Shown here in pieces: positions 1-64,000 of a DNA stretch of 64,000 nt (within the stretch, counting starts at the first letter, position 1; each line of letters begins with the position of its first letter). The DNA is from Metapseudomonas boanensis (GTDB taxonomy: Bacteria > Pseudomonadota > Gammaproteobacteria > Pseudomonadales > Pseudomonadaceae), in assembly GCF_018704125.1 (NCBI RefSeq), contig NZ_JAGTIS010000017.1, positions 1-64,000 of the forward strand. Reading direction: 5' to 3'. Below the pieces are notes generated by a model, which saw only the letters and a list, made by a program, of their open reading frames with translations, did no database searches and was not told the origin of the DNA. The position numbers and the translations under genes are program-made.

Positions 1-126
1 TACGCCAGCAAGCTCGGCACCGCGCGCTTCTACTTCGCGCGCCTGCTGCCGCGCATCCACTCGCTGACCGCCTCGGTGAAGGCCGGTAGCGAATCGTTGT
101 ACCTGCTGGACACTGCGCAGTTCTAA
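1..126 (+). CDS. acyl-CoA dehydrogenase, C-terminal end (partial)
   Basis: The window opens inside a reading frame that runs to a TAA at 124-126. The last 41 residues (KLGTARFYFARLLPR, then SLTASVKAGSESLYLLD) look like the C-terminal helical tail of the long Pseudomonas acyl-CoA dehydrogenases of about 600 residues, which oxidise acyl-CoA in fatty acid breakdown. The catalytic part lies upstream of the window, so the substrate cannot be judged. A hairpin at 141-175 probably ends its transcript. Confidence 0.6.
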   Translation, partial: YASKLGTARFYFARLLPRIHSLTASVKAGSESLYLLDTAQF

Positions 127-140
127 GCAGCCTCCGGTCT

Positions 141-175
141 GGCTCGCCCAGCGTCGTTTGAGGCTCGGGCGAGCC
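141..175 (+). terminator. hairpin, probable terminator of the acyl-CoA dehydrogenase gene
   Basis: A perfect 9-bp stem (GGCTCGCCC at 141-149 and GGGCGAGCC at 167-175) starts 15 bases after the stop codon. There is no clean T-run after it, so termination is inferred from position and stem strength. Confidence 0.45.
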
Positions 176-691
176 ACGCTTTGCCATCTTTACTCGAAGC
201 CTCTGGCTGTGCCGGTTCCTGCCATATTGGCAAGCGCATCCCGTGTCATGAAATGGAAATTGGCTGTCGCCCGATGAGAAGTGTCGGGCCTGCATCCAGC
301 CTACAGTCCATGCCAACCATCGCAGTTAGAAACCATCGCCCGGATGATGGAAGAGTCAGCCCCTGCTGATCAGGTCGGGGGTCGGATGCTGTGCCCGCCA
401 CGCGCAGGCGACGAATACGTGGCTCGACGTCATGTGATGCAGTGATCGCTGACCGCGCCAGGAAGATACAGCGTCCGGATCAGGGACGGGCAGCCACGAC
501 CTGTCCGTCCCTGGTTGACTTTGACGACGGACCAGAACAACCGGCCGATGCAAGACAAACCGATGGAGACATGGCCTTTCACCACAGCGCGAAGGGTGAG
601 GGCGTCGATACTTCGTCGGCATCCCGAGCTATCGCAGGTGCATCGCCGTTGCGCTGACCTTCAGCCTGTTCCCTGAACCACGAGAGTCGCA
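176..691. other. intergenic region without a convincing gene
   Basis: About 500 bases separate the terminator-like hairpin from the PHA synthase. Short frames exist on both strands, but none has a family signature, a good ribosome binding site or natural Pseudomonas codon use. The promoter of the PHA synthase gene presumably lies near its right end. Confidence 0.5.
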
Positions 692-2485
692 ATGAGTAAA
701 ACCCCTCGAGCGAGCCAGACAACAACCACCACGAAGCGTCGCCCAGCAGCAGGCAGGGGCCCGCGTAAAAGCAAAGATACCGAGCTCGCGTGCAATTCCC
801 AGGAGCATGAGCTGGTTGGCGCTGCGATGAATCACACGCTGGCAGGCAACCCGCTGGTCAGTGTGCGTGCAGTAGATCTGGCAGGGTCTGCCGGTTACTT
901 GTTGAAGGCCTTGGGCAAAACGCCAATCAAAGCCGGATATCACCTCGGTGGCTACCTCAAGGAGTTGCGCGGCATAGTCGGCGGAACTTCCAGCATTGCC
1001 CCGGACCCCAGAGACAAGCGTTTCGCCGACCCGGCCTGGCAATCCAATTTCGTATTACGCGCCCTGCTGCAAAGCTACCTGGCCGGCCAAAGCGAACTCA
1101 CTCGCTTTATCGACTCCTCCAACCTTACGCCCCTGGAAAAAGGCCGTGCCCAGTTCGTCACATCGCTTCTGGCCGATGCGATGTCACCGAGCAACTCGCT
1201 TCTGACCAATCCTGCTGCACTGCGCAAACTGGTAGACACCGGCGGCATGAACCTGGTCAGGGGCATTCGACAGTTCACCCACGATGCGCTGAACAACCGG
1301 GGGATGCCCGCGCAGGTCGACAGCACGCCGTTCAAGGTGGGGGAGAACATTGCCACGGCCAAGGGTGAAGTGGTGTTCCGTAACGACATGTTCGAGCTGT
1401 TGCAGTTCGCACCGACCACCGAAAACGTCTACGCAAGGCCGTTGGTAATGTCGCCGCCGCAGATCAACAAGTACTACGCCATCGACCTCTCGCCGGAAAA
1501 AAGCCTGATCAAGTGGGCGCAGGATAGCGGCGTGCAAATGTTCGTCATCAGCTGGCGTAATCCGACGAGCGAGCACCGTGACTGGGGCCTGTCCGAGTAC
1601 GCGCTGTGCCTCGACCAGGCAGTCGAGGTGGCCCGGAAGATTACCGGCAGCCCGGATGTGAACATGTGGGGGTCCTGCTCGGGCGGGATTACCCTGGCGG
1701 CCTACCTGGGTTGGCTGGCCGCGCGCGGCGAAGGCCACAAGGTTGCCAACACCAGCTGGGCGGTGTGCGTGCTCGACATGCCGTCGGCACTCGACGACTC
1801 CACGCTGGGACTCTTTACCACCCCGGCTGCGTTGCGCACAGCCAAGGCCAGCTCGCGGCGCAAGGGCGTACTAAGTGGTCAGGACATGGCGCGGATGTTC
1901 GCCTGGATGCGGCCCAATGATCTGATCTGGAACTATTGGGTCAATAACTACCTGCTTGGCAACAAGCCGCCAGCCTTCGACATCCTGGCCTGGAACAACG
2001 ACACCACGCGACTGCCGGCACAACTGCATGCGGACTACCTCGATCTGGTCCAGCTGAACCCCTATAGCAACCCGGGCGCCATGCAAATCGCCGGCGAGTC
2101 TATCGACATGACCAAGGTCAGGGTCGGCGCCTACGTGATCGGGGGAACCACTGACCACATCACGCCCTGGCAGGGCTGCTACGGCACGGCACGCCTGTTC
2201 GGTGAGGACACTACCTTCGTGCTGTCCAACGCCGGTCATCTGCAGAGTCTGGTCAACCCGCCTGGCAATCCCAAGTCGTATTTCTACGCAGCACCTGCGA
2301 CCGCCGATGACCCGGAGGCCTGGCTACAGAACGCCGGGGAACGCCAGGGGGGCAGTTGGTGGCCGCATTGGCGCGAGTGGATTCAGCAACGCTCGGGCGC
2401 TAATCTGCCAGCGCCGAAAAAGCTCGGCTCGCGCAAGTATCCGCCGCTGTGCGCTGCTCCCGGCACGTATGTGCTTGAGCGCTGA
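692..2485 (+). CDS. phaC: class II-like poly(3-hydroxyalkanoate) synthase
   Basis: 597 residues. PHA synthases polymerise (R)-3-hydroxyacyl-CoA into storage polyester at the granule surface. The PHA synthase N-domain is followed by an alpha/beta-hydrolase domain with the synthase form of the lipase box, GSCSGG, placing the nucleophile at Cys329. The other triad residues fit Asp488 (GGTTDH) and His516 (NAGHL). All three lie 33-37 residues further on than I recall for P. aeruginosa PhaC1. This matches a Lys/Arg/Thr-rich, low-complexity extension at residues 1-35. It is not in a normal pha locus: no depolymerase phaZ, phaD or phasins adjoin it. It looks like an extra synthase. Substrate chain length cannot be read from sequence. 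Confidence 0.85.
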   Translation: MSKTPRASQTTTTTKRRPAAGRGPRKSKDTELACNSQEHELVGAAMNHTLAGNPLVSVRAVDLAGSAGYLLKALGKTPIKAGYHLGGYLKELRGIVGGTSSIAPDPRDKRFADPAWQSNFVLRALLQSYLAGQSELTRFIDSSNLTPLEKGRAQFVTSLLADAMSPSNSLLTNPAALRKLVDTGGMNLVRGIRQFTHDALNNRGMPAQVDSTPFKVGENIATAKGEVVFRNDMFELLQFAPTTENVYARPLVMSPPQINKYYAIDLSPEKSLIKWAQDSGVQMFVISWRNPTSEHRDWGLSEYALCLDQAVEVARKITGSPDVNMWGSCSGGITLAAYLGWLAARGEGHKVANTSWAVCVLDMPSALDDSTLGLFTTPAALRTAKASSRRKGVLSGQDMARMFAWMRPNDLIWNYWVNNYLLGNKPPAFDILAWNNDTTRLPAQLHADYLDLVQLNPYSNPGAMQIAGESIDMTKVRVGAYVIGGTTDHITPWQGCYGTARLFGEDTTFVLSNAGHLQSLVNPPGNPKSYFYAAPATADDPEAWLQNAGERQGGSWWPHWREWIQQRSGANLPAPKKLGSRKYPPLCAAPGTYVLER

Positions 2486-2639
2486 GGGTAAAATCGTTCG
2501 CTGAGCAGGCATTGGTAGGTTCGAGGGTACAGGGGCGCAGCAGCACGCTCCTTGGCCCTCACTAATTCGACGCAGGAGGGCAGGGCTAAACACGTTCATC
2601 TCAGGAATCGACATAACAACAAGAATCGAGGATAGGGAA

Positions 2640-3407
2640 ATGCGACCGATAGTGATGTTGTGCCTGCTGTACCTGCTTTCACCCATGACCTGGGGCGATG
2701 GACGAAGCAATCAGCAGTTGAGCGAGCTGTCCAGTCGCAGCCAACTGCTGTGCGCCAGTGCCATGCTCTATTTCAACCCGGAGGAGCGTGCGCCTGACCC
2801 TCGCAGCCTGACAGTGGTCTTCCATCATCTCAGCACGCTGGAGACCTATGTTCTGCAACTCGGCCAGCCGGAATCGCTGGTACAACCCCTTCACGCCATG
2901 AAGCGCATTTTCGCGCAATTGGACAGCTTGCCAAGCAGCCAGCGAGAGCGCTATCCGGAATTGCTTCGGCAGATGTTGGTGCAGCAGCGGCAGCTGCAGC
3001 AGGCTGCCGTGGACATCCTTTCTGGCGTTAGGCAGAGCAGTTCAGAGGCCGCCCAGGGGCAGCCGTTCAACGCGCAAAGCCAAGCCTTGGCGAGCCTGTT
3101 GATGGACTACCAATTGCGCTTCTATCCAATGCCCGGCAAGCATGAATTGACAATGAAGCGGGAGCAAGTGCTGGACCTTGACCGGGCGATCGAGCAGCGT
3201 TTCGAGATGCTGCTGGTCAGGCACTCCGAACAGGCGGAGCTGTTGGCCAAGATCAGGGGCAACTACCAGTTCGCGCGCGCCCAGTTGTTGCAGGATAAAG
3301 GGCGCGCTCAAGGTGGCGTTGAGTTCTACCTGAGCCGTGCAGTGGCCGACCTCGATGAACTGGCAGTCATGACGCGGCCGACAGATTCAGGGCAGCCTCC
3401 GCTCTAG
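2640..3407 (+). CDS. exported protein of unknown function
   Basis: 255 residues starting at an ATG behind a GAGGATAGGG ribosome binding site. Residues 1-20 form a short signal peptide (charged MRP, a hydrophobic run, then a likely cut near TWG-D), so the protein should be periplasmic or surface-associated. The rest is mostly helical, rich in Gln, Leu, Glu and Arg, and gives no recognised family. It lies 154 bases downstream of the PHA synthase on the same strand. A link to that gene is possible but nothing in the sequence proves it. Confidence 0.6.
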   Translation: MRPIVMLCLLYLLSPMTWGDGRSNQQLSELSSRSQLLCASAMLYFNPEERAPDPRSLTVVFHHLSTLETYVLQLGQPESLVQPLHAMKRIFAQLDSLPSSQRERYPELLRQMLVQQRQLQQAAVDILSGVRQSSSEAAQGQPFNAQSQALASLLMDYQLRFYPMPGKHELTMKREQVLDLDRAIEQRFEMLLVRHSEQAELLAKIRGNYQFARAQLLQDKGRAQGGVEFYLSRAVADLDELAVMTRPTDSGQPPL

Positions 3408-3412
3408 TCGCC

Positions 3413-3917
3413 GTGCTTAACGTTCCTTGGTACCACTGCGCCCTGCTTGCGTCCTGGAGGAACCGCTACATGCTCCGCCCGTGGTTACACAAGTTTCTGC
3501 ACGCTATCCAAGCCCTGCGCACGTTACCCGACCAGCCATTCGTTTTGGCCGAAATCAGCAACGATCTTGAGCCACTCAGGGCCCTGAACATCAGATCACC
3601 CGCCCAGCAAGGTGATATCGCGCTTTCCGCCCGCCTTAATCAAGGTGTTGCTCAACAACCTGCAGTAGACGGCTTACGCTACGAAACCATTCATCAAGTT
3701 AAAGGCGGAACCCACGACGCAACGGTGGTCGTCTCGTCAGCGTGGCGTTCACCTTTCCCACTGGCAGGACAGGCTCGCTGATCCAACATCTGAGGGCGCC
3801 AGGTTCGCGTATGTGGCGAGTTCACGCCCCCGGCATTTGCTCATTTGGGCAGTGAAACAGCTGAAAGCAGCTCAGAAAGGCACCCTTTCCAAACTGGGAT
3901 TCGAGCTCGCCTATTGA
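3413..3917 (+). pseudogene. UvrD/GajB-like helicase, frameshifted C-terminal remnant
   Basis: Two frames together give the end of a UvrD-type superfamily 1 helicase. The first frame (to the stop at 3781) contains ETIHQVKGGTHDATVVVSS, the motif V region (usual form TIHxVKGETHDAT). The frame beginning near 3759 continues HWQDRLADPTSEGAR, then FAYVASSRPRHLLIWAVK, which is motif VI, and stops at 3917. A single-base change near 3755 separates them. The whole ATP-binding N-terminal half is missing. The wording of motif VI (YVASSRPRHL) is like UvrD helicases paired with OLD-type nucleases, such as GajB of Gabija. That assignment is tentative. Confidence 0.65.
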
Positions 3918-4347
3918 GCGCAGGCGCAGTGCAAGACTCGTCGAGCGGAGTGCGGGCATCCCAACAGACTGGGAAATAACCCTGTAGCTGGTAAGACGAA
4001 CGGGGATAGCCGCAGGCGCTGGGGAGCAATAAGACAGACTTCACTTGGGCGTTTATCCGCCGAAAGGCGGGTGGCAGCTCCGTTGGCGGTAGATGACGAA
4101 GCCGTACGCCTGGCCGTATGTAGTGGGCAAGCCGCGCTGGACCAAGCGCCAACTGCGCAACGCCCCAAATACGAGTGCGTCAGGTAAAGCAAGACCGGTA
4201 CGAATTCTCCTCACCCATCAGACTAAAAGGCAGTTCAGCGGACTTCCGGACAGATATTCATCGGCCCAGGCAAGGCGGCCGGCTGGTTAGGCTCCATACA
4301 CTCCACTACGAGTAAATCGCGCACAACAATAAACGCGAGAAGTAGTG
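3918..4347. other. intergenic region upstream of the hmf-like operon
   Basis: About 430 bases with no supportable gene; the short frames on both strands have no family features. The operon promoter should lie toward the right end, which is relatively AT-rich (about 4310-4340). I found no clear operator. Confidence 0.45.
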
Positions 4348-7300
4348 ATGAACCTATATCAGCCTGACCTCGTTACCCAGCACAGCAGCCATATCGGTGC
4401 TCGCCAGACCCGTGTCGAGGACGCTGCATTGCTGCGTGGCCTGGGCTGCTATGCCGACGATGCTGCCACCCCGCCCGGCACCCTGCACGCTGCCATTGTC
4501 CGTTCACCCCATCCCCATGCGCGCATTACTGCCGTGGATTTCTCCAAAGCGCTGCTTATGAAAGGCGTGCACGGCGTACTCATCGGTGAGGACGTCAAGC
4601 GTTGGTCCCTGCCATTTCCGGTCGGCGTACGCCAGCCGATGGAGCATTGGTGCATCGCCGTGGACAAGGTGCGCTACGTCGGTGAGCCGGTGGCGGTAGT
4701 GATCGCCGAGAGCCGTTACCTGGCCGAAGACGCCCTGGAAGGCGTACGCGTCGACTATGAGCTGCTGCCGCCGATCATCGACCCGGAAGCCGCCACCACC
4801 GAGCAGGCGCCGGTGCTGCATGAGGCAGTCGGCAGCAACGTGGTCAACGAGCGGCATTTCCGCTACGGCGAACCGGAACAGGCCTTCGAGCAGGCGCCGC
4901 ACAGGGTATCGCTGAAGGTGAGTTTTCCGCGCAGCTCCTGCACGCCCATCGAGTGCTACGTGGTGCTTGCGCAGTACGGGCGCGCCACTGGCATCTACGA
5001 TGTGCTGGCCAACTTCCAGGGACCCTATGCGCTGCACACGGTGATGGCCCGCGCGCTTAACGTGCCGAGCAACCGCCTGCGTCTGCGCACCCCGAAAGAC
5101 TCCGGCGGCAGCTTCGGTATCAAGCAGGGCGTATTCCCCTACGTGGTGATGATGGGACTGGCGGCACGCAAGGTCGGTGCCCCGGTGAAATGGGTCGAAG
5201 ACCGCCTCGAGCATCTGCAAGGCGCGTCCTCTGCAACCAATCGGGTCACCGAAATCGAGGCGGCGGTGCAGGCGGACGGTCGCATCACCGCCCTGCGTTA
5301 TGACCAGATCGACGACTGCGGCGCCTACCTGCGCGCACCAGAGCCGGCCACCTTCTACCGCATGCACGGCAACCTCACGGGTGCCTATGCGATTCGTAAT
5401 CTGCTGGTGCGCAACCGCGTGGTGCTGACCAACAAGACCCCCACCGGACTAAACCGGGGATTCGGCGGCCCGCAGGTGTACTTCGCCCTGGAGCGTCTGT
5501 TGCAGCATATCGCCGTGCAGCTGGATCTCGATCCGCTGGAGGTGATCCGTCGCAACCTGGTACCGGCCGACGCTTTCCCCTACCGGGCCGCGGCCGGCGC
5601 TCTGCTGGATTCCGGAAATTACCAGGCCGGCATCGATTTGGCGGTCAAGGACGGCGGTCTCGACGAGTTGCTGTGCCGCCGCGACCAGGCGCGCGGCGAA
5701 GGCCGGTTGTACGGTATCGGCTATGCCGCGGTGATCGAGCCGTCGATCTCCAACATGGGCTACATCACCACCGCGATGACGCCCGAGGAACGGCGCAAGG
5801 CCGGGCCGAAGAACGGTGCGGTGAGCACGGCAACCATCAACGTCGGCCCGCTCGGTGACGTCAGCGTGCACGTCTCCTCGACGCCCCAGGGCCAGGGGCA
5901 CCAGACCGCGGTGGCTCAGATAGTCGCCGATGTGCTCGGCGTGGCGCTGGAGTCGATCGTGGTCAACGTCGAACTGGACACCCAGAAGGACGCCTGGTCG
6001 ATCGCCTCGGGCAACTATTCCAGCCGCTTCGCCGGCGCGGTGGCCGGGGTGGTCTACCAGGCTGCGTTGAAGGTGCGCGATCGCCTCGCCGCGATCGCCG
6101 CCGCGCAACTGCAAGCCAAACCGGAAGACATCCGCTTCGCCGACGGCAAGATCTTCGTCGCTAACGGCGGTCCTTCTGCACCCTTTCACCGCATCGCCGG
6201 CGCCACCCACTGGACGCCTGGCCTGCTCCCGCAAGGCGAGCCGGGTGGCCTGCGCGAGACCGCATTCTGGAGCCCACCGCAGCTCATGGCGCCAGACGAC
6301 AGCGATCTCATCAACAGCTCGCTGTGCTACGGCTTCGTCTTTGACATCTGTGGCCTGGAGATCGACCGCGTCACCGGTGAGATTCACATCGACCGCTACG
6401 TGACGTGCCACGATGCCGGCCGCCTGCTCAATCCTGCGCTGGTCGACGGCCAGATCCGCGGCGGTTTTACCCAGGGGCTTGGCGCGGCGCTGATGGAGGA
6501 GTTCGCCTATGGCGAGGACGGCAGCTTCCTCTCTGGAACCTTCGCCGACTACCTGGTGCCCACTGCACCAGAAGTGCTCGAGCCCGTGATCCTGCATCTG
6601 GAAACACCGTCGCCGTTCACCCCTCTGGGGGCCAAGGGCGTCGGCGAGGGCAACAACATGAGCACTCCGGTATGCATCGCCAACGCCGTGGCCGATGCCC
6701 TCGGCCGCGCCGACATCCGCCTGCCGCTGACACCCTCGAAGGTGCGCAGCATGATCGGTATCGACGAGCCACCGCGGCCGGCCGGCATGCAGCAGGACGA
6801 CGGTTTCGCCGCAGAGCCCGCTGGTGGTTCGGCCTTGCGCGCTAACGATGTGGTGGTGATCCCGGCGCCGCCACAGCAGGTGTTCGACACCCTGCTCGAC
6901 CCGGCCACCCTGGCGGCGATTATCCCCGGCTGCCATGCCCTCGAACTGCAGGGCGAGAATCGCTACCGCGCGGACGTCACCGTCGGCGTGGGCATGATCC
7001 GCGCACGCTTCGAGGCCAAGGTCGCCTTGAGCGAGCTGGACCCGCCGCATTCGTTGCGCCTGTCCGGCTCCGGCACCAGTTCCATGGGCTCGGCCGAGGG
7101 CCACGCCAGGGTGCGTTTCGTCGCCTTGGAGAACGGTCACACACGCCTGGAATACCAATACCAGGTCGCCGTCAGCGGCAAGGTCGCCGCGGTCGGCAGC
7201 CGCATGATGCAAGGGGCCTCGAAAGTGATCATCGGGCAGATTTTCACCCGCCTGTCGCAGCGGGTCAGTGGCCAGGCGATCGCCGGTGGCTGGTGGGCGC

Positions 7301-7350
7301 GCCTGCGTGCGCTGTTCGCCAGGCTGTTCGGCAAGGGAGGTGCGCAATGA
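4348..7350 (+). CDS. hmfA: molybdenum hydroxylase large subunit fused to CoxG-like domain (2-furoyl-CoA dehydrogenase type)
   Basis: 1000 residues from the ATG at 4348; a GTG sits one codon earlier. Residues about 15-130 are the aldehyde oxidase/xanthine dehydrogenase a/b hammerhead. Residues about 140-790 are the molybdopterin-binding part, with GGSFGIKQG and the active-site GVGEG motif (Glu767). From about residue 833 a separate SRPBCC/CoxG domain begins (VVVIPAPPQQVFDTLLDP, IIPGC). It ends near 980 and is followed by a Trp/Arg/Leu-rich tail that looks like an amphipathic helix. It overlaps the next gene by ATGA. With genes for FAD and 2Fe-2S subunits, a CoA ligase and a crotonase-like hydrolase in this order, the best match is HmfA, which hydroxylates 2-furoyl-CoA. 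A different aromatic or heterocyclic acyl-CoA is possible. Confidence 0.7.
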   Translation: MNLYQPDLVTQHSSHIGARQTRVEDAALLRGLGCYADDAATPPGTLHAAIVRSPHPHARITAVDFSKALLMKGVHGVLIGEDVKRWSLPFPVGVRQPMEHWCIAVDKVRYVGEPVAVVIAESRYLAEDALEGVRVDYELLPPIIDPEAATTEQAPVLHEAVGSNVVNERHFRYGEPEQAFEQAPHRVSLKVSFPRSSCTPIECYVVLAQYGRATGIYDVLANFQGPYALHTVMARALNVPSNRLRLRTPKDSGGSFGIKQGVFPYVVMMGLAARKVGAPVKWVEDRLEHLQGASSATNRVTEIEAAVQADGRITALRYDQIDDCGAYLRAPEPATFYRMHGNLTGAYAIRNLLVRNRVVLTNKTPTGLNRGFGGPQVYFALERLLQHIAVQLDLDPLEVIRRNLVPADAFPYRAAAGALLDSGNYQAGIDLAVKDGGLDELLCRRDQARGEGRLYGIGYAAVIEPSISNMGYITTAMTPEERRKAGPKNGAVSTATINVGPLGDVSVHVSSTPQGQGHQTAVAQIVADVLGVALESIVVNVELDTQKDAWSIASGNYSSRFAGAVAGVVYQAALKVRDRLAAIAAAQLQAKPEDIRFADGKIFVANGGPSAPFHRIAGATHWTPGLLPQGEPGGLRETAFWSPPQLMAPDDSDLINSSLCYGFVFDICGLEIDRVTGEIHIDRYVTCHDAGRLLNPALVDGQIRGGFTQGLGAALMEEFAYGEDGSFLSGTFADYLVPTAPEVLEPVILHLETPSPFTPLGAKGVGEGNNMSTPVCIANAVADALGRADIRLPLTPSKVRSMIGIDEPPRPAGMQQDDGFAAEPAGGSALRANDVVVIPAPPQQVFDTLLDPATLAAIIPGCHALELQGENRYRADVTVGVGMIRARFEAKVALSELDPPHSLRLSGSGTSSMGSAEGHARVRFVALENGHTRLEYQYQVAVSGKVAAVGSRMMQGASKVIIGQIFTRLSQRVSGQAIAGGWWARLRALFARLFGKGGAQ

Positions 7351-8153
7351 AACCGGCTGCCTTCGATTACGTCCGTGCCGAGAGCCGCCGCCAGGTGCTC
7401 GAGCTGCTCGCCGAGTATGGCGCGGATGCGCGCATCATTGCCGGCGGGCAGTCGCTGATGGCGGTGCTGAACATGCGCCTGGCCCAGCCCAAGCTGCTGA
7501 TCGACATCAACCAGGTCGCCGACCTGGGCTATATCGAGCTGCGCAAGGATTGCCTGGCGGTTGGCGCGGCGGTGCGCCAGACGCAGCTGCTGGCGCGGCC
7601 GACGCTGGTCGACGAGGTGCCGCTGCTGGCCTTGGCGATGCCCTGGATCGGCCACTTCCAGACCCGCAATCGCGGCACCGTGTGCGGTTCTGTGGCCCAC
7701 GCCGACCCCAGCGCCGAGCTTCCGCTGTGCCTGGTGACCTTAGGCGGCGAGATCGTCCTGGAGTCGAAGAAGGGCAGGCGCGTGGTCACGGCCGCCGAGT
7801 TCTTCCAGGGCATCCTCACCACCGACAAACGCGCCGACGAACTGGTCGTCGAGGTGCGCTTCCCGCTCAAACGCGAGGGCATCAGCTACCGCTTCCAGGA
7901 AATCGCCATGCGCCACGGCGACTTCGCCATCGTCTCGCTGGCTGCCTGTGTCGGCACCGACGAGGTGCGCCTGGGCGTCGGCGGGGTCGCCGATCGCCCG
8001 GTGGTGCGCAGCCTGCCGCGCGGCATGGCGCTAGCCGACGCGCTCAACGAAACCGCCTGGTCGCTTGACGCCCAGGACGATGTGCACGCCAGCGCGGCCT
8101 ACCGCCGGCAACTGATTCGCGAGCTGGGTCACCGGCTCATCGAAGGAGTCTGA
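7347..8153 (+). CDS. hmfB: molybdenum hydroxylase FAD-binding subunit (CoxM family)
   Basis: 268 residues. The start chosen is the ATG at 7347, which overlaps the large-subunit stop and follows GGGAGG. The N-terminal FAD-binding PCMH fold shows AGGQSLMAVLNMRL near residues 32-45 and the second FAD motif TRNRGTVCGSVAHADPSAE near 108-126. The C-terminal CO-dehydrogenase flavoprotein domain follows. This medium subunit passes electrons from the 2Fe-2S subunit to the acceptor. It is expected to form the hexameric (LMS)2 complex with its neighbours in the cytoplasm. Only two bases separate it from the small-subunit gene. Confidence 0.8.
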   Translation: MKPAAFDYVRAESRRQVLELLAEYGADARIIAGGQSLMAVLNMRLAQPKLLIDINQVADLGYIELRKDCLAVGAAVRQTQLLARPTLVDEVPLLALAMPWIGHFQTRNRGTVCGSVAHADPSAELPLCLVTLGGEIVLESKKGRRVVTAAEFFQGILTTDKRADELVVEVRFPLKREGISYRFQEIAMRHGDFAIVSLAACVGTDEVRLGVGGVADRPVVRSLPRGMALADALNETAWSLDAQDDVHASAAYRRQLIRELGHRLIEGV

Positions 8154-8155
8154 AC

Positions 8156-8662
8156 ATGCGCGCAACCGCCGAACAACGTTTTCCCGTCCGTCTCGAACTC
8201 AATGGCCGCTCGCGCGAAGGCCTGGCCGAGCCGCGCACCCAGTTGTGCGATTTCCTGCGCCACGACCTCGGCGCCACCGGCGTCCATGTCGGCTGCGAAC
8301 ACGGCGTCTGCGGCGCCTGCACGGTGTTGGTGGACGGCGTCGCCGTGCGCTCGTGCCTGATGCTCGCCGTGCAGGCCCACGAGCGGCGCATCGAGACAGT
8401 CGAATCGCTGGCCGACGACGACACGCTGAACGACCTGCAACAGGCGTTCCGCCGTCATCACGCCCTGCAGTGCGGTTTCTGCACTGCGGGCATCCTCATG
8501 TCCTGCGTGGATTTCCTCGAGCGGCAGCCCGACCCGAGCGAGGCTGAAGTGCGCGACATGCTTTCCGGGCACCTGTGCCGCTGTACCGGTTACACCGGCA
8601 TCGTCCAGGCGGTGCTGGAAGTGGCTGCCCAACGCCAAACGAACGAAGAGGTACAACAATAA
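8156..8662 (+). CDS. hmfC: molybdenum hydroxylase 2Fe-2S subunit (CoxS family)
   Basis: 168 residues. The plant-type 2Fe-2S cluster ligands lie in CEHGVCGAC (Cys47, Cys52, Cys55) plus Cys67. The second cluster is held by CGFCTAGI and CRCTGYTGI, as in all CoxS/XdhA small subunits. It relays electrons from the molybdenum centre to the flavin subunit. The stop codon overlaps the start of the acyl-CoA synthetase (TAATG), so the four genes are tightly coupled. Confidence 0.85.
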
Positions 8663-10194
8663 TGTTCGATCTCGGACGCAGCTTCCTCGCTGCCGTGGAA
8701 CGCCGCCCACTGGCCACTGCGGTCAGCGACGGCACAGTGAAAAAAAACTACGAACAGTGGTTCGCCGATATCCAGTGTGCCGCCCACGGCCTCGAGTCAC
8801 TGGGGCTGGGCAGGGGGGATCGCCTGCTGGTGGTCATGCAGAACCGCTGGCAGATGGCGACCCTGCACTGGGCCTGCCAGTTCGCCGGCATCGTCATGAC
8901 CCCGCTGAACTGGCGTTCGACTGCTGAGGAGTTGGCCTACTGCATCGAGGATGCGCAGATCCGCGCATTGGCCTATGACGACTCTACCGTTGCCGCGGTA
9001 GCAGCCTGCGCGGCGGCGAACGGTCTGCCGCGGATCGCCGCGGGGGAGCGCGCCGCGGACGGCGACCTGAGCTTCGCGGAGCTGTGCGCGGAGGCGCCGA
9101 CAGCGACCATCCTGCGCGCCACGCCCGAGGATTTCTCCCTGCTGCTCTATACCTCCGGCACCACCAGCAAGCCCAAGGGCGTGCCGCGCCGGCATCGCGC
9201 GGAACGCGCGGCGGCGGTCGCCCATGTGGCGCAGAACCTCTATCGCCACGGCGAGTGCACCCTCGGCGTGATGCCGCTGTACCACACCATGGGCGTGCGC
9301 TCGCTGCTGGCCATGGCGCTGATCGACGGGCATTTCGTCTGCGTGCCGAAGTTTGACGTCGAGGCCACCCTGGAGGCTATCGAGCGGGAACAGGTCAGCA
9401 ACCTGTACCTGGTGCCGACCCTCTATCACATGCTCATCGAGCACCCAGCCTTCGCCCGCGAACGGGTCGCCAGCGTGGAGAAAATCGGCTTCGCCGGCGC
9501 GCCCATGAGCGACGGGCTGATGCGCCGCGTCGAGCAGGCGTTCCAGCCGCAGTTGTTCGTCAACCACTACGGCAGCTCGGAGATCTATACCTTCACTATC
9601 GACCAGCAGGCCAGTCGCAAGCCTGGCTCCTCGGGACGCAGCGCGCTGAACCAGCGGGTGCGGGTGGTGCCGATCGACGCCGAATCGGCACAGGTGCAAA
9701 CCAAGCCGATGGAAGAGGGCCAGATCATCGCCGACCTGGCTAGCGACGAGGCGTTCGAAGGCTACCTGAACCGCCCCGAAGCCACGGCCAAGGCGCTTCG
9801 CGAAGGCTGGTATTTCACTGGTGACACCGGCTATTTCGATGAGGACGGCGACCTGTTTGTCACCGGGCGGGTGGACGACCTGATCATCACCGGCGGCGAG
9901 AACGTCAGTCCGGTGGAGATCGAGAATGTGCTCTCACTGCACCCCGCTGTCGCGGAAGTGGTGGTGGTCGGTTTGCCGGACGAACAGTGGGGCAAGATCA
10001 TCGCCGCCTTCATCAAGCTGCGTGCCGAGGTCGGCGAAAGCGAACTGGATGCCCACTGCATCAGCTCCGGCCTGGCCAAGTTCAAGCGGCCGCGGCGTTA
10101 CCAGTTCATCGAGCAGATTCCCAAATCCCCCGTTGGCAAGGTGCTGCGCCGCGTCTTGCTGGCTCAGCACCAGAAACAGGCCCAAAAAGTCTGA
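8662..10194 (+). CDS. hmfD: AMP-forming acyl-CoA synthetase (2-furoyl-CoA synthetase type)
   Basis: 510 residues. ANL-superfamily ligase: ATP P-loop LLLYTSGTTSKPKGV, substrate/AMP motif YGSSEIYTF, hinge and A8 motif GDTGYFDEDGDLF followed by GRVDDLIITGGENVSPVEIE, and the catalytic lysine in PKSPVGKVLRR near the C-terminus. It should activate a small aromatic or heterocyclic acid with ATP and CoA before the molybdenum hydroxylase acts. By operon order this is HmfD, which makes 2-furoyl-CoA. The family alone would also allow benzoate-like substrates. The start overlaps the previous stop by one base. Confidence 0.7.
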   Translation: MFDLGRSFLAAVERRPLATAVSDGTVKKNYEQWFADIQCAAHGLESLGLGRGDRLLVVMQNRWQMATLHWACQFAGIVMTPLNWRSTAEELAYCIEDAQIRALAYDDSTVAAVAACAAANGLPRIAAGERAADGDLSFAELCAEAPTATILRATPEDFSLLLYTSGTTSKPKGVPRRHRAERAAAVAHVAQNLYRHGECTLGVMPLYHTMGVRSLLAMALIDGHFVCVPKFDVEATLEAIEREQVSNLYLVPTLYHMLIEHPAFARERVASVEKIGFAGAPMSDGLMRRVEQAFQPQLFVNHYGSSEIYTFTIDQQASRKPGSSGRSALNQRVRVVPIDAESAQVQTKPMEEGQIIADLASDEAFEGYLNRPEATAKALREGWYFTGDTGYFDEDGDLFVTGRVDDLIITGGENVSPVEIENVLSLHPAVAEVVVVGLPDEQWGKIIAAFIKLRAEVGESELDAHCISSGLAKFKRPRRYQFIEQIPKSPVGKVLRRVLLAQHQKQAQKV

Positions 10195-10221
10195 CCGCTC
10201 ATTATCCCGAGGACATCTACC

Positions 10222-11025
10222 ATGCAACTGCAAGCGATCCAGCAATTTCTCGAAACCCCGTTCGACGGATTCCAGGTCGAGGTCGATGCGGCCCGCGAGC
10301 GCGCCGATATCATCCTCAACCGTGCGCCGCTGAACGTCATCTCCATGGGCCAGCGCGACCAGCTGCGCCAGGTCTTCGAAGTGCTTGACGCACATCCGCA
10401 CGTGCGCGTCATCGTGCTGCGCGCGGCGGGCGAGCATTTCTCCAGCGGCGGCGACATCAAGGGCTTCCTCGAGGCCTCGCCGGAGCACGTCTCCAAGCTG
10501 GCCTGGAACGTCGCCGCGCCGGTGCGCTGCGAGAAGCCGGTGATCGCCGCCAACCGTGGCTACACCTTCGGCGTCGGTTTCGAGCTGTCGCTGGCCTGCG
10601 ATTTCCGCATCGCCTCGGAGACGACTCGCTATGCATTGCCCGAGCAGAATCTCGGGCAGATCCCCGGCTCCGGTGGTTCGGCGCGCCTGCAGAAGATCAT
10701 CGGCGTGGCTCGCACCAAGCACATGGTCATGCGCGCCAAGCGCATCAGCGGCGAACAGGCCTACGACTGGGGCATCGCCACCGAGTGCGTGGCCGACGCC
10801 GAGCTGGAAAGCACGGTAGACGCGCTGGTCGATGAACTGCGGCGCTTCTCGCCGCTGGCCCAGCGCACGGCCAAGCGGTTGATCAACGACAACGAAGACG
10901 CGCCCCTGAGCGTGGCCATCGAGATGGAAGGCCATTGCTACAGCCGCCTGCGCAGCTCGCACGACTTCAAGGAAGGCGTCGAGGCGTTCCACAGCAAGCG
11001 GCCAGCGGTATTCCGCGGCGAGTAA
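10222..11025 (+). CDS. hmfE: crotonase-fold acyl-CoA hydrolase (2-oxoglutaroyl-CoA hydrolase type)
   Basis: 267 residues, start ATG behind CCGAGGA. Enoyl-CoA hydratase/isomerase fold: oxyanion-hole segments SSGGDIKGF (about residues 74-82) and GYTFGVGFEL (about 113-122), and the PEQNLGQIPGSGGSARL segment carrying a typical active-site Glu. In the furoate pathway the ring-opened product tautomerises to 2-oxoglutaroyl-CoA, and HmfE releases 2-oxoglutarate and CoA. A normal hydratase role is the alternative. The C-terminal half (DFKEGVEAF) is typical of the family. Confidence 0.65.
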   Translation: MQLQAIQQFLETPFDGFQVEVDAARERADIILNRAPLNVISMGQRDQLRQVFEVLDAHPHVRVIVLRAAGEHFSSGGDIKGFLEASPEHVSKLAWNVAAPVRCEKPVIAANRGYTFGVGFELSLACDFRIASETTRYALPEQNLGQIPGSGGSARLQKIIGVARTKHMVMRAKRISGEQAYDWGIATECVADAELESTVDALVDELRRFSPLAQRTAKRLINDNEDAPLSVAIEMEGHCYSRLRSSHDFKEGVEAFHSKRPAVFRGE

Positions 11026-11108
11026 CCTTCCCGTCGGGGCTTGCCAGCGGCAGGCCTCGGCAGACAACGGCCATACCGCAGTACAACAACAATCGCGGAG
11101 AACGGGTC

Positions 11109-12350
11109 ATGCCTGGCAATAAAGCGAACACTGTCTTTGCACCACCTTCCGGCGCCTCATCGGGCTACTCAATCCGAGGGGCAATCACCCTCAAGTCGGT
11201 CAGCGCCGGGGTAGTAGCCGCGCTGTTCGGCTGTTCCGGGCCGGCGCTGATCGTCATCAGCGCCGCCGAAGCCGGCCATTTGAGCAATGGCCAGACGGTT
11301 GCCTGGCTATTCGCCATCTACGTGCTCGGCGGACTGATCAGCATCGGCATGGCGCTGCGCTACCGTCAGCCGATCTGCGGCGCTTATTCGATTCCTGGCG
11401 CGGCGATCTTGATCGCGGCACTTGGTGGTCTGGATTTTCGCCAGGCGGTCGGCGCTTTCATCATGAGCGGTGCGCTGGTCTTGCTGCTCGGCTTGAGCGG
11501 GGTGATCGGCAAGTTGATGCGCTGGCTGCCGATGCCCATCGTCATGGCGATGATTGCGGGGGCGATGATTCGCTTCGGCGTCGGCGCGGTAGACGCGGTC
11601 GGCAGCGCTCCGCTGATGGCTGGTCTGGCGGCGCTGACCTTCTTCCTGGTCATGCGCTTCGTCAAGGCGGTGCCGCCGGTGCTGGCTGCCGGGGTGGTGG
11701 GGTTCGCCGCGGCCTTGGCTCTGGGCCTGCTGAAGCCGGCAGAAGTGGATATCGCCTTCGTCATGCCGGCTTTCACCACGCCCATGTTCACCCTGGCGAC
11801 CTTCTTCGCCATATCGGTGCCGCTGGCGGCGCTGGTAATCGGTGCCGAGAATGCCCAGGCCACCGGTGTGCTGATGGTCGAGGGCTACAAGCCTCCGGTC
11901 AATGCGATGACCGTGGTGAGCGGCGTGGGCGGCATGCTGGCCGGGCTGTTGGGCGGGCACAACGCCAACATCGCCGGGCCAATGACGGCGATCTGCAGTT
12001 CCGAGCAGGCCGGCGACGATCCGCGTCAACGCTACGGGGCGACCCTGGTCAATGGCGTGCTGTTCGCCCTGTTTGGCGTGTTCGCCGGTGTCGCCGTGCC
12101 GTTCATCCTCGCCTTGCCGCGTGAGTTGATCCTGGTGGTCGCCGGCCTGGCGATGATCGGCGTTTTGCTCAGCTCGTTGCAGCAGGCCTTCCACAAAGAA
12201 ACCGGTTGCCAGATCGGTGCATTCGTCGCCTTGGTGGTGGCCATGAGCAAGTTCAGCCTGTTCGGTATCAGCGCGCCGTTCTGGGCGCTGGTGATCGGCG
12301 TGGCGGTGTCCTGGGTGCTCGGCGAGTTGCACCGTGAGCGGGCCGCCTAG
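11109..12350 (+). CDS. BenE-family aromatic acid/H+ symporter
   Basis: 413 residues from the ATG at 11109, 83 bases after the hydrolase gene and behind GGAGAA. About 12 hydrophobic segments from residue 25 on place it in the inner membrane. BenE-type features include FGCSGPALIVISAAEAG near the start and GLLGGHNANIAGPMTAIC in the middle. BenE proteins take up benzoate with protons; here the expected cargo is the substrate of the adjoining CoA ligase, perhaps 2-furoate. A second BenE paralogue is at 50628-51842. The pairing with an OprD porin is the same there. Confidence 0.75.
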   Translation: MPGNKANTVFAPPSGASSGYSIRGAITLKSVSAGVVAALFGCSGPALIVISAAEAGHLSNGQTVAWLFAIYVLGGLISIGMALRYRQPICGAYSIPGAAILIAALGGLDFRQAVGAFIMSGALVLLLGLSGVIGKLMRWLPMPIVMAMIAGAMIRFGVGAVDAVGSAPLMAGLAALTFFLVMRFVKAVPPVLAAGVVGFAAALALGLLKPAEVDIAFVMPAFTTPMFTLATFFAISVPLAALVIGAENAQATGVLMVEGYKPPVNAMTVVSGVGGMLAGLLGGHNANIAGPMTAICSSEQAGDDPRQRYGATLVNGVLFALFGVFAGVAVPFILALPRELILVVAGLAMIGVLLSSLQQAFHKETGCQIGAFVALVVAMSKFSLFGISAPFWALVIGVAVSWVLGELHRERAA

Positions 12351-12498
12351 CGTCGCGTTGTCGTCGCCCAGTAACGACAAACTGCGCACTTCTTAAGCGC
12401 TGTACCTCTGAAGAGTTCCCACTGCCACACATGGGCCTGCAAGAGGCTCGTGGGAATTCTTTCGCCTAAAAATCTAATAAGAAAGAGAGCTTACAACA

Positions 12499-13791
12499 AT
12501 GATCCTTCCCTTAACTCGCATATGCAAACCCATCCATTGCCTGTTCTACACCGGTTTGCTGCTGGGGTTGCCGATCCAGGCTCTGGCTGACGAAAGTGTT
12601 TTTTTCAAGGACGCCACGGCGACCCTGCAAGCACGCAATTACTACTTCAGTCGCGACTTCTCCGACATCGTCGGGCCGAACCAGCAGTCCAAGGCCGAGG
12701 AGTGGGCCCAGGGTTTCATCCTCAATGTCAAATCCGGCTACACCCCGGGCACCGTGGGCGTTGGCGTGGATGCTCTGGGCCTGCTGGGGATCAAGCTCGA
12801 TAGCAGCCCGGATCGGGTCAATACCGGCCTGCTGCCGGTGACCGACGAGGGCAGGGCGGCCGATGACTACAGCCGCCTGGGGGCGGCACTGAAGGTTAAA
12901 TTGTCGAAGACCGAGCTGAAGATCGGCGAACAGCAACTGATGCTGCCGGTGCTGTACTTCGGCGATATCCGCCTGCTGCCGCCGACCTACCAGGGCGCCA
13001 GTATCGTCTCCAACGAGATCGCCGGCCTGACCCTGCAGGGCGGCCAGCTGCGCTCCACCAGCCTGCGCAACGAGGCCGGTGACGAGGAGCTGGGCGCCAT
13101 GCTCGGGTTCGTCCCACTGCGCAATGCCGGCGGGCTGATCACCACGGATCGCTTCAACTATGCCGGCGCCGACTACGCCTTCAACGCCACGCGTACCTCG
13201 GTCGGCGCCTGGTACGCCCAGTTGGAGGACATCTACAACCAGCGTCACTTCAGCCTCAAGCACAGTGAGCCGGTCGGCGACTGGGTACTCGGCGCCAACC
13301 TCGGCTATTTCGACTCGGCAGAGGACGGCAAGCAATTGGCGGGCGAGATCGACAACCAGGCCTTTTACTCCCTGCTCTCGGCCAAGCACGGCGGCCACAC
13401 TTTCTATCTCGGCTACCAGGCCATGTTCGGCGACGACGGCCTGCCGCGGGTATTCGCCAACGTCAGCCCGCTGGGCAACGAGGTGCCGACCTTCACCTTC
13501 GACTCGGCTGATGAGCGTTCCTGGCAAGTGCGCTACGACTACGACTTCGCCGCCATGGGCCTGCCGGGCCTTGTCGCCGGGGTGCGCTACCTGACCGGCG
13601 ACAACGTCGACACCGGCCGCGGTTTCGAGGGCAAGGAGTGGGAGCGCGACCTGGACGTCGGCTACGTGGTGCAGAGCGGTTCGCTCAAAGGCCTGGGGGT
13701 TAAGGTGCGCAACGTCACCGCGCGGTCCAACTACCGCACCGACGTCGATGAAAACCGTCTGATCCTTAGCTACACCCTGACTTTGTTTTGA
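12499..13791 (+). CDS. OprD-family outer-membrane porin of the hmf-like cluster
   Basis: 430 residues. Residues 1-31 are a signal peptide with a likely cut at QALA-DE. The mature part is an 18-strand OprD barrel ([51 protein letters not shown]) ending in the terminal Phe needed for barrel insertion (TLTLF). OprD channels admit small carboxylates. It is strikingly similar over its length to the benzoate-operon porin at 49214-50479, so the substrate is probably a small aromatic acid. A terminator follows at 13821. Confidence 0.85.
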
Positions 13792-13820
13792 GCCCTTCCC
13801 GGTATCCCGGGTGATGGCTT

Positions 13821-13844
13821 GGCCCGCTCTCGTGGGCCTTTTTT
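13821..13844 (+). terminator. Rho-independent terminator after the OprD gene
   Basis: GGCCC at 13821-13825 pairs with GGGCC at 13834-13838, followed directly by six T residues. It ends the hmf-like operon. An ISL3-type element is inserted right at the end of the T-run. Confidence 0.75.
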
Positions 13845-13945
13845 ATGGTTCTTAGCAGAATCTGGGGGAAGAGCGAGTTGACAGTCAGGGAAGCGGGTAA
13901 ATTGGCAGTCGCCAAACATCCCAACCCCCACCCCCTGCTGCCACC

Positions 13946-14245
13946 GTGCATCCTATTGATCTGGCCGCTTTCTGGCCGGGCTACGAGGTCGTCGCCTGTC
14001 GCCAATCCACTCACGACACCCTGCTGATCAGTCTTGAACCCCAAGCTGAGCGCTTACCGATTTGCAGCCGCGTGCCAAACCCAACCTGTTGATCCACGAG
14101 CAGCAGCACATCCGCCAGGTGCGGGATCGTGACCTGCAGGATCAGCGCGTCCTGCTACAACTGCCGGTGTGTCGCGTCGACTGCCTGTACTGCGGACGTG
14201 TATCCGAGCGGATCGACTGTCTGGCGCCGGCTTCCCGCCTTCCCC
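13946..14245 (+). pseudogene. ISL3 transposase, N-terminal fragment, frameshifted
   Basis: Starting at GTG 13946, one frame gives HPIDLAAFWPGYEVVACRQS and later LPICSR before a TGA. After a one-base shift near 14065 the next frame gives AKPNLLIHEQQHIRQVRDRD, then LLQLPVCRVDCLYCGRVSERIDCLAPASR. This is the Cys-rich N-terminal zinc-binding domain of ISL3 transposases (CPxC ... VRRFRCPxCG type). Everything after about 100 residues is deleted. Confidence 0.75.
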
Positions 14246-14316
14246 GGAAAGCAGCCTGCAACACCTCCTTGGCGGACTTGTCGGGCGGAGTGACACATCG
14301 AAGGCGCACGAAACCT

Positions 14317-14373
14317 TGTAGGAGCCAGCTTGCTGGCGAATGGCGCATGTTCGCCAGCAAGCTGGCTCCTACA
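14317..14373. repeat. REP-like palindrome inside the ISL3 element
   Basis: TGTAGGAGCCAGCTTGCTGG at 14317 and its inverted copy ending at 14373 form a 24-bp perfect inverted repeat. This is a common Pseudomonas REP/BIME type. Confidence 0.75.
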
Positions 14374-14708
14374 GAGAGAGTACCGGCTATCCGGCTGTCA
14401 ACTCGCCTCTCCCCCAGATTCCGCGATGAACCTTTTTTATTCGCTAGCCAGCCCTTACTTAGACGAAAAGGCAAATCGACGGACGTGAAGATCAATATTC
14501 CATTGGGTTGGCAATACGTGCGCCATTCCGTTTCCGTAACCTGACCATCCGGAGGACGATTGATAAACGCAGCAACGACAAAACGGAGGCGTCACCGGAA
14601 ATCTCCCGCACCAGCGCATGTCTGGATAAGTGCGAATCCGGCAAGTTCGCGTCTGCTGTCTCCCCTGTCAAGGCACGGGTGATACTGGCTCTACGAGGTA
14701 CTGGAATC

Positions 14709-15680
14709 ATGCGCCATCTCGATCTACAGGTTGTCAGCCAGGCGCTCGACTGGGCCCGTGCCGGTCGTGCGTTGTGGTTCTGTACGGTCCTCTCGACCTA
14801 TGGTTCGGCGCCGCGCGCACCGGGGGCGATGCTGGTGGCCTGCGGTGCTGGTGAGCATGTCGGCTCGCTCTCCGGCGGCTGTGTCGAGGAAGAATTCCTG
14901 GCCAGCCTGGCCCGTGGCGAGTTGCGTGAGTCGGCACAGATTGTCCGCTACGGCGACAGCGCCGAGGAGAGTCGGCGCCTGCGTTTGCCGTGCGGTGGGG
15001 TGCTGGTGGTGCTGGTGGAACACCGCGCACCCAGCGGCGAGTGGCTCGAGCATCTGGAAAGCCTGCAGGCGGCATTGCTCGGTCAGCATCGCTTAGTGCG
15101 TCATTTCGACCTTACCAGTGGTGCGCTGCGCCTGGAACCGGACGTCGGCCAGGGTAGCGAACGGGTGCAAGTCGTCGATGAAACGGTGCGCATTCATGTC
15201 GGCCCGGTCCTGCGCCTGATTCTCGCCGGGCTCTCGCCGGTGGCCGAGGCCTGCGCCGCTTTTGCTCGTGCCATCGGCTGTGAGGTGATCGCCTGCGACC
15301 CCCGTGAGGAGGTAGAGCACATCGTGCTCGACGGCGTGCAGATGCAGCGCGTGCTGCCCTCGCTGTTTATCGCTGCTGGAGGCTGCCACGCCGCCACCGC
15401 GGTGGTGGCGTTGACCCACGATCCGCGCATCGACGACCTGGCCCTGATGGAGGCGGTGCACACCCCGGCGTTCTACATTGGGGCCATGGGCTCGCAGGCC
15501 ACATCGGCCAAGCGCGCGGAACGGCTCAAGCGCGTTGGCGGCCTGTCCAACGAGCAGATCGCGCGCCTGCACATGCCCATCGGTCTGGATCTGGGCAGTA
15601 AGGCGCCGGCGGAAATAGCCCTGGCAGTGATGGCGGATGTTCTGCGCGTATACCACGGCAGGGAGCGTCATGCCTTGTGA
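14709..15680 (+). CDS. XdhC/CoxF-family molybdenum-enzyme maturation factor
   Basis: 323 residues from the ATG at 14709. The N-terminal XdhC/CoxI domain shows TYGSAPRAPGAMLV (about residues 28-41) and LSGGCVEEEF. The C-terminal Rossmann-like XdhC domain includes FYIGAMGS and ends HMPIGLDLGSKAPAEIA. XdhC proteins bind the molybdenum cofactor, promote its sulfuration and deliver it to xanthine-dehydrogenase-family enzymes; here the likely client is the hydroxylase at 4348-8662. The ISL3 element lies between this gene and the operon, so it may once have been cotranscribed or had its own promoter. A decayed mocA overlaps its 3' end. Confidence 0.85.
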   Translation: MRHLDLQVVSQALDWARAGRALWFCTVLSTYGSAPRAPGAMLVACGAGEHVGSLSGGCVEEEFLASLARGELRESAQIVRYGDSAEESRRLRLPCGGVLVVLVEHRAPSGEWLEHLESLQAALLGQHRLVRHFDLTSGALRLEPDVGQGSERVQVVDETVRIHVGPVLRLILAGLSPVAEACAAFARAIGCEVIACDPREEVEHIVLDGVQMQRVLPSLFIAAGGCHAATAVVALTHDPRIDDLALMEAVHTPAFYIGAMGSQATSAKRAERLKRVGGLSNEQIARLHMPIGLDLGSKAPAEIALAVMADVLRVYHGRERHAL

Positions 15681-15962
15681 TCAGGTCATTGCCCTGGCGC
15701 TGACGGTATTCCTCGGCGATATGCCCTGGATCGGCGCTACGACTAAGAGGTACTTGTGCGTCAAGGTGAATTGGTCAAATATTGCTCAGTCGCACAATCG
15801 ACGCTATGCAGGACATCCGGGTTGTTCGGCCGAGATTGCTGGCCAGCGCTGCGGGAACTCGATGGCGAGGTCCTCCGGAAGTAAGCGGCGTCCTGCGTAA
15901 TTGTCGACCTGGAGGATCCAGGTATCCACCAGGATGTTGATCCGCCTGCTGACCTTCGGCTA
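15669..15962 (+). pseudogene. MocA-like molybdenum cofactor cytidylyltransferase remnant
   Basis: The frame from the ATG at 15669 overlaps the xdhC stop and reads VIALALTVFLGDMPWIG, the MobA/MocA motif (LLGDMP) followed by junk. Near 15808 the family's GHP motif reappears. A shifted frame then gives LFGRDCWPALRELDGEVLRK, an in-frame TAA, and SCVIVDLEDPGIHQDVDPPADL, which matches the MocA C-terminus (VxDPGVxxDIDTPADL). The N-terminal nucleotide-binding part and about 80 central residues are missing. MocA makes molybdopterin cytosine dinucleotide for CoxL-type enzymes. This copy cannot be functional. Confidence 0.75.
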
Positions 15963-16050
15963 ACCGCCCCGAGAGAAATTTTCCAAGACGGCGCAAATAG
16001 AACCAAGCGCTGCGGACAACGCTCATCCAGCGGATGAGGGAGAACTGCTT

Positions 16051-16905
16051 ATGTCGGTCGCACAACGCGTATTTCACGGCAATTTCGGCCGAGTTGCCTT
16101 GTTGAACATGAATAAACCCTTAGTCATGCATACCCATTCGGAATGCCATGTTCTGGTGAAAGTGGCGGGTGACGACACCTTCTTCAACGTCCGCGGCCGT
16201 CAGGTGCCGCTGACCGACCGCCATGCGGTCTTGGTCAACGCCTGGGAACCGCATTATTTCGATTATCAGGCAGGTGCCGGCAATACCTTGATTCTGGCTC
16301 TGTATATTGAGCCGGCCTGGCTTGCCACCGCGCAACAGTCGCTAGCCTTGAGCAGTCGTCCAGACTTTTTTGCGCAATCCTCCATGGAACTGAGCACGCA
16401 AAACCGCAATCTGGCGGATCGCTTGATTGCTGAAATGCACAGCCCCGGCCTGGTTCCGCAGGAGCGTATCGAGCTTTACTTGTTCGACTTCCTCATCCAG
16501 CTGATCGAAGACTCCTCGCAGTGGCGGCATCTCTGTCGGATGGGCGCTCGCACCGTCAATGAATACCGCGACGCGCGGGTGCGAAGAGGTACCGACTATT
16601 TGCTCAATCACCTGGATGACCCGGCGCCAATCGACAATGCAGCCAAATCCTGTGGTCTGTCACGCGCACACTTCTATTCCCTGTTTCGCAAGGACACCGG
16701 GATGACACCCAACCTACTGCTCAACGCGGCGAGGATGCGGCGTGCCTTTTCCTGGCTCGACAGCGAGCGTAGTGGCACCCTGGGCTTGCTTTCCGAGTCA
16801 TTGGGGTTCTCCGAGCAGGGGCATTTCACGCGCTTCTTCAAGCACCATATCGGCGCCTCGCCGAGCCAGTACCAGCGGGTGGTGGACAGTTACCTGCATT
16901 CCTGA
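16051..16905 (+). CDS. AraC-family transcriptional regulator
   Basis: 284 residues. The N-terminal half is a cupin-like effector domain (MHTHSECHVLVKVAGDD, LVNAWEPHYFDYQAGAG). The C-terminal 100 residues carry the two AraC helix-turn-helix motifs, with AAKSCGLSRAHFYSLFRKDTG and ESLGFSEQGHFTRFFKHHIG. It lies downstream of xdhC on the same strand and is the only regulator next to the molybdenum hydroxylase cluster. It is therefore the likely activator of the cluster, with a pathway acid as effector. The target site was not identified. Confidence 0.8.
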   Translation: MSVAQRVFHGNFGRVALLNMNKPLVMHTHSECHVLVKVAGDDTFFNVRGRQVPLTDRHAVLVNAWEPHYFDYQAGAGNTLILALYIEPAWLATAQQSLALSSRPDFFAQSSMELSTQNRNLADRLIAEMHSPGLVPQERIELYLFDFLIQLIEDSSQWRHLCRMGARTVNEYRDARVRRGTDYLLNHLDDPAPIDNAAKSCGLSRAHFYSLFRKDTGMTPNLLLNAARMRRAFSWLDSERSGTLGLLSESLGFSEQGHFTRFFKHHIGASPSQYQRVVDSYLHS

Positions 16906-17049
16906 GCCATAGATCGTTGGCTTTGAGTAGAAGGGACGGTTGCCGGAGCCGAGTGCACAGGGTTATGGAATTGACGCGAGTGGCTTCAGCGGCTAGCGGT
17001 TTATGCGACCAATGGAAATCACCCATCAACGCGGAGCTGTAGATACGGG

Positions 17050-18406
17050 TTGTTGGGGGGCATCCTCAAATAAGTGCCGAGGTTCCTTCAGCAGATAGCA
17101 ACCGCCGCGACTTGCGCGGCCCGTTCAACTCGCACGTCCAGATGTTCAGGCCGTTGTCCGGCTTGCGGTGCGGTTGCAGCTTTTCGAAGCGTTTTTGCAC
17201 CCACGTACCAATCGGCGAGCTGATTCTGCTTGGCAAGTGCGGCCATTTGCGGGTGTTCTTGCGAGTAGCGCTGGGACACGCCTGGGCTGACCAGAAAGGC
17301 GGTGTCAGTTACGGCGTTGTATCAACGCCTTGGCGTCATTGATGATGAGCTTGCGGTTCTGGATGCGTTGCTGCAGCCAAGTGATGAAGTGTTCGCCGGA
17401 AGGCAGTTCCTGCAAACGTCCGCTGTCCGAGGAGGACAGGAGGGGGGGGCGGGTGGTGGCGTTGGATTGTCCGCATAAGAGGGCGCGGATGGGTCATCGA
17501 GGGCGATTGCTGGCGATGGTTCAACCGCTGGCGCCGACGCGGGCAACTCGGCATCGGAGGGGCCGATTATTGCCAGCAGGGCGTCAACATTATCGATAGC
17601 CGGTGCTGCCGGTGGAGCAGGTGTGTCGGTTGTTGGTAAGGCATCACCCGTTTCGGTTGTCGGTGTTGTTGGCGCGTTATCATTGGGCTCCAGCTTCATC
17701 ACTACGGTGCCGGTGAACGACGCTGGTTGATCGTCGCCCTCCCAGATCAGGGCGGGGGTAAGTCGTAGCAGCGTGAACGTGTGCGACTAGCCTGCTGCGC
17801 TCGTGATGGTGGCGCGCCAGATGGCCTGCCATCAGCGGTGGGTTGGAACATGCCGTGATCCTGCAGCACGTTGAACACGACGGTATTGTTGGTGGGAATA
17901 CCGTCGATGCCCTGGGCCAGCAGGTGCGCGCGCAGCTTGTTCGACACCGTCTTGCTGACCAACCACAGTGCGTCCTGGGTCAGCCAGCCGTCCGACGCCT
18001 GGGGCTGGTTGAGTTCAGCTCCGCCTTCAGCAGGTAGCGCAGGCCATCGATTAGCTTGCGCTGCAGGGCGCTCCAGTGGGCCGTGCCAAGAGTGCCAGTG
18101 ACTACCGTCGCCGTACTCAACATGCAGGTCGACGGTGATCTTGCCGAGCTCATGCAACAGCGCAGCGTAGGCCGTGGCGGCGGTCCAGGCTTCCGCCTGC
18201 ACGACCTGATCTTCGGGGGTGATACCGGTGGGCAGTAGATACGATTGTCTCAGCTTGAGCGCATACGCCACGATCTCGAGACCGTGGTCCAGCAAGCCGC
18301 CGAGGTAGGCATGGTGGTGGTTATCGGAGGCAGGCAGTTGTTGGACCAGCTCGGCATAGCGTTCCAACGGCGCTAGGTAGAGTGAAGCGAACGGCTTGCC
18401 CGAGAT
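17050..18406 (-). pseudogene. MobH/TraI_2-type ICE relaxase, decayed
   Basis: Three minus-strand frames rebuild a MobH relaxase of PFGI-1/clc-type integrative elements. The first (about 18406 to 17785) reads LAPLERYAELVQQLPASDNH, then the HD-like signature HHAYLGGLLDHGLE and LLHELGKITVDL. After a frameshift, LIWEGDDQPASFTGTVVMKLEPND leads into a Pro/Thr-rich linker. A second shift in an 8-G run near 17443-17450 leads to LPSGEHFITWLQQ and finally YSQEHPQMAALAKQNQLADW, the TraI_2 C-terminal domain. The N-terminus was replaced by the truncated IS3 element at 18400. The gene cannot support transfer. Confidence 0.75.
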
Positions 18407-18785
18407 GCTCACTCAACTGGTCTATCAGCGCATACGATCGAGTTCGTCCGACATCAAGAGAGCGGTAGCCTTTTTTAATATCGCTTTCTCCCGCTCCAGC
18501 CGGTTGAACCGGGCTTCCAGCTCCTGGATCTTCTGCTGCTCAGGCGTCAACGCCTTGCTCTTTGGGGTTACACCCTGGCGCTCCGGCTCGAGCTGCTTCA
18601 CCCAACGGCGCAATGCCGAGTCCACCACTCCTGGGGAACGGCAGGCCTCGATATGGCTGTAGCCTTGATCCAGCACCAAGGCGGCGGCCTCACGCTTGAA
18701 CTCAGCGGAAAACGTACGTCGTTGCTTACTCATCAGACACCTCTCTCACGGCGAGGATTTTCGCCGAAATCGGTGTCCGGGATCA
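18400..18785 (-). mobile_element. truncated IS3-family insertion sequence
   Basis: The outer end begins TGATCCCGGACACCG when read on the minus strand from 18785, then comes a complete orfA. Only about ten codons of orfB (LIDQLSEHLG) remain before the sequence changes abruptly into the relaxase fragment near 18400. The DDE integrase domain and the other inverted repeat are lost, so the element is dead. Confidence 0.75.
18425..18733 (-). CDS. IS3-family transposase OrfA
   Basis: 102 residues. The HTH_Tnp_1 domain begins at residue 7 (TFSAEFKREAAALVLDQGYS) and is followed by a leucine-zipper region (KIQELEARFNRLEREKAILKKATALLMSDE). OrfA binds the IS ends and regulates transposition by OrfAB. 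Because orfB is truncated, this OrfA has no catalytic partner here. Confidence 0.85.
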   Translation of the reverse strand: MSKQRRTFSAEFKREAAALVLDQGYSHIEACRSPGVVDSALRRWVKQLEPERQGVTPKSKALTPEQQKIQELEARFNRLEREKAILKKATALLMSDELDRMR

Positions 18786-18859
18786 GTAGACCACTACATA
18801 GCGCCTCCCGCGGCCTCGTGGGGGAGGGCAGAGGCCGGCAAAGCCCAAGGACTATAAAG

Positions 18860-19321
18860 ATGAATGTAGCTCGCGAGTCATCTACCACCGCCCTGGAAGC
18901 CTTGGCGCAGCGAGCGTTCCAACTACTCTCACCGTCCGGGCATTCAACGGAATCTTTCGCAGTGCCTGGCACCAGTATGTCGCTCAACGAGCTGCTTTAC
19001 GCCGCCCGGCGCGCACCACTTCTTCAGAAACGTCCGATGGTATGTCGCGCGCTGGGCATTTCTGAACGGACTTTGCGCCGCTGGCTGCACGAGCCGTCTG
19101 CGCACTTGAAGCCCGCAAATGGGGAGCGGTTGCTCAGATTGATTGCCATATCCGCCCACGCGGAAATTGTGTTTGATTCCGGTGCTGCAGCAGAACGCTG
19201 GTTCACCGTCCCGGCTATGGGGCTAGACCGCCAGGTCCCCCTGGACATGATCAAAGAGTCCGCCGACTACGAGCAGTTGGCTGCCTTTCTGGTGCGGCTC
19301 GAGTACGGTGTATACCAGTAA
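18860..19321 (+). CDS. orphan MbcA/ParS/Xre (DUF2384) antitoxin-like protein
   Basis: 153 residues from the ATG at 18860. A helix-turn-helix region (MVCRALGISERTLRRWLHEP, about residues 55-74) is followed by the DUF2384 toxin-binding domain (RLIAISAHAEIVFDSGAAAERWF). It ends with LVRLEYGVYQ, as in antitoxins of RES-domain toxins. No RES gene follows: the 185 bases downstream are non-coding and then a phosphatase-type gene begins. It is therefore an orphan or the remains of a toxin-antitoxin pair. Confidence 0.7.
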   Translation: MNVARESSTTALEALAQRAFQLLSPSGHSTESFAVPGTSMSLNELLYAARRAPLLQKRPMVCRALGISERTLRRWLHEPSAHLKPANGERLLRLIAISAHAEIVFDSGAAAERWFTVPAMGLDRQVPLDMIKESADYEQLAAFLVRLEYGVYQ

Positions 19322-19506
19322 GGGTCAGGCTCGCGGGGTACGTTGGCTGCCCTCAGCACGTAGTAGCCAAGGTAGTGGTCGAACCTCCGACGCGGCGCTC
19401 GGTACTTGCGCGTGACGAACGGAGAGCGAGGGTAGGGGAGGCAGCCTTATTAGGAGGCGGCAGCAGCCAACTGCGTCTGGGCGTATAAGATAGTTCCTGC
19501 CTTACC

Positions 19507-20298
19507 TTGCTCGATCAAGTAGTAGCTCAGGTGCTCCAGGCCGGGAAGCGGCTGTCTGCCGAATGGGCCCGAGCCGAGGGGCCGCGCGGTCATGGTGACA
19601 AGGCACCCGTGGACGTGGAGATCGAGCAACAACTGCGTGAAGCGTTATTACAACTATTGCCCTGCGACTTCTGGGGCGAGGAAACCGGGCATGCCCTGAC
19701 CGGAGACTCATGGTGTTGGGTAATCGATCCCAACGACGGCACCAGCGACTTCCTGAAGGGCCGCAAAGGCTCGGCCATCTCGGTCGGGCTCTTAAGAGAC
19801 ACGCTGCCGGTACTGGGTGTTGTCCACGCGCCGGTCACGCCAGATCGTGGAGCTGACTGCATCGCTTGGGCCGAGGGATTGCCGCACCTGCTGCGCAATG
19901 GCCAACCAGTCGTGAATGACCTCCGCCAGCAGCGACTAAGTGGTCTGGCCGTGGTCATGGTGAGTGCGACTGCCGAAGCTAAACCCCAGATAAACGCTGA
20001 GCTCTGTGCACCCGCTCAGTTTCATGCGATGCCAAGTATTGTCTACCGCCTGGCGCGTGTTGCGGCCGGTGACGCGGTTTGCGCAGTCTCGCTGTACCCG
20101 GTGTCTGCCCATGACGTGGTAGCTGGGCATGCCTTGCTGCGTGCCAGTGGCGGAGTACTGCTTGATCAGGATGCCCAGCCAGTCCAGTACCGCACCGAGA
20201 GCGAAATGGCCGTTGTGTCCAATCGCTGCTTCGGTGGTGCGCCGCAAGCCTGCCAAGACTTGCTAAGGCGTGACTGGGAGCGGGTACTGCGATGCTGA
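19507..20298 (+). CDS. inositol monophosphatase/CysQ-family phosphatase
   Basis: 263 residues if the TTG at 19507 is the start; a stop lies seven codons upstream and no ATG precedes the conserved part. Mg-dependent phosphatase motifs are present: GEETG (about residues 58-62) and WVIDPNDGTSDFLKG (about 74-88), which provide the metal ligands, and the C-terminal YPVSAHDVVAGHALLRASGG. Note DPNDGTSDF where the common form is DPLDGTxNF. It may hydrolyse inositol monophosphate or 3'-phosphoadenosine phosphates. It sits in mobile debris with no related gene nearby, so the substrate is open. Confidence 0.7.
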   Translation: MLDQVVAQVLQAGKRLSAEWARAEGPRGHGDKAPVDVEIEQQLREALLQLLPCDFWGEETGHALTGDSWCWVIDPNDGTSDFLKGRKGSAISVGLLRDTLPVLGVVHAPVTPDRGADCIAWAEGLPHLLRNGQPVVNDLRQQRLSGLAVVMVSATAEAKPQINAELCAPAQFHAMPSIVYRLARVAAGDAVCAVSLYPVSAHDVVAGHALLRASGGVLLDQDAQPVQYRTESEMAVVSNRCFGGAPQACQDLLRRDWERVLRC

Positions 20299-20454
20299 GT
20301 CTTAAATTGCCTTCCAGTGCCAGTGTTGAGTGCCACGTTGCGTTCCAAAAACAGGAAAACACTGGGTCATAAGCGGCCAAAAGTGCCACATTGCTTTCCC
20401 CGCAAGAGTTGGGTGCGCTAACAGAAATGAAACCGGTATGTTCTACCAAATATC

Positions 20455-20775
20455 CTATTTACCATAATATACATTATGCGAAGCCAGTGGCGCGGACCGG
20501 CTGGTGAGCATCACCCGATCCTGCATCCAGCCACCGCTGGCCTGCGGATCGGGTGTGTCAGGTGCGTTGTAACCACCATCAGAACGCCACTGGCCGTTCT
20601 TAGGTTGGAATCCTTTCTTCACGTAGCGCACCGATGCGCCAGAAGCCCGACAGAGGCGGATCGACCCTAGTGCGGCCGGCAGCATGTCCTCAGGCCATGG
20701 GTTGACCTCTAGGGCGATGAAGCTTGCTCGTGGGCACTCGTCTCCACGATATCAGCCTCGGGCGCCATCTTGTTC
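20455..20775 (-). pseudogene. broken frame ending in the dif-like site
   Basis: From about 20758 on the minus strand, an open frame without a clear start reads GDECPRASFIALEVNPWPED, then GASVRYVKKGFQPKNGQWRS, and ends LASHNVYYGK, inside the dif-like site. I recognise no family. Its position between the Zot-like frame and the attachment site suggests the tail of a phage gene or its 3' neighbour. Confidence 0.3.
20457..20484 (-). other. dif-like XerCD recombination site
   Basis: Read on the minus strand: XerC-type arm TTCGCATAA, 6-bp centre TGTATA, XerD-type arm TTATGGTAAAT. Compared from memory with the E. coli dif 28-mer it differs at three positions, and with the Pseudomonas form at about two, one of them a G for T in the XerD arm. 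Either this is the chromosomal dif site near the replication terminus, or it is the attachment site of an element that uses host XerCD. The flanking phage-like frames suit the second reading but do not exclude the first. Confidence 0.7.
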
Positions 20776-21038
20776 TAGATGTAGTCATAACCCAGCCACC
20801 CGCCGCCGATGAGCGCCAAAGGCGACAGCACGAGCACCGCGAGCATCTGCCAGCTCGCCGATATGTTGGCCCGCTTATCCATCACCTGCTCGTCGCCAGC
20901 GTTCAAGACCTCAGATTCGCTCTGCGTGGCGGACCTGTAGAACTGATAGACAAACTCCTTGTAGGTCGAAATGGGCTCCCGAATCTTCAGCTTTGCCGGA
21001 AGATTGGCCCCAGCCGGACACCCGCTATAAATCTTCAT
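20775..21038 (-). CDS. possible Zot-like filamentous phage protein, fragment
   Basis: 87 residues. The middle (STYKEFVYQFYRSATQSESE) followed by charged residues and one membrane helix (WQMLAVLVLSPLALIGGGWL, about residues 63-82) has the layout of the end of the cytoplasmic ATPase domain and the membrane anchor of Zot/pI assembly proteins of filamentous phages. The Walker A/B part is not present upstream. The assignment rests on layout and the nearby dif-like site, so it is weak. Confidence 0.3.
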   Translation of the reverse strand: MKIYSGCPAGANLPAKLKIREPISTYKEFVYQFYRSATQSESEVLNAGDEQVMDKRANISASWQMLAVLVLSPLALIGGGWLGYDYI

Positions 21039-21152
21039 TGTGAAGCGCTAATAGTTGATCTTTTGATCGCTTGGCCAGCGCCGCCAGATTTCGTCTAGTA
21101 CGAGAACCACACCGTTGGGGATGCGATTCCGCTGACAAGGCTCTCATCTCGA

Positions 21153-22115
21153 CTAAGTCGATCGGAGCAAGGTGGATGTCATTGTCAGCGACTCACCGAG
21201 CTGCTGCCCCGGAAAGTGCACTACTGCTTCGACATAGCGCAGTGCCGGCTTGGCATCGCGCCAACCGACATAGTCCATCAGGGCCTTCTGGTCCCAACCA
21301 CTGCGCGTGGCCCAGGTGGCAAAGCCGCGGCGCAAGGAGTGGCTGCTGTACAAGTCGGCCGGCAGCCCTGCCCCTTGCAACACCGCGCGCAGCAGCGGGA
21401 TGACGCTGTGTGGGTGCAGTGCCTGCTCGCTCAGATGGCCCCAGCGGTCGATGCTGCGGAATACCGGCCCGCAGGCAATGCCGGCGACGCTGATCCAGTC
21501 GCTATAGGCCTGTACCGGACACAGCCGCGCCAAGGCAGGCGCCTGGTAGGTCTGGCCCTGGTTGTCGCGATCGCCCTTGCTCCAGGGCAGGAAGAACTGC
21601 ATGCCCTCCCCCGGTCGCACCTGGATGTGCTCCACCTGCAGGCGGCACAGCTCATCACTGCGAAAGGCGCGCCAGAAACCGATCAGCAGCAGCGCAGCAG
21701 CTGCGGCAGATCCCCTTCGCCACGCGCCGCCGCCCCGATGCGCTCCAACCACGCAACGCACTGTTCCAGTTCGCGCAGCTGCAGCGGCTCGGCCTGCTTC
21801 TCCGGTTTCGGGTGCGCTGACATGCCACTGCGCCAGGGCGGCCAGGCGCAACTTCAGCGTGCTGCTCGCCAGGCTGCCGGCATGGTCCACCAGGTAACTC
21901 ACGATGGCGTCGCTGGTGGCCGGCAGGAAGCCGCCCCAGCTCACCTCGAAGTGCTCGATCGCCTGCTGGTAGCTGCGCCGGGTATTAGCGCGGGTGCCCG
22001 CTTGCAGGTAGCGCTCGACTTGCTGATTCACCGCCCCTCCCCGCCCTGACGTACCGGCTTTCGACTCCAATTCGCTCAAAAACCGGCCTGACCTTGGATA
22101 ATTCGTGATTATCAA
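21153..22115 (-). CDS. tnpS: TnpS-like tyrosine recombinase, central segment out of frame
   Basis: 320-residue open frame. The N-terminal SAM-like domain (RYLQAGTRANTRRSYQQAIEHF) and the C-terminal catalytic domain (FWRAFRSDELCRL, HSLRRGFATWATRSG, DYVGWRDAKPALRYVEAV with the Tyr nucleophile) match TnpS cointegrate resolvases of Tn4651-type Tn3 transposons. Between about 21850 and 21700 the encoded text is nonsense (PETGEAGRAAAAARTG). The +1 frame there carries the expected family sequence (PEKQAEPLQLRELEQCVAWL). Two compensating indels, plus about 25 missing residues, have therefore scrambled the centre without a stop. It is probably inactive. Partner gene tnpT is divergent. Confidence 0.65.
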   Translation of the reverse strand: MIITNYPRSGRFLSELESKAGTSGRGGAVNQQVERYLQAGTRANTRRSYQQAIEHFEVSWGGFLPATSDAIVSYLVDHAGSLASSTLKLRLAALAQWHVSAPETGEAGRAAAAARTGTVRCVVGAHRGGGAWRRGSAAAAALLLIGFWRAFRSDELCRLQVEHIQVRPGEGMQFFLPWSKGDRDNQGQTYQAPALARLCPVQAYSDWISVAGIACGPVFRSIDRWGHLSEQALHPHSVIPLLRAVLQGAGLPADLYSSHSLRRGFATWATRSGWDQKALMDYVGWRDAKPALRYVEAVVHFPGQQLGESLTMTSTLLRST

Positions 22116-22210
22116 ATATTAACTCATGGTTGATTTAGCGTGAAACAGTCGCGAATAATATACTGTAATTGCATAGTATGTATCACAGTACGTAATTGTA
22201 GGGGGCCAAT
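22116..22210. other. probable resolution site between tnpS and tnpT
   Basis: This 95-base AT-rich spacer contains inverted motifs, notably TACTGT ... ACAGTA (about 22161-22194) around AATTGCATAGTATGTATC. In Tn4651-like elements the core recombination site for TnpS and TnpT lies in this divergent spacer, which also holds both promoters. Confidence 0.5.
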
Positions 22211-23140
22211 ATGGCGCGTGGTGGTATCAACAAGGCCGTAGTGCAAAAAGCCCGCACCGCTATCCTCGCCCGCGGTGAGCACCCGAGCATCGACGCGGTG
22301 CGCATCGAACTCGGCAACACTGGGTCGAAAACCACCATTCACCGCTACCTGAAGGAATTGGACGCCGCCGAGCAGGGCCAAGGCGGGGCGGTCTTCACAC
22401 TTAGCGAGCAGCTCAGTCATCTGGTGGGGCAGCTCGCCGATCAGCTCCAGGACGAAGCCCAGGCTGCGGTGGCTGGAGAACGCGAGCAATTGGCCCGTGA
22501 ACGTCAGGGGTATCTGGCACAGGTTCGCGAGGCTGAGAGCCGTATTCAGCAGCTCGAAGGTCACACCACTAGCCTTGCCGAGCAGCTACAAGCGCTGCAG
22601 GCCGCCCAGCAGGAGGCGCAGCAGCTGCGCCAACAGACCGAGGTCGAGAACGCCCGGCTGCTGCAGGCCAACCGCGACCTGGAAGCGCGCGTTCAGGATC
22701 GCGACGAACAGATCCGTTCGCTGGAAAATAAGCATCAACACGCCCGCGAGGCCTTGGAGCACTATCGCCAGGCGAGCAAGGAACAGCGCGAGCAGGAGCA
22801 ACGCCGGCATGAAACCCAGACGCAACAGCTGCAACTGGAGCTGCGTCAGCTGCGGCAGACGTTGATCGTCAAGCAGGACGAGCTGACTCAGCTGAACCGT
22901 GACAATGCGCGCCTGCACACCGAGGCCCGACAGCACCAGAAGGAGCAGCACAGCCAACAGCGTCTTCTGGAGCAGAAATCCCAGGAACTGGCAGCCCTGC
23001 AGAGTCAGCTCAGCACCGAGAAAACCGCAAATATGCTCCTCGAGCAACGCCATCAGGACCTGCAGAAGAAGCTAAAGAGCGTCAACAGATCCAAGGCCAG
23101 GCAGCAGGCAGCAGCAACGCCAGTTCACCGAAATGAATAG
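22211..23140 (+). CDS. tnpT: TnpT-like / KfrA-type coiled-coil DNA-binding protein
   Basis: 309 residues. Residues 1-55 are a KfrA N-terminal DNA-binding domain (INKAVVQKARTAILARGEHP, SKTTIHRYLKELD). Residues about 75-295 are one long coiled coil rich in Gln, Glu, Arg and Leu (RQQTEVENARLLQANRDLEA). TnpT proteins bind the resolution site and assist TnpS. KfrA proteins of plasmids share the same design. Being divergent from the TnpS-like gene with a short AT-rich spacer favours TnpT. No Tn3-type tnpA or terminal 38-bp repeat was found nearby. Confidence 0.7.
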   Translation: MARGGINKAVVQKARTAILARGEHPSIDAVRIELGNTGSKTTIHRYLKELDAAEQGQGGAVFTLSEQLSHLVGQLADQLQDEAQAAVAGEREQLARERQGYLAQVREAESRIQQLEGHTTSLAEQLQALQAAQQEAQQLRQQTEVENARLLQANRDLEARVQDRDEQIRSLENKHQHAREALEHYRQASKEQREQEQRRHETQTQQLQLELRQLRQTLIVKQDELTQLNRDNARLHTEARQHQKEQHSQQRLLEQKSQELAALQSQLSTEKTANMLLEQRHQDLQKKLKSVNRSKARQQAAATPVHRNE

Positions 23141-23395
23141 TGAATATAATTGGCAGCGCGCACCTGCCACTCGAACTCGGACTATCTATTTCTTAGGCAT
23201 CGCTCACGCGCTCGCCTCGATTTGCCCTTACTCGGCCCCACACGTGGACACTGACGCGCGCATCTGTCTTTTCCCGCACGCTTCTGCTTCTGGTCGGGCA
23301 TGGATCAGGCCAACGCCAGAAACCGATCGCCAAAGCCCGCCACTTCGGTGACAGTGCCAGGTCCGTCAATTACAATTTGATTAACATCCCTCAAA

Positions 23396-23602
23396 TTGAA
23401 TGAGCAGGTATCTGTGGAAAGCAAGACTGCGCGACTTACCGTACTCATCGACCCCCACAAGAAGAAAGCGTTCGAGGAGCTGTGCGCAGCACAAGACCTG
23501 ACGCCTTCGCAGGTGGTGCGACAACTGATCCGCGAGTACCTGGACAATCATGGCGTCACTTACGTCACCAAGAGCAAGCTGGCTAACAACACCAAAGCAT
23601 GA
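23396..23602 (+). CDS. small ribbon-helix-helix (CopG/Arc-type) protein
   Basis: 68 residues from a TTG at 23396; a GTG at 23414 would give 62. The beta strand TARLTVLID and helices KKKAFEELCAAQ and TPSQVVRQLIREYLDNH form a standard ribbon-helix-helix DNA-binding fold. It may repress its own promoter or the SulP gene that converges on it. No toxin gene adjoins it. Confidence 0.6.
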   Translation: MNEQVSVESKTARLTVLIDPHKKKAFEELCAAQDLTPSQVVRQLIREYLDNHGVTYVTKSKLANNTKA

Positions 23603-23676
23603 CGCCGCAAGGGAGTTGGCCAATTTCGGGCCAACTGACCTCACCCAAATCAAGAGCTTGAGTGTTGTCCGGGGGC

Positions 23677-25317
23677 CTACGACGCCCCATTGGACGCGAG
23701 TGCAGCAGCAAAATCGTCGTGGTAGTGCTCCGTACCGATGGCTTGCAGAACACCCGCCCTATCGAGCTTGCTCAGTACCTTCCGGTTCGCCTCGCATAAT
23801 TTCACTACGATACGCCGCTTATGTAGCTGTTGGATGACCTCCTCCAGCGTCTGCAGGCCGGTGATGTCCATAAACGGCACTCGCTTTAGGCGGATGACCA
23901 ACATGCGCGGATCGGTGTGAGTCTGCGCCAGCACACGCTCAAAGGTTTCTGCCGCGCCAAAGAACAGCGGACCCTCGATCGTATATACCAACACTCCAGG
24001 CGGCAGTCGGGTTTGCCCATTGACGCGCAGTTCATTTTCCAACTCCTCCTCGACGACCTGTTGCACCTCGACCGAAGAGGCCATGCGCCGCATGAACTGC
24101 AACATGGCCAGGATGACTCCGATGTTCACCGCGATCACCAGGTCGCTGAACACGGTCAGGCTGAAGGTAACAAGCAGGATCGCCACATCAGCGAGCGGTG
24201 CACGCTGCACCATTCGTATGAAGTGTTTCACTTCGCTCATGTTGTACGCGACGACAAACAGGATAGCGGCCAGCGCGCACAGCGGAATGTTCGAAGCCCA
24301 AGGCGCCAGGAACAGAATGATCAGCAGCAGGGTCAGGGCATGCGTAATCCCGGCCAATGGTCCGGTGGCACCGTTTCGGATATTGGTGGCAGTACGGGCA
24401 ATAGCGCCAGTGGCGGCGAATCCACCGAACAACGGCACGACAAAATTCGCGACGCCTTGCCCGATGAGCTCCTGATTGGAATCGTGCTTGGTGCCCGCCA
24501 TGCCATCGGCCACCACCGCGGAAAGCAGTGACTCGATAGCGCCCAGCATGGCAATGGCGAATGCTGGGCCAATCAGTTCGATGACGCGAGGCAGCGCGAT
24601 ATCAGGCAAGGCAAGTTCGGGCAGCCCTTGGGGAATTCCACCGAAAGCACTGCCGATTGTCGCCACTCCCTCGAAATGGAATGCCGACTGGACGGCCGTG
24701 GCAAAGACCATCGCCACTAGTGGGCCTGGCACCCTCTTCAGCCCCGGCAGCTTGGGGGCCGCAATGATCAAGGCAAGACTGCCTACCGCGAGCAAGGTAG
24801 TGGCCACATGCAAATTCGGTAGCGCCTGCACCAGGTGCACGAGCTTCTCATGGAAGTGCTCGCCGATGATGTTGGGGATGCCAAAGAAGTCCTTCCACTG
24901 CCCCACCCAGATGATCACCCCGATCCCTGCGGTAAAGCCGACGATCACCGGGTCGGGGATGAACTTGATGATGGCACCGAGTCGAGTGACTCCCAGAAGA
25001 AACAAGATGACGCCCGCCATCATGGTGGCGAGTTGCAGACCATCCACACCGTACTTCGCTGTTACCCCAGCCAGGATGACGATGAAGGCTCCGGTTGGCC
25101 CAGCGATCTGCAAACGGCTTCCTCCCAGGAGCGATACCAGTACGCCACCAATGATGGCCGTATAGATGCCCTGCTCCGGCTTGACTCCTGAGGCGATGGC
25201 GAACGCCATGGCCAAGGGCAATGCCACGATGCCCACTATCACCCCGGAAACCAGGTTACGCCCCCAGTGCGCCCGGCCAAACAACCCCGCAATCCACGCT
25301 TCACGTACGGCAATCAT
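23677..25317 (-). CDS. SulP-family anion transporter with STAS domain
   Basis: 546 residues. About 11-12 membrane segments from residue 20 to 410 contain the SulP signature region (MAFAIASGVKPEQGIYTAII near 40-59) and GSRLQIAGPTGAFIVILAG. A cytoplasmic STAS domain follows (about 440-545: VLVYTIEGPLFFGAAETFER, PFMDITGLQTLEEVI). SulP proteins carry sulfate, bicarbonate or dicarboxylates. No carbonic anhydrase or sulfur gene is adjacent, so the anion is undecided. It lies among mobile-element remnants and may be cargo. Confidence 0.85.
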   Translation of the reverse strand: MIAVREAWIAGLFGRAHWGRNLVSGVIVGIVALPLAMAFAIASGVKPEQGIYTAIIGGVLVSLLGGSRLQIAGPTGAFIVILAGVTAKYGVDGLQLATMMAGVILFLLGVTRLGAIIKFIPDPVIVGFTAGIGVIIWVGQWKDFFGIPNIIGEHFHEKLVHLVQALPNLHVATTLLAVGSLALIIAAPKLPGLKRVPGPLVAMVFATAVQSAFHFEGVATIGSAFGGIPQGLPELALPDIALPRVIELIGPAFAIAMLGAIESLLSAVVADGMAGTKHDSNQELIGQGVANFVVPLFGGFAATGAIARTATNIRNGATGPLAGITHALTLLLIILFLAPWASNIPLCALAAILFVVAYNMSEVKHFIRMVQRAPLADVAILLVTFSLTVFSDLVIAVNIGVILAMLQFMRRMASSVEVQQVVEEELENELRVNGQTRLPPGVLVYTIEGPLFFGAAETFERVLAQTHTDPRMLVIRLKRVPFMDITGLQTLEEVIQQLHKRRIVVKLCEANRKVLSKLDRAGVLQAIGTEHYHDDFAAALASNGAS

Positions 25318-25494
25318 GACTAGCTCCTGTATCGGCGCATGTGCATAATATTAACATCTTGTGATAATGGTAAATGTCTCCCCTCCAGCTTCTGTCGGGC
25401 GAGGCATCGATGCTGATCAAATGCCGAGATGCTGCCGAGATAGCACTCGTTTTGAGTAGAGGCGCGCGAGCGCGCATGCAGCGTGGTGACTCAG

Positions 25495-25725
25495 ATGAAT
25501 CGTAATGATGTGAAACTCAGGCATGCCGAAGGCATTTCCTTCGACACCCATGTAATCGCGAACCCTACCAACACCAAAGAGTGGATCGTGTTCTTCAAGA
25601 AAGACGCGGGACGAAGCTATTTCCTGGTCGATGAGCGTGAGGAGGTCGAATCCTTTGCGAATCTGGATGACCTGATCCATGAACTCCGCGACCTTGGAAT
25701 AAAGAATGCCGAAATCCATTTCTGA
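25495..25725 (+). CDS. small conserved-looking protein of an integrative element
   Basis: 76 residues from the ATG at 25495; a GTG at 25483 would add four. It is acidic and soluble with alternating strands (EWIVFFKKDAGRSYFLVDER) and a C-terminal helix (LDDLIHELRDLG). No function is recognised. It is followed 27 bases later by another small gene on the same strand. This arrangement is like accessory genes of PFGI-1/SPI-7 type ICEs, which fits the relaxase remnant. Confidence 0.5.
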   Translation: MNRNDVKLRHAEGISFDTHVIANPTNTKEWIVFFKKDAGRSYFLVDEREEVESFANLDDLIHELRDLGIKNAEIHF

Positions 25726-25752
25726 CCACTGAATGGCCCTGGAGACACGAAC

Positions 25753-25950
25753 ATGCCCGTTAGAATCGAGCATCTATCCAGCCACAGCGAAGAGCTTTGG
25801 GCTGTGCACTTTGGCATCCGGCGGGTGCAATTCCGTCATGAGCGCTGCGCCAGGGACTTCGCGGCCAAACTGAAGCAGCGCATTGAGGCTCCTCACGTGT
25901 ACCCACGTGCTGACCAGTTGGCACGAGAACGGAATGGCAAGGCGCGCTGA
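25753..25950 (+). CDS. small basic protein, function unknown
   Basis: 65 residues with an ATG behind GGAGAC. Rich in Arg and His (GIRRVQFRHERCARDFAAKL), with a likely strand-helix fold. No family is recognised. It probably shares a transcript with the preceding gene. Confidence 0.5.
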   Translation: MPVRIEHLSSHSEELWAVHFGIRRVQFRHERCARDFAAKLKQRIEAPHVYPRADQLARERNGKAR

Positions 25951-26023
25951 TTACATCACGGCAATCGTTCCATTCCGGGCAAACACGCCTTGCCGCCGAT
26001 GTTGACCAGCATGTGTAAGCTCA

Positions 26024-26341
26024 TTGGCTGAATCGATTGACGAACTCTACGGCGAAGTCAACAAGCGTCGGCGCAGGCCGGTCGATCCCCCCACTCAAGT
26101 CGGGTTCAGACCAAAGCTATCAGTCCCACCGCCCTTCGATATGCTTTCTCAACGCCAGCTCGAAGTCGCCCGAAGAATCAGCAAGGGCATGACAAACTTC
26201 CAGACCGCGTGCGAACTCGGACTTACGGAAAATACCGTAAAGCTCTACGTCTCACAGATCCTGCGCTTGACCCTCACGAATAGCCGCATGCAGCTGGCTT
26301 TGGCGATGGCCCCGGTAGATTGGAACGAGATTGAGCAATAG
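26024..26341 (+). CDS. LuxR-type helix-turn-helix protein
   Basis: 105 residues, TTG start. The C-terminal half is a GerE/LuxR DNA-binding domain (MLSQRQLEVARRISKGMTNF, CELGLTENTVKLYVSQILRL). The N-terminus is short and basic, with no receiver or autoinducer domain. Such small LuxR-type proteins are common in PFGI-1-like integrative elements and probably regulate element genes. It is the last element-type gene before the chromosomal-looking GFA gene. Confidence 0.6.
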   Translation: MAESIDELYGEVNKRRRRPVDPPTQVGFRPKLSVPPPFDMLSQRQLEVARRISKGMTNFQTACELGLTENTVKLYVSQILRLTLTNSRMQLALAMAPVDWNEIEQ

Positions 26342-26427
26342 CTGCGTGAGCCTGACTGATCACACGAGCTCATTGGCGACAACCAATCGCCCCGAAGCAG
26401 GCTGCATGCTTCAGGGCGGTTGGCAAA

Positions 26428-26856
26428 CTACTCCGGCAGTGTCTCGCCCGACCCACCCATTTCCTTGGGCATATCCTTCATCTTGGGCAGCCCGTCCTTG
26501 ATCCTGAGCACTGCCTCCTGATAGTGAACATGAAGCATGGGCTCATGGCGGTAGGTGGGGATGGTGGCGGCGTACACATCGACCAGACCGAAAGGTGGAT
26601 GGTCTGTCAGCAAGTGTCCGCCACACGTCTTGCAAAACTTCCGGTAGCTCTTCTCGGTCTTGTGGTAGACGCCAATGTTGTCCTCGCCTTTGGTAATCGT
26701 CACAGCCTCGGGCTTCCAGAGGCTGAACGCGTTTACCGGCGCGGCTGACCAACTCCGGCATGATGCACAGTGACAGAATCCGGCGGCTACCGGCTCACCG
26801 GTGACAGTGAGCTCGACCGCCCCGCAGAAACAGGCACCCTTGTAACTCTGAGTCAT
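26428..26856 (-). CDS. GFA/CENP-V-family zinc protein
   Basis: 142 residues. Zinc ligands sit in CFCGAV (residues 9-14), CHCASCRSWSAA (about 29-40) and CKTCGGHLLT (about 77-86), the pattern of the glutathione-dependent formaldehyde-activating enzyme superfamily. Most members have no proven activity, and formaldehyde detoxification should not be assumed. It is a single-gene unit with its own start behind a GGGG-rich leader. Confidence 0.8.
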   Translation of the reverse strand: MTQSYKGACFCGAVELTVTGEPVAAGFCHCASCRSWSAAPVNAFSLWKPEAVTITKGEDNIGVYHKTEKSYRKFCKTCGGHLLTDHPPFGLVDVYAATIPTYRHEPMLHVHYQEAVLRIKDGLPKMKDMPKEMGGSGETLPE

Positions 26857-26970
26857 GGCTCGCCCCTTGCGCCTTTTGGCATGATGATGTCGCGCGTTGG
26901 CGCGGTCCGATGAGTGTAGACAGTCCGCGCCTATCTGCTCTTTGCCGGAGCCAGGGATGAGTCCTCTACT

Positions 26971-27891
26971 TCAGATGAACCTCACGCCGGGTTTGGCCCG
27001 CTCATCCACCGTCAGTTCGAACACGTCGGGCCGTGCGTAGTGCCCCACCACATCGAAGTCGTAGCGCGCACGCACCAGTTCATCGGTATCGATCTGCGCC
27101 ACCAGCAGGCCGCGCTCGCCCACCAGAGGGCCGGCCAGGACATCGCCCAGCGGGCCGACAATGATGCTGCCGCCGTTGATCAACGGACGTTCGGCGGGCC
27201 AGTTCTCGATCGTTTGGCCAAGGTCCTTCGGCGAGTCCTGGACCTGGCAGGCGCTGACCACGAAACAGCGGCCTTCGCAGGCGACATGACGCATGGTGAC
27301 TTGCCACATCTCCCGCTCATCGACGGTGGGCGCGCACCAGATGTCGACGCCCTTGGCATACATGGCTGTGCGTAGCAGCGGCATATAGTTTTCCCAGCAG
27401 ACGGCAGAGCCGAGGCGGCCGGCCTGGCCCTCGACCACCGGCAGGGTCGAGCCGTCACCCTTGGCCCAGATCAACCGCTCGGTTCCGGTCGGCATGAGCT
27501 TGCGGTGCTTGGCGGCAAGCCCTGCCTCCGGATCGAAGAACAACACGGTGCAGTAGAGACTGTGGCCGCTGCGCTCGATCACGCCTATCACCAGATTGGC
27601 CCCGGTGCGGGTAGAAAGCGCGGCCAGCGCATCGGTTTCAACGCCGGGCACATCAATGGCATTTTCGTAATAACGGGCAAATGCTTCCCGGCCTTCCGGC
27701 AGGCGGTAGCCCAGTTGGGTACCGAAGCGCTCCCCCTTGGGGTAGCCGCCCAGCAGGGCTTCGGGCATCACCACCAGATTGGCGCCTGCCTCACGGATGG
27801 CCGCTTCATAAGAAAGGATCTGTTCGAGGGTTTCTGCCTTGCCGGCGGGCAGAGAGCCGATCTGTAGGGCCGCTACGATGGACTTGGGCAT
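26971..27891 (-). CDS. nitrilase-family carbon-nitrogen hydrolase
   Basis: 306 residues from the ATG at 27891; the frame is open further upstream but the family begins at [13 protein letters not shown]. The catalytic triad is clear: Glu44 ([12 protein letters not shown]), Lys131 ([11 protein letters not shown]) and Cys165 ([13 protein letters not shown]). The CWENYMP form is that of true nitrilases (R-CN to acid and ammonia) rather than amidases. A divergent LysR gene starts 90 bases away and probably controls it. The physiological nitrile is unknown; beta-cyanoalanine or arylacetonitriles are possibilities. Confidence 0.85.
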
Positions 27892-27980
27892 GTCTGTCTT
27901 GCTCCTGGATATGCGGTGGGCGTTGCGCATTGTCAGCGGCTGCTGAATCATGAATAAAGCCATATCCGCTACTGAATGAT

Positions 27981-28898
27981 ATGAACAAGATGAATATCGT
28001 CGACGTTGATCTCAATTTGCTCAAGGTATTCGAGGCGTTGCATGACGAGGCCAGTGCGAGCCGCGCAGCATTGCGCCTGGGCATTACCCAGTCGGCGGTG
28101 AGTGCGGCGCTGCGACGGTTGCGCAACCTGTATGACGACCCCTTGTTCGTACGCACCGGGCGTGGACTGGCGCCCACGTTGCGCGCCAACCAGTTGAAGC
28201 CACTGATCGGCGAGGCTATGAACAAGTGCCGGCAGAGCCTGACCTTGCTCGATCCGCACGCCAGCAACTACACGGGGCGCGCGGTAACGCTCGGGCTGTC
28301 GGATGATTTCGAGATTGCCTACGGGCAGCGACTAATCGCTGAGGTGCGGTCGCAGGCGCCGGGCTTGCGCTTGATCTTCCGGCAGACCCACAGCCAGATC
28401 GTCGCCAACGCGCTGATCGAGCGCAGCATCGATCTGGCGATTACTGCCGGTGGTTTCAATGAGCGCATGCTCAGCCGCCAGGTGTTGGCAGAGGGGGATT
28501 ACCGTTGCCTGGTGGATGCCCATAGCCTGATGCCGGGGCAGGACAGCTTGAGCGTGGAAGAGTTTGTGGAGCGCGAGCAGATCCTGGTTTCTTCCGGCGG
28601 CTTTATCGGCATCGTCGATGAGGCCTTGGCGACGTTGGGACGGACCAGGAGGATCAGCGCCTCGACCACCCACTTCGCGGCCCTCTCCTATTTGCTACAG
28701 GGCACGGCGGCCATTGCGACCATCCCCAGCCATGCTGCCGAAGCGGTGTCCCGCGCCACAGGGCTGGCCATGCTGCCCTGCCCTTTGACACTGCCGGGCT
28801 ACCCGATCGAACTAGGCTGGCGCACCGTGGCACAGGTGGATACGGCAGTGTTGCGGGTCAGAGAGGCGATCGCGGGCTGTTTTGCCAAAGAGCGATGA
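27981..28898 (+). CDS. LysR-family regulator, divergent from the nitrilase gene
   Basis: 305 residues. N-terminal winged helix ([37 protein letters not shown]) and C-terminal effector-binding domain starting near residue 95 ([17 protein letters not shown]). The NodD/TrpI-like N-terminus (VDLNLLKVF) and divergent position fit local control of the nitrilase gene. The 89-base spacer should hold its operator. Confidence 0.85.
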
Positions 28899-29119
28899 CG
28901 CATTGGCCGTCGTATCAGGCCTGAAACTCTTCGCCTCTCTCACTCTCAGATCAGGCAGCAGACGGAGTCCGTCGGCAAGGCTTGAGGACCGAAGGATCCA
29001 CAGGATACACGGGAGCTCAAGCTTGCAGCTGCCGGGCGCTGACCGTTGGGAGGCTGAAACCTGGTGTCAGCGCCAAAGGTCGGCGTTGACACTATTCGAT
29101 TCCTGAGTGCCTTCAGGTG

Positions 29120-29917
29120 TCAGAGCTCGCCATAAAGCTTGTCGCTCACCAGCATGTGCCCAGGCGCATGGGTGATGCACAGTTCCGGCGAAGCTTCGGC
29201 GATGACTGACTGGGGCGTGACGCCGCAAGCCCAGAACAGCGGAATCTCATCCTCGGCGATGGGCACCGGGTCGCCGAAGTCGGGAGCCTGTAGGTCGTTG
29301 ATGCCGATCAGGGTCGGATCACCAATATGCACGGGAGCGCCATGGGTCATGGGGAAGCGCGAGGTGATCTCGATGGCACGTACCGCATCGACAGCCTTCA
29401 TAGGGCGCATGGAAACCACCATTTTCCCGGCCAGGCGCCCTGCCGGAATGGTGTCGATGGATGTGCGGTACATGGCGACATTGCGGCCCATATCGATATG
29501 CCGCATCCGGATGCCGGCATCGAGCAGCGCCTGCTCGAAGGAGAAGGAGCAGCCGATGGCGAAGGCAACGAAGTCGGCTTCCCAATACTCGCCAATATCG
29601 GTCACTTCCTGATATGGCTGCCCGCGGCGATGAATGCGGTAACGCGGCACGTCGCTGCGCACATCGACGTCGCTGCCAAGCTTCTCGAAATACGGCGAAC
29701 CGGGTTCGGTGACATCGAGCAGTGGGCAGGATCGGGGATTGAGGACGCAGAAGCGCAGGAACTCGTCCGCCCAGGAACGCTGCAGGATGACGATATTCGC
29801 CTGTAGATGACGTTGTCCCAGGCCGCTGGTGTGCCCGGTATAGTCACCTCGGCGAATCAGCTGGCGCAGCTCGCGCGGCGTACGGGTGGCGAGTGCATTC
29901 AAGGTTTTCGAGGTCAT
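29120..29917 (-). CDS. DUF1445 family protein (YcsI/D-glutamate-cyclase-like)
   Basis: 265 residues from the ATG at 29917 ([20 protein letters not shown]). Typical DUF1445 stretches: [65 protein letters not shown] and [12 protein letters not shown]. The family is labelled putative hydro-lyase. In animals a DUF1445-containing protein is D-glutamate cyclase, which forms 5-oxo-D-proline. In Bacillus, ycsI lies with the pxpABC homologues ycsF, kipI and kipA. Here it is next to a LysR gene and divergent from a PxpABC operon. A role in D-glutamate or oxoproline metabolism is inferred, not shown. Confidence 0.75.
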
Positions 29918-30020
29918 CTGCCGGCTCCACTCCAGTGCAGGGAATGGCGGATCTTTTAGACGGCCCACCATCGTGGCGTCCAACAAAAACTTTCCGCGAC
30001 CGGGCATAAGGAAAGTTGAA

Positions 30021-30974
30021 TCACAGGGTCCGTAACCGCGCTGCCCCCTTGTTCAGCGGTGCCGGCACGAAACAGTCCTTGCCGACGTTCTCCGAATAGT
30101 CGCTGACCACCGCCTTGCTGACCTCGACAATCTGGTCGACCAGCTCCAGGCCGGTACCGCCGCGCCAGGAAACCACCAGTGGCAGGTCTGGTGGCGGAGG
30201 ACCAATGCGCAGGACGGTCAGTTCACCACGCTCCAATGGCCGACTCACCAGAGCCGGCGGCAAGGCACCTATGCCGAATCCGTCGCGCAACAGGCGGGTC
30301 ATGGCCGCCACCGAGTTCACGCAACTCAGGCGGGGCGCCACAACACCGTTAGCGTGCAGCAGGCTGAGCACATCCTGATGTGGGCGTGAATGCTTGGAAA
30401 AGGTAACGACCCGCTCGCTGGCCAGCTCAGCCAATGAGGCGTAATCGCGGTGATAGATCGAGCCGGTCGAGACTATCCAGCGCATCGGGTAGCTGCCCAG
30501 CTCCAGGTTGAGTACAGACTCATGACGCAGCGGGTCGGTCTGGAAAATCAGGTCCAGATAGCCCTTCTGCAACTGCTCGGAAAGATTGCGTGCGGTATCG
30601 GCCATCAGCTCGATCTCTACCGCAGGGAATTCCTCCATCACCTTCGAGACAAGTGGGCTCAGCCAGGTATGGATGACGGTATCCATCGCTCCGATGCGGA
30701 TGCGCCCCTGGGCGGTGCTGCTGGTGTCGATGGACTGCTTGAGCGCATGCATGGTGTCCATCATCTGCTCGGCGTACTCCAGCACCTTGTGTCCCTCAGG
30801 CGTCAGGGTCACACCCCGGGAGTCGCGTACGAACAGTTTCACCCCGAGTTCGTCCTCCAGTACGGCTATGCGGCTGGAGATGGAGGCCTGGGTGCTGAAC
30901 AGCTTTTCAGCGGTGAGCCGGAAGCTTTTAAGGCGGGCGACCCAGACGAAGGTTTCGAGGAACTTGAGGTTCAT
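30021..30974 (-). CDS. LysR-family regulator of the oxoproline locus
   Basis: 317 residues from the ATG at 30974 ([20 protein letters not shown]). Winged helix at the N-terminus ([20 protein letters not shown]) and LysR substrate-binding domain from about residue 88. It is 103 bases upstream of the DUF1445 gene on the same strand, and divergent from the MFS-porin-PxpABC run with a 307-base spacer. It probably controls both directions. Confidence 0.85.
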
Positions 30975-31281
30975 GACAGCTACCGGCAATCAGTGAAGTT
31001 GCGCCGGCCAGGGCCGCCGCTAACGATGATAGACAGAGTAAATTCAAGCACTTCCTGTGCCATGCAATGGGTTCATTCGACGAACGTGCCCGGGTGTGCC
31101 GCCATATGATCGTTGTTCGACGAGTCGCGCGGGTATCGGAATTTCTTATCCCCCCCGGCCGTTTTAATTAGTTGGACGCTGGCTTCGACAGCGCCCAAGA
31201 ATGCCGCCACAGGCTGCGGCAATCCAACTCCGCATCCACCGAATGCTCATACAACGCCAAGAACAGCGATCGGAGAACACC
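30975..31281. other. divergent promoter region, lysR / MFS transporter
   Basis: About 307 bases between the two start codons. The stretch 31135-31175 is AT-richer (CGGAATTTCTTATCCCC, then TTTTAATTAGTTGG) and is a candidate for the MFS promoter. No clear LysR box could be settled by eye. Confidence 0.4.
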
Positions 31282-32565
31282 ATGGAAAAACAAGCGACCC
31301 ATGCGGGCGGCCTGGACGTGGACCAGGGCGGCTATTTCGGTTGGTATCGGGACCTGAACAAGCAGGAGCGCCGGACCTTCTGGAGCTGCAAGATCGGCTA
31401 TGGCCTGGACGGCATGGACACCCAGATGCTCAGTTTCGTCATCCCCACGCTCATTGCGATTTGGGGGATCACCACGGGCGAAGCCGGATTCATTCACACG
31501 CTCACCCTCCTCGCCTCCGCCGTTGGCGGTTGGGTCGCCGGCATCCTCTCCGATCGCATCGGCCGTGTGCTGACCCTGCAATTGACGGTGCTCTGGTTCG
31601 CGTTCTTCACCTTCCTCTGTGGCATCGCGCAAAGCTACGAGCAATTGCTGGTCGCTCGCACCCTGATGGGCTTCGGCTTTGGCGGCGAATGGACGGCTGG
31701 CGCCGTGCTGATCGGCGAAGTGATCAAGGCCAAGGACCGCGGCAAGGCCGTGGGACTGGTGCAGTCCGGCTGGGCCCTCGGCTGGGGCATGACCGCCATT
31801 CTCTATTCCCTGATGTTCAGCCTGCTGCCGCCGGAAGACGCCTGGCGTGCACTGTTCATGCTGGGTCTGTTGCCTGCGCTGTTCGTGATGGTGGTCCGCC
31901 GCCTGGTGAAGGAGCCGGAAATCTACCAAGAGGCCCGCAAGCACAACCAGGGGGCGGAAAAAGTCAGCTTCTACGAGATCTTCGCCCCTGGCATGCTCAG
32001 CATCACCCTGCGCGCGTCGCTGCTGACCACCGGAGCGCTGGGCGGCTACTACGCCATCACCTCCTGGCTGCCGACCTTCCTCAAGACCGAACGCGGCCTG
32101 ACCGTGCTGGGCACTGGTGGCTACCTGGCCATGGTCATCATCGGCTCCTATGTCGGCTACGTGATCAGTGCGTTCCTCACCGACCTGATCGGCCGCAAGA
32201 AGAACTTCATTCTGTTCGCTGCCGGCTCCTTCACCGTGGTGTTGCTCTATACCCAGCTGCCAGTGAGCAACGCGGCCATGCTCTGGCTGGGCTTCCCCCT
32301 GGGTTTCTTCGCCTCGGGCATCTTCAGCGGCATGGGGTCATTCCTCACCGAGCTCTTCCCCACCCGTATCCGCGGCTCGGGTCAGGGCTTCTGCTATAAC
32401 TCCGGCCGCGCCATTGCTGCCCTCTTCCCGATGCTGATCGGCATGATCAGCCAGCACGTCCCGCTCAGCCTGGGCATCGGCGGATTCGCCGCGGTGTCCT
32501 ACGGGGTGGTGATCCTCGCGGCCCTCAGCCTGCCGGAAACCCGCGGCAAACAACTCGAAATCTGA
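31282..32565 (+). CDS. MFS transporter, metabolite:H+ symporter type
   Basis: 427 residues from the ATG at 31282. Twelve membrane segments; the sugar/aromatic-acid symporter motif GWVAGILSDRIGR (loop 2-3) and its second-half copy FLTDLIGRKKN; and the GFGFGGEWTAGAVLIGE segment typical of the AAHS/SHS groups. By position it should import the substrate degraded by PxpABC, perhaps 5-oxoproline, which Bacillus may do with the NRAMP-like YcsG. The next gene is its outer-membrane partner, 29 bases on. Confidence 0.8.
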   Translation: MEKQATHAGGLDVDQGGYFGWYRDLNKQERRTFWSCKIGYGLDGMDTQMLSFVIPTLIAIWGITTGEAGFIHTLTLLASAVGGWVAGILSDRIGRVLTLQLTVLWFAFFTFLCGIAQSYEQLLVARTLMGFGFGGEWTAGAVLIGEVIKAKDRGKAVGLVQSGWALGWGMTAILYSLMFSLLPPEDAWRALFMLGLLPALFVMVVRRLVKEPEIYQEARKHNQGAEKVSFYEIFAPGMLSITLRASLLTTGALGGYYAITSWLPTFLKTERGLTVLGTGGYLAMVIIGSYVGYVISAFLTDLIGRKKNFILFAAGSFTVVLLYTQLPVSNAAMLWLGFPLGFFASGIFSGMGSFLTELFPTRIRGSGQGFCYNSGRAIAALFPMLIGMISQHVPLSLGIGGFAAVSYGVVILAALSLPETRGKQLEI

Positions 32566-32594
32566 TCGGCCCCTTCCACACCCAGGATTTCCCC

Positions 32595-33824
32595 ATGCAC
32601 CCGAACACCCGTCTGGCTGCCGCGCTGTTAGCCGGCAGCGGCCTGGGCTGGCCGCTGCTCGCCCAGGCCGAGCTGATCGAAGACAGCCATGCCAGCCTCG
32701 AACTGCGCAATTACTACTTCAATCGCGACTTTCGCCAAACCGGCGCCCGCGACAAGGCCGAAGAATGGGCCCAGGGCTTCCTGCTGCGAGTCGAATCCGG
32801 TTTCACCAAGGGCCCGGTAGGCTTCGGAGCCGATGCCATCGGCCTGCTCGGGGTCAAGCTCGACTCCGGCGACGGCACCGCTGGCACCGGCCTGCTGCCT
32901 GCTGACCGCGGTAGCGGCGGCTCCCAGGACGAGTACTCCAAGCTCGGCCTGACCGGCAAGATGAAGATCTCCAATAGCCTGCTCAAGGCCGGCGCCCTGC
33001 ACTTCAAGAGTCCAATCGTCTCGGCCAACGACTCTCGACTGCTGCCGCAACTCTTTCGTGGCGCCTTGCTCGGTGTGCAGGAGATCGAGAGCCTGACCCT
33101 GCAGGGCGGCCGCCTCGACCGCATCAAGCTGAACAGTTCCAGCGATTACCAGGAGTTCAGCGCCAATCGCATTGGGGGGCGTAGCGATGCCTTCACCTTT
33201 GCCGGAGGCGACTACCGCATCACCCCAGCCCTGACCACCAGCCTTCACTATGGTCAGCTGGAAGGCATCTACGCGCAGACCTTCGTCGGGTTAACCCACA
33301 ACCTGGCGCTTGGCGGTACGCAGTCACTCAAGAGCGATATGCGCTATGCCCGCTCCCGCGAGGACGGCAGCTTCCGTGAGCTGGACAACGAGGCGTTCGG
33401 CGCGCTGTTCACCTGGAGGATCGAGGGACACGCGCTGGGTGCCGGCTACCAGAAGATGGCCGGCGATGATCCCTTTCCTTACATAGCGGGCAGCGATCCC
33501 TTCCTGGTCAACTTCGTGCAGATCGGCGACTTCGCCAATGCTGGTGAACGCTCCTGGCAGCTGCGTTACGACTACGACTTCGCCAGTCTCGGGGTGCCGG
33601 GCCTGACCTTCATGAGCCGTTATGTATCCGGCGACCAGGTCCAGCTTGGTGCGGTGGACGATGGCGAGGAATCGGAGCGCGACACCGATATCGCCTACGT
33701 GATCCAGAGCGGCCCGCTGAAGAACCTCGGCCTGAAATGGCGCAATGCCACGGTGCACTCCAACTTTACCAACGATCTCGACGAAAACCGCCTGATCCTC
33801 AGCTACAGCTTGGCGCTGTGGTGA
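32595..33824 (+). CDS. OprD-family porin of the oxoproline locus
   Basis: 409 residues. Signal peptide 1-25 (cut at LAQA-EL), then an OprD barrel ([42 protein letters not shown]). It ends [14 protein letters not shown], with the aromatic terminus of outer-membrane barrels. It is more distant from the other two OprD proteins of the window than those are from each other. The operon setting (MFS before, pxpA 29 bases after) suggests uptake of 5-oxoproline or a related acid. Confidence 0.85.
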
Positions 33825-33853
33825 GGACCGGCTCGATAGCTGAAGGACAGACC

Positions 33854-34606
33854 ATGAGCAGACTGCTGCTGAACTGCGATATCGGAGAAAGCTTCGGCGC
33901 CTGGAAGATGGGGCTGGATGCAGAGGTGATGCCGCTGATCGATTGCGCCAACATCGCCTGTGGCTTCCATGCCGGTGACCCCAGCACCATGCACCACACC
34001 ATTGCCCTGGCCATCGAACATAGGGTCAGCATCGGCGCCCATCCAGGCTATCCGGACCTGGTCGGTTTCGGCCGCCGCTCCCTGGCTTGCAGCCCGGCCG
34101 AAGTGGAAGACTTGCTGCTTTACCAGATCGGCGCCCTCGACGGCCTCTGTCGCGCCCAAGGCGCGCGGGTCAGCTATGTGAAGCCGCACGGCGCGCTGTA
34201 TCAGGACATGATGCGCGACCCGAAGATACTCGCGGCGGTGATGCGTGCCGTGGCCGCCTACGATCCGCAATTGCCGCTGATGCTGATGAGCACCCGCGAC
34301 AACACGCCGGCCCAGGACATTGGCGATGAGTGCGGCGTGACGCTCTGGTTTGAAGCCTTCGCAGACCGTGCCTACGACGCAGATGGCTTCCTGGTTTCGC
34401 GCAATCTTCCCGGGGCGGTACACCACGAGGCTGGGCAAGTGATTTCCCAGGCCGTCGCGATCGCGAGCGGTAAGCCCCTCGTGGCCAGCGACGGCAGCGC
34501 CCTACCGCTGCGCGCCCATACCCTTTGCGTACATGGCGACAACCCCGGCTCGGTCGCCGCCGTGCGCCACATCCGCGAAGCCCTGGATGCGCTGGAGGCC
34601 CAATGA
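33854..34606 (+). CDS. pxpA: 5-oxoprolinase subunit A (LamB/YcsF family)
   Basis: 250 residues from the ATG at 33854. Typical family motifs are [16 protein letters not shown] (residues 4-19), [15 protein letters not shown] (about 33-47), [16 protein letters not shown] and [12 protein letters not shown]. Together with PxpB and PxpC it cleaves 5-oxoproline with ATP to L-glutamate. The last codons overlap pxpB by ATGA, so the subunits are translationally coupled. Confidence 0.9.
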
Positions 34607-35316
34607 ACACGCCACACCTGCGAATCGAAGTGGCTACGATCGACAGCTTCATCCTGCGCCTGTTCGACCGCATCGACGAAGCCAACATGCCCTGGCTGAT
34701 GGCGGCTGGAACACGCTTGCGGCAAAGCTTTGGCGAACACTTGGTAGACCTGGTGCCCTCCTACACTACGCTGCTGCTGCATTACGACCTGCGCCACCTG
34801 GCCCCACGCCAGGCTCGCGAGCGGATCGCCGAAGCCTTGCGCGACCTGGAGCCAGAGCACCACGCCAGCGGCCGCTACCATCGCATCCCCACTTGGTACG
34901 ACCCGCAGGTGGGGCCCGACCTCGAACCGCTGGCGCAGCGAAAAGGCATTCCGGTAGCTGAGCTGATCAAGCGCCACAGCCATCGCGAGTATCAGGTGTT
35001 CGCCCTTGGCTTCACGCCCGGCTTTGCCTTCATGGGCCTGGTCGAGGAGGCCCTGGCCAGCCCTCGATTAGCCACGCCTCGCAAGCGCATTGCGCCGGGT
35101 AGCGTCGGCATCGCCGAGCGCCAGACCGCCGTTTACCCGGTCGCCTCGCCCGGAGGATGGAACCTACTGGGGCGCAGCCCGATCCGCCTGTTCGACCTTG
35201 AGCTGGAAGGCTACAGCCTGCTGAAGGCCGGCGACCGCGTACGTTTCGAACCTGTCGATCACGCAGAATTCGTCCGTCTGGGCGGTGACGACACCCCGCT
35301 GGAGACTCCGCAATGA
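34603..35316 (+). CDS. pxpB: 5-oxoprolinase subunit B (KipI family)
   Basis: 237 residues. The allophanate-hydrolase-like domain 1 shows [20 protein letters not shown] (about residues 125-144) and [20 protein letters not shown], then [16 protein letters not shown], all characteristic of KipI/PxpB. It works as a complex with PxpC in the ATP-dependent ring opening. It overlaps both neighbours by four bases. Confidence 0.9.
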
Positions 35317-36254
35317 CCGCAATGTCTGCGCTGCAAGGCCTGCGCATCGAAACCAGCACGCCCTTCATCCTCCTGCAGGACGGTGGCCGCTTTGGCTGCC
35401 GTCACCTGGGCGTAACCCAGGGAGGAGCAATGGACTGGGTCTCCATGAGCTGGGCCAACTGGCTGCTGGGCAACCCGCTGGACGCGGCGGTGGTGGAGAT
35501 CGGCCTCGGTGGCTTCTCGCTGACCTGCCAGCAGGACGGCTGCCTGGCCCTGGCCGGTGCCGACCTCGGGGCTACCCTCGATGGCCAGCCGCTGCCGCTC
35601 TGGAGCCATTTCAAGGTGAGCCCCGGACAACGGCTGGCATTCGCCCATCCTCGACGGGGCGCACGCGCCTATTTGGCTGCACCCGGCGGCTTTCTGGGCA
35701 AACTTCAGCTCGGTAGCCTGGCCTGCGTTGGCCGGGAAGCCTTGGGCGGGTTGCATGCGGACGGCAAGGCGCTCGCGGCGGGTGACCAGCTCACCTGGCA
35801 CGGAGAAGCCGCCAAGCCGCGGGTCATGCCGCGTGCGGGCATCCCTGACCTGGCCGGCGAGGTTCAGCTGGAGGTGATACTGGGCGCCCAGATCGGCGAC
35901 TTCTCCGGTCAGAGCCTGTTCGATGCGTTCAACAGCGACTGGACAGTGGATACCCGCTCCGACCGGATGGGCGTGCGCCTGCTTGGACCGGTGCTGGAAT
36001 GCAAGCGCCAATCGATGGTGTCCGAAGGGATCGGTCTGGGCGCCCTTCAGGTTCCGCCAGATGGTCAGCCCATCGCATTGCTCAACGACCGCCAGACCAT
36101 TGGCGGGTACCCCCGCCTTGGCGCTCTCACCCCACTGGCAGTGGCGCGGCTCGCCCAATGCCTGCCGGGTACATCCTTGCGCTTCGCACCCACGGTGCAG
36201 GAGGCAGCGCACCGGGCGCACCAGCAGCGGCTGGCAACCTGGTGGGCTGATTGA
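35313..36254 (+). CDS. pxpC: 5-oxoprolinase subunit C (KipA family)
   Basis: 313 residues. Biotin-dependent-carboxylase-like (KipA) domain: LQDGGRFGCRHLGVTQGGAM near residues 18-37, GLGGFSLTCQQDG, RAYLAAPGGF and SDRMGVRLLGP, then GQPIALLNDRQTIGGYPRLG near the end. It is the last gene of the MFS-porin-PxpABC run. The 150 bases after it up to the convergent ABC operon hold no gene. Confidence 0.9.
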   Translation: MTAMSALQGLRIETSTPFILLQDGGRFGCRHLGVTQGGAMDWVSMSWANWLLGNPLDAAVVEIGLGGFSLTCQQDGCLALAGADLGATLDGQPLPLWSHFKVSPGQRLAFAHPRRGARAYLAAPGGFLGKLQLGSLACVGREALGGLHADGKALAAGDQLTWHGEAAKPRVMPRAGIPDLAGEVQLEVILGAQIGDFSGQSLFDAFNSDWTVDTRSDRMGVRLLGPVLECKRQSMVSEGIGLGALQVPPDGQPIALLNDRQTIGGYPRLGALTPLAVARLAQCLPGTSLRFAPTVQEAAHRAHQQRLATWWAD

Positions 36255-36404
36255 AACGGAGCGCGACTCACGTCTGGTCAACCGGATTGTGCTGCTGACA
36301 GGGCCGTCGTTGGAGGGGGTGGGGAATGAGCGGACGGAGCCAAGGCCAGAATCGTCAGCATTCTGCCCGCGGCTTCAGTCCACCTGAATGCGCGCGGGGG
36401 CGTG

Positions 36405-37025
36405 TCATTTCGACTCGGTAATCCCGCGCCCTTTGGCCAGCGTCCACTCCAGCACCTTGGCTGAAAGCGTGTCGCTGGCTTTGCCAAACGCGGTCACCAC
36501 CTGCTCAGGCGATGTGCCGGTGGCGGGTTCGCGGACCTCGAAACGCTGGCTGGCGACGATACGCCGAGTCCCGCTTTGAACCAGGCGCGCGTCCAGCAAT
36601 ACGTGGGCTTCCGGAGTGCCGGAGCGGTATTCGCTCTGGAAGGCGCGCAAATCTCCAGTCAGTTCCAGGTCAGCCTGCAGGCGGCTGTCATCGCTGCTGA
36701 CCTCCCCTACCCGCCCGTCCGACAGAAATGCGTCGACAAGTCGATCCCGCACCAACACGGGCGCCCGGTCGCTCCAGCGCACGCCTTTGTAGGCGCTGAG
36801 TCGATCCCCCGCAGGCGCCACCGCAATCCGCGTGCTATCGAGCGTCTGACTGGCCTGCGGACGGTTCACCCTGAGAGACCAGTCGACAGCCTTCACCTGC
36901 ACACGAGAGGGCGGATTGCTCGTCGGCAGGACGTAGACATCCAGTTCCTCGCGCTCGGGAAGTATCGAGCACGCGCCAAGCAAGCTGCTCACCAGCAGCA
37001 CGCCAAGAGGAAAGATCCGCTTCAT
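36405..37025 (-). CDS. PqiC-like ABC transport auxiliary lipoprotein
   Basis: 206 residues. Lipoprotein signal peptide with lipobox LLGAC (Cys19) and +2 Ser, predicting outer-membrane anchoring. The rest is the ABC_trans_aux (DUF330) fold: YVLPTSNPPSRVQVKAVDWS, RIAVAPAGDRLSAYKGVRWSD and LLDARLVQSGTRRIVASQRF. Such lipoproteins complete MCE transporters across the periplasm. The start codon overlaps the MCE gene by ATGA. Confidence 0.85.
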   Translation of the reverse strand: MKRIFPLGVLLVSSLLGACSILPEREELDVYVLPTSNPPSRVQVKAVDWSLRVNRPQASQTLDSTRIAVAPAGDRLSAYKGVRWSDRAPVLVRDRLVDAFLSDGRVGEVSSDDSRLQADLELTGDLRAFQSEYRSGTPEAHVLLDARLVQSGTRRIVASQRFEVREPATGTSPEQVVTAFGKASDTLSAKVLEWTLAKGRGITESK

Positions 37026-37939
37026 GGTTGGAACTCCTTGATGGTGTCGCTGCGCAGCAAGTACCCCGCAGGGTCTGCCTCCAGGCGCCGGGAAAATGAA
37101 CGCAGGGCCTCCAGCGTGTCGCGCAACTGGGCAATGGCCGGGCCCAGTTCGCCAATACCTTTGAGTCCGCCGTCCAGCGCGTCGCGGTTGGTGTTTAGCA
37201 ATTGCTCGATATTCCGGCTGCTGCGCTCGAGGGATGCCAACATCGCTCCAGCATTGGCCACTGCTTCGCGGCCATGACCATTGATGAGCGTATTGGCGTT
37301 GTGCATCAGTGCCGCAGCTTCGGCAGTTGCGGAGTTGATCTGCTTCAGGGTCTGGGCCAACTCATTCCGTTGGCCGTTGAAACTCGCAGTGGTTTGCTCA
37401 AGATTGGCGAGGGTCTCCGACACGCGTGCGATGTTGTCGCTGGAGAACAATTTGTTGGCTTGCTCCAACAGCGTCGTGATGCTGATCATCAGATCCTCGC
37501 CACCGGCCATGAGGCGCGCAATGGGAGATGGGTCGGCGACAATCACCGGTCTTCTGCCATCCTTGCCCTGGAGCAACGGGCTTGAGGGGGTGCCACCGTG
37601 CAACTGGATCACTGCCGTACCGGTAACGCCGGTGATGAACAGGCGTGCGCGGGTGTTTTCCTTGATCGGCGTAGCGCCGACGACACGGATGCGTGCCTTG
37701 ACCTTGCGCGGGTCTTTGGTGTCCAGTCGCAACAACACGACTTCGCCGACTTTGATGCCGCTGTACTGCACCGCACTGCCCTTCGAGAGGCCACTTACGG
37801 CTTCGGTGAATATCACTTCGTACTCGCGGAACTCCCGGTCGGAACTGGACTTGCTCAGCCACAAGGCGAACAACATGGCGGCTCCGACCACCAGCACGGT
37901 GAACAGACCGATCATGACGTGGTGGGCACGAGTTTCCAT
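37022..37939 (-). CDS. MlaD-family MCE substrate-binding protein
   Basis: 305 residues. A single N-terminal membrane anchor (MIGLFTVLVVGAAMLFALWL, about residues 9-28) is followed by one MCE domain (YEVIFTEAVSGLSKGSAVQY, IKVGEVVLLRLD; about 40-120). The C-terminus is long and helical, likely a periplasmic tube or needle. It binds lipid or a hydrophobic substrate for the ABC permease. It directly abuts the ATPase gene. Confidence 0.85.
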   Translation of the reverse strand: METRAHHVMIGLFTVLVVGAAMLFALWLSKSSSDREFREYEVIFTEAVSGLSKGSAVQYSGIKVGEVVLLRLDTKDPRKVKARIRVVGATPIKENTRARLFITGVTGTAVIQLHGGTPSSPLLQGKDGRRPVIVADPSPIARLMAGGEDLMISITTLLEQANKLFSSDNIARVSETLANLEQTTASFNGQRNELAQTLKQINSATAEAAALMHNANTLINGHGREAVANAGAMLASLERSSRNIEQLLNTNRDALDGGLKGIGELGPAIAQLRDTLEALRSFSRRLEADPAGYLLRSDTIKEFQP

Positions 37940-38728
37940 TCAAACACTCCCCGGCACGCGCGATGCGGCCTGCTCGGCCGCGCGACCGCGCGGTCCGTGA
38001 AAATATTCCTGGATCCAGGGATCGCCATTGGCGGCCACGACCTCCAGTCGATCGGCCACCAGGACGTGCTTCTTCGCCAGCACGGCGACCCTGTCGCAGA
38101 TTGTGTAGAGCGTGTCCAGGTCATGGGTGACCAGGAACACACTTAGCCCAAGGGCATCCCTCAGCGTGAGAATCAGATGGTCGAACGCAGCGGCGCCGAT
38201 GGGGTCCAGTCCTGCTGTGGGCTCGTCGAGAAACAGGATGTCCGGGTCCAGGGCCAGCGCGCGCGCCAGGGCGGCGCGTTTGATCATGCCCCCAGAAAGC
38301 TCGGTGGGGTATTTGTCCCCAGCCTCCACGGGCAAGCCAACCAAGGCTAGCTTCACACGTGCAAGCCGTTCAGCAGAGGGACGATCCAGGCCCGCATGCT
38401 CGATCAACGGTAGTGCAATGTTCTCGGTGACGGTCAATGAGGAAAACAAGGCGCCGCGCTGATAGAGCACGCCAAACCGACGTTCCAGTTGGGAGCGCCG
38501 CCCTGGGGGCAAGGCCAGCAACTCTTCACCAAATACCCGCACTGTACCGGCGTTGGGATGGCGCAGGCCGAGGATGCAACGCAGAAGCACGGACTTGCCG
38601 GTGCCCGAGCCGCCCACCACACCGAGCACCTCACCACGCACAAGGTCGAGGTTGAGGTGGTCGTGCACTACCTGGGCTCCAAACTGGTTGCACAGGCCGC
38701 GTACTTCGATGATCGCTTCACCCGTCAC
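37940..38728 (-). CDS. MlaF-like ABC transporter ATPase
   Basis: 262 residues from a GTG whose GTGA overlaps the permease stop. Walker A GGSGTGKS, ABC signature LSGGMIKRAALARAL, Walker B DILFLDEPTAGLD and H-loop VTHDLDTLY are all intact. The LSGGM form (Met where most have Q) is typical of the MCE-linked MlaF subfamily. The frame stays open upstream, but that part overlaps the permease and does not resemble the family. Confidence 0.9.
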   Translation of the reverse strand: MTGEAIIEVRGLCNQFGAQVVHDHLNLDLVRGEVLGVVGGSGTGKSVLLRCILGLRHPNAGTVRVFGEELLALPPGRRSQLERRFGVLYQRGALFSSLTVTENIALPLIEHAGLDRPSAERLARVKLALVGLPVEAGDKYPTELSGGMIKRAALARALALDPDILFLDEPTAGLDPIGAAAFDHLILTLRDALGLSVFLVTHDLDTLYTICDRVAVLAKKHVLVADRLEVVAANGDPWIQEYFHGPRGRAAEQAASRVPGSV

Positions 38729-39849
38729 CAGCCCACCTCCATGAGGAACAACGCGGCAATCGCATCCAGCACGATGACGACGAAAATGGACTGCACGACG
38801 CTGGAGGTGGTCCGTTCGCCCACCGACTGCGCGCTGCCGGTGACCTTGAAGCCCTCCAGGCAACCGGTCACCGCGATCAGGAAGGCAAAGATCGGTGCCT
38901 TGCAGATACCCACCAGGAAGTGCCTGAGTTCGATGTTCTCCTGCAGGATCGACAGGTACATCGATGGAGAGATGTCCAATGCCAGGGCGCACACCACGGC
39001 ACCGCCCACCATGCCGCTGAGCATCGCGATGAAGGTCAGCATCGGCAGTGCGATGAGCATGGCGAACACCCGGGGCAACACCAGCAGTTCCACGGGGCTG
39101 AGGCCCAATGTGCGAATTGCATCGATCTCTTCATTGGCCTTCATCGAGCCGATTTGCGCAGTGAACGCGCTCGCTGTGCGGCCGGCCATGAGGATCGCGG
39201 TGAGCAGCACGCCGAACTCCCGCAGAAACGAGAACGCCACCAGATTGACGGTGTAGATGCTGGCCCCGAAGTCAGCGAGGATGGTCGCGCCGAGGAACGC
39301 CACCACCGCGCCGACAAGGAAGGTCAGCAACGCAACGATGGGTACGGCGTTGAGTCCGCTCTGCTCCAGGTGCGCGACCAGCGAGGTGATACGCCACCGA
39401 CCAGGGAGCAGAAGGATGGTGAACATCGAGCTAAGCACCAGACCGGTGAATCCCAGCAAGGCAACCGCTTGTTCCCAAAACCCCTGGACTGCCTTACCGA
39501 TGTTTTCCAACAGTTCGATCAACGCCGAACGGCGCGGGGCCTTGGCCTCCTTGCCCCCCAGGGCCATGGCCGTGGCGACGGCCTGCAACAATGCACGCCG
39601 CTCCGCAGGCAGGTTAGGCATCGTCGCATCAAGGTCAGCCATGCGGCTGACGCCGAGCAGCTCGACGATCAGCGCCGCACCGGCCGTGTCCAGCGAGCCG
39701 AGGGCGCTGAGATCAACTGCTACGCCACTGCCGAGGCCACCGCGCACGGTGTCCACCTGAGTCTGCAATTTGCCGTAGTGGGCAAGCGTCCAGTCACCGC
39801 CGATCTGCAGGCCGGACTCCTGGGCGCTGATGAAAGGTTCCGTTGTCAT
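38725..39849 (-). CDS. MlaE-like permease with N-terminal STAS domain
   Basis: 374 residues. Residues about 15-95 are a STAS domain (GDWTLAHYGKLQTQV, VAVDLSALGSLDTAGAALIV). Residues about 130-370 are the five-helix MlaE permease (LEQSGLNAVPIVALLTFLVG, FLREFGVLLTAILMAGRTAS, MKANEEIDAIRTLGLSP). In E. coli Mla the STAS protein MlaB is separate; here it is fused. First gene of the four-gene transporter operon. Confidence 0.88.
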   Translation of the reverse strand: MTTEPFISAQESGLQIGGDWTLAHYGKLQTQVDTVRGGLGSGVAVDLSALGSLDTAGAALIVELLGVSRMADLDATMPNLPAERRALLQAVATAMALGGKEAKAPRRSALIELLENIGKAVQGFWEQAVALLGFTGLVLSSMFTILLLPGRWRITSLVAHLEQSGLNAVPIVALLTFLVGAVVAFLGATILADFGASIYTVNLVAFSFLREFGVLLTAILMAGRTASAFTAQIGSMKANEEIDAIRTLGLSPVELLVLPRVFAMLIALPMLTFIAMLSGMVGGAVVCALALDISPSMYLSILQENIELRHFLVGICKAPIFAFLIAVTGCLEGFKVTGSAQSVGERTTSSVVQSIFVVIVLDAIAALFLMEVGW

Positions 39850-40087
39850 GCAGGCAGCTTAGCTCCGGATTGCGGCAACCCATCGGTGAGCTTCAGCCTG
39901 ACGCTCGGCGGCTCTCCACGCGTTGACCTGGGACTGAAAGCGGATCTGTGCACCACAAATTGCCCTCCTTGACTATTTGGCAGACGGGAAATGATACCCG
40001 TACAGCCTGCGGCTGACGTAGCTTCACGTCTTACCGCCCCTCCCTGCCCACTCCCTGGAATTGTCTTCACACAACGTAGGACTCGAC

Positions 40088-40774
40088 TTATGCCTTCACC
40101 GGACTGACCTTCAGCACGCAGGAAATCGTCTGGGTCCTACCGTCCCACAGATAGCGAAAATGTTGCGCCTGGACGGGCAAGGTCACCGCCGGAGGACGGA
40201 AAGCAGCCACGCACTCATGCCCTGGCAAGCGCACGCTGTTGTAGAGCAGCCCCCACTTCCCGGCGTTCCGCCACTGCCCGGCGAACGCCTGGCTGGCGGC
40301 GTAGCTCAACGGGTCGGGATCATGCAGTTGGGCAAGGCCGCGCACGTCGACCATAGGGCTCACCACTCGATTCACATAGGCCCGCATGGTGATCTCGATA
40401 CTGGCCTCCTGGGTTGCCCGCCAGAATCGCTCCTGGTGATAACGCGTCTCGGCAATCGCAGCGTCGACGGAGTTGGCGCAGTAATAGACGCCGTAGGAGC
40501 CGTCGGTAAAACGGCTGGCGCGGCCGATGTGGGTGAACGGTGCCATTACGATCGTCGCCCCGGCACCGCTGACCCGGTCCTGCGGCAGCACCCGGGCAAT
40601 CTCACCTACCTGGTCACGCAAGCGGTCATTGGTCATGGCCTCTATGGCGTAAGCCAGCTCCAGCTCAGCCGGGTCCAATGTGTCTTCGAATACCGAGATC
40701 GGCGGGAACGAACTATTGACCAACCGATAGGCCTTACCCCACTCGGGCAGCAGTTCCGCGAGCGATTGCGTCAT
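40088..40774 (-). CDS. RES-domain toxin
   Basis: 228 residues from the ATG at 40774. RES-domain motifs: KAYRLVNSSFPP (about residues 14-25), GRASRFTDGSYGVYYCANSV (about 84-103) with the Arg, Tyr and Glu residues of the NAD-binding pocket, and ETRYHQERF. RES toxins deplete NAD+ by phosphorolysis or hydrolysis. It overlaps the antitoxin gene by one base. The open frame extends upstream through the antitoxin gene but that part is not coding. Confidence 0.85.
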   Translation of the reverse strand: MTQSLAELLPEWGKAYRLVNSSFPPISVFEDTLDPAELELAYAIEAMTNDRLRDQVGEIARVLPQDRVSGAGATIVMAPFTHIGRASRFTDGSYGVYYCANSVDAAIAETRYHQERFWRATQEASIEITMRAYVNRVVSPMVDVRGLAQLHDPDPLSYAASQAFAGQWRNAGKWGLLYNSVRLPGHECVAAFRPPAVTLPVQAQHFRYLWDGRTQTISCVLKVSPVKA

Positions 40775-41175
40775 CAGCCCCGCACTCCGTCCAGATAGCG
40801 GCGCACATCGGCCACGTCGACAACTTGCCCGCCCAGCATGTATTCCAGGGCGCTGCGCCCATTGAAAGGCGCAGCGCTGTTGGGTTTGTGCACCCACTCG
40901 TAGGCGCGTGCCTCCTGGTTGCTGAACAGGATGCGCAGGGCCTTGTGGATGCCCATCAAGTAGGAAATCCGCTCCAGCGTATCGTGGGGCAATCGCACGC
41001 TCGGCAGTTTCTTGTAGCTGAAGTAGGTCGTGTTGCCGATCGAGCCCAGCAGCGTGCGCTGCTGCTCCTTGGTGCAACCCCACTTGTCCATCAGGTTGAA
41101 GAAGAATTTGAGGGCGACACGCCCTGCGTCGCCACTCTGGATTTCTAGCGCAGGCGCTCTTGCAGGAATGCTCAT
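40774..41175 (-). CDS. Xre/MbcA/ParS antitoxin of the RES pair
   Basis: 133 residues. An N-terminal Xre-like helix-turn-helix (LLGSIGNTTYFSYKKLPSV, then LPHDTLERISYLMGIHKALR) is followed by the C-terminal DUF2384 toxin-binding domain (AYEWVHKPNSAAPFNGRSAL, MLGGQVVDVADVRRYLDGVR). It neutralises the RES toxin encoded immediately downstream and should autorepress the operon. The AT-rich stretch at 41225-41285 probably contains the promoter. Confidence 0.88.
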   Translation of the reverse strand: MSIPARAPALEIQSGDAGRVALKFFFNLMDKWGCTKEQQRTLLGSIGNTTYFSYKKLPSVRLPHDTLERISYLMGIHKALRILFSNQEARAYEWVHKPNSAAPFNGRSALEYMLGGQVVDVADVRRYLDGVRG

Positions 41176-41356
41176 GGCAACTCCCCTGTCTGTTGGGTAG
41201 CTTCAGTTTACTCCGCATACGAACCACAGCAACAATATTATTCATATCCGTATATCCCCATTTGATTTCCTTTCTTGTTCAGCTCGCGCTTATCCCTGCT
41301 GCTCATCGCTTGGCCAACTCTTTTCCTTGGCGATTCGGAAACGTCTCTTTAAAATG

Positions 41357-41371
41357 TGGAACAACGTTCCA
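41357..41371. promoter_or_regulatory. perfect palindrome resembling an IclR-type operator
   Basis: TGGAAC-AAC-GTTCCA, 26 bases before the ATG of the flavoprotein gene and within its likely core promoter (TTTAAAATG just upstream). The GGAAC/GTTCC pattern is the kind bound by several IclR-family regulators such as KdgR. It differs from the PcaR-like sites in this window. Confidence 0.55.
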
Positions 41372-41396
41372 TAAATAGAAAAAAGAGGAAATCCCG

Positions 41397-43157
41397 ATGC
41401 CTTCCGATTCACCCATGTCACGCTCGATGGAATGCGATGTCCTGATCATAGGTTCCGGCGCAGCAGGGCTCAGCGCGGCGGTAACGGCAGCCTTCCATGG
41501 ACAGAAGGTGATCCTGGTGGAGAAAGACCCGGTGCTGGGGGGCGCAACCGCCTGGTCCGGCGGCTGGATGTGGGTGCCACGTAATCCGCTGGCTCGCCGC
41601 GCCGGCATTGAGGAAGACATCGAACAGCCACGCACCTACCTGCGCAATGAACTGGGCAATCACTATCGTGCCGACTTGGTGGACGCCTTTCTCGAGGCCT
41701 GCCCGCATATGGTCGGCTTTTTCGAACAGCACACTGCCCTGCAGTTCGTCGATGGCAATGGCATCCCCGACATGCATGGCAACACGCCCGGCGCCGCCAG
41801 CGGCGGTCATCAAGTGATCGCAGCGCCCTTCGACGCCCGCGAAGTCGGCGCCCTGCTGCCGCGCCTACGCAAGACCATGCGCGAAACTTCGTTCATGGGC
41901 ATGCCGATCATGGCCGGCGCTGACCTCGCCGCCTTCCTTGGCATGACCCGCTCGCTGCGTGCTTTCGCCTATGTGGCCAAGCGTTTCGGTGCACATCTCT
42001 ACCACTTGGCGCGCTATGGGCGAGCCATGCATCTGGTCAACGGTGTGGCGCTGGTGGGGCGCCTGGCCAAGTCTGCCGACGACCTTGGCGTGCACATGCT
42101 CGAGTCAGCGCCGGCCAAGCGACTGCTCGTCGAGGATGGCAGGGTGTGCGGCGCAGTGATCCAACATGCGGGCGCGGAGCTGAGCATTCGTGCCAAAGCC
42201 GTGGTATTGGCCGCTGGTGGTTTCCCGAACGACCCAGAACGGCGCAAGGCGATGTTCCCGCGCGATGCCAGCGGATACGACAACCTGGCACTGCCGCCCA
42301 GCGCCTGCTCCGGCGACGGCTTGCGCCTCGGCGAAGCCGTTGGTGGCCTGGTGGCCGATGACCTGAAATCACCCGTAGCCTGGGCACCAGTTTCCAAGGT
42401 CCCCTACCCCGACGGCAGCGTTGGCCACTTCCCCCACATCATCGATCGCGGCAAGCCGGGTGTGATCGGTGTATTGAGGAACGGCAAACGCTTCGTCAAC
42501 GAAGCCGGCGGTTACTACGACTACGTGTCGGCCATGGTGGAGGCTGTACCCAAAGGCGAAGAAGCCTGCTCCTGGCTGATTTGCGACCACCGTTTCCAAC
42601 GCCGTTTCGGCCTTGGCTTCGCCCGCCCTGCGCCCATCCCGCTGTGGCCATATGTGCGTAATGGCTACCTGAAGCGTGGCGACTCCATCGAGCAGCTTGC
42701 TGGCGAATGCGGCATCGATCCGGTGGGGCTGGCCAACACAGTGGCCGAGTTCAACCAGCATGCGCGCAAGGGTGAAGATCCGCTGTTCGGTCGCGGGTCC
42801 ACCCCGTTCAATCGCAAGAGTGGTGATCCGCTGCATCAGGGCCCCAACCCCTGCGTTACCCCCATCGAGCAGGGACCTTTCTATGCGGTAAAAGTCCAGC
42901 CCGGCTGCTTCGGCACCTTCGCCGGCCTGCGCACTGATAGTCAGGCCCGCGTTCTGAATGCAGACGGCCAGGCCATTACCGGCCTCTACGCCGCGGGCGC
43001 TGATATGGCCAGTGTATTGGGCGGGCACTATCCGTCGGGCGGGATCAATCTGGGTCCGGCAATGACCTTTGGCTACATTGCCGGATGCCATATTGCCGGC
43101 ATGCCGGTCGAGAGCCGAGATATTGCGGCTGCGAATTTAGCCTTTTCCCGAGCATGA
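41397..43157 (+). CDS. FAD-dependent oxidoreductase, 3-ketosteroid dehydrogenase-like
   Basis: 586 residues. Rossmann FAD motif VLIIGSGAAGLSAAVTAAFHGQKVILVEKD at residues about 12-41 (shown as the Gly-rich part GSGAAGLSAA). Further family features are GGATAWSGGWMWVP, the second FAD segment LYAAGADMASVLGGHYPSGG near residue 530, and the fumarate-reductase/3-oxosteroid-1-dehydrogenase cap domain between. Such flavoproteins introduce a C=C bond next to a carbonyl or reduce fumarate-like bonds. The substrate is not evident. It is a lone gene between the RES pair and the convergent pca operon, behind an AAGAGGAA ribosome binding site. Confidence 0.75.
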   Translation: MPSDSPMSRSMECDVLIIGSGAAGLSAAVTAAFHGQKVILVEKDPVLGGATAWSGGWMWVPRNPLARRAGIEEDIEQPRTYLRNELGNHYRADLVDAFLEACPHMVGFFEQHTALQFVDGNGIPDMHGNTPGAASGGHQVIAAPFDAREVGALLPRLRKTMRETSFMGMPIMAGADLAAFLGMTRSLRAFAYVAKRFGAHLYHLARYGRAMHLVNGVALVGRLAKSADDLGVHMLESAPAKRLLVEDGRVCGAVIQHAGAELSIRAKAVVLAAGGFPNDPERRKAMFPRDASGYDNLALPPSACSGDGLRLGEAVGGLVADDLKSPVAWAPVSKVPYPDGSVGHFPHIIDRGKPGVIGVLRNGKRFVNEAGGYYDYVSAMVEAVPKGEEACSWLICDHRFQRRFGLGFARPAPIPLWPYVRNGYLKRGDSIEQLAGECGIDPVGLANTVAEFNQHARKGEDPLFGRGSTPFNRKSGDPLHQGPNPCVTPIEQGPFYAVKVQPGCFGTFAGLRTDSQARVLNADGQAITGLYAAGADMASVLGGHYPSGGINLGPAMTFGYIAGCHIAGMPVESRDIAAANLAFSRA

Positions 43158-43192
43158 AAAAACGCCGCCAGGATGCGTGGCCCTGGCGGCGT
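43157..43192 (-). terminator. terminator of the catI-pcaC operon
   Basis: On the minus strand, ACGCCGCCAGG (43192-43182) pairs with CCTGGCGGCGT (43172-43162), followed by a run of six T. It ends the pca operon, and the same stem can act on the converging flavoprotein transcript. Confidence 0.85.
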
Positions 43193-43208
43193 CCAGCCCT
43201 GCAGTGAA

Positions 43209-43604
43209 TCAACCTTCCAGCGATTCGACCCCAAGCTCATCCCACACGGCCTCAGCCAGGTGGAAGGTAGCGTTGGCTGCGGGAATACCGCAGTAGATGG
43301 CGCTCTGCATGATCACTTCCTTGATCTCGTCGCGGGTTACGCCATTGTTCTTGGCCGCGCGCAGGTGCAACGTCAGCTCGCCTTCGCGATTCATGCCGAT
43401 CAGCATCGCGATGGTGATCAGGCTGCGGGTGTGCCGGGGCAGACCGGGACGCGTCCAGATATCGCCCCAGGCATGCCGGGTGATCATTTCCTGGAATTCT
43501 TCGTTGAACGGCGTCAGGTTCTGCAGGCTGCGGTCTACATGGGCGTCGCCCAGCACAGCACGGCGTACCTGCATGCCGGCCTCGTAGCGTTCTTTCTCGT
43601 CCAT
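43209..43604 (-). CDS. pcaC: 4-carboxymuconolactone decarboxylase
   Basis: 131 residues from the ATG at 43604 (MDEKERYEAGMQVRRAVLGD), which matches the usual PcaC start; an earlier ATG would add four residues. The CMD domain shows HAWGDIWTRPGLPRHTRSLI (about 49-68) and IKEVIMQSAIYCGIPAANAT. It converts gamma-carboxymuconolactone to beta-ketoadipate enol-lactone in the protocatechuate branch. Last gene of the operon. Confidence 0.93.
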   Translation of the reverse strand: MDEKERYEAGMQVRRAVLGDAHVDRSLQNLTPFNEEFQEMITRHAWGDIWTRPGLPRHTRSLITIAMLIGMNREGELTLHLRAAKNNGVTRDEIKEVIMQSAIYCGIPAANATFHLAEAVWDELGVESLEG

Positions 43605-43629
43605 TTTCGACTCCATGGATCAGGTGCCC

Positions 43630-43696
43630 TGTAGGCGCGAGCTTCCTCGCAAAGCCCTTATGTTCGCGACATTCGCGAGCAGGGCTCGCTCCTACA
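43630..43696. repeat. REP-like palindrome between pcaD and pcaC
   Basis: TGTAGGCGCGAGC at 43630 and the inverted GCTCGCTCCTACA ending at 43696 form an imperfect REP hairpin inside the operon. It could influence mRNA stability and lower pcaC expression. Confidence 0.65.
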
Positions 43697-43708
43697 CAAG
43701 AGGCGCAA

Positions 43709-44497
43709 TCAGGCGGTCAGGAAATCCAGCACTCGGCGGGTGAACAGCTCACCAGCTTCGACGTTGGACAGGTGCGCAGCGTGGAACTCCACCAGTTCGG
43801 CACCACGGATGTGCTCCTGCATGAAGCGACCGTGCTCGGTCGTCGTCACCGGATCGGCGTCACCGCAAACCACGAGCGTCGGCGCGACGATGCTGCCCAG
43901 TTGCTCTCGGTAATCGGCATCGCGTACCGCCGCGCAGTTCGCGGCGTAACCTGCAGGCGAGGTCTGAGCCAGCATGCCGACGATGGGGTCGACCTTGGCA
44001 GGCTGGGCTTCCGCGAACTCGGCGGTGAACCAACGAGAGATGGAGGCATCGCGCAGATCGCGCATGGCCTGGGCGCCGCCCGCCAGCACGGTGTCGATGC
44101 GCGGATTCCAGACTTCCGGGCTGCCGATCTTGGCGGCGGTATTGCACAGCACCAGACGTTCGATACGCTGAGGCGCATTGATGGCCAGCCACTGACCAAT
44201 CAGGCCGCCCATGGAAAGACCACAGAAACTCGCCTTGACGATGTCCAGCGCATCCAGCAAGGCCAACACGTCACGGCCCAGTTGTTCGATGCTGTAGGGG
44301 CCTTCGCTGACAAGCGACTGCCCGTGGCCACGCGTGTCGTAGCGCAGCACGCGGAACTGCTCGGTGAACGCCGGGATTTGCTCATCCCACATGTGCAGGT
44401 CGGTTCCCAGCGAGTTGGACAGGACCAGAACCGGCGCACCGGCCGGGCCTTCGAGCAAGTAGTTCAGGTCGCCATCGGCGAGGGTTACGGCAGGCAT
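43709..44497 (-). CDS. pcaD: 3-oxoadipate enol-lactonase
   Basis: 262 residues, alpha/beta hydrolase. Nucleophile Ser95 in GLSMGG, acid in VVCGDADPVT and His in FHAAHLSNVE; the oxyanion-hole region is LSNSLGTDLHMW near residue 30. It hydrolyses beta-ketoadipate enol-lactone to beta-ketoadipate, the point where the catechol and protocatechuate branches meet. Nine bases separate it from pcaB. Confidence 0.93.
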   Translation of the reverse strand: MPAVTLADGDLNYLLEGPAGAPVLVLSNSLGTDLHMWDEQIPAFTEQFRVLRYDTRGHGQSLVSEGPYSIEQLGRDVLALLDALDIVKASFCGLSMGGLIGQWLAINAPQRIERLVLCNTAAKIGSPEVWNPRIDTVLAGGAQAMRDLRDASISRWFTAEFAEAQPAKVDPIVGMLAQTSPAGYAANCAAVRDADYREQLGSIVAPTLVVCGDADPVTTTEHGRFMQEHIRGAELVEFHAAHLSNVEAGELFTRRVLDFLTA

Positions 44498-44506
44498 GCA
44501 AGTCTC

Positions 44507-45868
44507 CTAACGCGAGAAATCACGGTGTTCGGTAATGGCACGGTCCACCCAGCGGCGGGCCTGGCCAAGGTAATGTGCGGGATCGAGCAGACGGTCGAGA
44601 TCAGCGGCAGACAATTGCGCGGTCACCTCGGCATTGGCACCAAGGACCTTGCGCAGGTGCGCGCCCTCCTTCACCGCCTGTCGGCAGCACTGCTCGATCA
44701 AGTGGTGCGCGGCATCGCGGCCGATGCGCTGGGCCAGGGCGATGCTCACCGCCTCGGCCAGCACCAGACCCCGGGTCAGATCGAGATTACGGCGCATGCG
44801 CTCGGCATCCACTTCCAGTCCCGGCACTACCAGCAACGCCTGTTGCAGCGCGCCGGATACCAGGCAGCTGAGCTCAGGCAAGGTTTCCCACTCGGCATGC
44901 CAGAGGCCGAGGCTGCGCTCGTGCTCCTGCGGCATGGCGGCGAACATGGTGGAGACCAATCCCGGTGCACGGGTGGCGGCGCCGATCAGCACAGCCGCGC
45001 TGACCGGGTTGCGCTTATGCGGCATGGTGGACGAACCGCCCTTGCCGGGCGCGGAAGGCTCGAACACTTCGCCGGCCTCAGTCTGCATCAGCAGGCTGAG
45101 GTCACGGCCCAGCTTGCCGAGACTGCCGGCGATCAGCCCCAGCAGGCTGGCGAATTCCACCAATCGGTCACGCTGGGTATGCCACGGCTGGTCAGGGAGG
45201 TTAAGGTCGAGCTCACGGGCCAGGGCCTCGGCCACCGGCCAGGCCTGGTCGCCCAGGGCAGCCAGGCTGCCAGACGCGCCGCCGAACTGCAGGCACATCA
45301 GGCGCGGCTTGAGTTCGACCAGACGCTGGCGATGACGGGTAATGGCGCCCAACACACCGGCGAGCTTCATTCCTAGAGTCACGGGGGTGGCCTGCTGCAG
45401 CCAGGTGCGGCCAGCAAGCGGGGTTTCCGCATAGCGTTGTGCTTGCACGGCCAGGGCGTCGGCCAACTGCGCCAGATCCTGCTCGATGAGCACGATGGCA
45501 GCGCGCAGTTGTAGCACCAGACCGCTGTCCATGGCGTCCTGGCTGGTGGCGCCAAGGTGCACGAAGCGCTCGGCCTCGGCACTGCTGGCAGCAACTTGCT
45601 TACCCAGGGCCTTGACCAAGGGAATGGCGGAATTGCCGGCGCTGGTGATGGCCTGGGCCAGGGAAGCGAAGTCATAGCTATCGGCTTTGCACGCCGCCGC
45701 TATGGGCGCCACGGCTTCTGCCGGGACCAGCCCGACACTCGCCTCGGCGCGAGCCAGCGCGGCTTCGAAATCCAGCATGCCCTGCACCCGGCCATGGTCC
45801 GAAAACACCGCGCGCATGGCCGATTGGGTGAAGTAGGCATCGAAGAGTTGGTTGCTCGGGCTGTTCAA
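44507..45868 (-). CDS. pcaB: 3-carboxy-cis,cis-muconate cycloisomerase
   Basis: 453 residues from a TTG at 45868 giving MNSPSNQLFDAYFTQSAMRA, the normal PcaB N-terminus. The frame remains open upstream into the REP region. Fumarase/aspartase superfamily: signature GKGGSSTMPHKRNPVSAAVL near residue 280 and the first conserved region GATSQDAMDSGLVLQLR near 112. It cyclises 3-carboxymuconate to gamma-carboxymuconolactone. Confidence 0.92.
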   Translation of the reverse strand: MNSPSNQLFDAYFTQSAMRAVFSDHGRVQGMLDFEAALARAEASVGLVPAEAVAPIAAACKADSYDFASLAQAITSAGNSAIPLVKALGKQVAASSAEAERFVHLGATSQDAMDSGLVLQLRAAIVLIEQDLAQLADALAVQAQRYAETPLAGRTWLQQATPVTLGMKLAGVLGAITRHRQRLVELKPRLMCLQFGGASGSLAALGDQAWPVAEALARELDLNLPDQPWHTQRDRLVEFASLLGLIAGSLGKLGRDLSLLMQTEAGEVFEPSAPGKGGSSTMPHKRNPVSAAVLIGAATRAPGLVSTMFAAMPQEHERSLGLWHAEWETLPELSCLVSGALQQALLVVPGLEVDAERMRRNLDLTRGLVLAEAVSIALAQRIGRDAAHHLIEQCCRQAVKEGAHLRKVLGANAEVTAQLSAADLDRLLDPAHYLGQARRWVDRAITEHRDFSR

Positions 45869-45928
45869 GCCAGTGCTCCAAAATGCGGAAAGTGGGTGTG
45901 TCCGCCAATTGTAGAGGCAACCGCACTT

Positions 45929-46008
45929 GTAGGAGCGAGGCGGACACCGAGTTCTTGCTCGCGAACAGGCACCCTCGCCGTTCATTCGCGAGCAAGCTAG
46001 CTCCTACA
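45929..46008. repeat. REP-like palindrome between pcaF and pcaB
   Basis: TGTAGGAGCGAGGCGG at 45929 faces ATTCGCGAGCAAGCTAGCTC, which ends in CTACA at 46008. The left half is nearly identical to the inner part of the repeat at 49057-49209. It sits in the only large gap (177 bases) of the operon. Confidence 0.7.
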
Positions 46009-46045
46009 GGTTCGTAGCTCCACTAGCAGGCCATAAATGACACGA

Positions 46046-47251
46046 TCACACGCGCTCGATGGCAAGAGCGAGTCCCTGACCTACGCCCACGCACATGGTC
46101 GCCAAGCCTTTCTTGCCGCCGGATTTCTCCAGCTGGTGCAAGGCAGTCTGGACCAGACGCGCGCCGCTGGCACCCAGCGGGTGGCCAAGGGCGATGGCGC
46201 CGCCATTGGGGTTGACCTTGTCGCTGTCGTCGGCGATGCCAAGTTCACGCATCACGGCCAGTCCTTGCGCGGCGAAGGCTTCGTTCAGCTCGATCACGTC
46301 GAAATCGCCGATAGCCAGGTTCAGGCGCTCCATCAGCTTGCGGACTGCCGGCACCGGGCCGATGCCCATTACGCGCGGGGCAACGCCGGCGCTGGCCATG
46401 CCAAGCACTTTCGCACGCGGGGTCAGGCCGTGTTTCTTCACCGCTTCAGCGGAGGCCAGGATCAGCGCCACGGCGCCGTCGTTGACGCCGGAGGCGTTGC
46501 CAGCGGTGACGGTCTTGTCCGGGCCGTTGACCGGTTTCAGCTTGGCCAGGGCTTCGAGGGTGGTGTCCGGACGCAGGTGCTCGTCCTGGTCGACCACGGT
46601 CTCACCCTTCTTGCCCTTGATCACCACCGGGACGATCTCTTCGGCGAAGAAGCCTTCGGCCTGGGCGCGACCGGCGCGTTGCTGGCTGCGCACGGCAAAG
46701 GCGTCCTGGTCTTGACGACTCACCTTGTAATCATCAGCGACGTTGTCAGCAGTCTGCGGCATGGCGTCGACGCCGTATTGGGCCTTCATCAGCGGATTGA
46801 TGAAACGCCAGCCGATGGTGGTGTCCTCGATCTTCTGGCTGCGACCAAAAGCGCTGTCAGCCTTGCCCATGACGTAAGGAGCACGGGACATGGACTCCAC
46901 GCCACCGGCAATCGCCAGTTCCATCTCGCCCGAGGCGATGGCACGGAACGCGGTGCCCACTGCATCCATGCCCGAGGCACAGAGTCGGTTCAGGGTCACG
47001 CCGGGCACGCTGTCCGGCAGGCCGGCCAGCAGCAGCGCCATACGGGCGACGTTGCGGTTGTCCTCGCCAGCCTGGTTGGCGCAGCCGAGGAACACTTCAT
47101 CGAGCAGATTCCACTGGACCTGCGGGTTGCGTTCGACCAGTGCCTTGATCGGGACAGCAGCCAGATCGTCGGCACGTACCGGGGCCAGGGAGCCGCCGAA
47201 GCGACCGATGGGCGTGCGGATGGCGTCGCAGATGTAGACCTCGCGGCTCAT
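46046..47251 (-). CDS. pcaF: 3-oxoadipyl-CoA thiolase
   Basis: 401 residues. Thiolase active-site Cys91 in [10 protein letters not shown], His in [17 protein letters not shown] and the C-terminal Cys in [11 protein letters not shown]. It splits beta-ketoadipyl-CoA to succinyl-CoA and acetyl-CoA, the last step for both benzoate and protocatechuate. The ATG overlaps the catJ stop (ATGA). Confidence 0.93.
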
Positions 47252-48030
47252 TCCTCACCTCCTTGCTGGCCATGGGCGGCGGCAGTCCGGGCTTCCAGAG
47301 CGCGCAGCGCGGTCAGTTCCTCTTCGTTCGGCGCGACGGTCTCCTTGAGCTCGGCAGCGAAGCGGATCGGCCAGCCGGTTGCTGCAATCACCTGCTCACG
47401 GGTCACACCCGGGTGCAGCGAGGTGACGATGAATTCGTTGGTGCCGGCTTCCGGCTCCATGATGCAGAGGTCGGTGATGATGCCGACCGGCCCCTTGCCG
47501 GGCAGGCCGAGCTGCTTGCGGTGATCGCCGCCTTCGCCATGGCCGACCGAGGTGATGAAGGCCAGCTTGTCGACGAAGGTGCGGTGCGACTGCTTGAGGA
47601 TGATCAGCACTTCCTTGGCGGAGCCGGCGATCTCCGGGGCACCGCCGGCGCCGGGCAGGCGTACTTTCGGCTGATGGTAGTCGCCGATCACTGTGGTGTT
47701 GATGTTGCCGAAGCGGTCCACCTGGGCAGCACCGAGGAAGCCGACGTCGATGCGGCCACCTTGCAGCCAGTAGCGGAAGATCTCGCCAGTCGGCACAACG
47801 GTATCGGCGGTTTCGGCCAGCTCCCCGTCACCGATGGACAGCGGCAGCACTGTTGGCTTTGCGCCGATGGGGCCAGATTCATAGATCAGCACCACGTCGG
47901 GGGACGAGGTCAGGCGCGCCAGGTTGGCAGCCTTGGACGGGAGGCCGATGCCGACGAAGCAGACGGCGCCGTTCTTCAGGCGACGGGCAGCGGCAACGGT
48001 CATCATTTCATTGGTGGTGTAGGCGCTCAT
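47248..48030 (-). CDS. catJ: 3-oxoadipate CoA-transferase subunit B, CatJ type
   Basis: 260 residues from the ATG at 48030 ([20 protein letters not shown]). CoA-transferase family I subunit [26 protein letters not shown] with the likely catalytic Glu, [19 protein letters not shown] and [11 protein letters not shown]. The length (260) and sequence fit the CatI/CatJ type described in P. knackmussii rather than the shorter PcaJ (about 213). It transfers CoA from succinyl-CoA to beta-ketoadipate with CatI. Confidence 0.88.
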
Positions 48031-48893
48031 CACTTGGCCTCCGCAATCTTGGCTTTGGCGATTTTTTCTTGGAATTGGGCGAAATCCTTGGTGCCACGGA
48101 TGTACTCGTTGATCCAGGCCGTGAAGGTTTCGCGGTCGCGGGCAATCGGGTCCCAGGCCTGGTAGAAGCGGTTGTCGCGCTCGTAGTAGCCATGGGCATA
48201 GGACGGATGGGCGCCACCGGGAACATGGCAAACAGCGGCCAGGGCCCAGGTCGGCAGCACGCAGGCGTTCATCGGCGCGTTCAGGTCGTCGACGATTTCT
48301 TCCACGGTGACGATGCAGCGCTTGGCCGCCAGGGCCGCTTCCTTCTGTACGCCGAGGATGCCCCAGAGCAGCACGTTGCCCTTGCGATCGGCCTTCTGCG
48401 CGTGGATCACGGTCACGTCCGGGCGTACCGAAGGCACGGCAGCCAGCACTTCACCGGTGAACGGGCAGGTAACGGTCTTGATCAGCGGGTTGACCTTCGG
48501 CAGGTCGGAGCCGGCATAAGCACGCAACACGGCGAACGGCAGGCCCGACGCGCCGGCCACATAGGAGTTGGCCAGGTCGGCGTGGCTGTGCTCTTCGATC
48601 TCCAGGGCATGCGGCCACTGCTTTTCCACCGCGTCGCGCAGACGGTGCAGCGAACCGACACCGGGGTTTCCTCCCCAGGAGAACACCAGCTTCTTCGCAC
48701 AGCCAGCACCAATCAGCAGGTCATAGACCAGGTCGGGGGTCATGCGCACCAGGGTCAGGTCTTTCTTGCCCTGACGAATGATTTCGTGGGAAGCGGCAGT
48801 AGGAATCAGGTGGGTGAAACCTTCGAGGGCAACGGTGTCGCCGTCGTTGATGAAGCGTTCGACCGCTTCGCGAAGAGAGAGGAGTTCAGCCAT
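48030..48893 (-). CDS. catI: 3-oxoadipate CoA-transferase subunit A, CatI type
   Basis: 287 residues. CoA-transferase subunit A motifs: DGDTVALEGFTHLIPTAASH (about residues 17-36), FSWGGNPGVGSLHRLRDAVE and EEHSHADLANSYVAGASGLP. The length of 287 is that of CatI, not PcaI (about 231). It is the first gene of the catI-catJ-pcaF-pcaB-pcaD-pcaC run. A PcaR-like operator lies 79 bases upstream. Confidence 0.88.
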   Translation of the reverse strand: MAELLSLREAVERFINDGDTVALEGFTHLIPTAASHEIIRQGKKDLTLVRMTPDLVYDLLIGAGCAKKLVFSWGGNPGVGSLHRLRDAVEKQWPHALEIEEHSHADLANSYVAGASGLPFAVLRAYAGSDLPKVNPLIKTVTCPFTGEVLAAVPSVRPDVTVIHAQKADRKGNVLLWGILGVQKEAALAAKRCIVTVEEIVDDLNAPMNACVLPTWALAAVCHVPGGAHPSYAHGYYERDNRFYQAWDPIARDRETFTAWINEYIRGTKDFAQFQEKIAKAKIAEAK

Positions 48894-48971
48894 GGTCGAT
48901 CTCGTGTTGTTATCCAGGGCGATGGAGCGCCGGGTGATGAAAAAGTAACCTCCCCTCGCCCCTCAAACAAT

Positions 48972-49004
48972 CCGATAATCGACTATCTGTTCGTTTATCG
49001 AACG
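48972..49004 (-). promoter_or_regulatory. PcaR-like operator upstream of catI
   Basis: Two half-boxes related to the PcaR motif GTTCGATAATCG face each other: CCGATAATCG at 48972-48981 and TTTATCGAACG at 48994-49004 (CGTTCGATAAA on the minus strand). They lie 79-111 bases before catI, where PcaR is known to activate 3-oxoadipate CoA-transferase genes with beta-ketoadipate as effector. Confidence 0.65.
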
Positions 49005-49056
49005 AATGTGTGCGTTGCTACCGACTATCCCTTTCGTGCGCTGGTACAGCTTTTCC

Positions 49057-49209
49057 TGTGGGGGCGAACTCATTGGCCCTGTCGGCGTTAGCTAATGAGC
49101 CCGTTCGCGAGCAAGAACTCGGCGTCCCCCTCGCTCCTGCAGGGCTCTCAGCCCGACCCTCGATGGCTAGCAACAGCTAACGCCGACAGAGCAACTCATT
49201 CGCCCCACA
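49057..49209. repeat. nested REP/BIME element, about 150 bp
   Basis: An outer imperfect inverted repeat of about 36 bp (TGTGGGGGCGAACTCATTGG at 49057; its partner ends at 49209) includes the perfect 15-mer CTGTCGGCGTTAGCT/AGCTAACGCCGACAG. It encloses a REP-like core (TTCGCGAGCAAGAACTCGGC) matching the repeat at 45929. It lies between catI and the convergent-side end of the porin gene. Confidence 0.7.
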
Positions 49210-49213
49210 TTCC

Positions 49214-50479
49214 TCAGAACAGCGTCCAGGTGTAGCTGAGGATCAGCCGGTTCTCGTCGATGTCGGTGCGGTAATTGGAACGGGCAGTGACGTTGCGCAC
49301 GCGAACTCCAAGGCCTTTGAGCGTGCCGCTCTGGAAGGCGTAGCTGATGTCGAGGTCGCGTTCCCAGTCCTTGCCTTCGTAGCCCAGCCCCGTGTCGACA
49401 TTGTCTCCGGTGATGTAGCGCGTACTGGCCACCAGGCCAGGCACGCCAAGGGCGGCGAAGTCGTAGTCGTAGCGAGCCTGCCAGGAGCGTTCGTCGGCCG
49501 AGGCGAACTCGTAAGTCGGCACCTCATTACCCAGGGGGCTGACGTTGGCGAACACGCGCGGGAAGGCACTGTCCCCGTACATCGCCTGGTAGCCGATGAA
49601 GAAGGTGTGGCCGCCACGCTTGGCCGACAGCAGCGAGAAGAACGCCTGGTTGTCGATGGCGCCGATCAGATGCTTGCCGTCTTCGCTAGCGTCGTAATAG
49701 CCAACGTTGGCGCCGAACACCCAATCCCCCATTGGCTCGCTGTGCTTGAGGCCGAAGAAGCGTTGGTCGTAGAGGTCTTCCAGCTGCGCATACCAGGCGC
49801 TCAAGGTGGTGCGGTTAGCGTTGAAGGCGTAGTCGGCGCCGGCGTAGTTGAAGGCATCGCTCGACGCCTGGCGTTGGGGCTTGTGGCCGAGCATGGCCTG
49901 CATCTTGTCATCCCCGGCTTCGTTGCGCAGGCTTGTGGAGGTCAGATGGCCGCCCTGCAAGGTCAGCCCCGCGATCTCATTGGAGACGACGCTGGCTCCC
50001 TGATAGGTCGGCGGCAGTAGGCGAATATCGCTAAATACCAATACCGGCAGGTTCGGCTGCAGCTCGCCGACCTTCAGCTCGGTTTTCGACAGTCGGGTCT
50101 TCAGCGCCACGCCCAGGCGGCTGTATTCGTCGGCTGCTTCGCCATCCTGCTGAACCGGAAGCAGCCCGGTGTTGACCCGCCCTCTCCCGCTGTCCAACTT
50201 GATGCCGAGCTGGCCGATGGCGTCCAGACCGAAGCCGACCGACCCTGGCGTGTAGCCGGACTTGAAGTTGAGGATGAAGCCCTGGGCCCACTCTTCGGCC
50301 TTTGACTGCTCGGGCCCGCGGATATCCGAGTAATCGCGGCTGAAGTAGTAGTTTCGGGCTTGCAGGGTGGCGGTCGAGTCAGCGATGAAACCCGATTCAG
50401 CGGCCTGGGAAAGCGCGGGGAAACCAGCGGACACGCCGGCGGACAGCACTGCACACAGCTTGCTTGCGTTGTTTTTCAT
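49214..50479 (-). CDS. benF: OprD-family porin of the benzoate operon (BenF-like)
   Basis: 421 residues. Signal peptide 1-26 (cut near LSQA-AE), OprD barrel, terminal TWTLF. It follows benA-B-C-D-K-E on the same strand, the place of benF in P. putida, so benzoate uptake through the outer membrane is the likely role. It is a close paralogue of the porin at 12499-13791, sharing long identical stretches such as [16 protein letters not shown] and ARSNYRTD. Confidence 0.82.
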
Positions 50480-50627
50480 GTCACCACTCTTGTTTTTATA
50501 GGGACGAAACTCCCCCTACCCTGGAAACGGTTTGTTGAACCGGGCCCTGGGGCATGCACGCAAGGGGGAAAAGACTGGCGCGGGATGCGGACAGCTCCCG
50601 CAGGGATCCCGCACCGGGTGCAGCGAA

Positions 50628-51842
50628 CTAGCGGTCGGCCTCCAGAGCCTCCGTGTCATCGGGTATCGTTCTGGGCGCTGTTCGCGCGGTGAGCAGCAGG
50701 TGCGCGGCCAAGCCGAAGATCAGCCCCCAGAACGCCGCCGACAGCCCCAGGAAGGACATGCCGGAGGCCGTCACCAGGAAGGTGATCAGCGCCGCCTCCC
50801 GGTCATCGGGTGCAGCCATCGAGCCAGCCAGCGCTCCCGCAATCGCGGCGAACAGGGCCAGGCCCGCCAGAGCCGCAATCAGCTCCTTGGGAAAGGCGCT
50901 GAAGATCGACACCAGCGTGGCACCGAAGATACCCAGCACCAGGTAGAACACTCCGCCGGCCACACCGGCGATGTAGCGCTTGCCTTTATCTTCGTGCGCT
51001 TCGCGGCTGGTGCAGATGGCGGCAGTGATGGCTGCCAGGGTCAGGCCGTGGCAACCAAACGGAGCCAACAGGAGACTGCCCAGACCGCTGGCAGAAATGA
51101 TCGGGCTGGCCGGCGTTGCATAACCGTGGTTCCGAAGTACTGCAACACCCGGCACGAACTGCCCGGTCAGCGCCACCATCACCAGCGGCAGGGCGATGTT
51201 GAGCAGCCCGTGCCAGCTGAACTCCGGCGCGATCCACGTGGGAGTGGCCAGGCCGATCACCAGCGCCGAGCGATTCAACTCCCCGGAGCTGGCGGCGATA
51301 ACGCAACCCACCACCAGCACCGCCATCACCGCATAACGCGGCGCCAGCCGGCGGAACAGCAGGTAGGTCACGAACATGGCCAGCACCATGACCGGCTTGT
51401 CCTTCAGCGAAACGAACAGCCGTGTACCGAAGCTGAACAGGATGCCCGCCAGCATGGCCGCCGAAATGGCGGTCGGCAGCTTGCCGACGATACGGTCGAA
51501 TGCACCGGACAGCCCCACCAGCAGAATGATGCCGTTGGCGAGGATGTAGGCGCCTACCGCTTCGTTCAGGCTGATACCCGGCAGCATCGACACCAGCAAG
51601 GCGGAGCCCGGCGCTGACCAAGCGATCACCACAGGGACCTTGAAGCGCAGGCTCAGGACGATACCCAGCACACCGCTGCCGATGGAAATCGCCCACACCC
51701 AGGAGGACAGTGCCTCAGTCGACATCCCGGCACTCTTGGCCGCCTGAAAGACGATCACCAGCGGCCCGGCATAGGAAATCAGCGTGGCGATGAAACCAGC
51801 CACCCACGCCGACAACGAAAGGTCCTTCATCAAACTGCGCAT
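50628..51842 (-). CDS. benE: benzoate/H+ symporter BenE
   Basis: 404 residues with about 12 membrane segments. BenE family: PLVIVFQAAKSAGMSTEALS, FKVPVVIAWSAPGSALL and GSLLLAPFGCHGLTLAAITA. It imports benzoate with protons across the inner membrane. It lies 42 bases after benK, giving the operon two inner-membrane transporters of different families, as in P. putida. Confidence 0.88.
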   Translation of the reverse strand: MRSLMKDLSLSAWVAGFIATLISYAGPLVIVFQAAKSAGMSTEALSSWVWAISIGSGVLGIVLSLRFKVPVVIAWSAPGSALLVSMLPGISLNEAVGAYILANGIILLVGLSGAFDRIVGKLPTAISAAMLAGILFSFGTRLFVSLKDKPVMVLAMFVTYLLFRRLAPRYAVMAVLVVGCVIAASSGELNRSALVIGLATPTWIAPEFSWHGLLNIALPLVMVALTGQFVPGVAVLRNHGYATPASPIISASGLGSLLLAPFGCHGLTLAAITAAICTSREAHEDKGKRYIAGVAGGVFYLVLGIFGATLVSIFSAFPKELIAALAGLALFAAIAGALAGSMAAPDDREAALITFLVTASGMSFLGLSAAFWGLIFGLAAHLLLTARTAPRTIPDDTEALEADR

Positions 51843-51884
51843 GCTTCCTCCAAGGCCCTGGCGTTCTTCAGGTACAGCGCTGGG

Positions 51885-53222
51885 TCAACCCTGCGCATCA
51901 GCCGCTGTGGCCAGCGGAGCCTGTTGTAGCTGGCGATGGTAAACCAAGCACATGGCCACGGCTGCAATGGCACCCGGAATTGCGAAGGCCATGAAGTTCA
52001 GTTGCAGCGGCAGGTTGATACCGAGCAGCGCGCCCCCCAGCAGCGGGCCGACGATTGCGCCATTACGGCCGATACCCGAAGCCCAACCGAGACCGGTGGA
52101 ACGGAACGCCAGCCCATAGAACTGCGCGGCGGTGGCATACAGCAGGATCTGAGTGCCGATGGTGGTGGCGCCGGCAATACCGATCAGCAGGTAGAGCACC
52201 GGCGTCGGGCTCTTGAAGCCCAGCAGGCTGATGGATACCGCGGCAACAATGAAGAAGCCAGCCACGACCTTCGGCAGATTGAAGCGATCGCCAAGAAATC
52301 CGCCGGCAATGGCGCCGAACATCCCGCCGAAATTGAGTGCCAGCAGGAACGACAGGCTTGAACCCAAGCTGTAGCCCGCGTTGGCCATCAGCTTCGGCAG
52401 CCAGGAGCTCAGTGCGTAGACCATCAGCAGACAGCAGAAAAACGCGACCCAGATCATCAGGGTTTGCAGCGCGCGTCCTTCGCGGAACAGTTCCAGTACC
52501 GGCGCACCCTGGGTTTTCACCTCGGTGAGTTCCAAGCGGTCGTCATCATGCAATTCACGCTGCGGGTCGACCCGCTTGAGGATTGCGCGAGCCTGCTCCA
52601 CGCGGCCCTGGCGCAGCAGGAAACCCACAGACTCAGGCAGGAAGTACAGGACCAGCGGCAGGAGCAGCAACGGCAGCAAGGCGGCGAAAAACATGGCTTC
52701 CCAGCCAAAGCGCGGCAACATGTAGATGCCGACGCCCGCCGACAGCATGCCGCCCAGCGAGTAGCCGCTGAACATGATGGCAACCAAGGTGCTGCGCAGC
52801 TTTTTCGGTGCGTACTCATTCATCAGCGCCACCACATTGGGCATCAGCCCACCGATGCCCAGGCCCGCCATGAAGCGGCAGATACCGAACTCTGTGGGGT
52901 TGCTGGTGAAACCGTTGAGCACCGTAAATCCACTGAACAGCACGAAGCAGATGGCGATGCCCTTCTTACGGCCGATCTTGTCGGCGAGCGAGCCGAAGAC
53001 CAGGGCGCCGAACATCATGCCAAACAGCGCGTAGCTGCCAAGCGCCCCCGCCTCCAGCGGAGACAGGCCCCACTCTTTCATCAGGACGGGCAGGACCACG
53101 CCATAGATGAACAAGTCATAGCCGTCGAAGATGAGCAGGAGCGCACACCAGCACATCACCATCCAGTGAAAGCCGGTAAAGCGCGCGTTATCGATGATCT
53201 CGTGTACGTCGATTTTTCGCAT
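51885..53222 (-). CDS. benK: benzoate MFS transporter BenK
   Basis: 445 residues from the ATG at 53222 (MRKIDVHEIIDNARFTGFHW), the usual start of AAHS-family transporters. Twelve membrane segments; the DGYDLFIYG motif in segment 1 with the conserved acidic residues, loop 2-3 GSLADKIGRKKG and second-half GGFLGDRFNLPK. It imports benzoate by proton symport. The in-frame upstream extension overlaps the REP at 53295 and is not coding. Confidence 0.88.
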   Translation of the reverse strand: MRKIDVHEIIDNARFTGFHWMVMCWCALLLIFDGYDLFIYGVVLPVLMKEWGLSPLEAGALGSYALFGMMFGALVFGSLADKIGRKKGIAICFVLFSGFTVLNGFTSNPTEFGICRFMAGLGIGGLMPNVVALMNEYAPKKLRSTLVAIMFSGYSLGGMLSAGVGIYMLPRFGWEAMFFAALLPLLLLPLVLYFLPESVGFLLRQGRVEQARAILKRVDPQRELHDDDRLELTEVKTQGAPVLELFREGRALQTLMIWVAFFCCLLMVYALSSWLPKLMANAGYSLGSSLSFLLALNFGGMFGAIAGGFLGDRFNLPKVVAGFFIVAAVSISLLGFKSPTPVLYLLIGIAGATTIGTQILLYATAAQFYGLAFRSTGLGWASGIGRNGAIVGPLLGGALLGINLPLQLNFMAFAIPGAIAAVAMCLVYHRQLQQAPLATAADAQG

Positions 53223-53294
53223 GGCATCTGTCTCTTGTTTTTGTTGTGTAGAAACCGCTGGGATGGGCGCGTGACGGTGCCCATTTGTGAGCCT

Positions 53295-53367
53295 GTACGA
53301 TGGGCTGAGCGGAGCGATACCCATCACATCGGAATCGATGGGTATCGCGTTGCTCAACCCATCCTAC
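53295..53367. repeat. REP-like palindrome between benD and benK
   Basis: GTACGATGGGCTGAGCGGAG at 53295 and the inverted copy ending CCCATCCTAC at 53367, with GATACCCATC/GATGGGTATC in the centre. This is a different palindrome family from the GAGCAAGCTCG type seen elsewhere in the window. Confidence 0.7.
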
Positions 53368-53377
53368 GAGGGAGCAT

Positions 53378-54154
53378 TCAGCCCAGGTCACCTCCGCCTA
53401 CAGGTAGGGTTACACCGGTGATGTAGGACGCTTCGTCCGAGGCCAGGAAGAGGATCGCGCCGACTTGTTCGTCGATGGTGCCGTAGCGTTTCATCAGGCT
53501 GCTGTCGATCGTCTGGTCGACGATCTGCTGATACCAACCCTTCTCCTGTGCGCTTTGCTCGGCGGAATTGCGCGGGATGCGACGCGGTGGCGCTTCGGTG
53601 CCGCCAGGCGCAGTTGCGTTGACGCGAATGCCGCGCTCGGCGTTCTCGAACGCCAGGCAGGCAGTCAGCGCATTCACTCCGCCCTTCGCTGCGCCATAAG
53701 GCACGCGGTTGACCCCGCGAGTGGCGATGGACGAGACATTGACGATTGCGCCTGCACCCTGTTCCAACATGTAGGGCAGCACCGCGTGGCAGCACCAGAG
53801 CGTGGGGAACAGCGAGCGACGCACTTCGGCCTCGATCTCGTGTTCCTGATAGTGCTCATAGGGCTTGGCCCAGATGGTGCCGCCGACATTGTTGATGAGG
53901 ATGTCCAGGCGGCCGAAGCGCTCCGCTGCGGCGGCAGCCACACGATGGCACTCGACGAACTGTTCGAGGTCGGCGGTCAGGGCCAGCAGCTGGGCATTGG
54001 AACCCAGTTGGTCGGCCAGCTCGAAGACCAGCTCGGAGCGGTCCACGGCTATGACCCGCGCGCCCTCCTCCGCCAGCCGCTCGGCGACACGGCGGCCGAT
54101 GCCTTGGGCAGCGCCGGTGACCAGCGCGACTTTGTTCTGGAATCTCTTGCTCAT
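53378..54154 (-). CDS. benD: benzoate cis-diol dehydrogenase
   Basis: 258 residues, classical short-chain dehydrogenase. NAD-binding TGAAQGIGRRVA at residues 14-25, NNVGG, active-site Ser (IVNVSSIATRG) and YGAAKGG with Tyr and Lys. It oxidises 1,2-dihydroxycyclohexa-3,5-diene-1-carboxylate to catechol with NAD+ and loss of CO2. It is 133 bases after benC, with a REP element in the gap. Confidence 0.92.
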   Translation of the reverse strand: MSKRFQNKVALVTGAAQGIGRRVAERLAEEGARVIAVDRSELVFELADQLGSNAQLLALTADLEQFVECHRVAAAAAERFGRLDILINNVGGTIWAKPYEHYQEHEIEAEVRRSLFPTLWCCHAVLPYMLEQGAGAIVNVSSIATRGVNRVPYGAAKGGVNALTACLAFENAERGIRVNATAPGGTEAPPRRIPRNSAEQSAQEKGWYQQIVDQTIDSSLMKRYGTIDEQVGAILFLASDEASYITGVTLPVGGGDLG

Positions 54155-54195
54155 GGCAGCCTCTTGAAAATGGCTCGTAACCTATACGGTGCCGG

Positions 54196-54259
54196 TAAGA
54201 GCGAGCTTGCTCGCGAATAGCTCCGCGCGAGGCGGTTCGCGAGCAAGCTCGCTCCTATA
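54196..54259. repeat. REP-like palindrome between benC and benD
   Basis: TAAGAGCGAGCTTGCTCGCG at 54196 with an inverted copy ending CTCGCTCCTATA at 54259; 24-bp near-perfect arms. Confidence 0.7.
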
Positions 54260-54287
54260 AGACGTGCGTTAGATCGAGGGCATTCGC

Positions 54288-55301
54288 TTACGCTGCTGAA
54301 GCGGCGAACTTCTCGTAATAGAAATTCGCCGGCTGGATGCCCTGCTCGCGGATGAACTGGTTCACCGACTCCACCATGGGCGGCGGGCCGCACAGGTAGA
54401 CGTCCACATCACCCTCGTTGAGGTGCTTGGGCTCGATGTGATGAGTCACATAGCCTTTCTGCGGGTAGCTGCTTGTGGGGCTGGACACGCAGGCGCTGTA
54501 GGTGAAGTTGGGAATACGTGCGGCAAACGCCTCTAGCTTGTCCATCTCCACCAGATCAAAGTCGTGGGTCACGCCGTAGATCAGGTGCAGCGCGTGCTCG
54601 CTGCCCTGTTCCGCGATCTTTTCCAGCATTGCGGTGAAGGGCGCGAGGCCAGTGCCACCGGCCAGCAGCAGCAGCGGGCGGCGGATGTCGCGCAGGTAGA
54701 AGCTACCCAGCGGGCCGGCCAGGGTCATGCTGTCGCCCGCTTTGGCCAAACTGGTGAGGAAGCTGCTCATCAGACCGCCGGGCACGTTGCGGATCAGGAA
54801 GCTGACTTCGCCGTCCTTCTGCAGGGAGCTGAAGGAATAGGCGCGCGTCTGCTCGCTGCCCGGCACCTTGAGGTTGACATATTGCCCCGGCAGGAACGCC
54901 AGCTTGCTCAGGGATTCACCCTTGATCGACAGCGCGATGGTGCTGTCGGACAACTGGCGCACGTCGCTGATGCTGGCCTCGAAACTCGCCTGCTGAGTCT
55001 TGCAGACGTCGGAGGACGCCGGCACACGCACCACGCAGTCGCTCTCGGCGCGCATCTGGCAGGTCAGCACGTAGCCTTGCTCGGCTTCCTCTTCGCTCAG
55101 TGCATCTTCGATGTAGTCCTGGCCCATGTCATAACGGCCGGCTTCGGCGAAGCACTTGCAGGTGCCGCAGGCGCCATCACGGCAATCCAGCGGGATGTTG
55201 ATGCCCTGGCGGTAGGCCGCATCGGCCACGGTTTCGCCAGCGCTGGCGTCGATGAAACGGGTGACGCCATCTTCGAAATTCAGTGCGATCTTGTGGGACA
55301 T
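54288..55301 (-). CDS. benC: benzoate 1,2-dioxygenase reductase
   Basis: 337 residues from the ATG at 55301 (MSHKIALNFEDGVTRFIDAS). The N-terminal plant-type 2Fe-2S ferredoxin (CRDGACGTCKC about residues 40-50, with a fourth Cys in VLTCQM) is followed by an FAD domain (RAYSFSS) and an NAD domain (LLLAGGTGLAPFTAML, YLCGPPPMVE). It passes electrons from NADH to BenAB. The gap to benB is ten bases. Confidence 0.93.
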   Translation of the reverse strand: MSHKIALNFEDGVTRFIDASAGETVADAAYRQGINIPLDCRDGACGTCKCFAEAGRYDMGQDYIEDALSEEEAEQGYVLTCQMRAESDCVVRVPASSDVCKTQQASFEASISDVRQLSDSTIALSIKGESLSKLAFLPGQYVNLKVPGSEQTRAYSFSSLQKDGEVSFLIRNVPGGLMSSFLTSLAKAGDSMTLAGPLGSFYLRDIRRPLLLLAGGTGLAPFTAMLEKIAEQGSEHALHLIYGVTHDFDLVEMDKLEAFAARIPNFTYSACVSSPTSSYPQKGYVTHHIEPKHLNEGDVDVYLCGPPPMVESVNQFIREQGIQPANFYYEKFAASAA

Positions 55302-55311
55302 GGCGGCCACC

Positions 55312-55800
55312 CTAGATGTGGTAGATATCGATGACTTGGCGGACATAGTCGTTCTTCAGAACCACCTTCTTGGCCTTGATCAGCGGGCTCTCGCCGCGCA
55401 CATCGAGGGTGTAGAAGCTGGTGCCGAAGTAGCTGTCCACGGTCTTGTAGCGGAAGCTCAAGGTGTGCCAGTTGAAGCGCAGCTTGCACAAGCCGTCGGC
55501 GACTTCGAGGATCTCGATGTTGCTGATGTTGTGCGAAGTACGCGTGTCCGGCATGGTCGCGCTGGAGCGGTCGGTCTTGATGCGGAATACCCGGTCTTCC
55601 AAACCGCCACGGTTGCCGTACCAGATCAGCGAAATTTCGGTCTGGGGGTCGACGGTCAGCTCGTCGTTGTCGTCCCAGGATGGCATCCAGAAGCTCGCGT
55701 CAGCCGCGTAGAGCTCCAGCCAGTTGTCCCAATCCTTGTCGTCCAGGTAGCGCGCTTCGCGGTAGAGGAAGTCGCGCACGGCGTCGTAGGTGATGCTCAT
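55312..55800 (-). CDS. benB: benzoate 1,2-dioxygenase beta subunit
   Basis: 162 residues. Ring-hydroxylating dioxygenase beta fold (SnoaL-like): [36 protein letters not shown] and [19 protein letters not shown]. It has a structural role in the alpha3beta3 enzyme. The ATG overlaps the benA stop by four bases. Confidence 0.93.
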
Positions 55801-57155
55801 TGCACGGCCTCCACGGGGATCAGTTGCTGCTCGGCGGCTGCGGCCTTGAGCATGGTTTCCTGCCAGTACTTGTGCTGCAGGACGAAGAGGCCTTCGTCCT
55901 CGGTGCGTACGCCGGACAGCAGCGGGTGCAGGTCGATTTCCTGGGCAGCAGCGTCGGCGCCTTCCACCCAGTGCTCGGCACCGCGGGACATGTCGTTCCA
56001 GCCACGGTTGCCCTGGTAGCCCATCTGGCAGGAGCGGAACTCCTCCAGGTCGTCCGGGGTGGCCATACCGCTGACGTTGAAGAAGTCTTCGTACTGGCGG
56101 ATGCGCTTGGCGCGGGCATCACTGCTCTCGCCCTTCGGCGCGATGCAGTAGATGGTGATTTCGGTCTTGTCGACGGAGATCGGCCGCGCGATACGGATCT
56201 GCGAGCTGAACTGGTCCATCAAGTAGACGTTCGGGTACAGGCAAAGGTTGCGCGAGTTCTCGATCATCCAGTCAGCCCGGGCCTGGCCGAAGTCCTGGGC
56301 CAGTTCGTCGCGACGCTCGTAGAGCGGGCGATCCTCGGGGTTGGCCCAACGGGTCCAGAGCAGCAGGTGGCCGTGGTCGAAGGAGTAGAAGCCGCCGCCG
56401 TTCTTGGCCCAGCTTCCCGCGCTCATGGTCTTGATCTCTTCGCCCGCTTCGCGCTGCTTGCGCTGGTTCTGGGTGGCGGCGTAATTCCAGTGCACAGAGC
56501 TCACGTGGTAACCGTCAGCGCCGTTCTCAGCGGTCAGCTTCCAGTTGCCTTCGTAGATATAGCTCGAGGAACCGCGCAGGACTTCCAGGCCTTCCGGCGA
56601 CTGGTCGACGATCATGTCGATGATCTTGGCGGACTCGCCCAAGTGCTCGACCAGAGGCTTCACATCAGGGTTCAGGCTGCCAAAGAGGAAGCCGCGATAG
56701 GACTCGAAACGAGCAACTTTGGTGAGGTCGTGGGAACCTTCGCAGTTGAAGCTGGACGGGTAACCAGCCTCGGCCGGGTCTTTGACCTTGAGCAACTTGC
56801 CGGAGTTGTTGAAGGTCCAGCCGTGGAACGGGCAGGTATAGGAGGAGCGGTTACCGCTCTTGTGCCGGCAGAGCATGGCACCACGGTGGCTGCAGGCATT
56901 GAGGAAGGCATTCAGCTCACCATCCTTGTTGCGCGCGATGAAGATCGGCTGGCGCCCCATGGTAGTAGTGAGGAAGTCATTCTTGTTGGGGATCTGGCTC
57001 TCGTGGGCGAGATACAGCCAGTTGCCCTCGAAGATGTGTTTCATCTCCAGTTCGAACAGACGCGGGTCGGTGAACATCTCCCGCTTGCAGCGGTAGACAC
57101 CCTTTTCCTTGTCTTCTTCAAGCAGCGAATGAAGGAACTCGAATCCCAGGGACAT
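55797..57155 (-). CDS. benA: benzoate 1,2-dioxygenase alpha subunit
   Basis: 452 residues. Rieske 2Fe-2S ligands are Cys88, His90, Cys108 and His111 ([20 protein letters not shown]). The mononuclear iron site is in [15 protein letters not shown], with the bridging Asp. It dihydroxylates benzoate to the cis-diol with O2 and electrons from BenC. First gene of benABCDKEF. Two BenR-type half-sites lie 64-99 bases upstream of the start. Confidence 0.95.
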
Positions 57156-57218
57156 GGCCAGGGCCTCCGTTGTTATTGTTCAGGCCAGGTCAGGTTAGGG
57201 ATGCGAGGAAACGGGCAA

Positions 57219-57254
57219 TATCCGCTTTTTGCAGATCGCTATCCGTTTTGTGCA
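57219..57254 (-). promoter_or_regulatory. tandem BenR/XylS binding half-sites at the benA promoter
   Basis: Read on the minus strand: TGCA-CAAAAC-GGATA (57254-57240) and TGCA-AAAAGC-GGATA (57233-57219), two exact matches to TGCA-N6-GGNTA. They are in direct repeat with a 21-bp period, the geometry known for XylS and BenR at Pm and Pben. Confidence 0.88.
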
Positions 57255-57306
57255 GAGTGGTGGTGGTTGTAGCGGAAGGCTGGTACAGGGCGTGGCCCGT
57301 ATACCT

Positions 57307-57414
57307 TGTGGGGGCGAATTCATTCGCTATGGGCGGCACAGCGGCCCCCTGATAGGTCTCAGGGCAGACCTACGGTCTGCTCAGCGAATGAATTTGCCCA
57401 AACAGGAACAGCAG
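57307..57414. repeat. inverted repeat related to the 49057 element
   Basis: TGTGGGGGCGAATTCATTCG at 57307 faces AGCGAATGAATTTGCCCAAA ending near 57414. The outer arms match the start of the element at 49057. It lies downstream of the benR stop, between benR and the benA promoter. Confidence 0.65.
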
Positions 57415-57422
57415 CAGACCCG

Positions 57423-58382
57423 TTACAAGCCCCGGCGCTTCAGGGTATCCGAAGGCAACTCGCCGAACTGATTGCGGTAGGTTTCGGAAAATCGTCCCAG
57501 GTGCAGGAAACCGTAGTCCAGCGCCAGCTCGGTGAGGTTTCGCACATTGCAGCTCGGGTCGACCAGGGCGGCGCGAATGCGCTCCAGCCGCTTCTGCCGA
57601 ATGTAGTGCTTGGGCGTGGTACCGAGGTGACGCTCGAACAGCGCGTAGAGCGAGCGCAGGCTCATGTTGGCCTGCTGCGCCAGGGCTTCGCTGCTGATGT
57701 CCTGTTTCAGATTGTTGTCGATGAAATCCAGGATTCGTTCAAACGAGGCCGCCTGGGAGCACAGGCTTTCTCGGCTGACGTTGGTCTTCATCAGCGACAG
57801 CATCTTGCTACCGACGATTTGCGCGTAATGCTCCTGCACCCGTAGCAGTGGGTCACCGGTTTCAGCCTCGTTGCAGACCATCGCCAGCAGGTTGACGAAG
57901 CCCTCCAGCTCGTCCAGTTGGTAGTGGTTCTGCAGGAAGCGCACGCCCTGACTCGGGTAATGCCAGCGTTGCTCCTGGCAGATCGACTCGAGCAAAGTAG
58001 TCGGCAGCTTGAGGATGAACTTCTCGCAGTCGTCCGAGTAAGTCAGGTCGACCGGGTCGTCAGGATTGATCAACAGCAACTCACCCGGCGCCAGGTAATG
58101 CTCCTGCTTATAGCCACGCCACAGGCAATGACCGCTGAGAAGTATCTGCAGGTGGTAGATGGTCTCCAGGGCCGGCGAGGTGACCCGCACGCTGCCGCCA
58201 TAGCTGATCCGGCACAGGTCCAGGTTGGCGAACTTGCGGTGATTGAGGCTGGCTTCCGGATGGCCTGCAGCTGGCAGACGGATGCAGTGCATCCCGACAT
58301 GCTGGTTCACATATCCGGACACGGCGTAGGGGTCCGCACGCTCGAACACCCTACTGCGTTCACTCAGCAGGCGATTATCCAT
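57423..58382 (-). CDS. benR: AraC/XylS-family activator of the benzoate operon
   Basis: 319 residues. The N-terminal effector and dimerisation part is typical of BenR/XylS (SGYVNQHVGMHCIRLPAAGH, LLISDGHCLW-like region). The C-terminal double helix-turn-helix begins near residue 215 (SEALAQQANMSLRSLYALFE, LTELALDYGFLHLGRFSETY). BenR activates benABCD with benzoate itself as effector. It lies upstream of benA on the same strand, and its predicted sites are at 57219-57254. Confidence 0.9.
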   Translation of the reverse strand: MDNRLLSERSRVFERADPYAVSGYVNQHVGMHCIRLPAAGHPEASLNHRKFANLDLCRISYGGSVRVTSPALETIYHLQILLSGHCLWRGYKQEHYLAPGELLLINPDDPVDLTYSDDCEKFILKLPTTLLESICQEQRWHYPSQGVRFLQNHYQLDELEGFVNLLAMVCNEAETGDPLLRVQEHYAQIVGSKMLSLMKTNVSRESLCSQAASFERILDFIDNNLKQDISSEALAQQANMSLRSLYALFERHLGTTPKHYIRQKRLERIRAALVDPSCNVRNLTELALDYGFLHLGRFSETYRNQFGELPSDTLKRRGL

Positions 58383-58690
58383 TACCAGGCACTCTTGTAG
58401 TTTTTATGCCATGAGCGTCATGCCTCGCAGACAAGCGCTAATGGTCCGATACTGTCGATTCTATTTGAGGCTTCCACCGCGCGCCTCAAGCAAAGATAAA
58501 CGGTTACATCTTGGGCTCATTGCCGAGCCATCAGGCGGGCAGACCTTACGAGTAGGTTAGTGGCTATTCAATTGGACCCCTGGCAAAGCGTTCGATCAGC
58601 GAACACTTTGCCGGGAGCGCTTGGCTAATCCCTTGTGGCGGGAACACATTCGCCCTTCACCAGGAGCACCACGGCAACGAGCTATCCCTG
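58383..58690. other. benR upstream region
   Basis: 308 bases between the pcaR stop and the benR start; no gene. It contains the long hairpin at 58582-58612 and probably the benR promoter near 58400-58480. Confidence 0.5.
58582..58612. other. long near-perfect hairpin between pcaR and benR
   Basis: GGCAAAG-C-GTTCG, loop ATCAG, CGAAC-A-CTTTGCC: 12 paired bases with a single mismatch. No T-run follows on either strand. It may end the pcaR transcript with Rho, or be a protein-binding palindrome upstream of benR. Confidence 0.5.
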
Positions 58691-59533
58691 TTAGTGGAAC
58701 AACCGCGTACTGAGCTCCTTGCTGGCCTCCAGCAACGCGGGTAGGAAGCGGCTTTCCAGTTCCTGGCGACCGATGCGGCCCACATGGGTACCAACGTTGA
58801 GCGCTGCCAGTACCTGGCCGGCGGAGTCGCGCACCGGCACTGCGACTGAACGCAGGCCGACTTCCAACTCCTGATCGATGATTACCCAGCCCTGGCGACG
58901 AATCTCTTCGATACTGGCGAGCAAGCCTTCGCGGGTATGCACGGTGCGGCTGGTCTTCACCTGCAGATCGACATGATCGAGGTAGTCGGTGAGCGCCGCA
59001 TCGTCCAGCGCGGCCAGGAGGATGCGCCCCATCGACGTGCAATAGGCTGGGAGGCGGCTGCCGACGCTAAGGTCCACCGAGATCAAACGCTGTGGCGTGG
59101 CCGAGCGAGCGATGTAGAGAATCTCGTCACCCTCCAGGGTGGCCATCGAGCACGCCTCGTGCAGTTGCTCGCTGAGGCGGTCGAGGATCGGCTGGGCGGT
59201 TACCGCCAGAGGTGTCGACGAGAGGTAGGCATGGCCCAAGGTAAGGACCTTCGGCAATAGCGAATAGGTGCGCCCATCGGTAGTGACATAGCCCAGCTTG
59301 ATCAGCGTATGCAGGCAACGACGCACCGCGGCACGGGGAATCTCGGTGCGATGACTGATCTGGGCAATGGTCAGGTGACGCTTGCGTTCCTGGAACGCGT
59401 GGATCACTGCCAAGCCACGGGCCAGCGAGGTCATGAAGTTCGGGTCGCCGGTGAAGGCCTCGATGCGCTTGGCCGGCGAGGCGATGATCGGAGGCGCAAG
59501 TGGAGGCAGTGGCACGCGTTGTTCGTCGCTCAT
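58691..59533 (-). CDS. pcaR: IclR-family regulator PcaR
   Basis: 280 residues. N-terminal winged helix (GLAVIHAFQERKRHLTIAQI, TEIPRAAVRRCLHTLIKLGY) and C-terminal effector domain (GRILLAALDDAALTDYLDHV, EVGLRSVAVPVRDSAGQVLA). PcaR activates pca genes with beta-ketoadipate as inducer and represses itself. A palindromic operator 42 bases upstream fits autoregulation. It lies between benR and the pcaHG group. Confidence 0.9.
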   Translation of the reverse strand: MSDEQRVPLPPLAPPIIASPAKRIEAFTGDPNFMTSLARGLAVIHAFQERKRHLTIAQISHRTEIPRAAVRRCLHTLIKLGYVTTDGRTYSLLPKVLTLGHAYLSSTPLAVTAQPILDRLSEQLHEACSMATLEGDEILYIARSATPQRLISVDLSVGSRLPAYCTSMGRILLAALDDAALTDYLDHVDLQVKTSRTVHTREGLLASIEEIRRQGWVIIDQELEVGLRSVAVPVRDSAGQVLAALNVGTHVGRIGRQELESRFLPALLEASKELSTRLFH

Positions 59534-59574
59534 TCTTGTTGTCCTTGAAGATCAGGGGAATACTGGTTTCGGCC

Positions 59575-59600
59575 GATTATCGAACCAAAGTTCGATAATC
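59575..59600. promoter_or_regulatory. PcaR operator at the pcaR promoter
   Basis: Perfect palindrome with arms GATTATCGAAC and GTTCGATAATC around CAAA. The right arm extends to GTTCGATAATCGCAA, matching the published PcaR box GTTCGATAATCGCAC (recalled from the literature) at 14 of 15 positions. Confidence 0.85.
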
Positions 59601-59810
59601 GCAATTGACCCTGTCGCCCTTGCCTTCTACCTTGGCGCGGCTTTCGGCGCCCCGAGGTTTTCAACCTCAGCCACTGATCAGGTACCGGGGCCCCGGGCTG
59701 CGGCTGTGCTCATGAGGTGCAGCCGAAACACCCCCACGCAGGTGCCATAACCCCGGCGCGCCAAACACGCGTCCGGGGCTGGCTTTCCGAGCGCTGCTGC
59801 CATCCACCTG

Positions 59811-60443
59811 TTAGAGCAGCTTGCACACCTCGTCGAACTCCAGGCGTGGGCTGCGCGCGTGGAGCTTGGTCGGGTCGCCGTAGCCCAGGTTGCAGAGGAA
59901 GTTGGCCTTCACATGGCTGTCTGGAAAATGTTCCAGCTGGAAAGCGTTGGTTTCTCCGTCTGCGGGAAAGAACTCATGGTCGACCATCACGTTGTCGAAC
60001 CCGGACATGGGCCCGCAGTCGAGCCCAAGTGCTCGTGCGGCGATCATGAAATAGGCCCCCTGCAGCGAGCTGTTGCGCCTCGCAGTGATGCCGGCAAGCT
60101 CCGGTGTGTTGGCGAACCACGCGCGGGCATCAGTGTGAGGAAAGAGCTTCGGTAGCTGTTCGTAGAATTTCAGGTCATAGGCGATGATGGCCGTGACCGG
60201 CGCCGCCATGGTCTTGTCGACATTGCCCGGAGCCAGTGCGGGCAATAGCCGGCGCTTGGCTTCGGGGGTTCGCAGGAAGAGGATCCGTGCCGGACAGCAG
60301 TTCGCGCTGGTCGGCCCCCATTTCATCAGGTCATAGAGCTGCTTGAGCGTGTCGTCGCTCACCGGTTTGTCGAGCCAGGCACTGTGGGTGCGCGCCTGGC
60401 GGAATAGCAGGTCCAGTCCTTCCTCACTCAATCGATTGCTCAT
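59811..60443 (-). CDS. nitroreductase-family flavoprotein (RutE-like)
   Basis: 210 residues from the ATG at 60443 ([20 protein letters not shown]). The long open frame upstream is antisense noise. FMN-binding nitroreductase fold: [38 protein letters not shown] and the C-terminal [17 protein letters not shown]. The closest group is RutE/HadB-type malonic semialdehyde reductases. In this setting it might reduce an aldehyde or quinone formed from aromatics. It is the last gene downstream of pcaHG on the same strand, 101 bases after the permease gene. Confidence 0.8.
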
Positions 60444-60544
60444 CGCCGCCTCCTCGAACTGGGGTGGACCGCACATCGTACGGGCCTGGCCACAGGGCCA
60501 GCCCATTGAGAATAGACAGCTGCATTCGGGTCGAGGCATTTCCC

Positions 60545-61474
60545 TCAGGCCAGCACCCCTAGGAAGAAGCTGATGGTGATAAAGGCCAGCACGGTTGCCA
60601 CCACCAGTGCCGCGGCGCAGCGGCCTTCCAGGCCATAGCGCTGACCGAGGATGGGATAGATGCTCATCATCGGCGAGCAAGCGAAGAGCACACCGGCGAC
60701 CTTCATCACCGGGTCGACCGGCGGCAGCAGTGTGAAGCACAGCAGCACTGCCAACGGATGCAGCAGCAGTTTGCCGAGGCTGAGCTGAGCCACATCCTTG
60801 AGCAAACCCCCGACCTTCAGTCCGTTCAGGCTGCCGCCGATGACGAACAGCGCGACCGGAGCCGATGCCATCGCCAGCATCTCCACGACCTTCATCGCAA
60901 TCGTTGGTAAGCGCACTTCCAGCACCGCCAGGGCCAGGCCAAGGCTGATGGCGATGATGATCGGGTTGCGCACCAGGCGCTTGAAGGTCTCCAGCACGGC
61001 AGCCCTGGCGCTTGAGCCGTTCTGGTGGCCTAACTCTGCAATCGCAAGGGCCAGCGGAATCATCAGCAGGTTCTCCACCAGCATGCCAAGTGCCAGAGCG
61101 GCCGCCGCTGGCGCGCCAAGGGCCATGACGACAATGGGGTAGCCGATGAAACCGCTGTTGGAGACCGACATCCCCAGTGCGCTCAGCGCGCTGCCGGTGA
61201 GCGTGTCCTTGCGCACCAGACGAGAGAACAGCAATCCCAGGCAGAACACCAGGAGCGAACCGAGGCCATAAGCCAGCAGGTAGACGGCATCGAAGACCTG
61301 ATCCAGTGGACGTTCGACGAGCGCCTTGATCACCAGAGCAGGCAAGGCAAAGGTGATGACGAACTTGCCGAGGCCGGCAACCTGCTCGCGGCTGACCAGA
61401 CTTGCGCGCGATGAGAGGAACCCGATCCCGATGAGGATGAAGATGGGTGCGGTGATGCCAAATATCTGAAGCAT
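60545..61474 (-). CDS. AEC-family (auxin efflux carrier-like) permease
   Basis: 309 residues with about ten membrane segments in two five-helix halves. AEC features are [20 protein letters not shown] at the start, [16 protein letters not shown] (about residues 108-123) and [20 protein letters not shown] near 260. The family moves organic anions such as malonate in bacteria, and its direction is uncertain. It starts 17 bases after the ZapE gene in the pcaHG group. Confidence 0.82.
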
Positions 61475-61491
61475 GTCTGAGCTCGACGTTT

Positions 61492-62604
61492 CTATCGGAT
61501 AACAGAGTGTCCATTCATCGCGGGCCTCACCTGGCTGAGCTGCTGCAGGCGACTGTGGGTGCGCGAGAAATCCATATGGGGCGTGTCACGGCATAGCTCG
61601 GCCAGGCTCGCTTCGCTGCCGAGCTGCAAGCGCAGACCACTGTCGTAGGCGATATCGACGAGGTTGACGAAGCGTTGCTGGACATCGATCGGTTCCTCGC
61701 CAAGGCACGGTACAGCGCTGACGGCCAGGTGGCGGAACTGCTGGCTGAGCCAGAGGAAGTCGGCACTGGAGTGCGGCCTGCGGCACAGCTCATCGAAGGC
61801 CAGCCAGGCACATTGCCCTTCCTGGGCCAGCAGGTGCATCGGATGCTGGTTGACCATCAGAGGCACGTCACGCAAGGCCTCAGACGTCAGGCCGAGAAGG
61901 CGTTCGAACTCACCCTCGACGAAGTTGGAAATCGGCCAGCAGTGGCGGCCCCAGTCCTCCAATATGCTTGCGCGTTGCCGATAGTCCTCGCCCGCGTCCA
62001 GCTCCAGCACGTCGAAGCGTTTCTCGATCAGCGCGATGGCCGGTTTGAAGCGCTCGCGATACAGCGGGTTGGGGCATAGGCCATCAGGGTGGTAATTGGA
62101 GGTGCAAACCACGCCCGTCCCCTCCTCCACCATCACCTTGAGCAGCCGTCCAAGTAGCACGGCATCGCCAATGTCGTGGACGTGGAATTCATCGAAGCAC
62201 AGCAAGCGTGCCTCGCCTGCCAGCTCTCGCGCAGCCAGGGCGAGCGGGTCCGGTTGGCCGGCATGGGCCCGCATACGCACTTGCAGCTCCGCAAGGAAGC
62301 CGTGGAAATGCACACGACGCTTGTCCTTGAGCGGTACTGCAGCGAAGAACGCATCCATCACGAAACTCTTGCCGCGCCCCACGCCCCCCCACAGATAAAC
62401 CCCCGCAGCCGTTCGCCGCAGCCAGCTTTTGCGTCCTGCCAGAAACGCCTCGAGCCATTGCCCGAGATGGGCAATGGCAGCGCGTTGCGCTGTATCGGCC
62501 CGATAACCTCGGGCCTCCAGCAGCACGTCGAAGTGTCGCCCGATACGCTGATCGACCGGTTCGATCAGCGTATCCCGAGAGGGTTCTTCAATCCTAGAAG
62601 TCAA
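61492..62604 (-). CDS. ZapE/AFG1-family ATPase coupled to pcaHG
   Basis: 370 residues from a TTG at 62604 that overlaps the last 11 bases of pcaG. Walker A GGVGRGKS at residues 73-80, Walker [12 protein letters not shown], sensor-1 [10 protein letters not shown] and [15 protein letters not shown]1-type AAA+ proteins assist degradation or handling of membrane proteins, and E. coli ZapE acts at the division ring. Pseudomonads normally have one zapE elsewhere, so this is probably a paralogue. Its tight coupling to a dioxygenase operon is unusual. Confidence 0.85.
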
Positions 62605-63199
62605 AGAACACGGTCTCGCCTTCTCCCTGGATACGGATGTCGAAGCGATAGGCCAGCTTGCCGTCCACCTCGCATCGTTTAGCCACCAGCGTTTCGCGAC
62701 GTTGCGGCTGCTCGATCAGGTTGAGCACCGGGTCCTTGGCGTTGGCCTCGGCTTCATCCTCGAAGTAGACGCGCGTCTGCAGCTGGATGTTGATGCCGCG
62801 GGCGAACAGCGAGATGTTGATGTGTGGCGCCATCGGCACGCCAGCGGCGTTGTTCACCACGCCAGGCTTGACGGTCTTCAGGGTCCATTCGCCGGCATCG
62901 AAGGTAGTGGCGGTACGACCGAAACAGTTGAACGGCTTCTCAACATCGAAGGCCCGGTCGTAGAGGCCTTCATGGTTGGCCTGCCAGAACTCCAGGAAGG
63001 AGTCACGCACCAGGTGGCCATTGCCGTCGTAGACGTGGCCTATCAGCAGGATGTGCTGGCCCGGCGCATCGGCCTTGGCCATTTCGTTCCAGATTTCCTG
63101 TTCACGGGTCGGGTTACCGGCGGCCGCCAGGGCCAAGCCGATGTGGACGTAGGGGCCGGCAGTCTGCGAAGGGGTTTCCGGCAGCAGTTCGATAGGCAT
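62594..63199 (-). CDS. pcaG: protocatechuate 3,4-dioxygenase alpha subunit
   Basis: 201 residues. Intradiol dioxygenase fold: ETPSQTAGPYVHIGLALAAA, GHVYDGNGHLVRDSFLEFWQ and MAPHINISLFARGINIQLQT. The alpha subunit lacks the full set of iron ligands and pairs with PcaH. It forms the (alpha-beta-Fe)12 enzyme that cleaves protocatechuate to 3-carboxymuconate. It begins 12 bases after pcaH. Confidence 0.93.
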   Translation of the reverse strand: MPIELLPETPSQTAGPYVHIGLALAAAGNPTREQEIWNEMAKADAPGQHILLIGHVYDGNGHLVRDSFLEFWQANHEGLYDRAFDVEKPFNCFGRTATTFDAGEWTLKTVKPGVVNNAAGVPMAPHINISLFARGINIQLQTRVYFEDEAEANAKDPVLNLIEQPQRRETLVAKRCEVDGKLAYRFDIRIQGEGETVFFDF

Positions 63200-63211
63200 G
63201 CGCGTGGCTCC

Positions 63212-63931
63212 TCAGCGGTTTTCGAAGTGGGTCTTGCGCTGGCCGCGCAGGACGATGTCAAAGCGATATGCCAGGCAATCCATGGGATTGGCCATGCTCA
63301 TGTCGAGCTTGGCGATAAGCGTCTGCACTGCATCCGGATTAGCGATCGACTTGACGATCGGGCACATCGGGATCAACGGGTCGCCCTCGAAATAGAGCTG
63401 AGTGATCAGCTTGGTGGAGATTGACGGGCCGCTGATGGAAAAATGGATGTGCGCTGGACGCCAGTCGTTCGGACCGTTACGCCAGGGGTAAGGGCCGGGC
63501 TTGATGGTGCGGAAGCAGTAGTTGCCTTCGCTATCGGTCAGGGCACGGCCGACGCCGCCGAAGTTCGGATCCAGAGGTGCCAGATAGCGGTCGTTCTTGT
63601 GGCGGTAGCGGCCGCCAGCGTTGGCTTGCCACATTTCCACCAGGGTGTGCGGGATCGGCTTGCCGTACTGATCGAAGACCCGACCGGAGACAATGATGCG
63701 CTCGCCGATGGGCAGTCCGCCGTTGTTGAAGTTGAGCAGCAGGTCGTTGTCGTGCTCGCCCATCTTCAGGTGGGAGAAATCCGGGCCAGTAGCTTCCGAG
63801 ATCGACTGCGGAATGCTCACCAGCGCCTGACGCGGGGAACGGGCGACCGATGTCTTGTAGTCGGGCGTGAAGGCTTTCGGATGCCAGTTTCGGTCACGGG
63901 TGACGAAACGGCTGTTTTCCGCATCGGACAT
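63212..63931 (-). CDS. pcaH: protocatechuate 3,4-dioxygenase beta subunit
   Basis: 239 residues. Iron ligands by family alignment: the Tyr in [11 protein letters not shown], the Tyr in [11 protein letters not shown] and the two His in [12 protein letters not shown]-terminal region [20 protein letters not shown] is typical. It supplies the catalytic Fe(III) site. It is first in the pcaH-pcaG-zapE-like-AEC run. The promoter lies in the last 70 bases of the window, where no PcaR-type box is visible. Confidence 0.94.
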
Positions 63932-64000
63932 CAGGGCTTCCTCTTGTTGGAGTAGTGGAGCGGCTCAGCTACAGGGCAGCGAACCGTGGACCTAGTCTCG

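Follow-up and report, generated by a model that had tools for sequence, protein, structure and literature searches.

Filamentous phages integrated at dif are named in Vibrio, Xanthomonas, Ralstonia, Enterobacteriales and other bacteria. The CTXphi prophages of Vibrio cholerae lie in tandem to one side of dif; they integrate through a single strand exchange by XerC alone, which gives one new functional dif (PMC4246890, PMC3089051). The UPphi phages of Enterobacteriales also form tandem repeats at dif, with typically no more than the first fifteen bases of dif repeated at each junction (PMC7307601). Pf phages are filamentous and belong to Pseudomonas, but instead of dif they use tRNA, tmRNA or direct-repeat sites, with an integrase of their own (PMC7549136). 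Pseudomonas inoviruses or tandem prophages are mentioned in PMC10534721 and PMC6813254, and in the available parts of these two papers we found no dif integration reported as their own. On the host side, the XerC arm of dif is more variable than the XerD arm across Proteobacteria, which has been explained by co-evolution with XerC (PMC2731167), and in P. aeruginosa the GC skew switches at dif and KOPS are biased toward it (PMC6199493).

Here we analyse a stretch of 64,000 nucleotides from Metapseudomonas boanensis (the window; positions 1 to 64,000 of contig NZ_JAGTIS010000017.1, our C9), in which a dif-type 28-mer adjoins pieces of a zot gene. On the evidence of the sequence, we consider it highly probable that the 28-mer is a working chromosomal dif and that the adjoining zot is the rest of a filamentous phage integrated via the host's XerC and XerD. 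Unlike the PAO1 dif, the window's dif is flanked by a zot remnant. Compared with CTXphi, the window retains zot pieces only, no attP or far junction having been found there; UPphi, as far as PMC7307601 describes them, are other phages in other hosts, and are not decayed. What the window holds is a probable inovirus remnant and not a member of the dif-integrated CTX-type class.

The dif-type site and signals of the terminus

The first-pass annotation had described a dif-like 28-mer that keeps both recombinase arms and the centre, with two or three differences from known sites, and this description holds:

20457..20484, minus strand: dif-type XerCD site of 28 bp, with 2/28 differences from the PAO1 dif
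20474..20484, minus strand: XerC arm, GCTTCGCATAA
20468..20473, minus strand: central hexamer, TGTATA
20457..20467, minus strand: XerD arm, TTATGGTAAAT
19507..20298, plus strand: inositol-monophosphatase-family gene, on the XerD side

The minus-strand sequence of the site is GCTTCGCATAATGTATATTATGGTAAAT, and 26 of its 28 bases are the same as in the PAO1 dif as printed in PMC2731167 (GATTCGCATAATGTATATTATGTTAAAT). The two mismatches are at position 2, in the XerC arm (C, not A), and at position 23, in the XerD arm (G, not T); the centre is identical. The XerD arm is the same 11-mer as in G001, G006 and G011 (genomes other than the window's are given by such handles), and the XerC arm is the 11-mer that the phages carry in G005, G010 (inner units), G359 and G151. 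A mechanically called ORF at 20455-20685 (minus strand) covers the site and is without homologue in the searches run; it was tried as a zot tail or coat protein and rejected, since searches of Pfam, PHROGs, phage records, viral contigs and the protein collection gave nothing at the thresholds applied. Directly adjoining the XerC arm is a GC-rich nested hairpin at 20485-20600, which is not recognisable as a phage attP. The dif-proximal minus-strand hairpin (20440-20700, z = -3.74) was likewise rejected as a phage attP, since in the relatives the folded site is a phage-phage junction, and that site has a partner on the far end of the unit.

When the window was scanned with a 22-base core at up to 3 mismatches, 20457-20484 was the only place found (mean 0.05 in 100 shuffles), the palindromic core giving one match per strand. 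The draft assembly comprises 65 contigs and 5.71 Mb, of which C9 makes up 90,045 bases. The 28-base pattern, again at up to 3 mismatches, gave 1 match in the 65 contigs (gaps lie outside the scan) and its reversed control gave 0; the search for another dif that had been proposed at first pass thus yielded no second site in the assembly, although in a draft of this kind one may lie in a gap. Across the 18 genomes of the genus, the window's included, the first pattern matched in 15, once each, and a relaxed core found a dif-type site in 18/18, with one additional 3-mismatch match elsewhere in each of G005 and G009. Seven of the nine relatives that have the site on a contig of more than 5.7 Mb carry it at 46-53% of the contig; in the contigs' own coordinates it is away from mid-contig in G008 (85%) and G011 (22%).

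A 13.8-kb stretch on the XerD side is 100% identical between G001 and G003 to about 36 bases from dif, and the dif sequences of the two differ. Most of it is also present in G007, at 96-99% and farther from dif; this common stretch is possibly an island.

The orientation of KOPS (GGGNAGGG) carries most of the argument for the terminus. Left of dif in C9 there are 5 on the plus and 1 on the minus strand, and right of it 0 on the plus and 14 on the minus, so that 19 of the 20 KOPS of this 90-kb contig are oriented toward dif (p = 4e-5). In the dif flanks (4-35 kb per side) of the other 17 genomes of the genus, 208 are oriented toward dif and 9 away; a KOPS bias toward dif is also found in PAO1 (PMC6199493). 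Of the two checks suggested around 20.5 kb in the first-pass annotation, that of KOPS polarity therefore gave a clear switch at dif. The other, on GC skew, stood only in part: the cumulative skew of C9 does have its maximum close to dif (at 20331-20332, about 125 bases away), but the signal is weak, with an amplitude of only +45 and values of +0.027/-0.021 in the 10-kb flanks, and a two-segment fit over the 90 kb chooses 73,299, away from dif. It is for these reasons that we lean on KOPS. One protein of the genome is above the curated cut-off for XerC (C12:666193); a second full-length Xer protein, at C3:171983, is below the XerC cut-off, the only model used, and is taken as XerD.

An assembly in 65 contigs and the mobile debris around dif would suit a different view, in which the 28-mer is an IMEX copy carried by a mobile element or by a plasmid, while the chromosome's true dif is hidden in a gap between contigs. 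We believe this to be very improbable. An IMEX or plasmid copy does not sit well with a KOPS polarity switch of 19/20 at dif or with the absence from the assembly of any other site within 3 mismatches, and the dif of G016 adjoins the same left flank, a 92% identical copy of the inositol-monophosphatase-family gene being found next to it as well. With no other dif in the assembly and the KOPS switch at the site, we favour a chromosomal dif at the terminus, which was one of the two alternatives put forward at first pass.

The zot remnant and its relatives

The XerC side of the site carries the following features:

20757..21047, minus strand: zot remnant that aligns with the G359 Zot over residues 194-288 at 44% identity; an in-frame stop lies close to its end
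21054..21122, minus strand: zot remnant that aligns with the G359 Zot over residues 111-133 at 70% identity
21153..22115, minus strand: tyrosine recombinase ORF (Pfam Phage_integrase), past the truncated zot start
22211..23140, plus strand: KfrA_N DNA-binding protein, divergent from the recombinase

The possible Zot fragment seen beside dif at first pass is real, though weak by family models alone and firm only through the Zot of G359. The ORF at 20775-21038 (minus strand) matches PHROG 197 (Zot-like) at E = 1.9e-4, and the stretch 20709-21047, which has two TAG stops, at E = 6.8e-6, in a PHROG search that was also positive in 5/14 control genomes. Pfam reported no family for this ORF, and over the whole genome the Pfam Zot model matched only on another contig (C3, E = 7.1e-4). 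With family matches as weak as these, the identification depends on the G359 relative: a search with the window's ORF finds a protein of 465 amino acids in G359 (49% identity, E = 1.2e-16), which is Zot both by Pfam (E = 3.8e-20) and by PHROG 197 (E = 5.2e-69). Residues 134-193 of this protein, its first 110 residues and its tail have no match at the window's locus. By tblastn, the G359 Zot does match the window's 19001-23500, whereas the proteins of the G005 and G010 arrays gave no match there at E 1e-3. One phage record matches the zot piece (38% over 70% of the piece), no viral contig was confirmed as its relative, and the 671 bases 20440-21110 had no DNA match among phage records. No phage gene other than zot was recognised on the XerC side, and contig C9 yielded neither a far-end junction or second XerC half-site of the phage nor, in keeping with the single site there, an attP1/attP2 hairpin.

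The zot piece has a match in 18 of 398 genomes of the family, the window's included, and the stretches around zot were read from all 17 others. In seven of these (G359, G258, G292, G312, G354, G151 and G362), zot lies in repeated units at dif, on the XerC side and with its tail toward dif. The unit of G359, the best match, also encodes a G2P-type replication protein, and the XerC arm at this dif is identical to the window's. In the remaining ten there is no dif within the stretch read; in eight of them zot is within ~6 kb of a contig end, and G358 and G043 are without dif although ~9-10 kb were read on either side of zot, so some of the zot relatives lie elsewhere than at dif. Two genomes of the genus, G005 and G010, have dif arrays of six and ten units, respectively, whose Zot differs from the window's. 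As with CTXphi prophages (PMC4246890, PMC3089051), the relatives' arrays are tandem and on one side of dif.

Some arrays are more elaborate. A single dif in G010 has ten filamentous prophage units, ~70 kb in all, beside it, and each of the first four contains an additional XerC half-site, ~330 bases in. In G151, three units of ~1,950 bases directly right of dif precede phage units of 6.4 kb, and the same junction ends each; the small units look like satellites of the phage.

Is the zot piece beside dif then a trace of integration, or did it arrive by chance or inside another mobile element, next to a dif that is itself chromosomal? The remnant ends at the recombinase/KfrA module, the far phage junction was not found in C9, and 10/17 genomes with a Zot relative have no dif in the stretch read, all of which would agree with a chance arrival. 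Its placement speaks against one: like zot in all 9 arrays read at dif, the remnant occupies the XerC side and points its tail to dif, from which it is 273 bases away. Counted from dif, zot is likewise the first large gene of the unit in G359, G258, G005 and G010, and the closest relative found, G359, is among these four; further ORFs lie between dif and zot in G292, G312 and G354, and the three small units in G151. We thus hold a chance arrival to be unlikely and prefer integration through XerC and XerD. The second alternative of the first-pass annotation, a scar of a phage that uses XerCD, is then likely also right, given that a prophage array at dif holds the closest zot relative found; KOPS, the single copy and this relative together favour both alternatives at once. 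Neither half of the contrary picture, a perfect dif elsewhere and flanking frames with no XerCD-dependent relative, was found.

Mobile debris around the site

Beyond zot, the surroundings of dif contain further pieces of mobile DNA. The XerC model, run on the genome, does not pick out the recombinase ORF at 21153-22115. In G002, an 88% identical stretch of it lies ~1.0-1.4 kb from dif and a second one, at 82%, ~19 kb away, so the gene is a recurrent neighbour of dif. Against its best relatives on plasmids (78%), the window's recombinase aligns in two pieces and may thus be broken. The recombinase/KfrA pair may be the TnpS/TnpT module of Tn4651-type transposons; the literature and two plasmid neighbourhoods gave no clear answer on this identity. 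Left of the inositol-monophosphatase-family gene are:

17747-18733: fragment of a MobH/PFGI-1-class relaxase, adjoining an IS3-type transposase piece
18653-19321: Xre/MbcA/ParS-type antitoxin gene

The relaxase fragment and the transposase piece are perhaps the remains of a conjugative element near the terminus. A 61-kb XerCD island at the window's dif was also considered. The right dif flank of G013 matches C9 at 81.4-89.7 kb, and in other near-complete genomes the same sequence is 68 kb to more than 1 Mb from dif; distances near the terminus thus simply vary, and we rejected such an island.

Array junctions and the origin of the XerC arm

In the relatives, phage-phage junctions keep only the XerC half of dif, the other half being an XerD-like arm behind an extended centre. 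In 8/8 arrays folded, the zot-coding strand is predicted, by folding alone, to form a long hairpin that pairs the junction site with its inverted counterpart; pairing is predicted for the other strand there too, and G151 was folded at its small-unit junction. This anatomy, with an attP1/attP2-like hairpin and junctions that have only the XerC half, resembles that of CTXphi as given in PMC4246890 and PMC3089051.

On a CTX-type route, the active dif should gain its XerC arm from the phage, and the arm it had before should come to lie at the outer junction. An outer end could be read in 7 of the 9 arrays at dif; G359, with a truncated outer (third) unit, and G362, where the contig ends, were left out. 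The outer-end XerC arm differs from that of the active dif in 6/7 (G005, G010, G292, G312, G354 and G151), by 1-3 bases; the difference is only one base in G005 and G010, and there is none in G258. In G010 the change is inside the array, where the outermost two units share the outer arm and later ones carry another. These changed outer arms fit, at the level of sequence, a CTX-type integration that hands the phage's XerC arm to dif. Since the window's XerC arm is also that of the G359 phage, it may be phage-derived. The arm alone is no proof of this, as G004 and G014 have the window's XerC arm and yet no zot match near dif.

The XerC arm is also the variable part of the site in the genus, with 10 arm types in 18 genomes as against 3 for the XerD arm. 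According to the co-evolution account of PMC2731167, arms vary because XerC proteins vary, in which case the window's arm would be ancestral, with nothing in it from a phage. There is some agreement with this in our data: XerC protein and XerC arm distances correlate across the genus (Mantel rho 0.34, reached by 5/2000 permutations), as opposed to XerC protein and XerD arm distances (rho 0.03, 730/2000), and both the arm of G004 and G014 and the single-base difference in two of the six changed arrays count in its favour. An ancestral arm accounts less well for the 18 genome pairs whose XerC proteins share 95% identity or more, in which the XerC arm still differs in 16/18 (mean 2.94 of 11 bases) and the XerD arm in 10/18 (mean 0.67 bases); nor does it account well for an arm that changes across the array in all but one of the arrays with a readable outer end. 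We regard it as possible but doubtful, and tend, with some reserve, toward the proposal that the XerC arm of each CTX-type phage stays behind in the active dif, the previous arm being displaced to the outer end of the array, and that the window's dif is such a hybrid, which has outlived its phage.

Based on this, we suggest the following course of events. The host would resolve chromosome dimers at the window's dif in an FtsK-driven reaction, XerD acting first and then XerC. An inovirus would have entered as a folded single strand, by an XerC-only strand exchange of the CTX type, so that the chromosomal XerD arm and centre stayed and the active dif received the phage's XerC arm. Later deletion and the entry of the recombinase/KfrA module may have destroyed the phage, and selection would have kept dif after the phage had decayed.

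The mechanism as such is ordinary and already known, and what deserves a test is the possible phage origin of the XerC arm. A literature search on arm replacement found no paper; it was incomplete, and is weak evidence of absence. The arrays with a different outer XerC arm suggest direct overwriting by phages, and they offer a test of the co-evolution account.

The dif and its phage remnant most likely place the window at the terminus of replication and account for some of the debris found in that region. If the proposed exchange of arms is true, the dimer-resolution site would be rewritten from one side by phages, and the variety of XerC arms would be a record of past infections; incoming phages would then reshape a site that the host chromosome needs.
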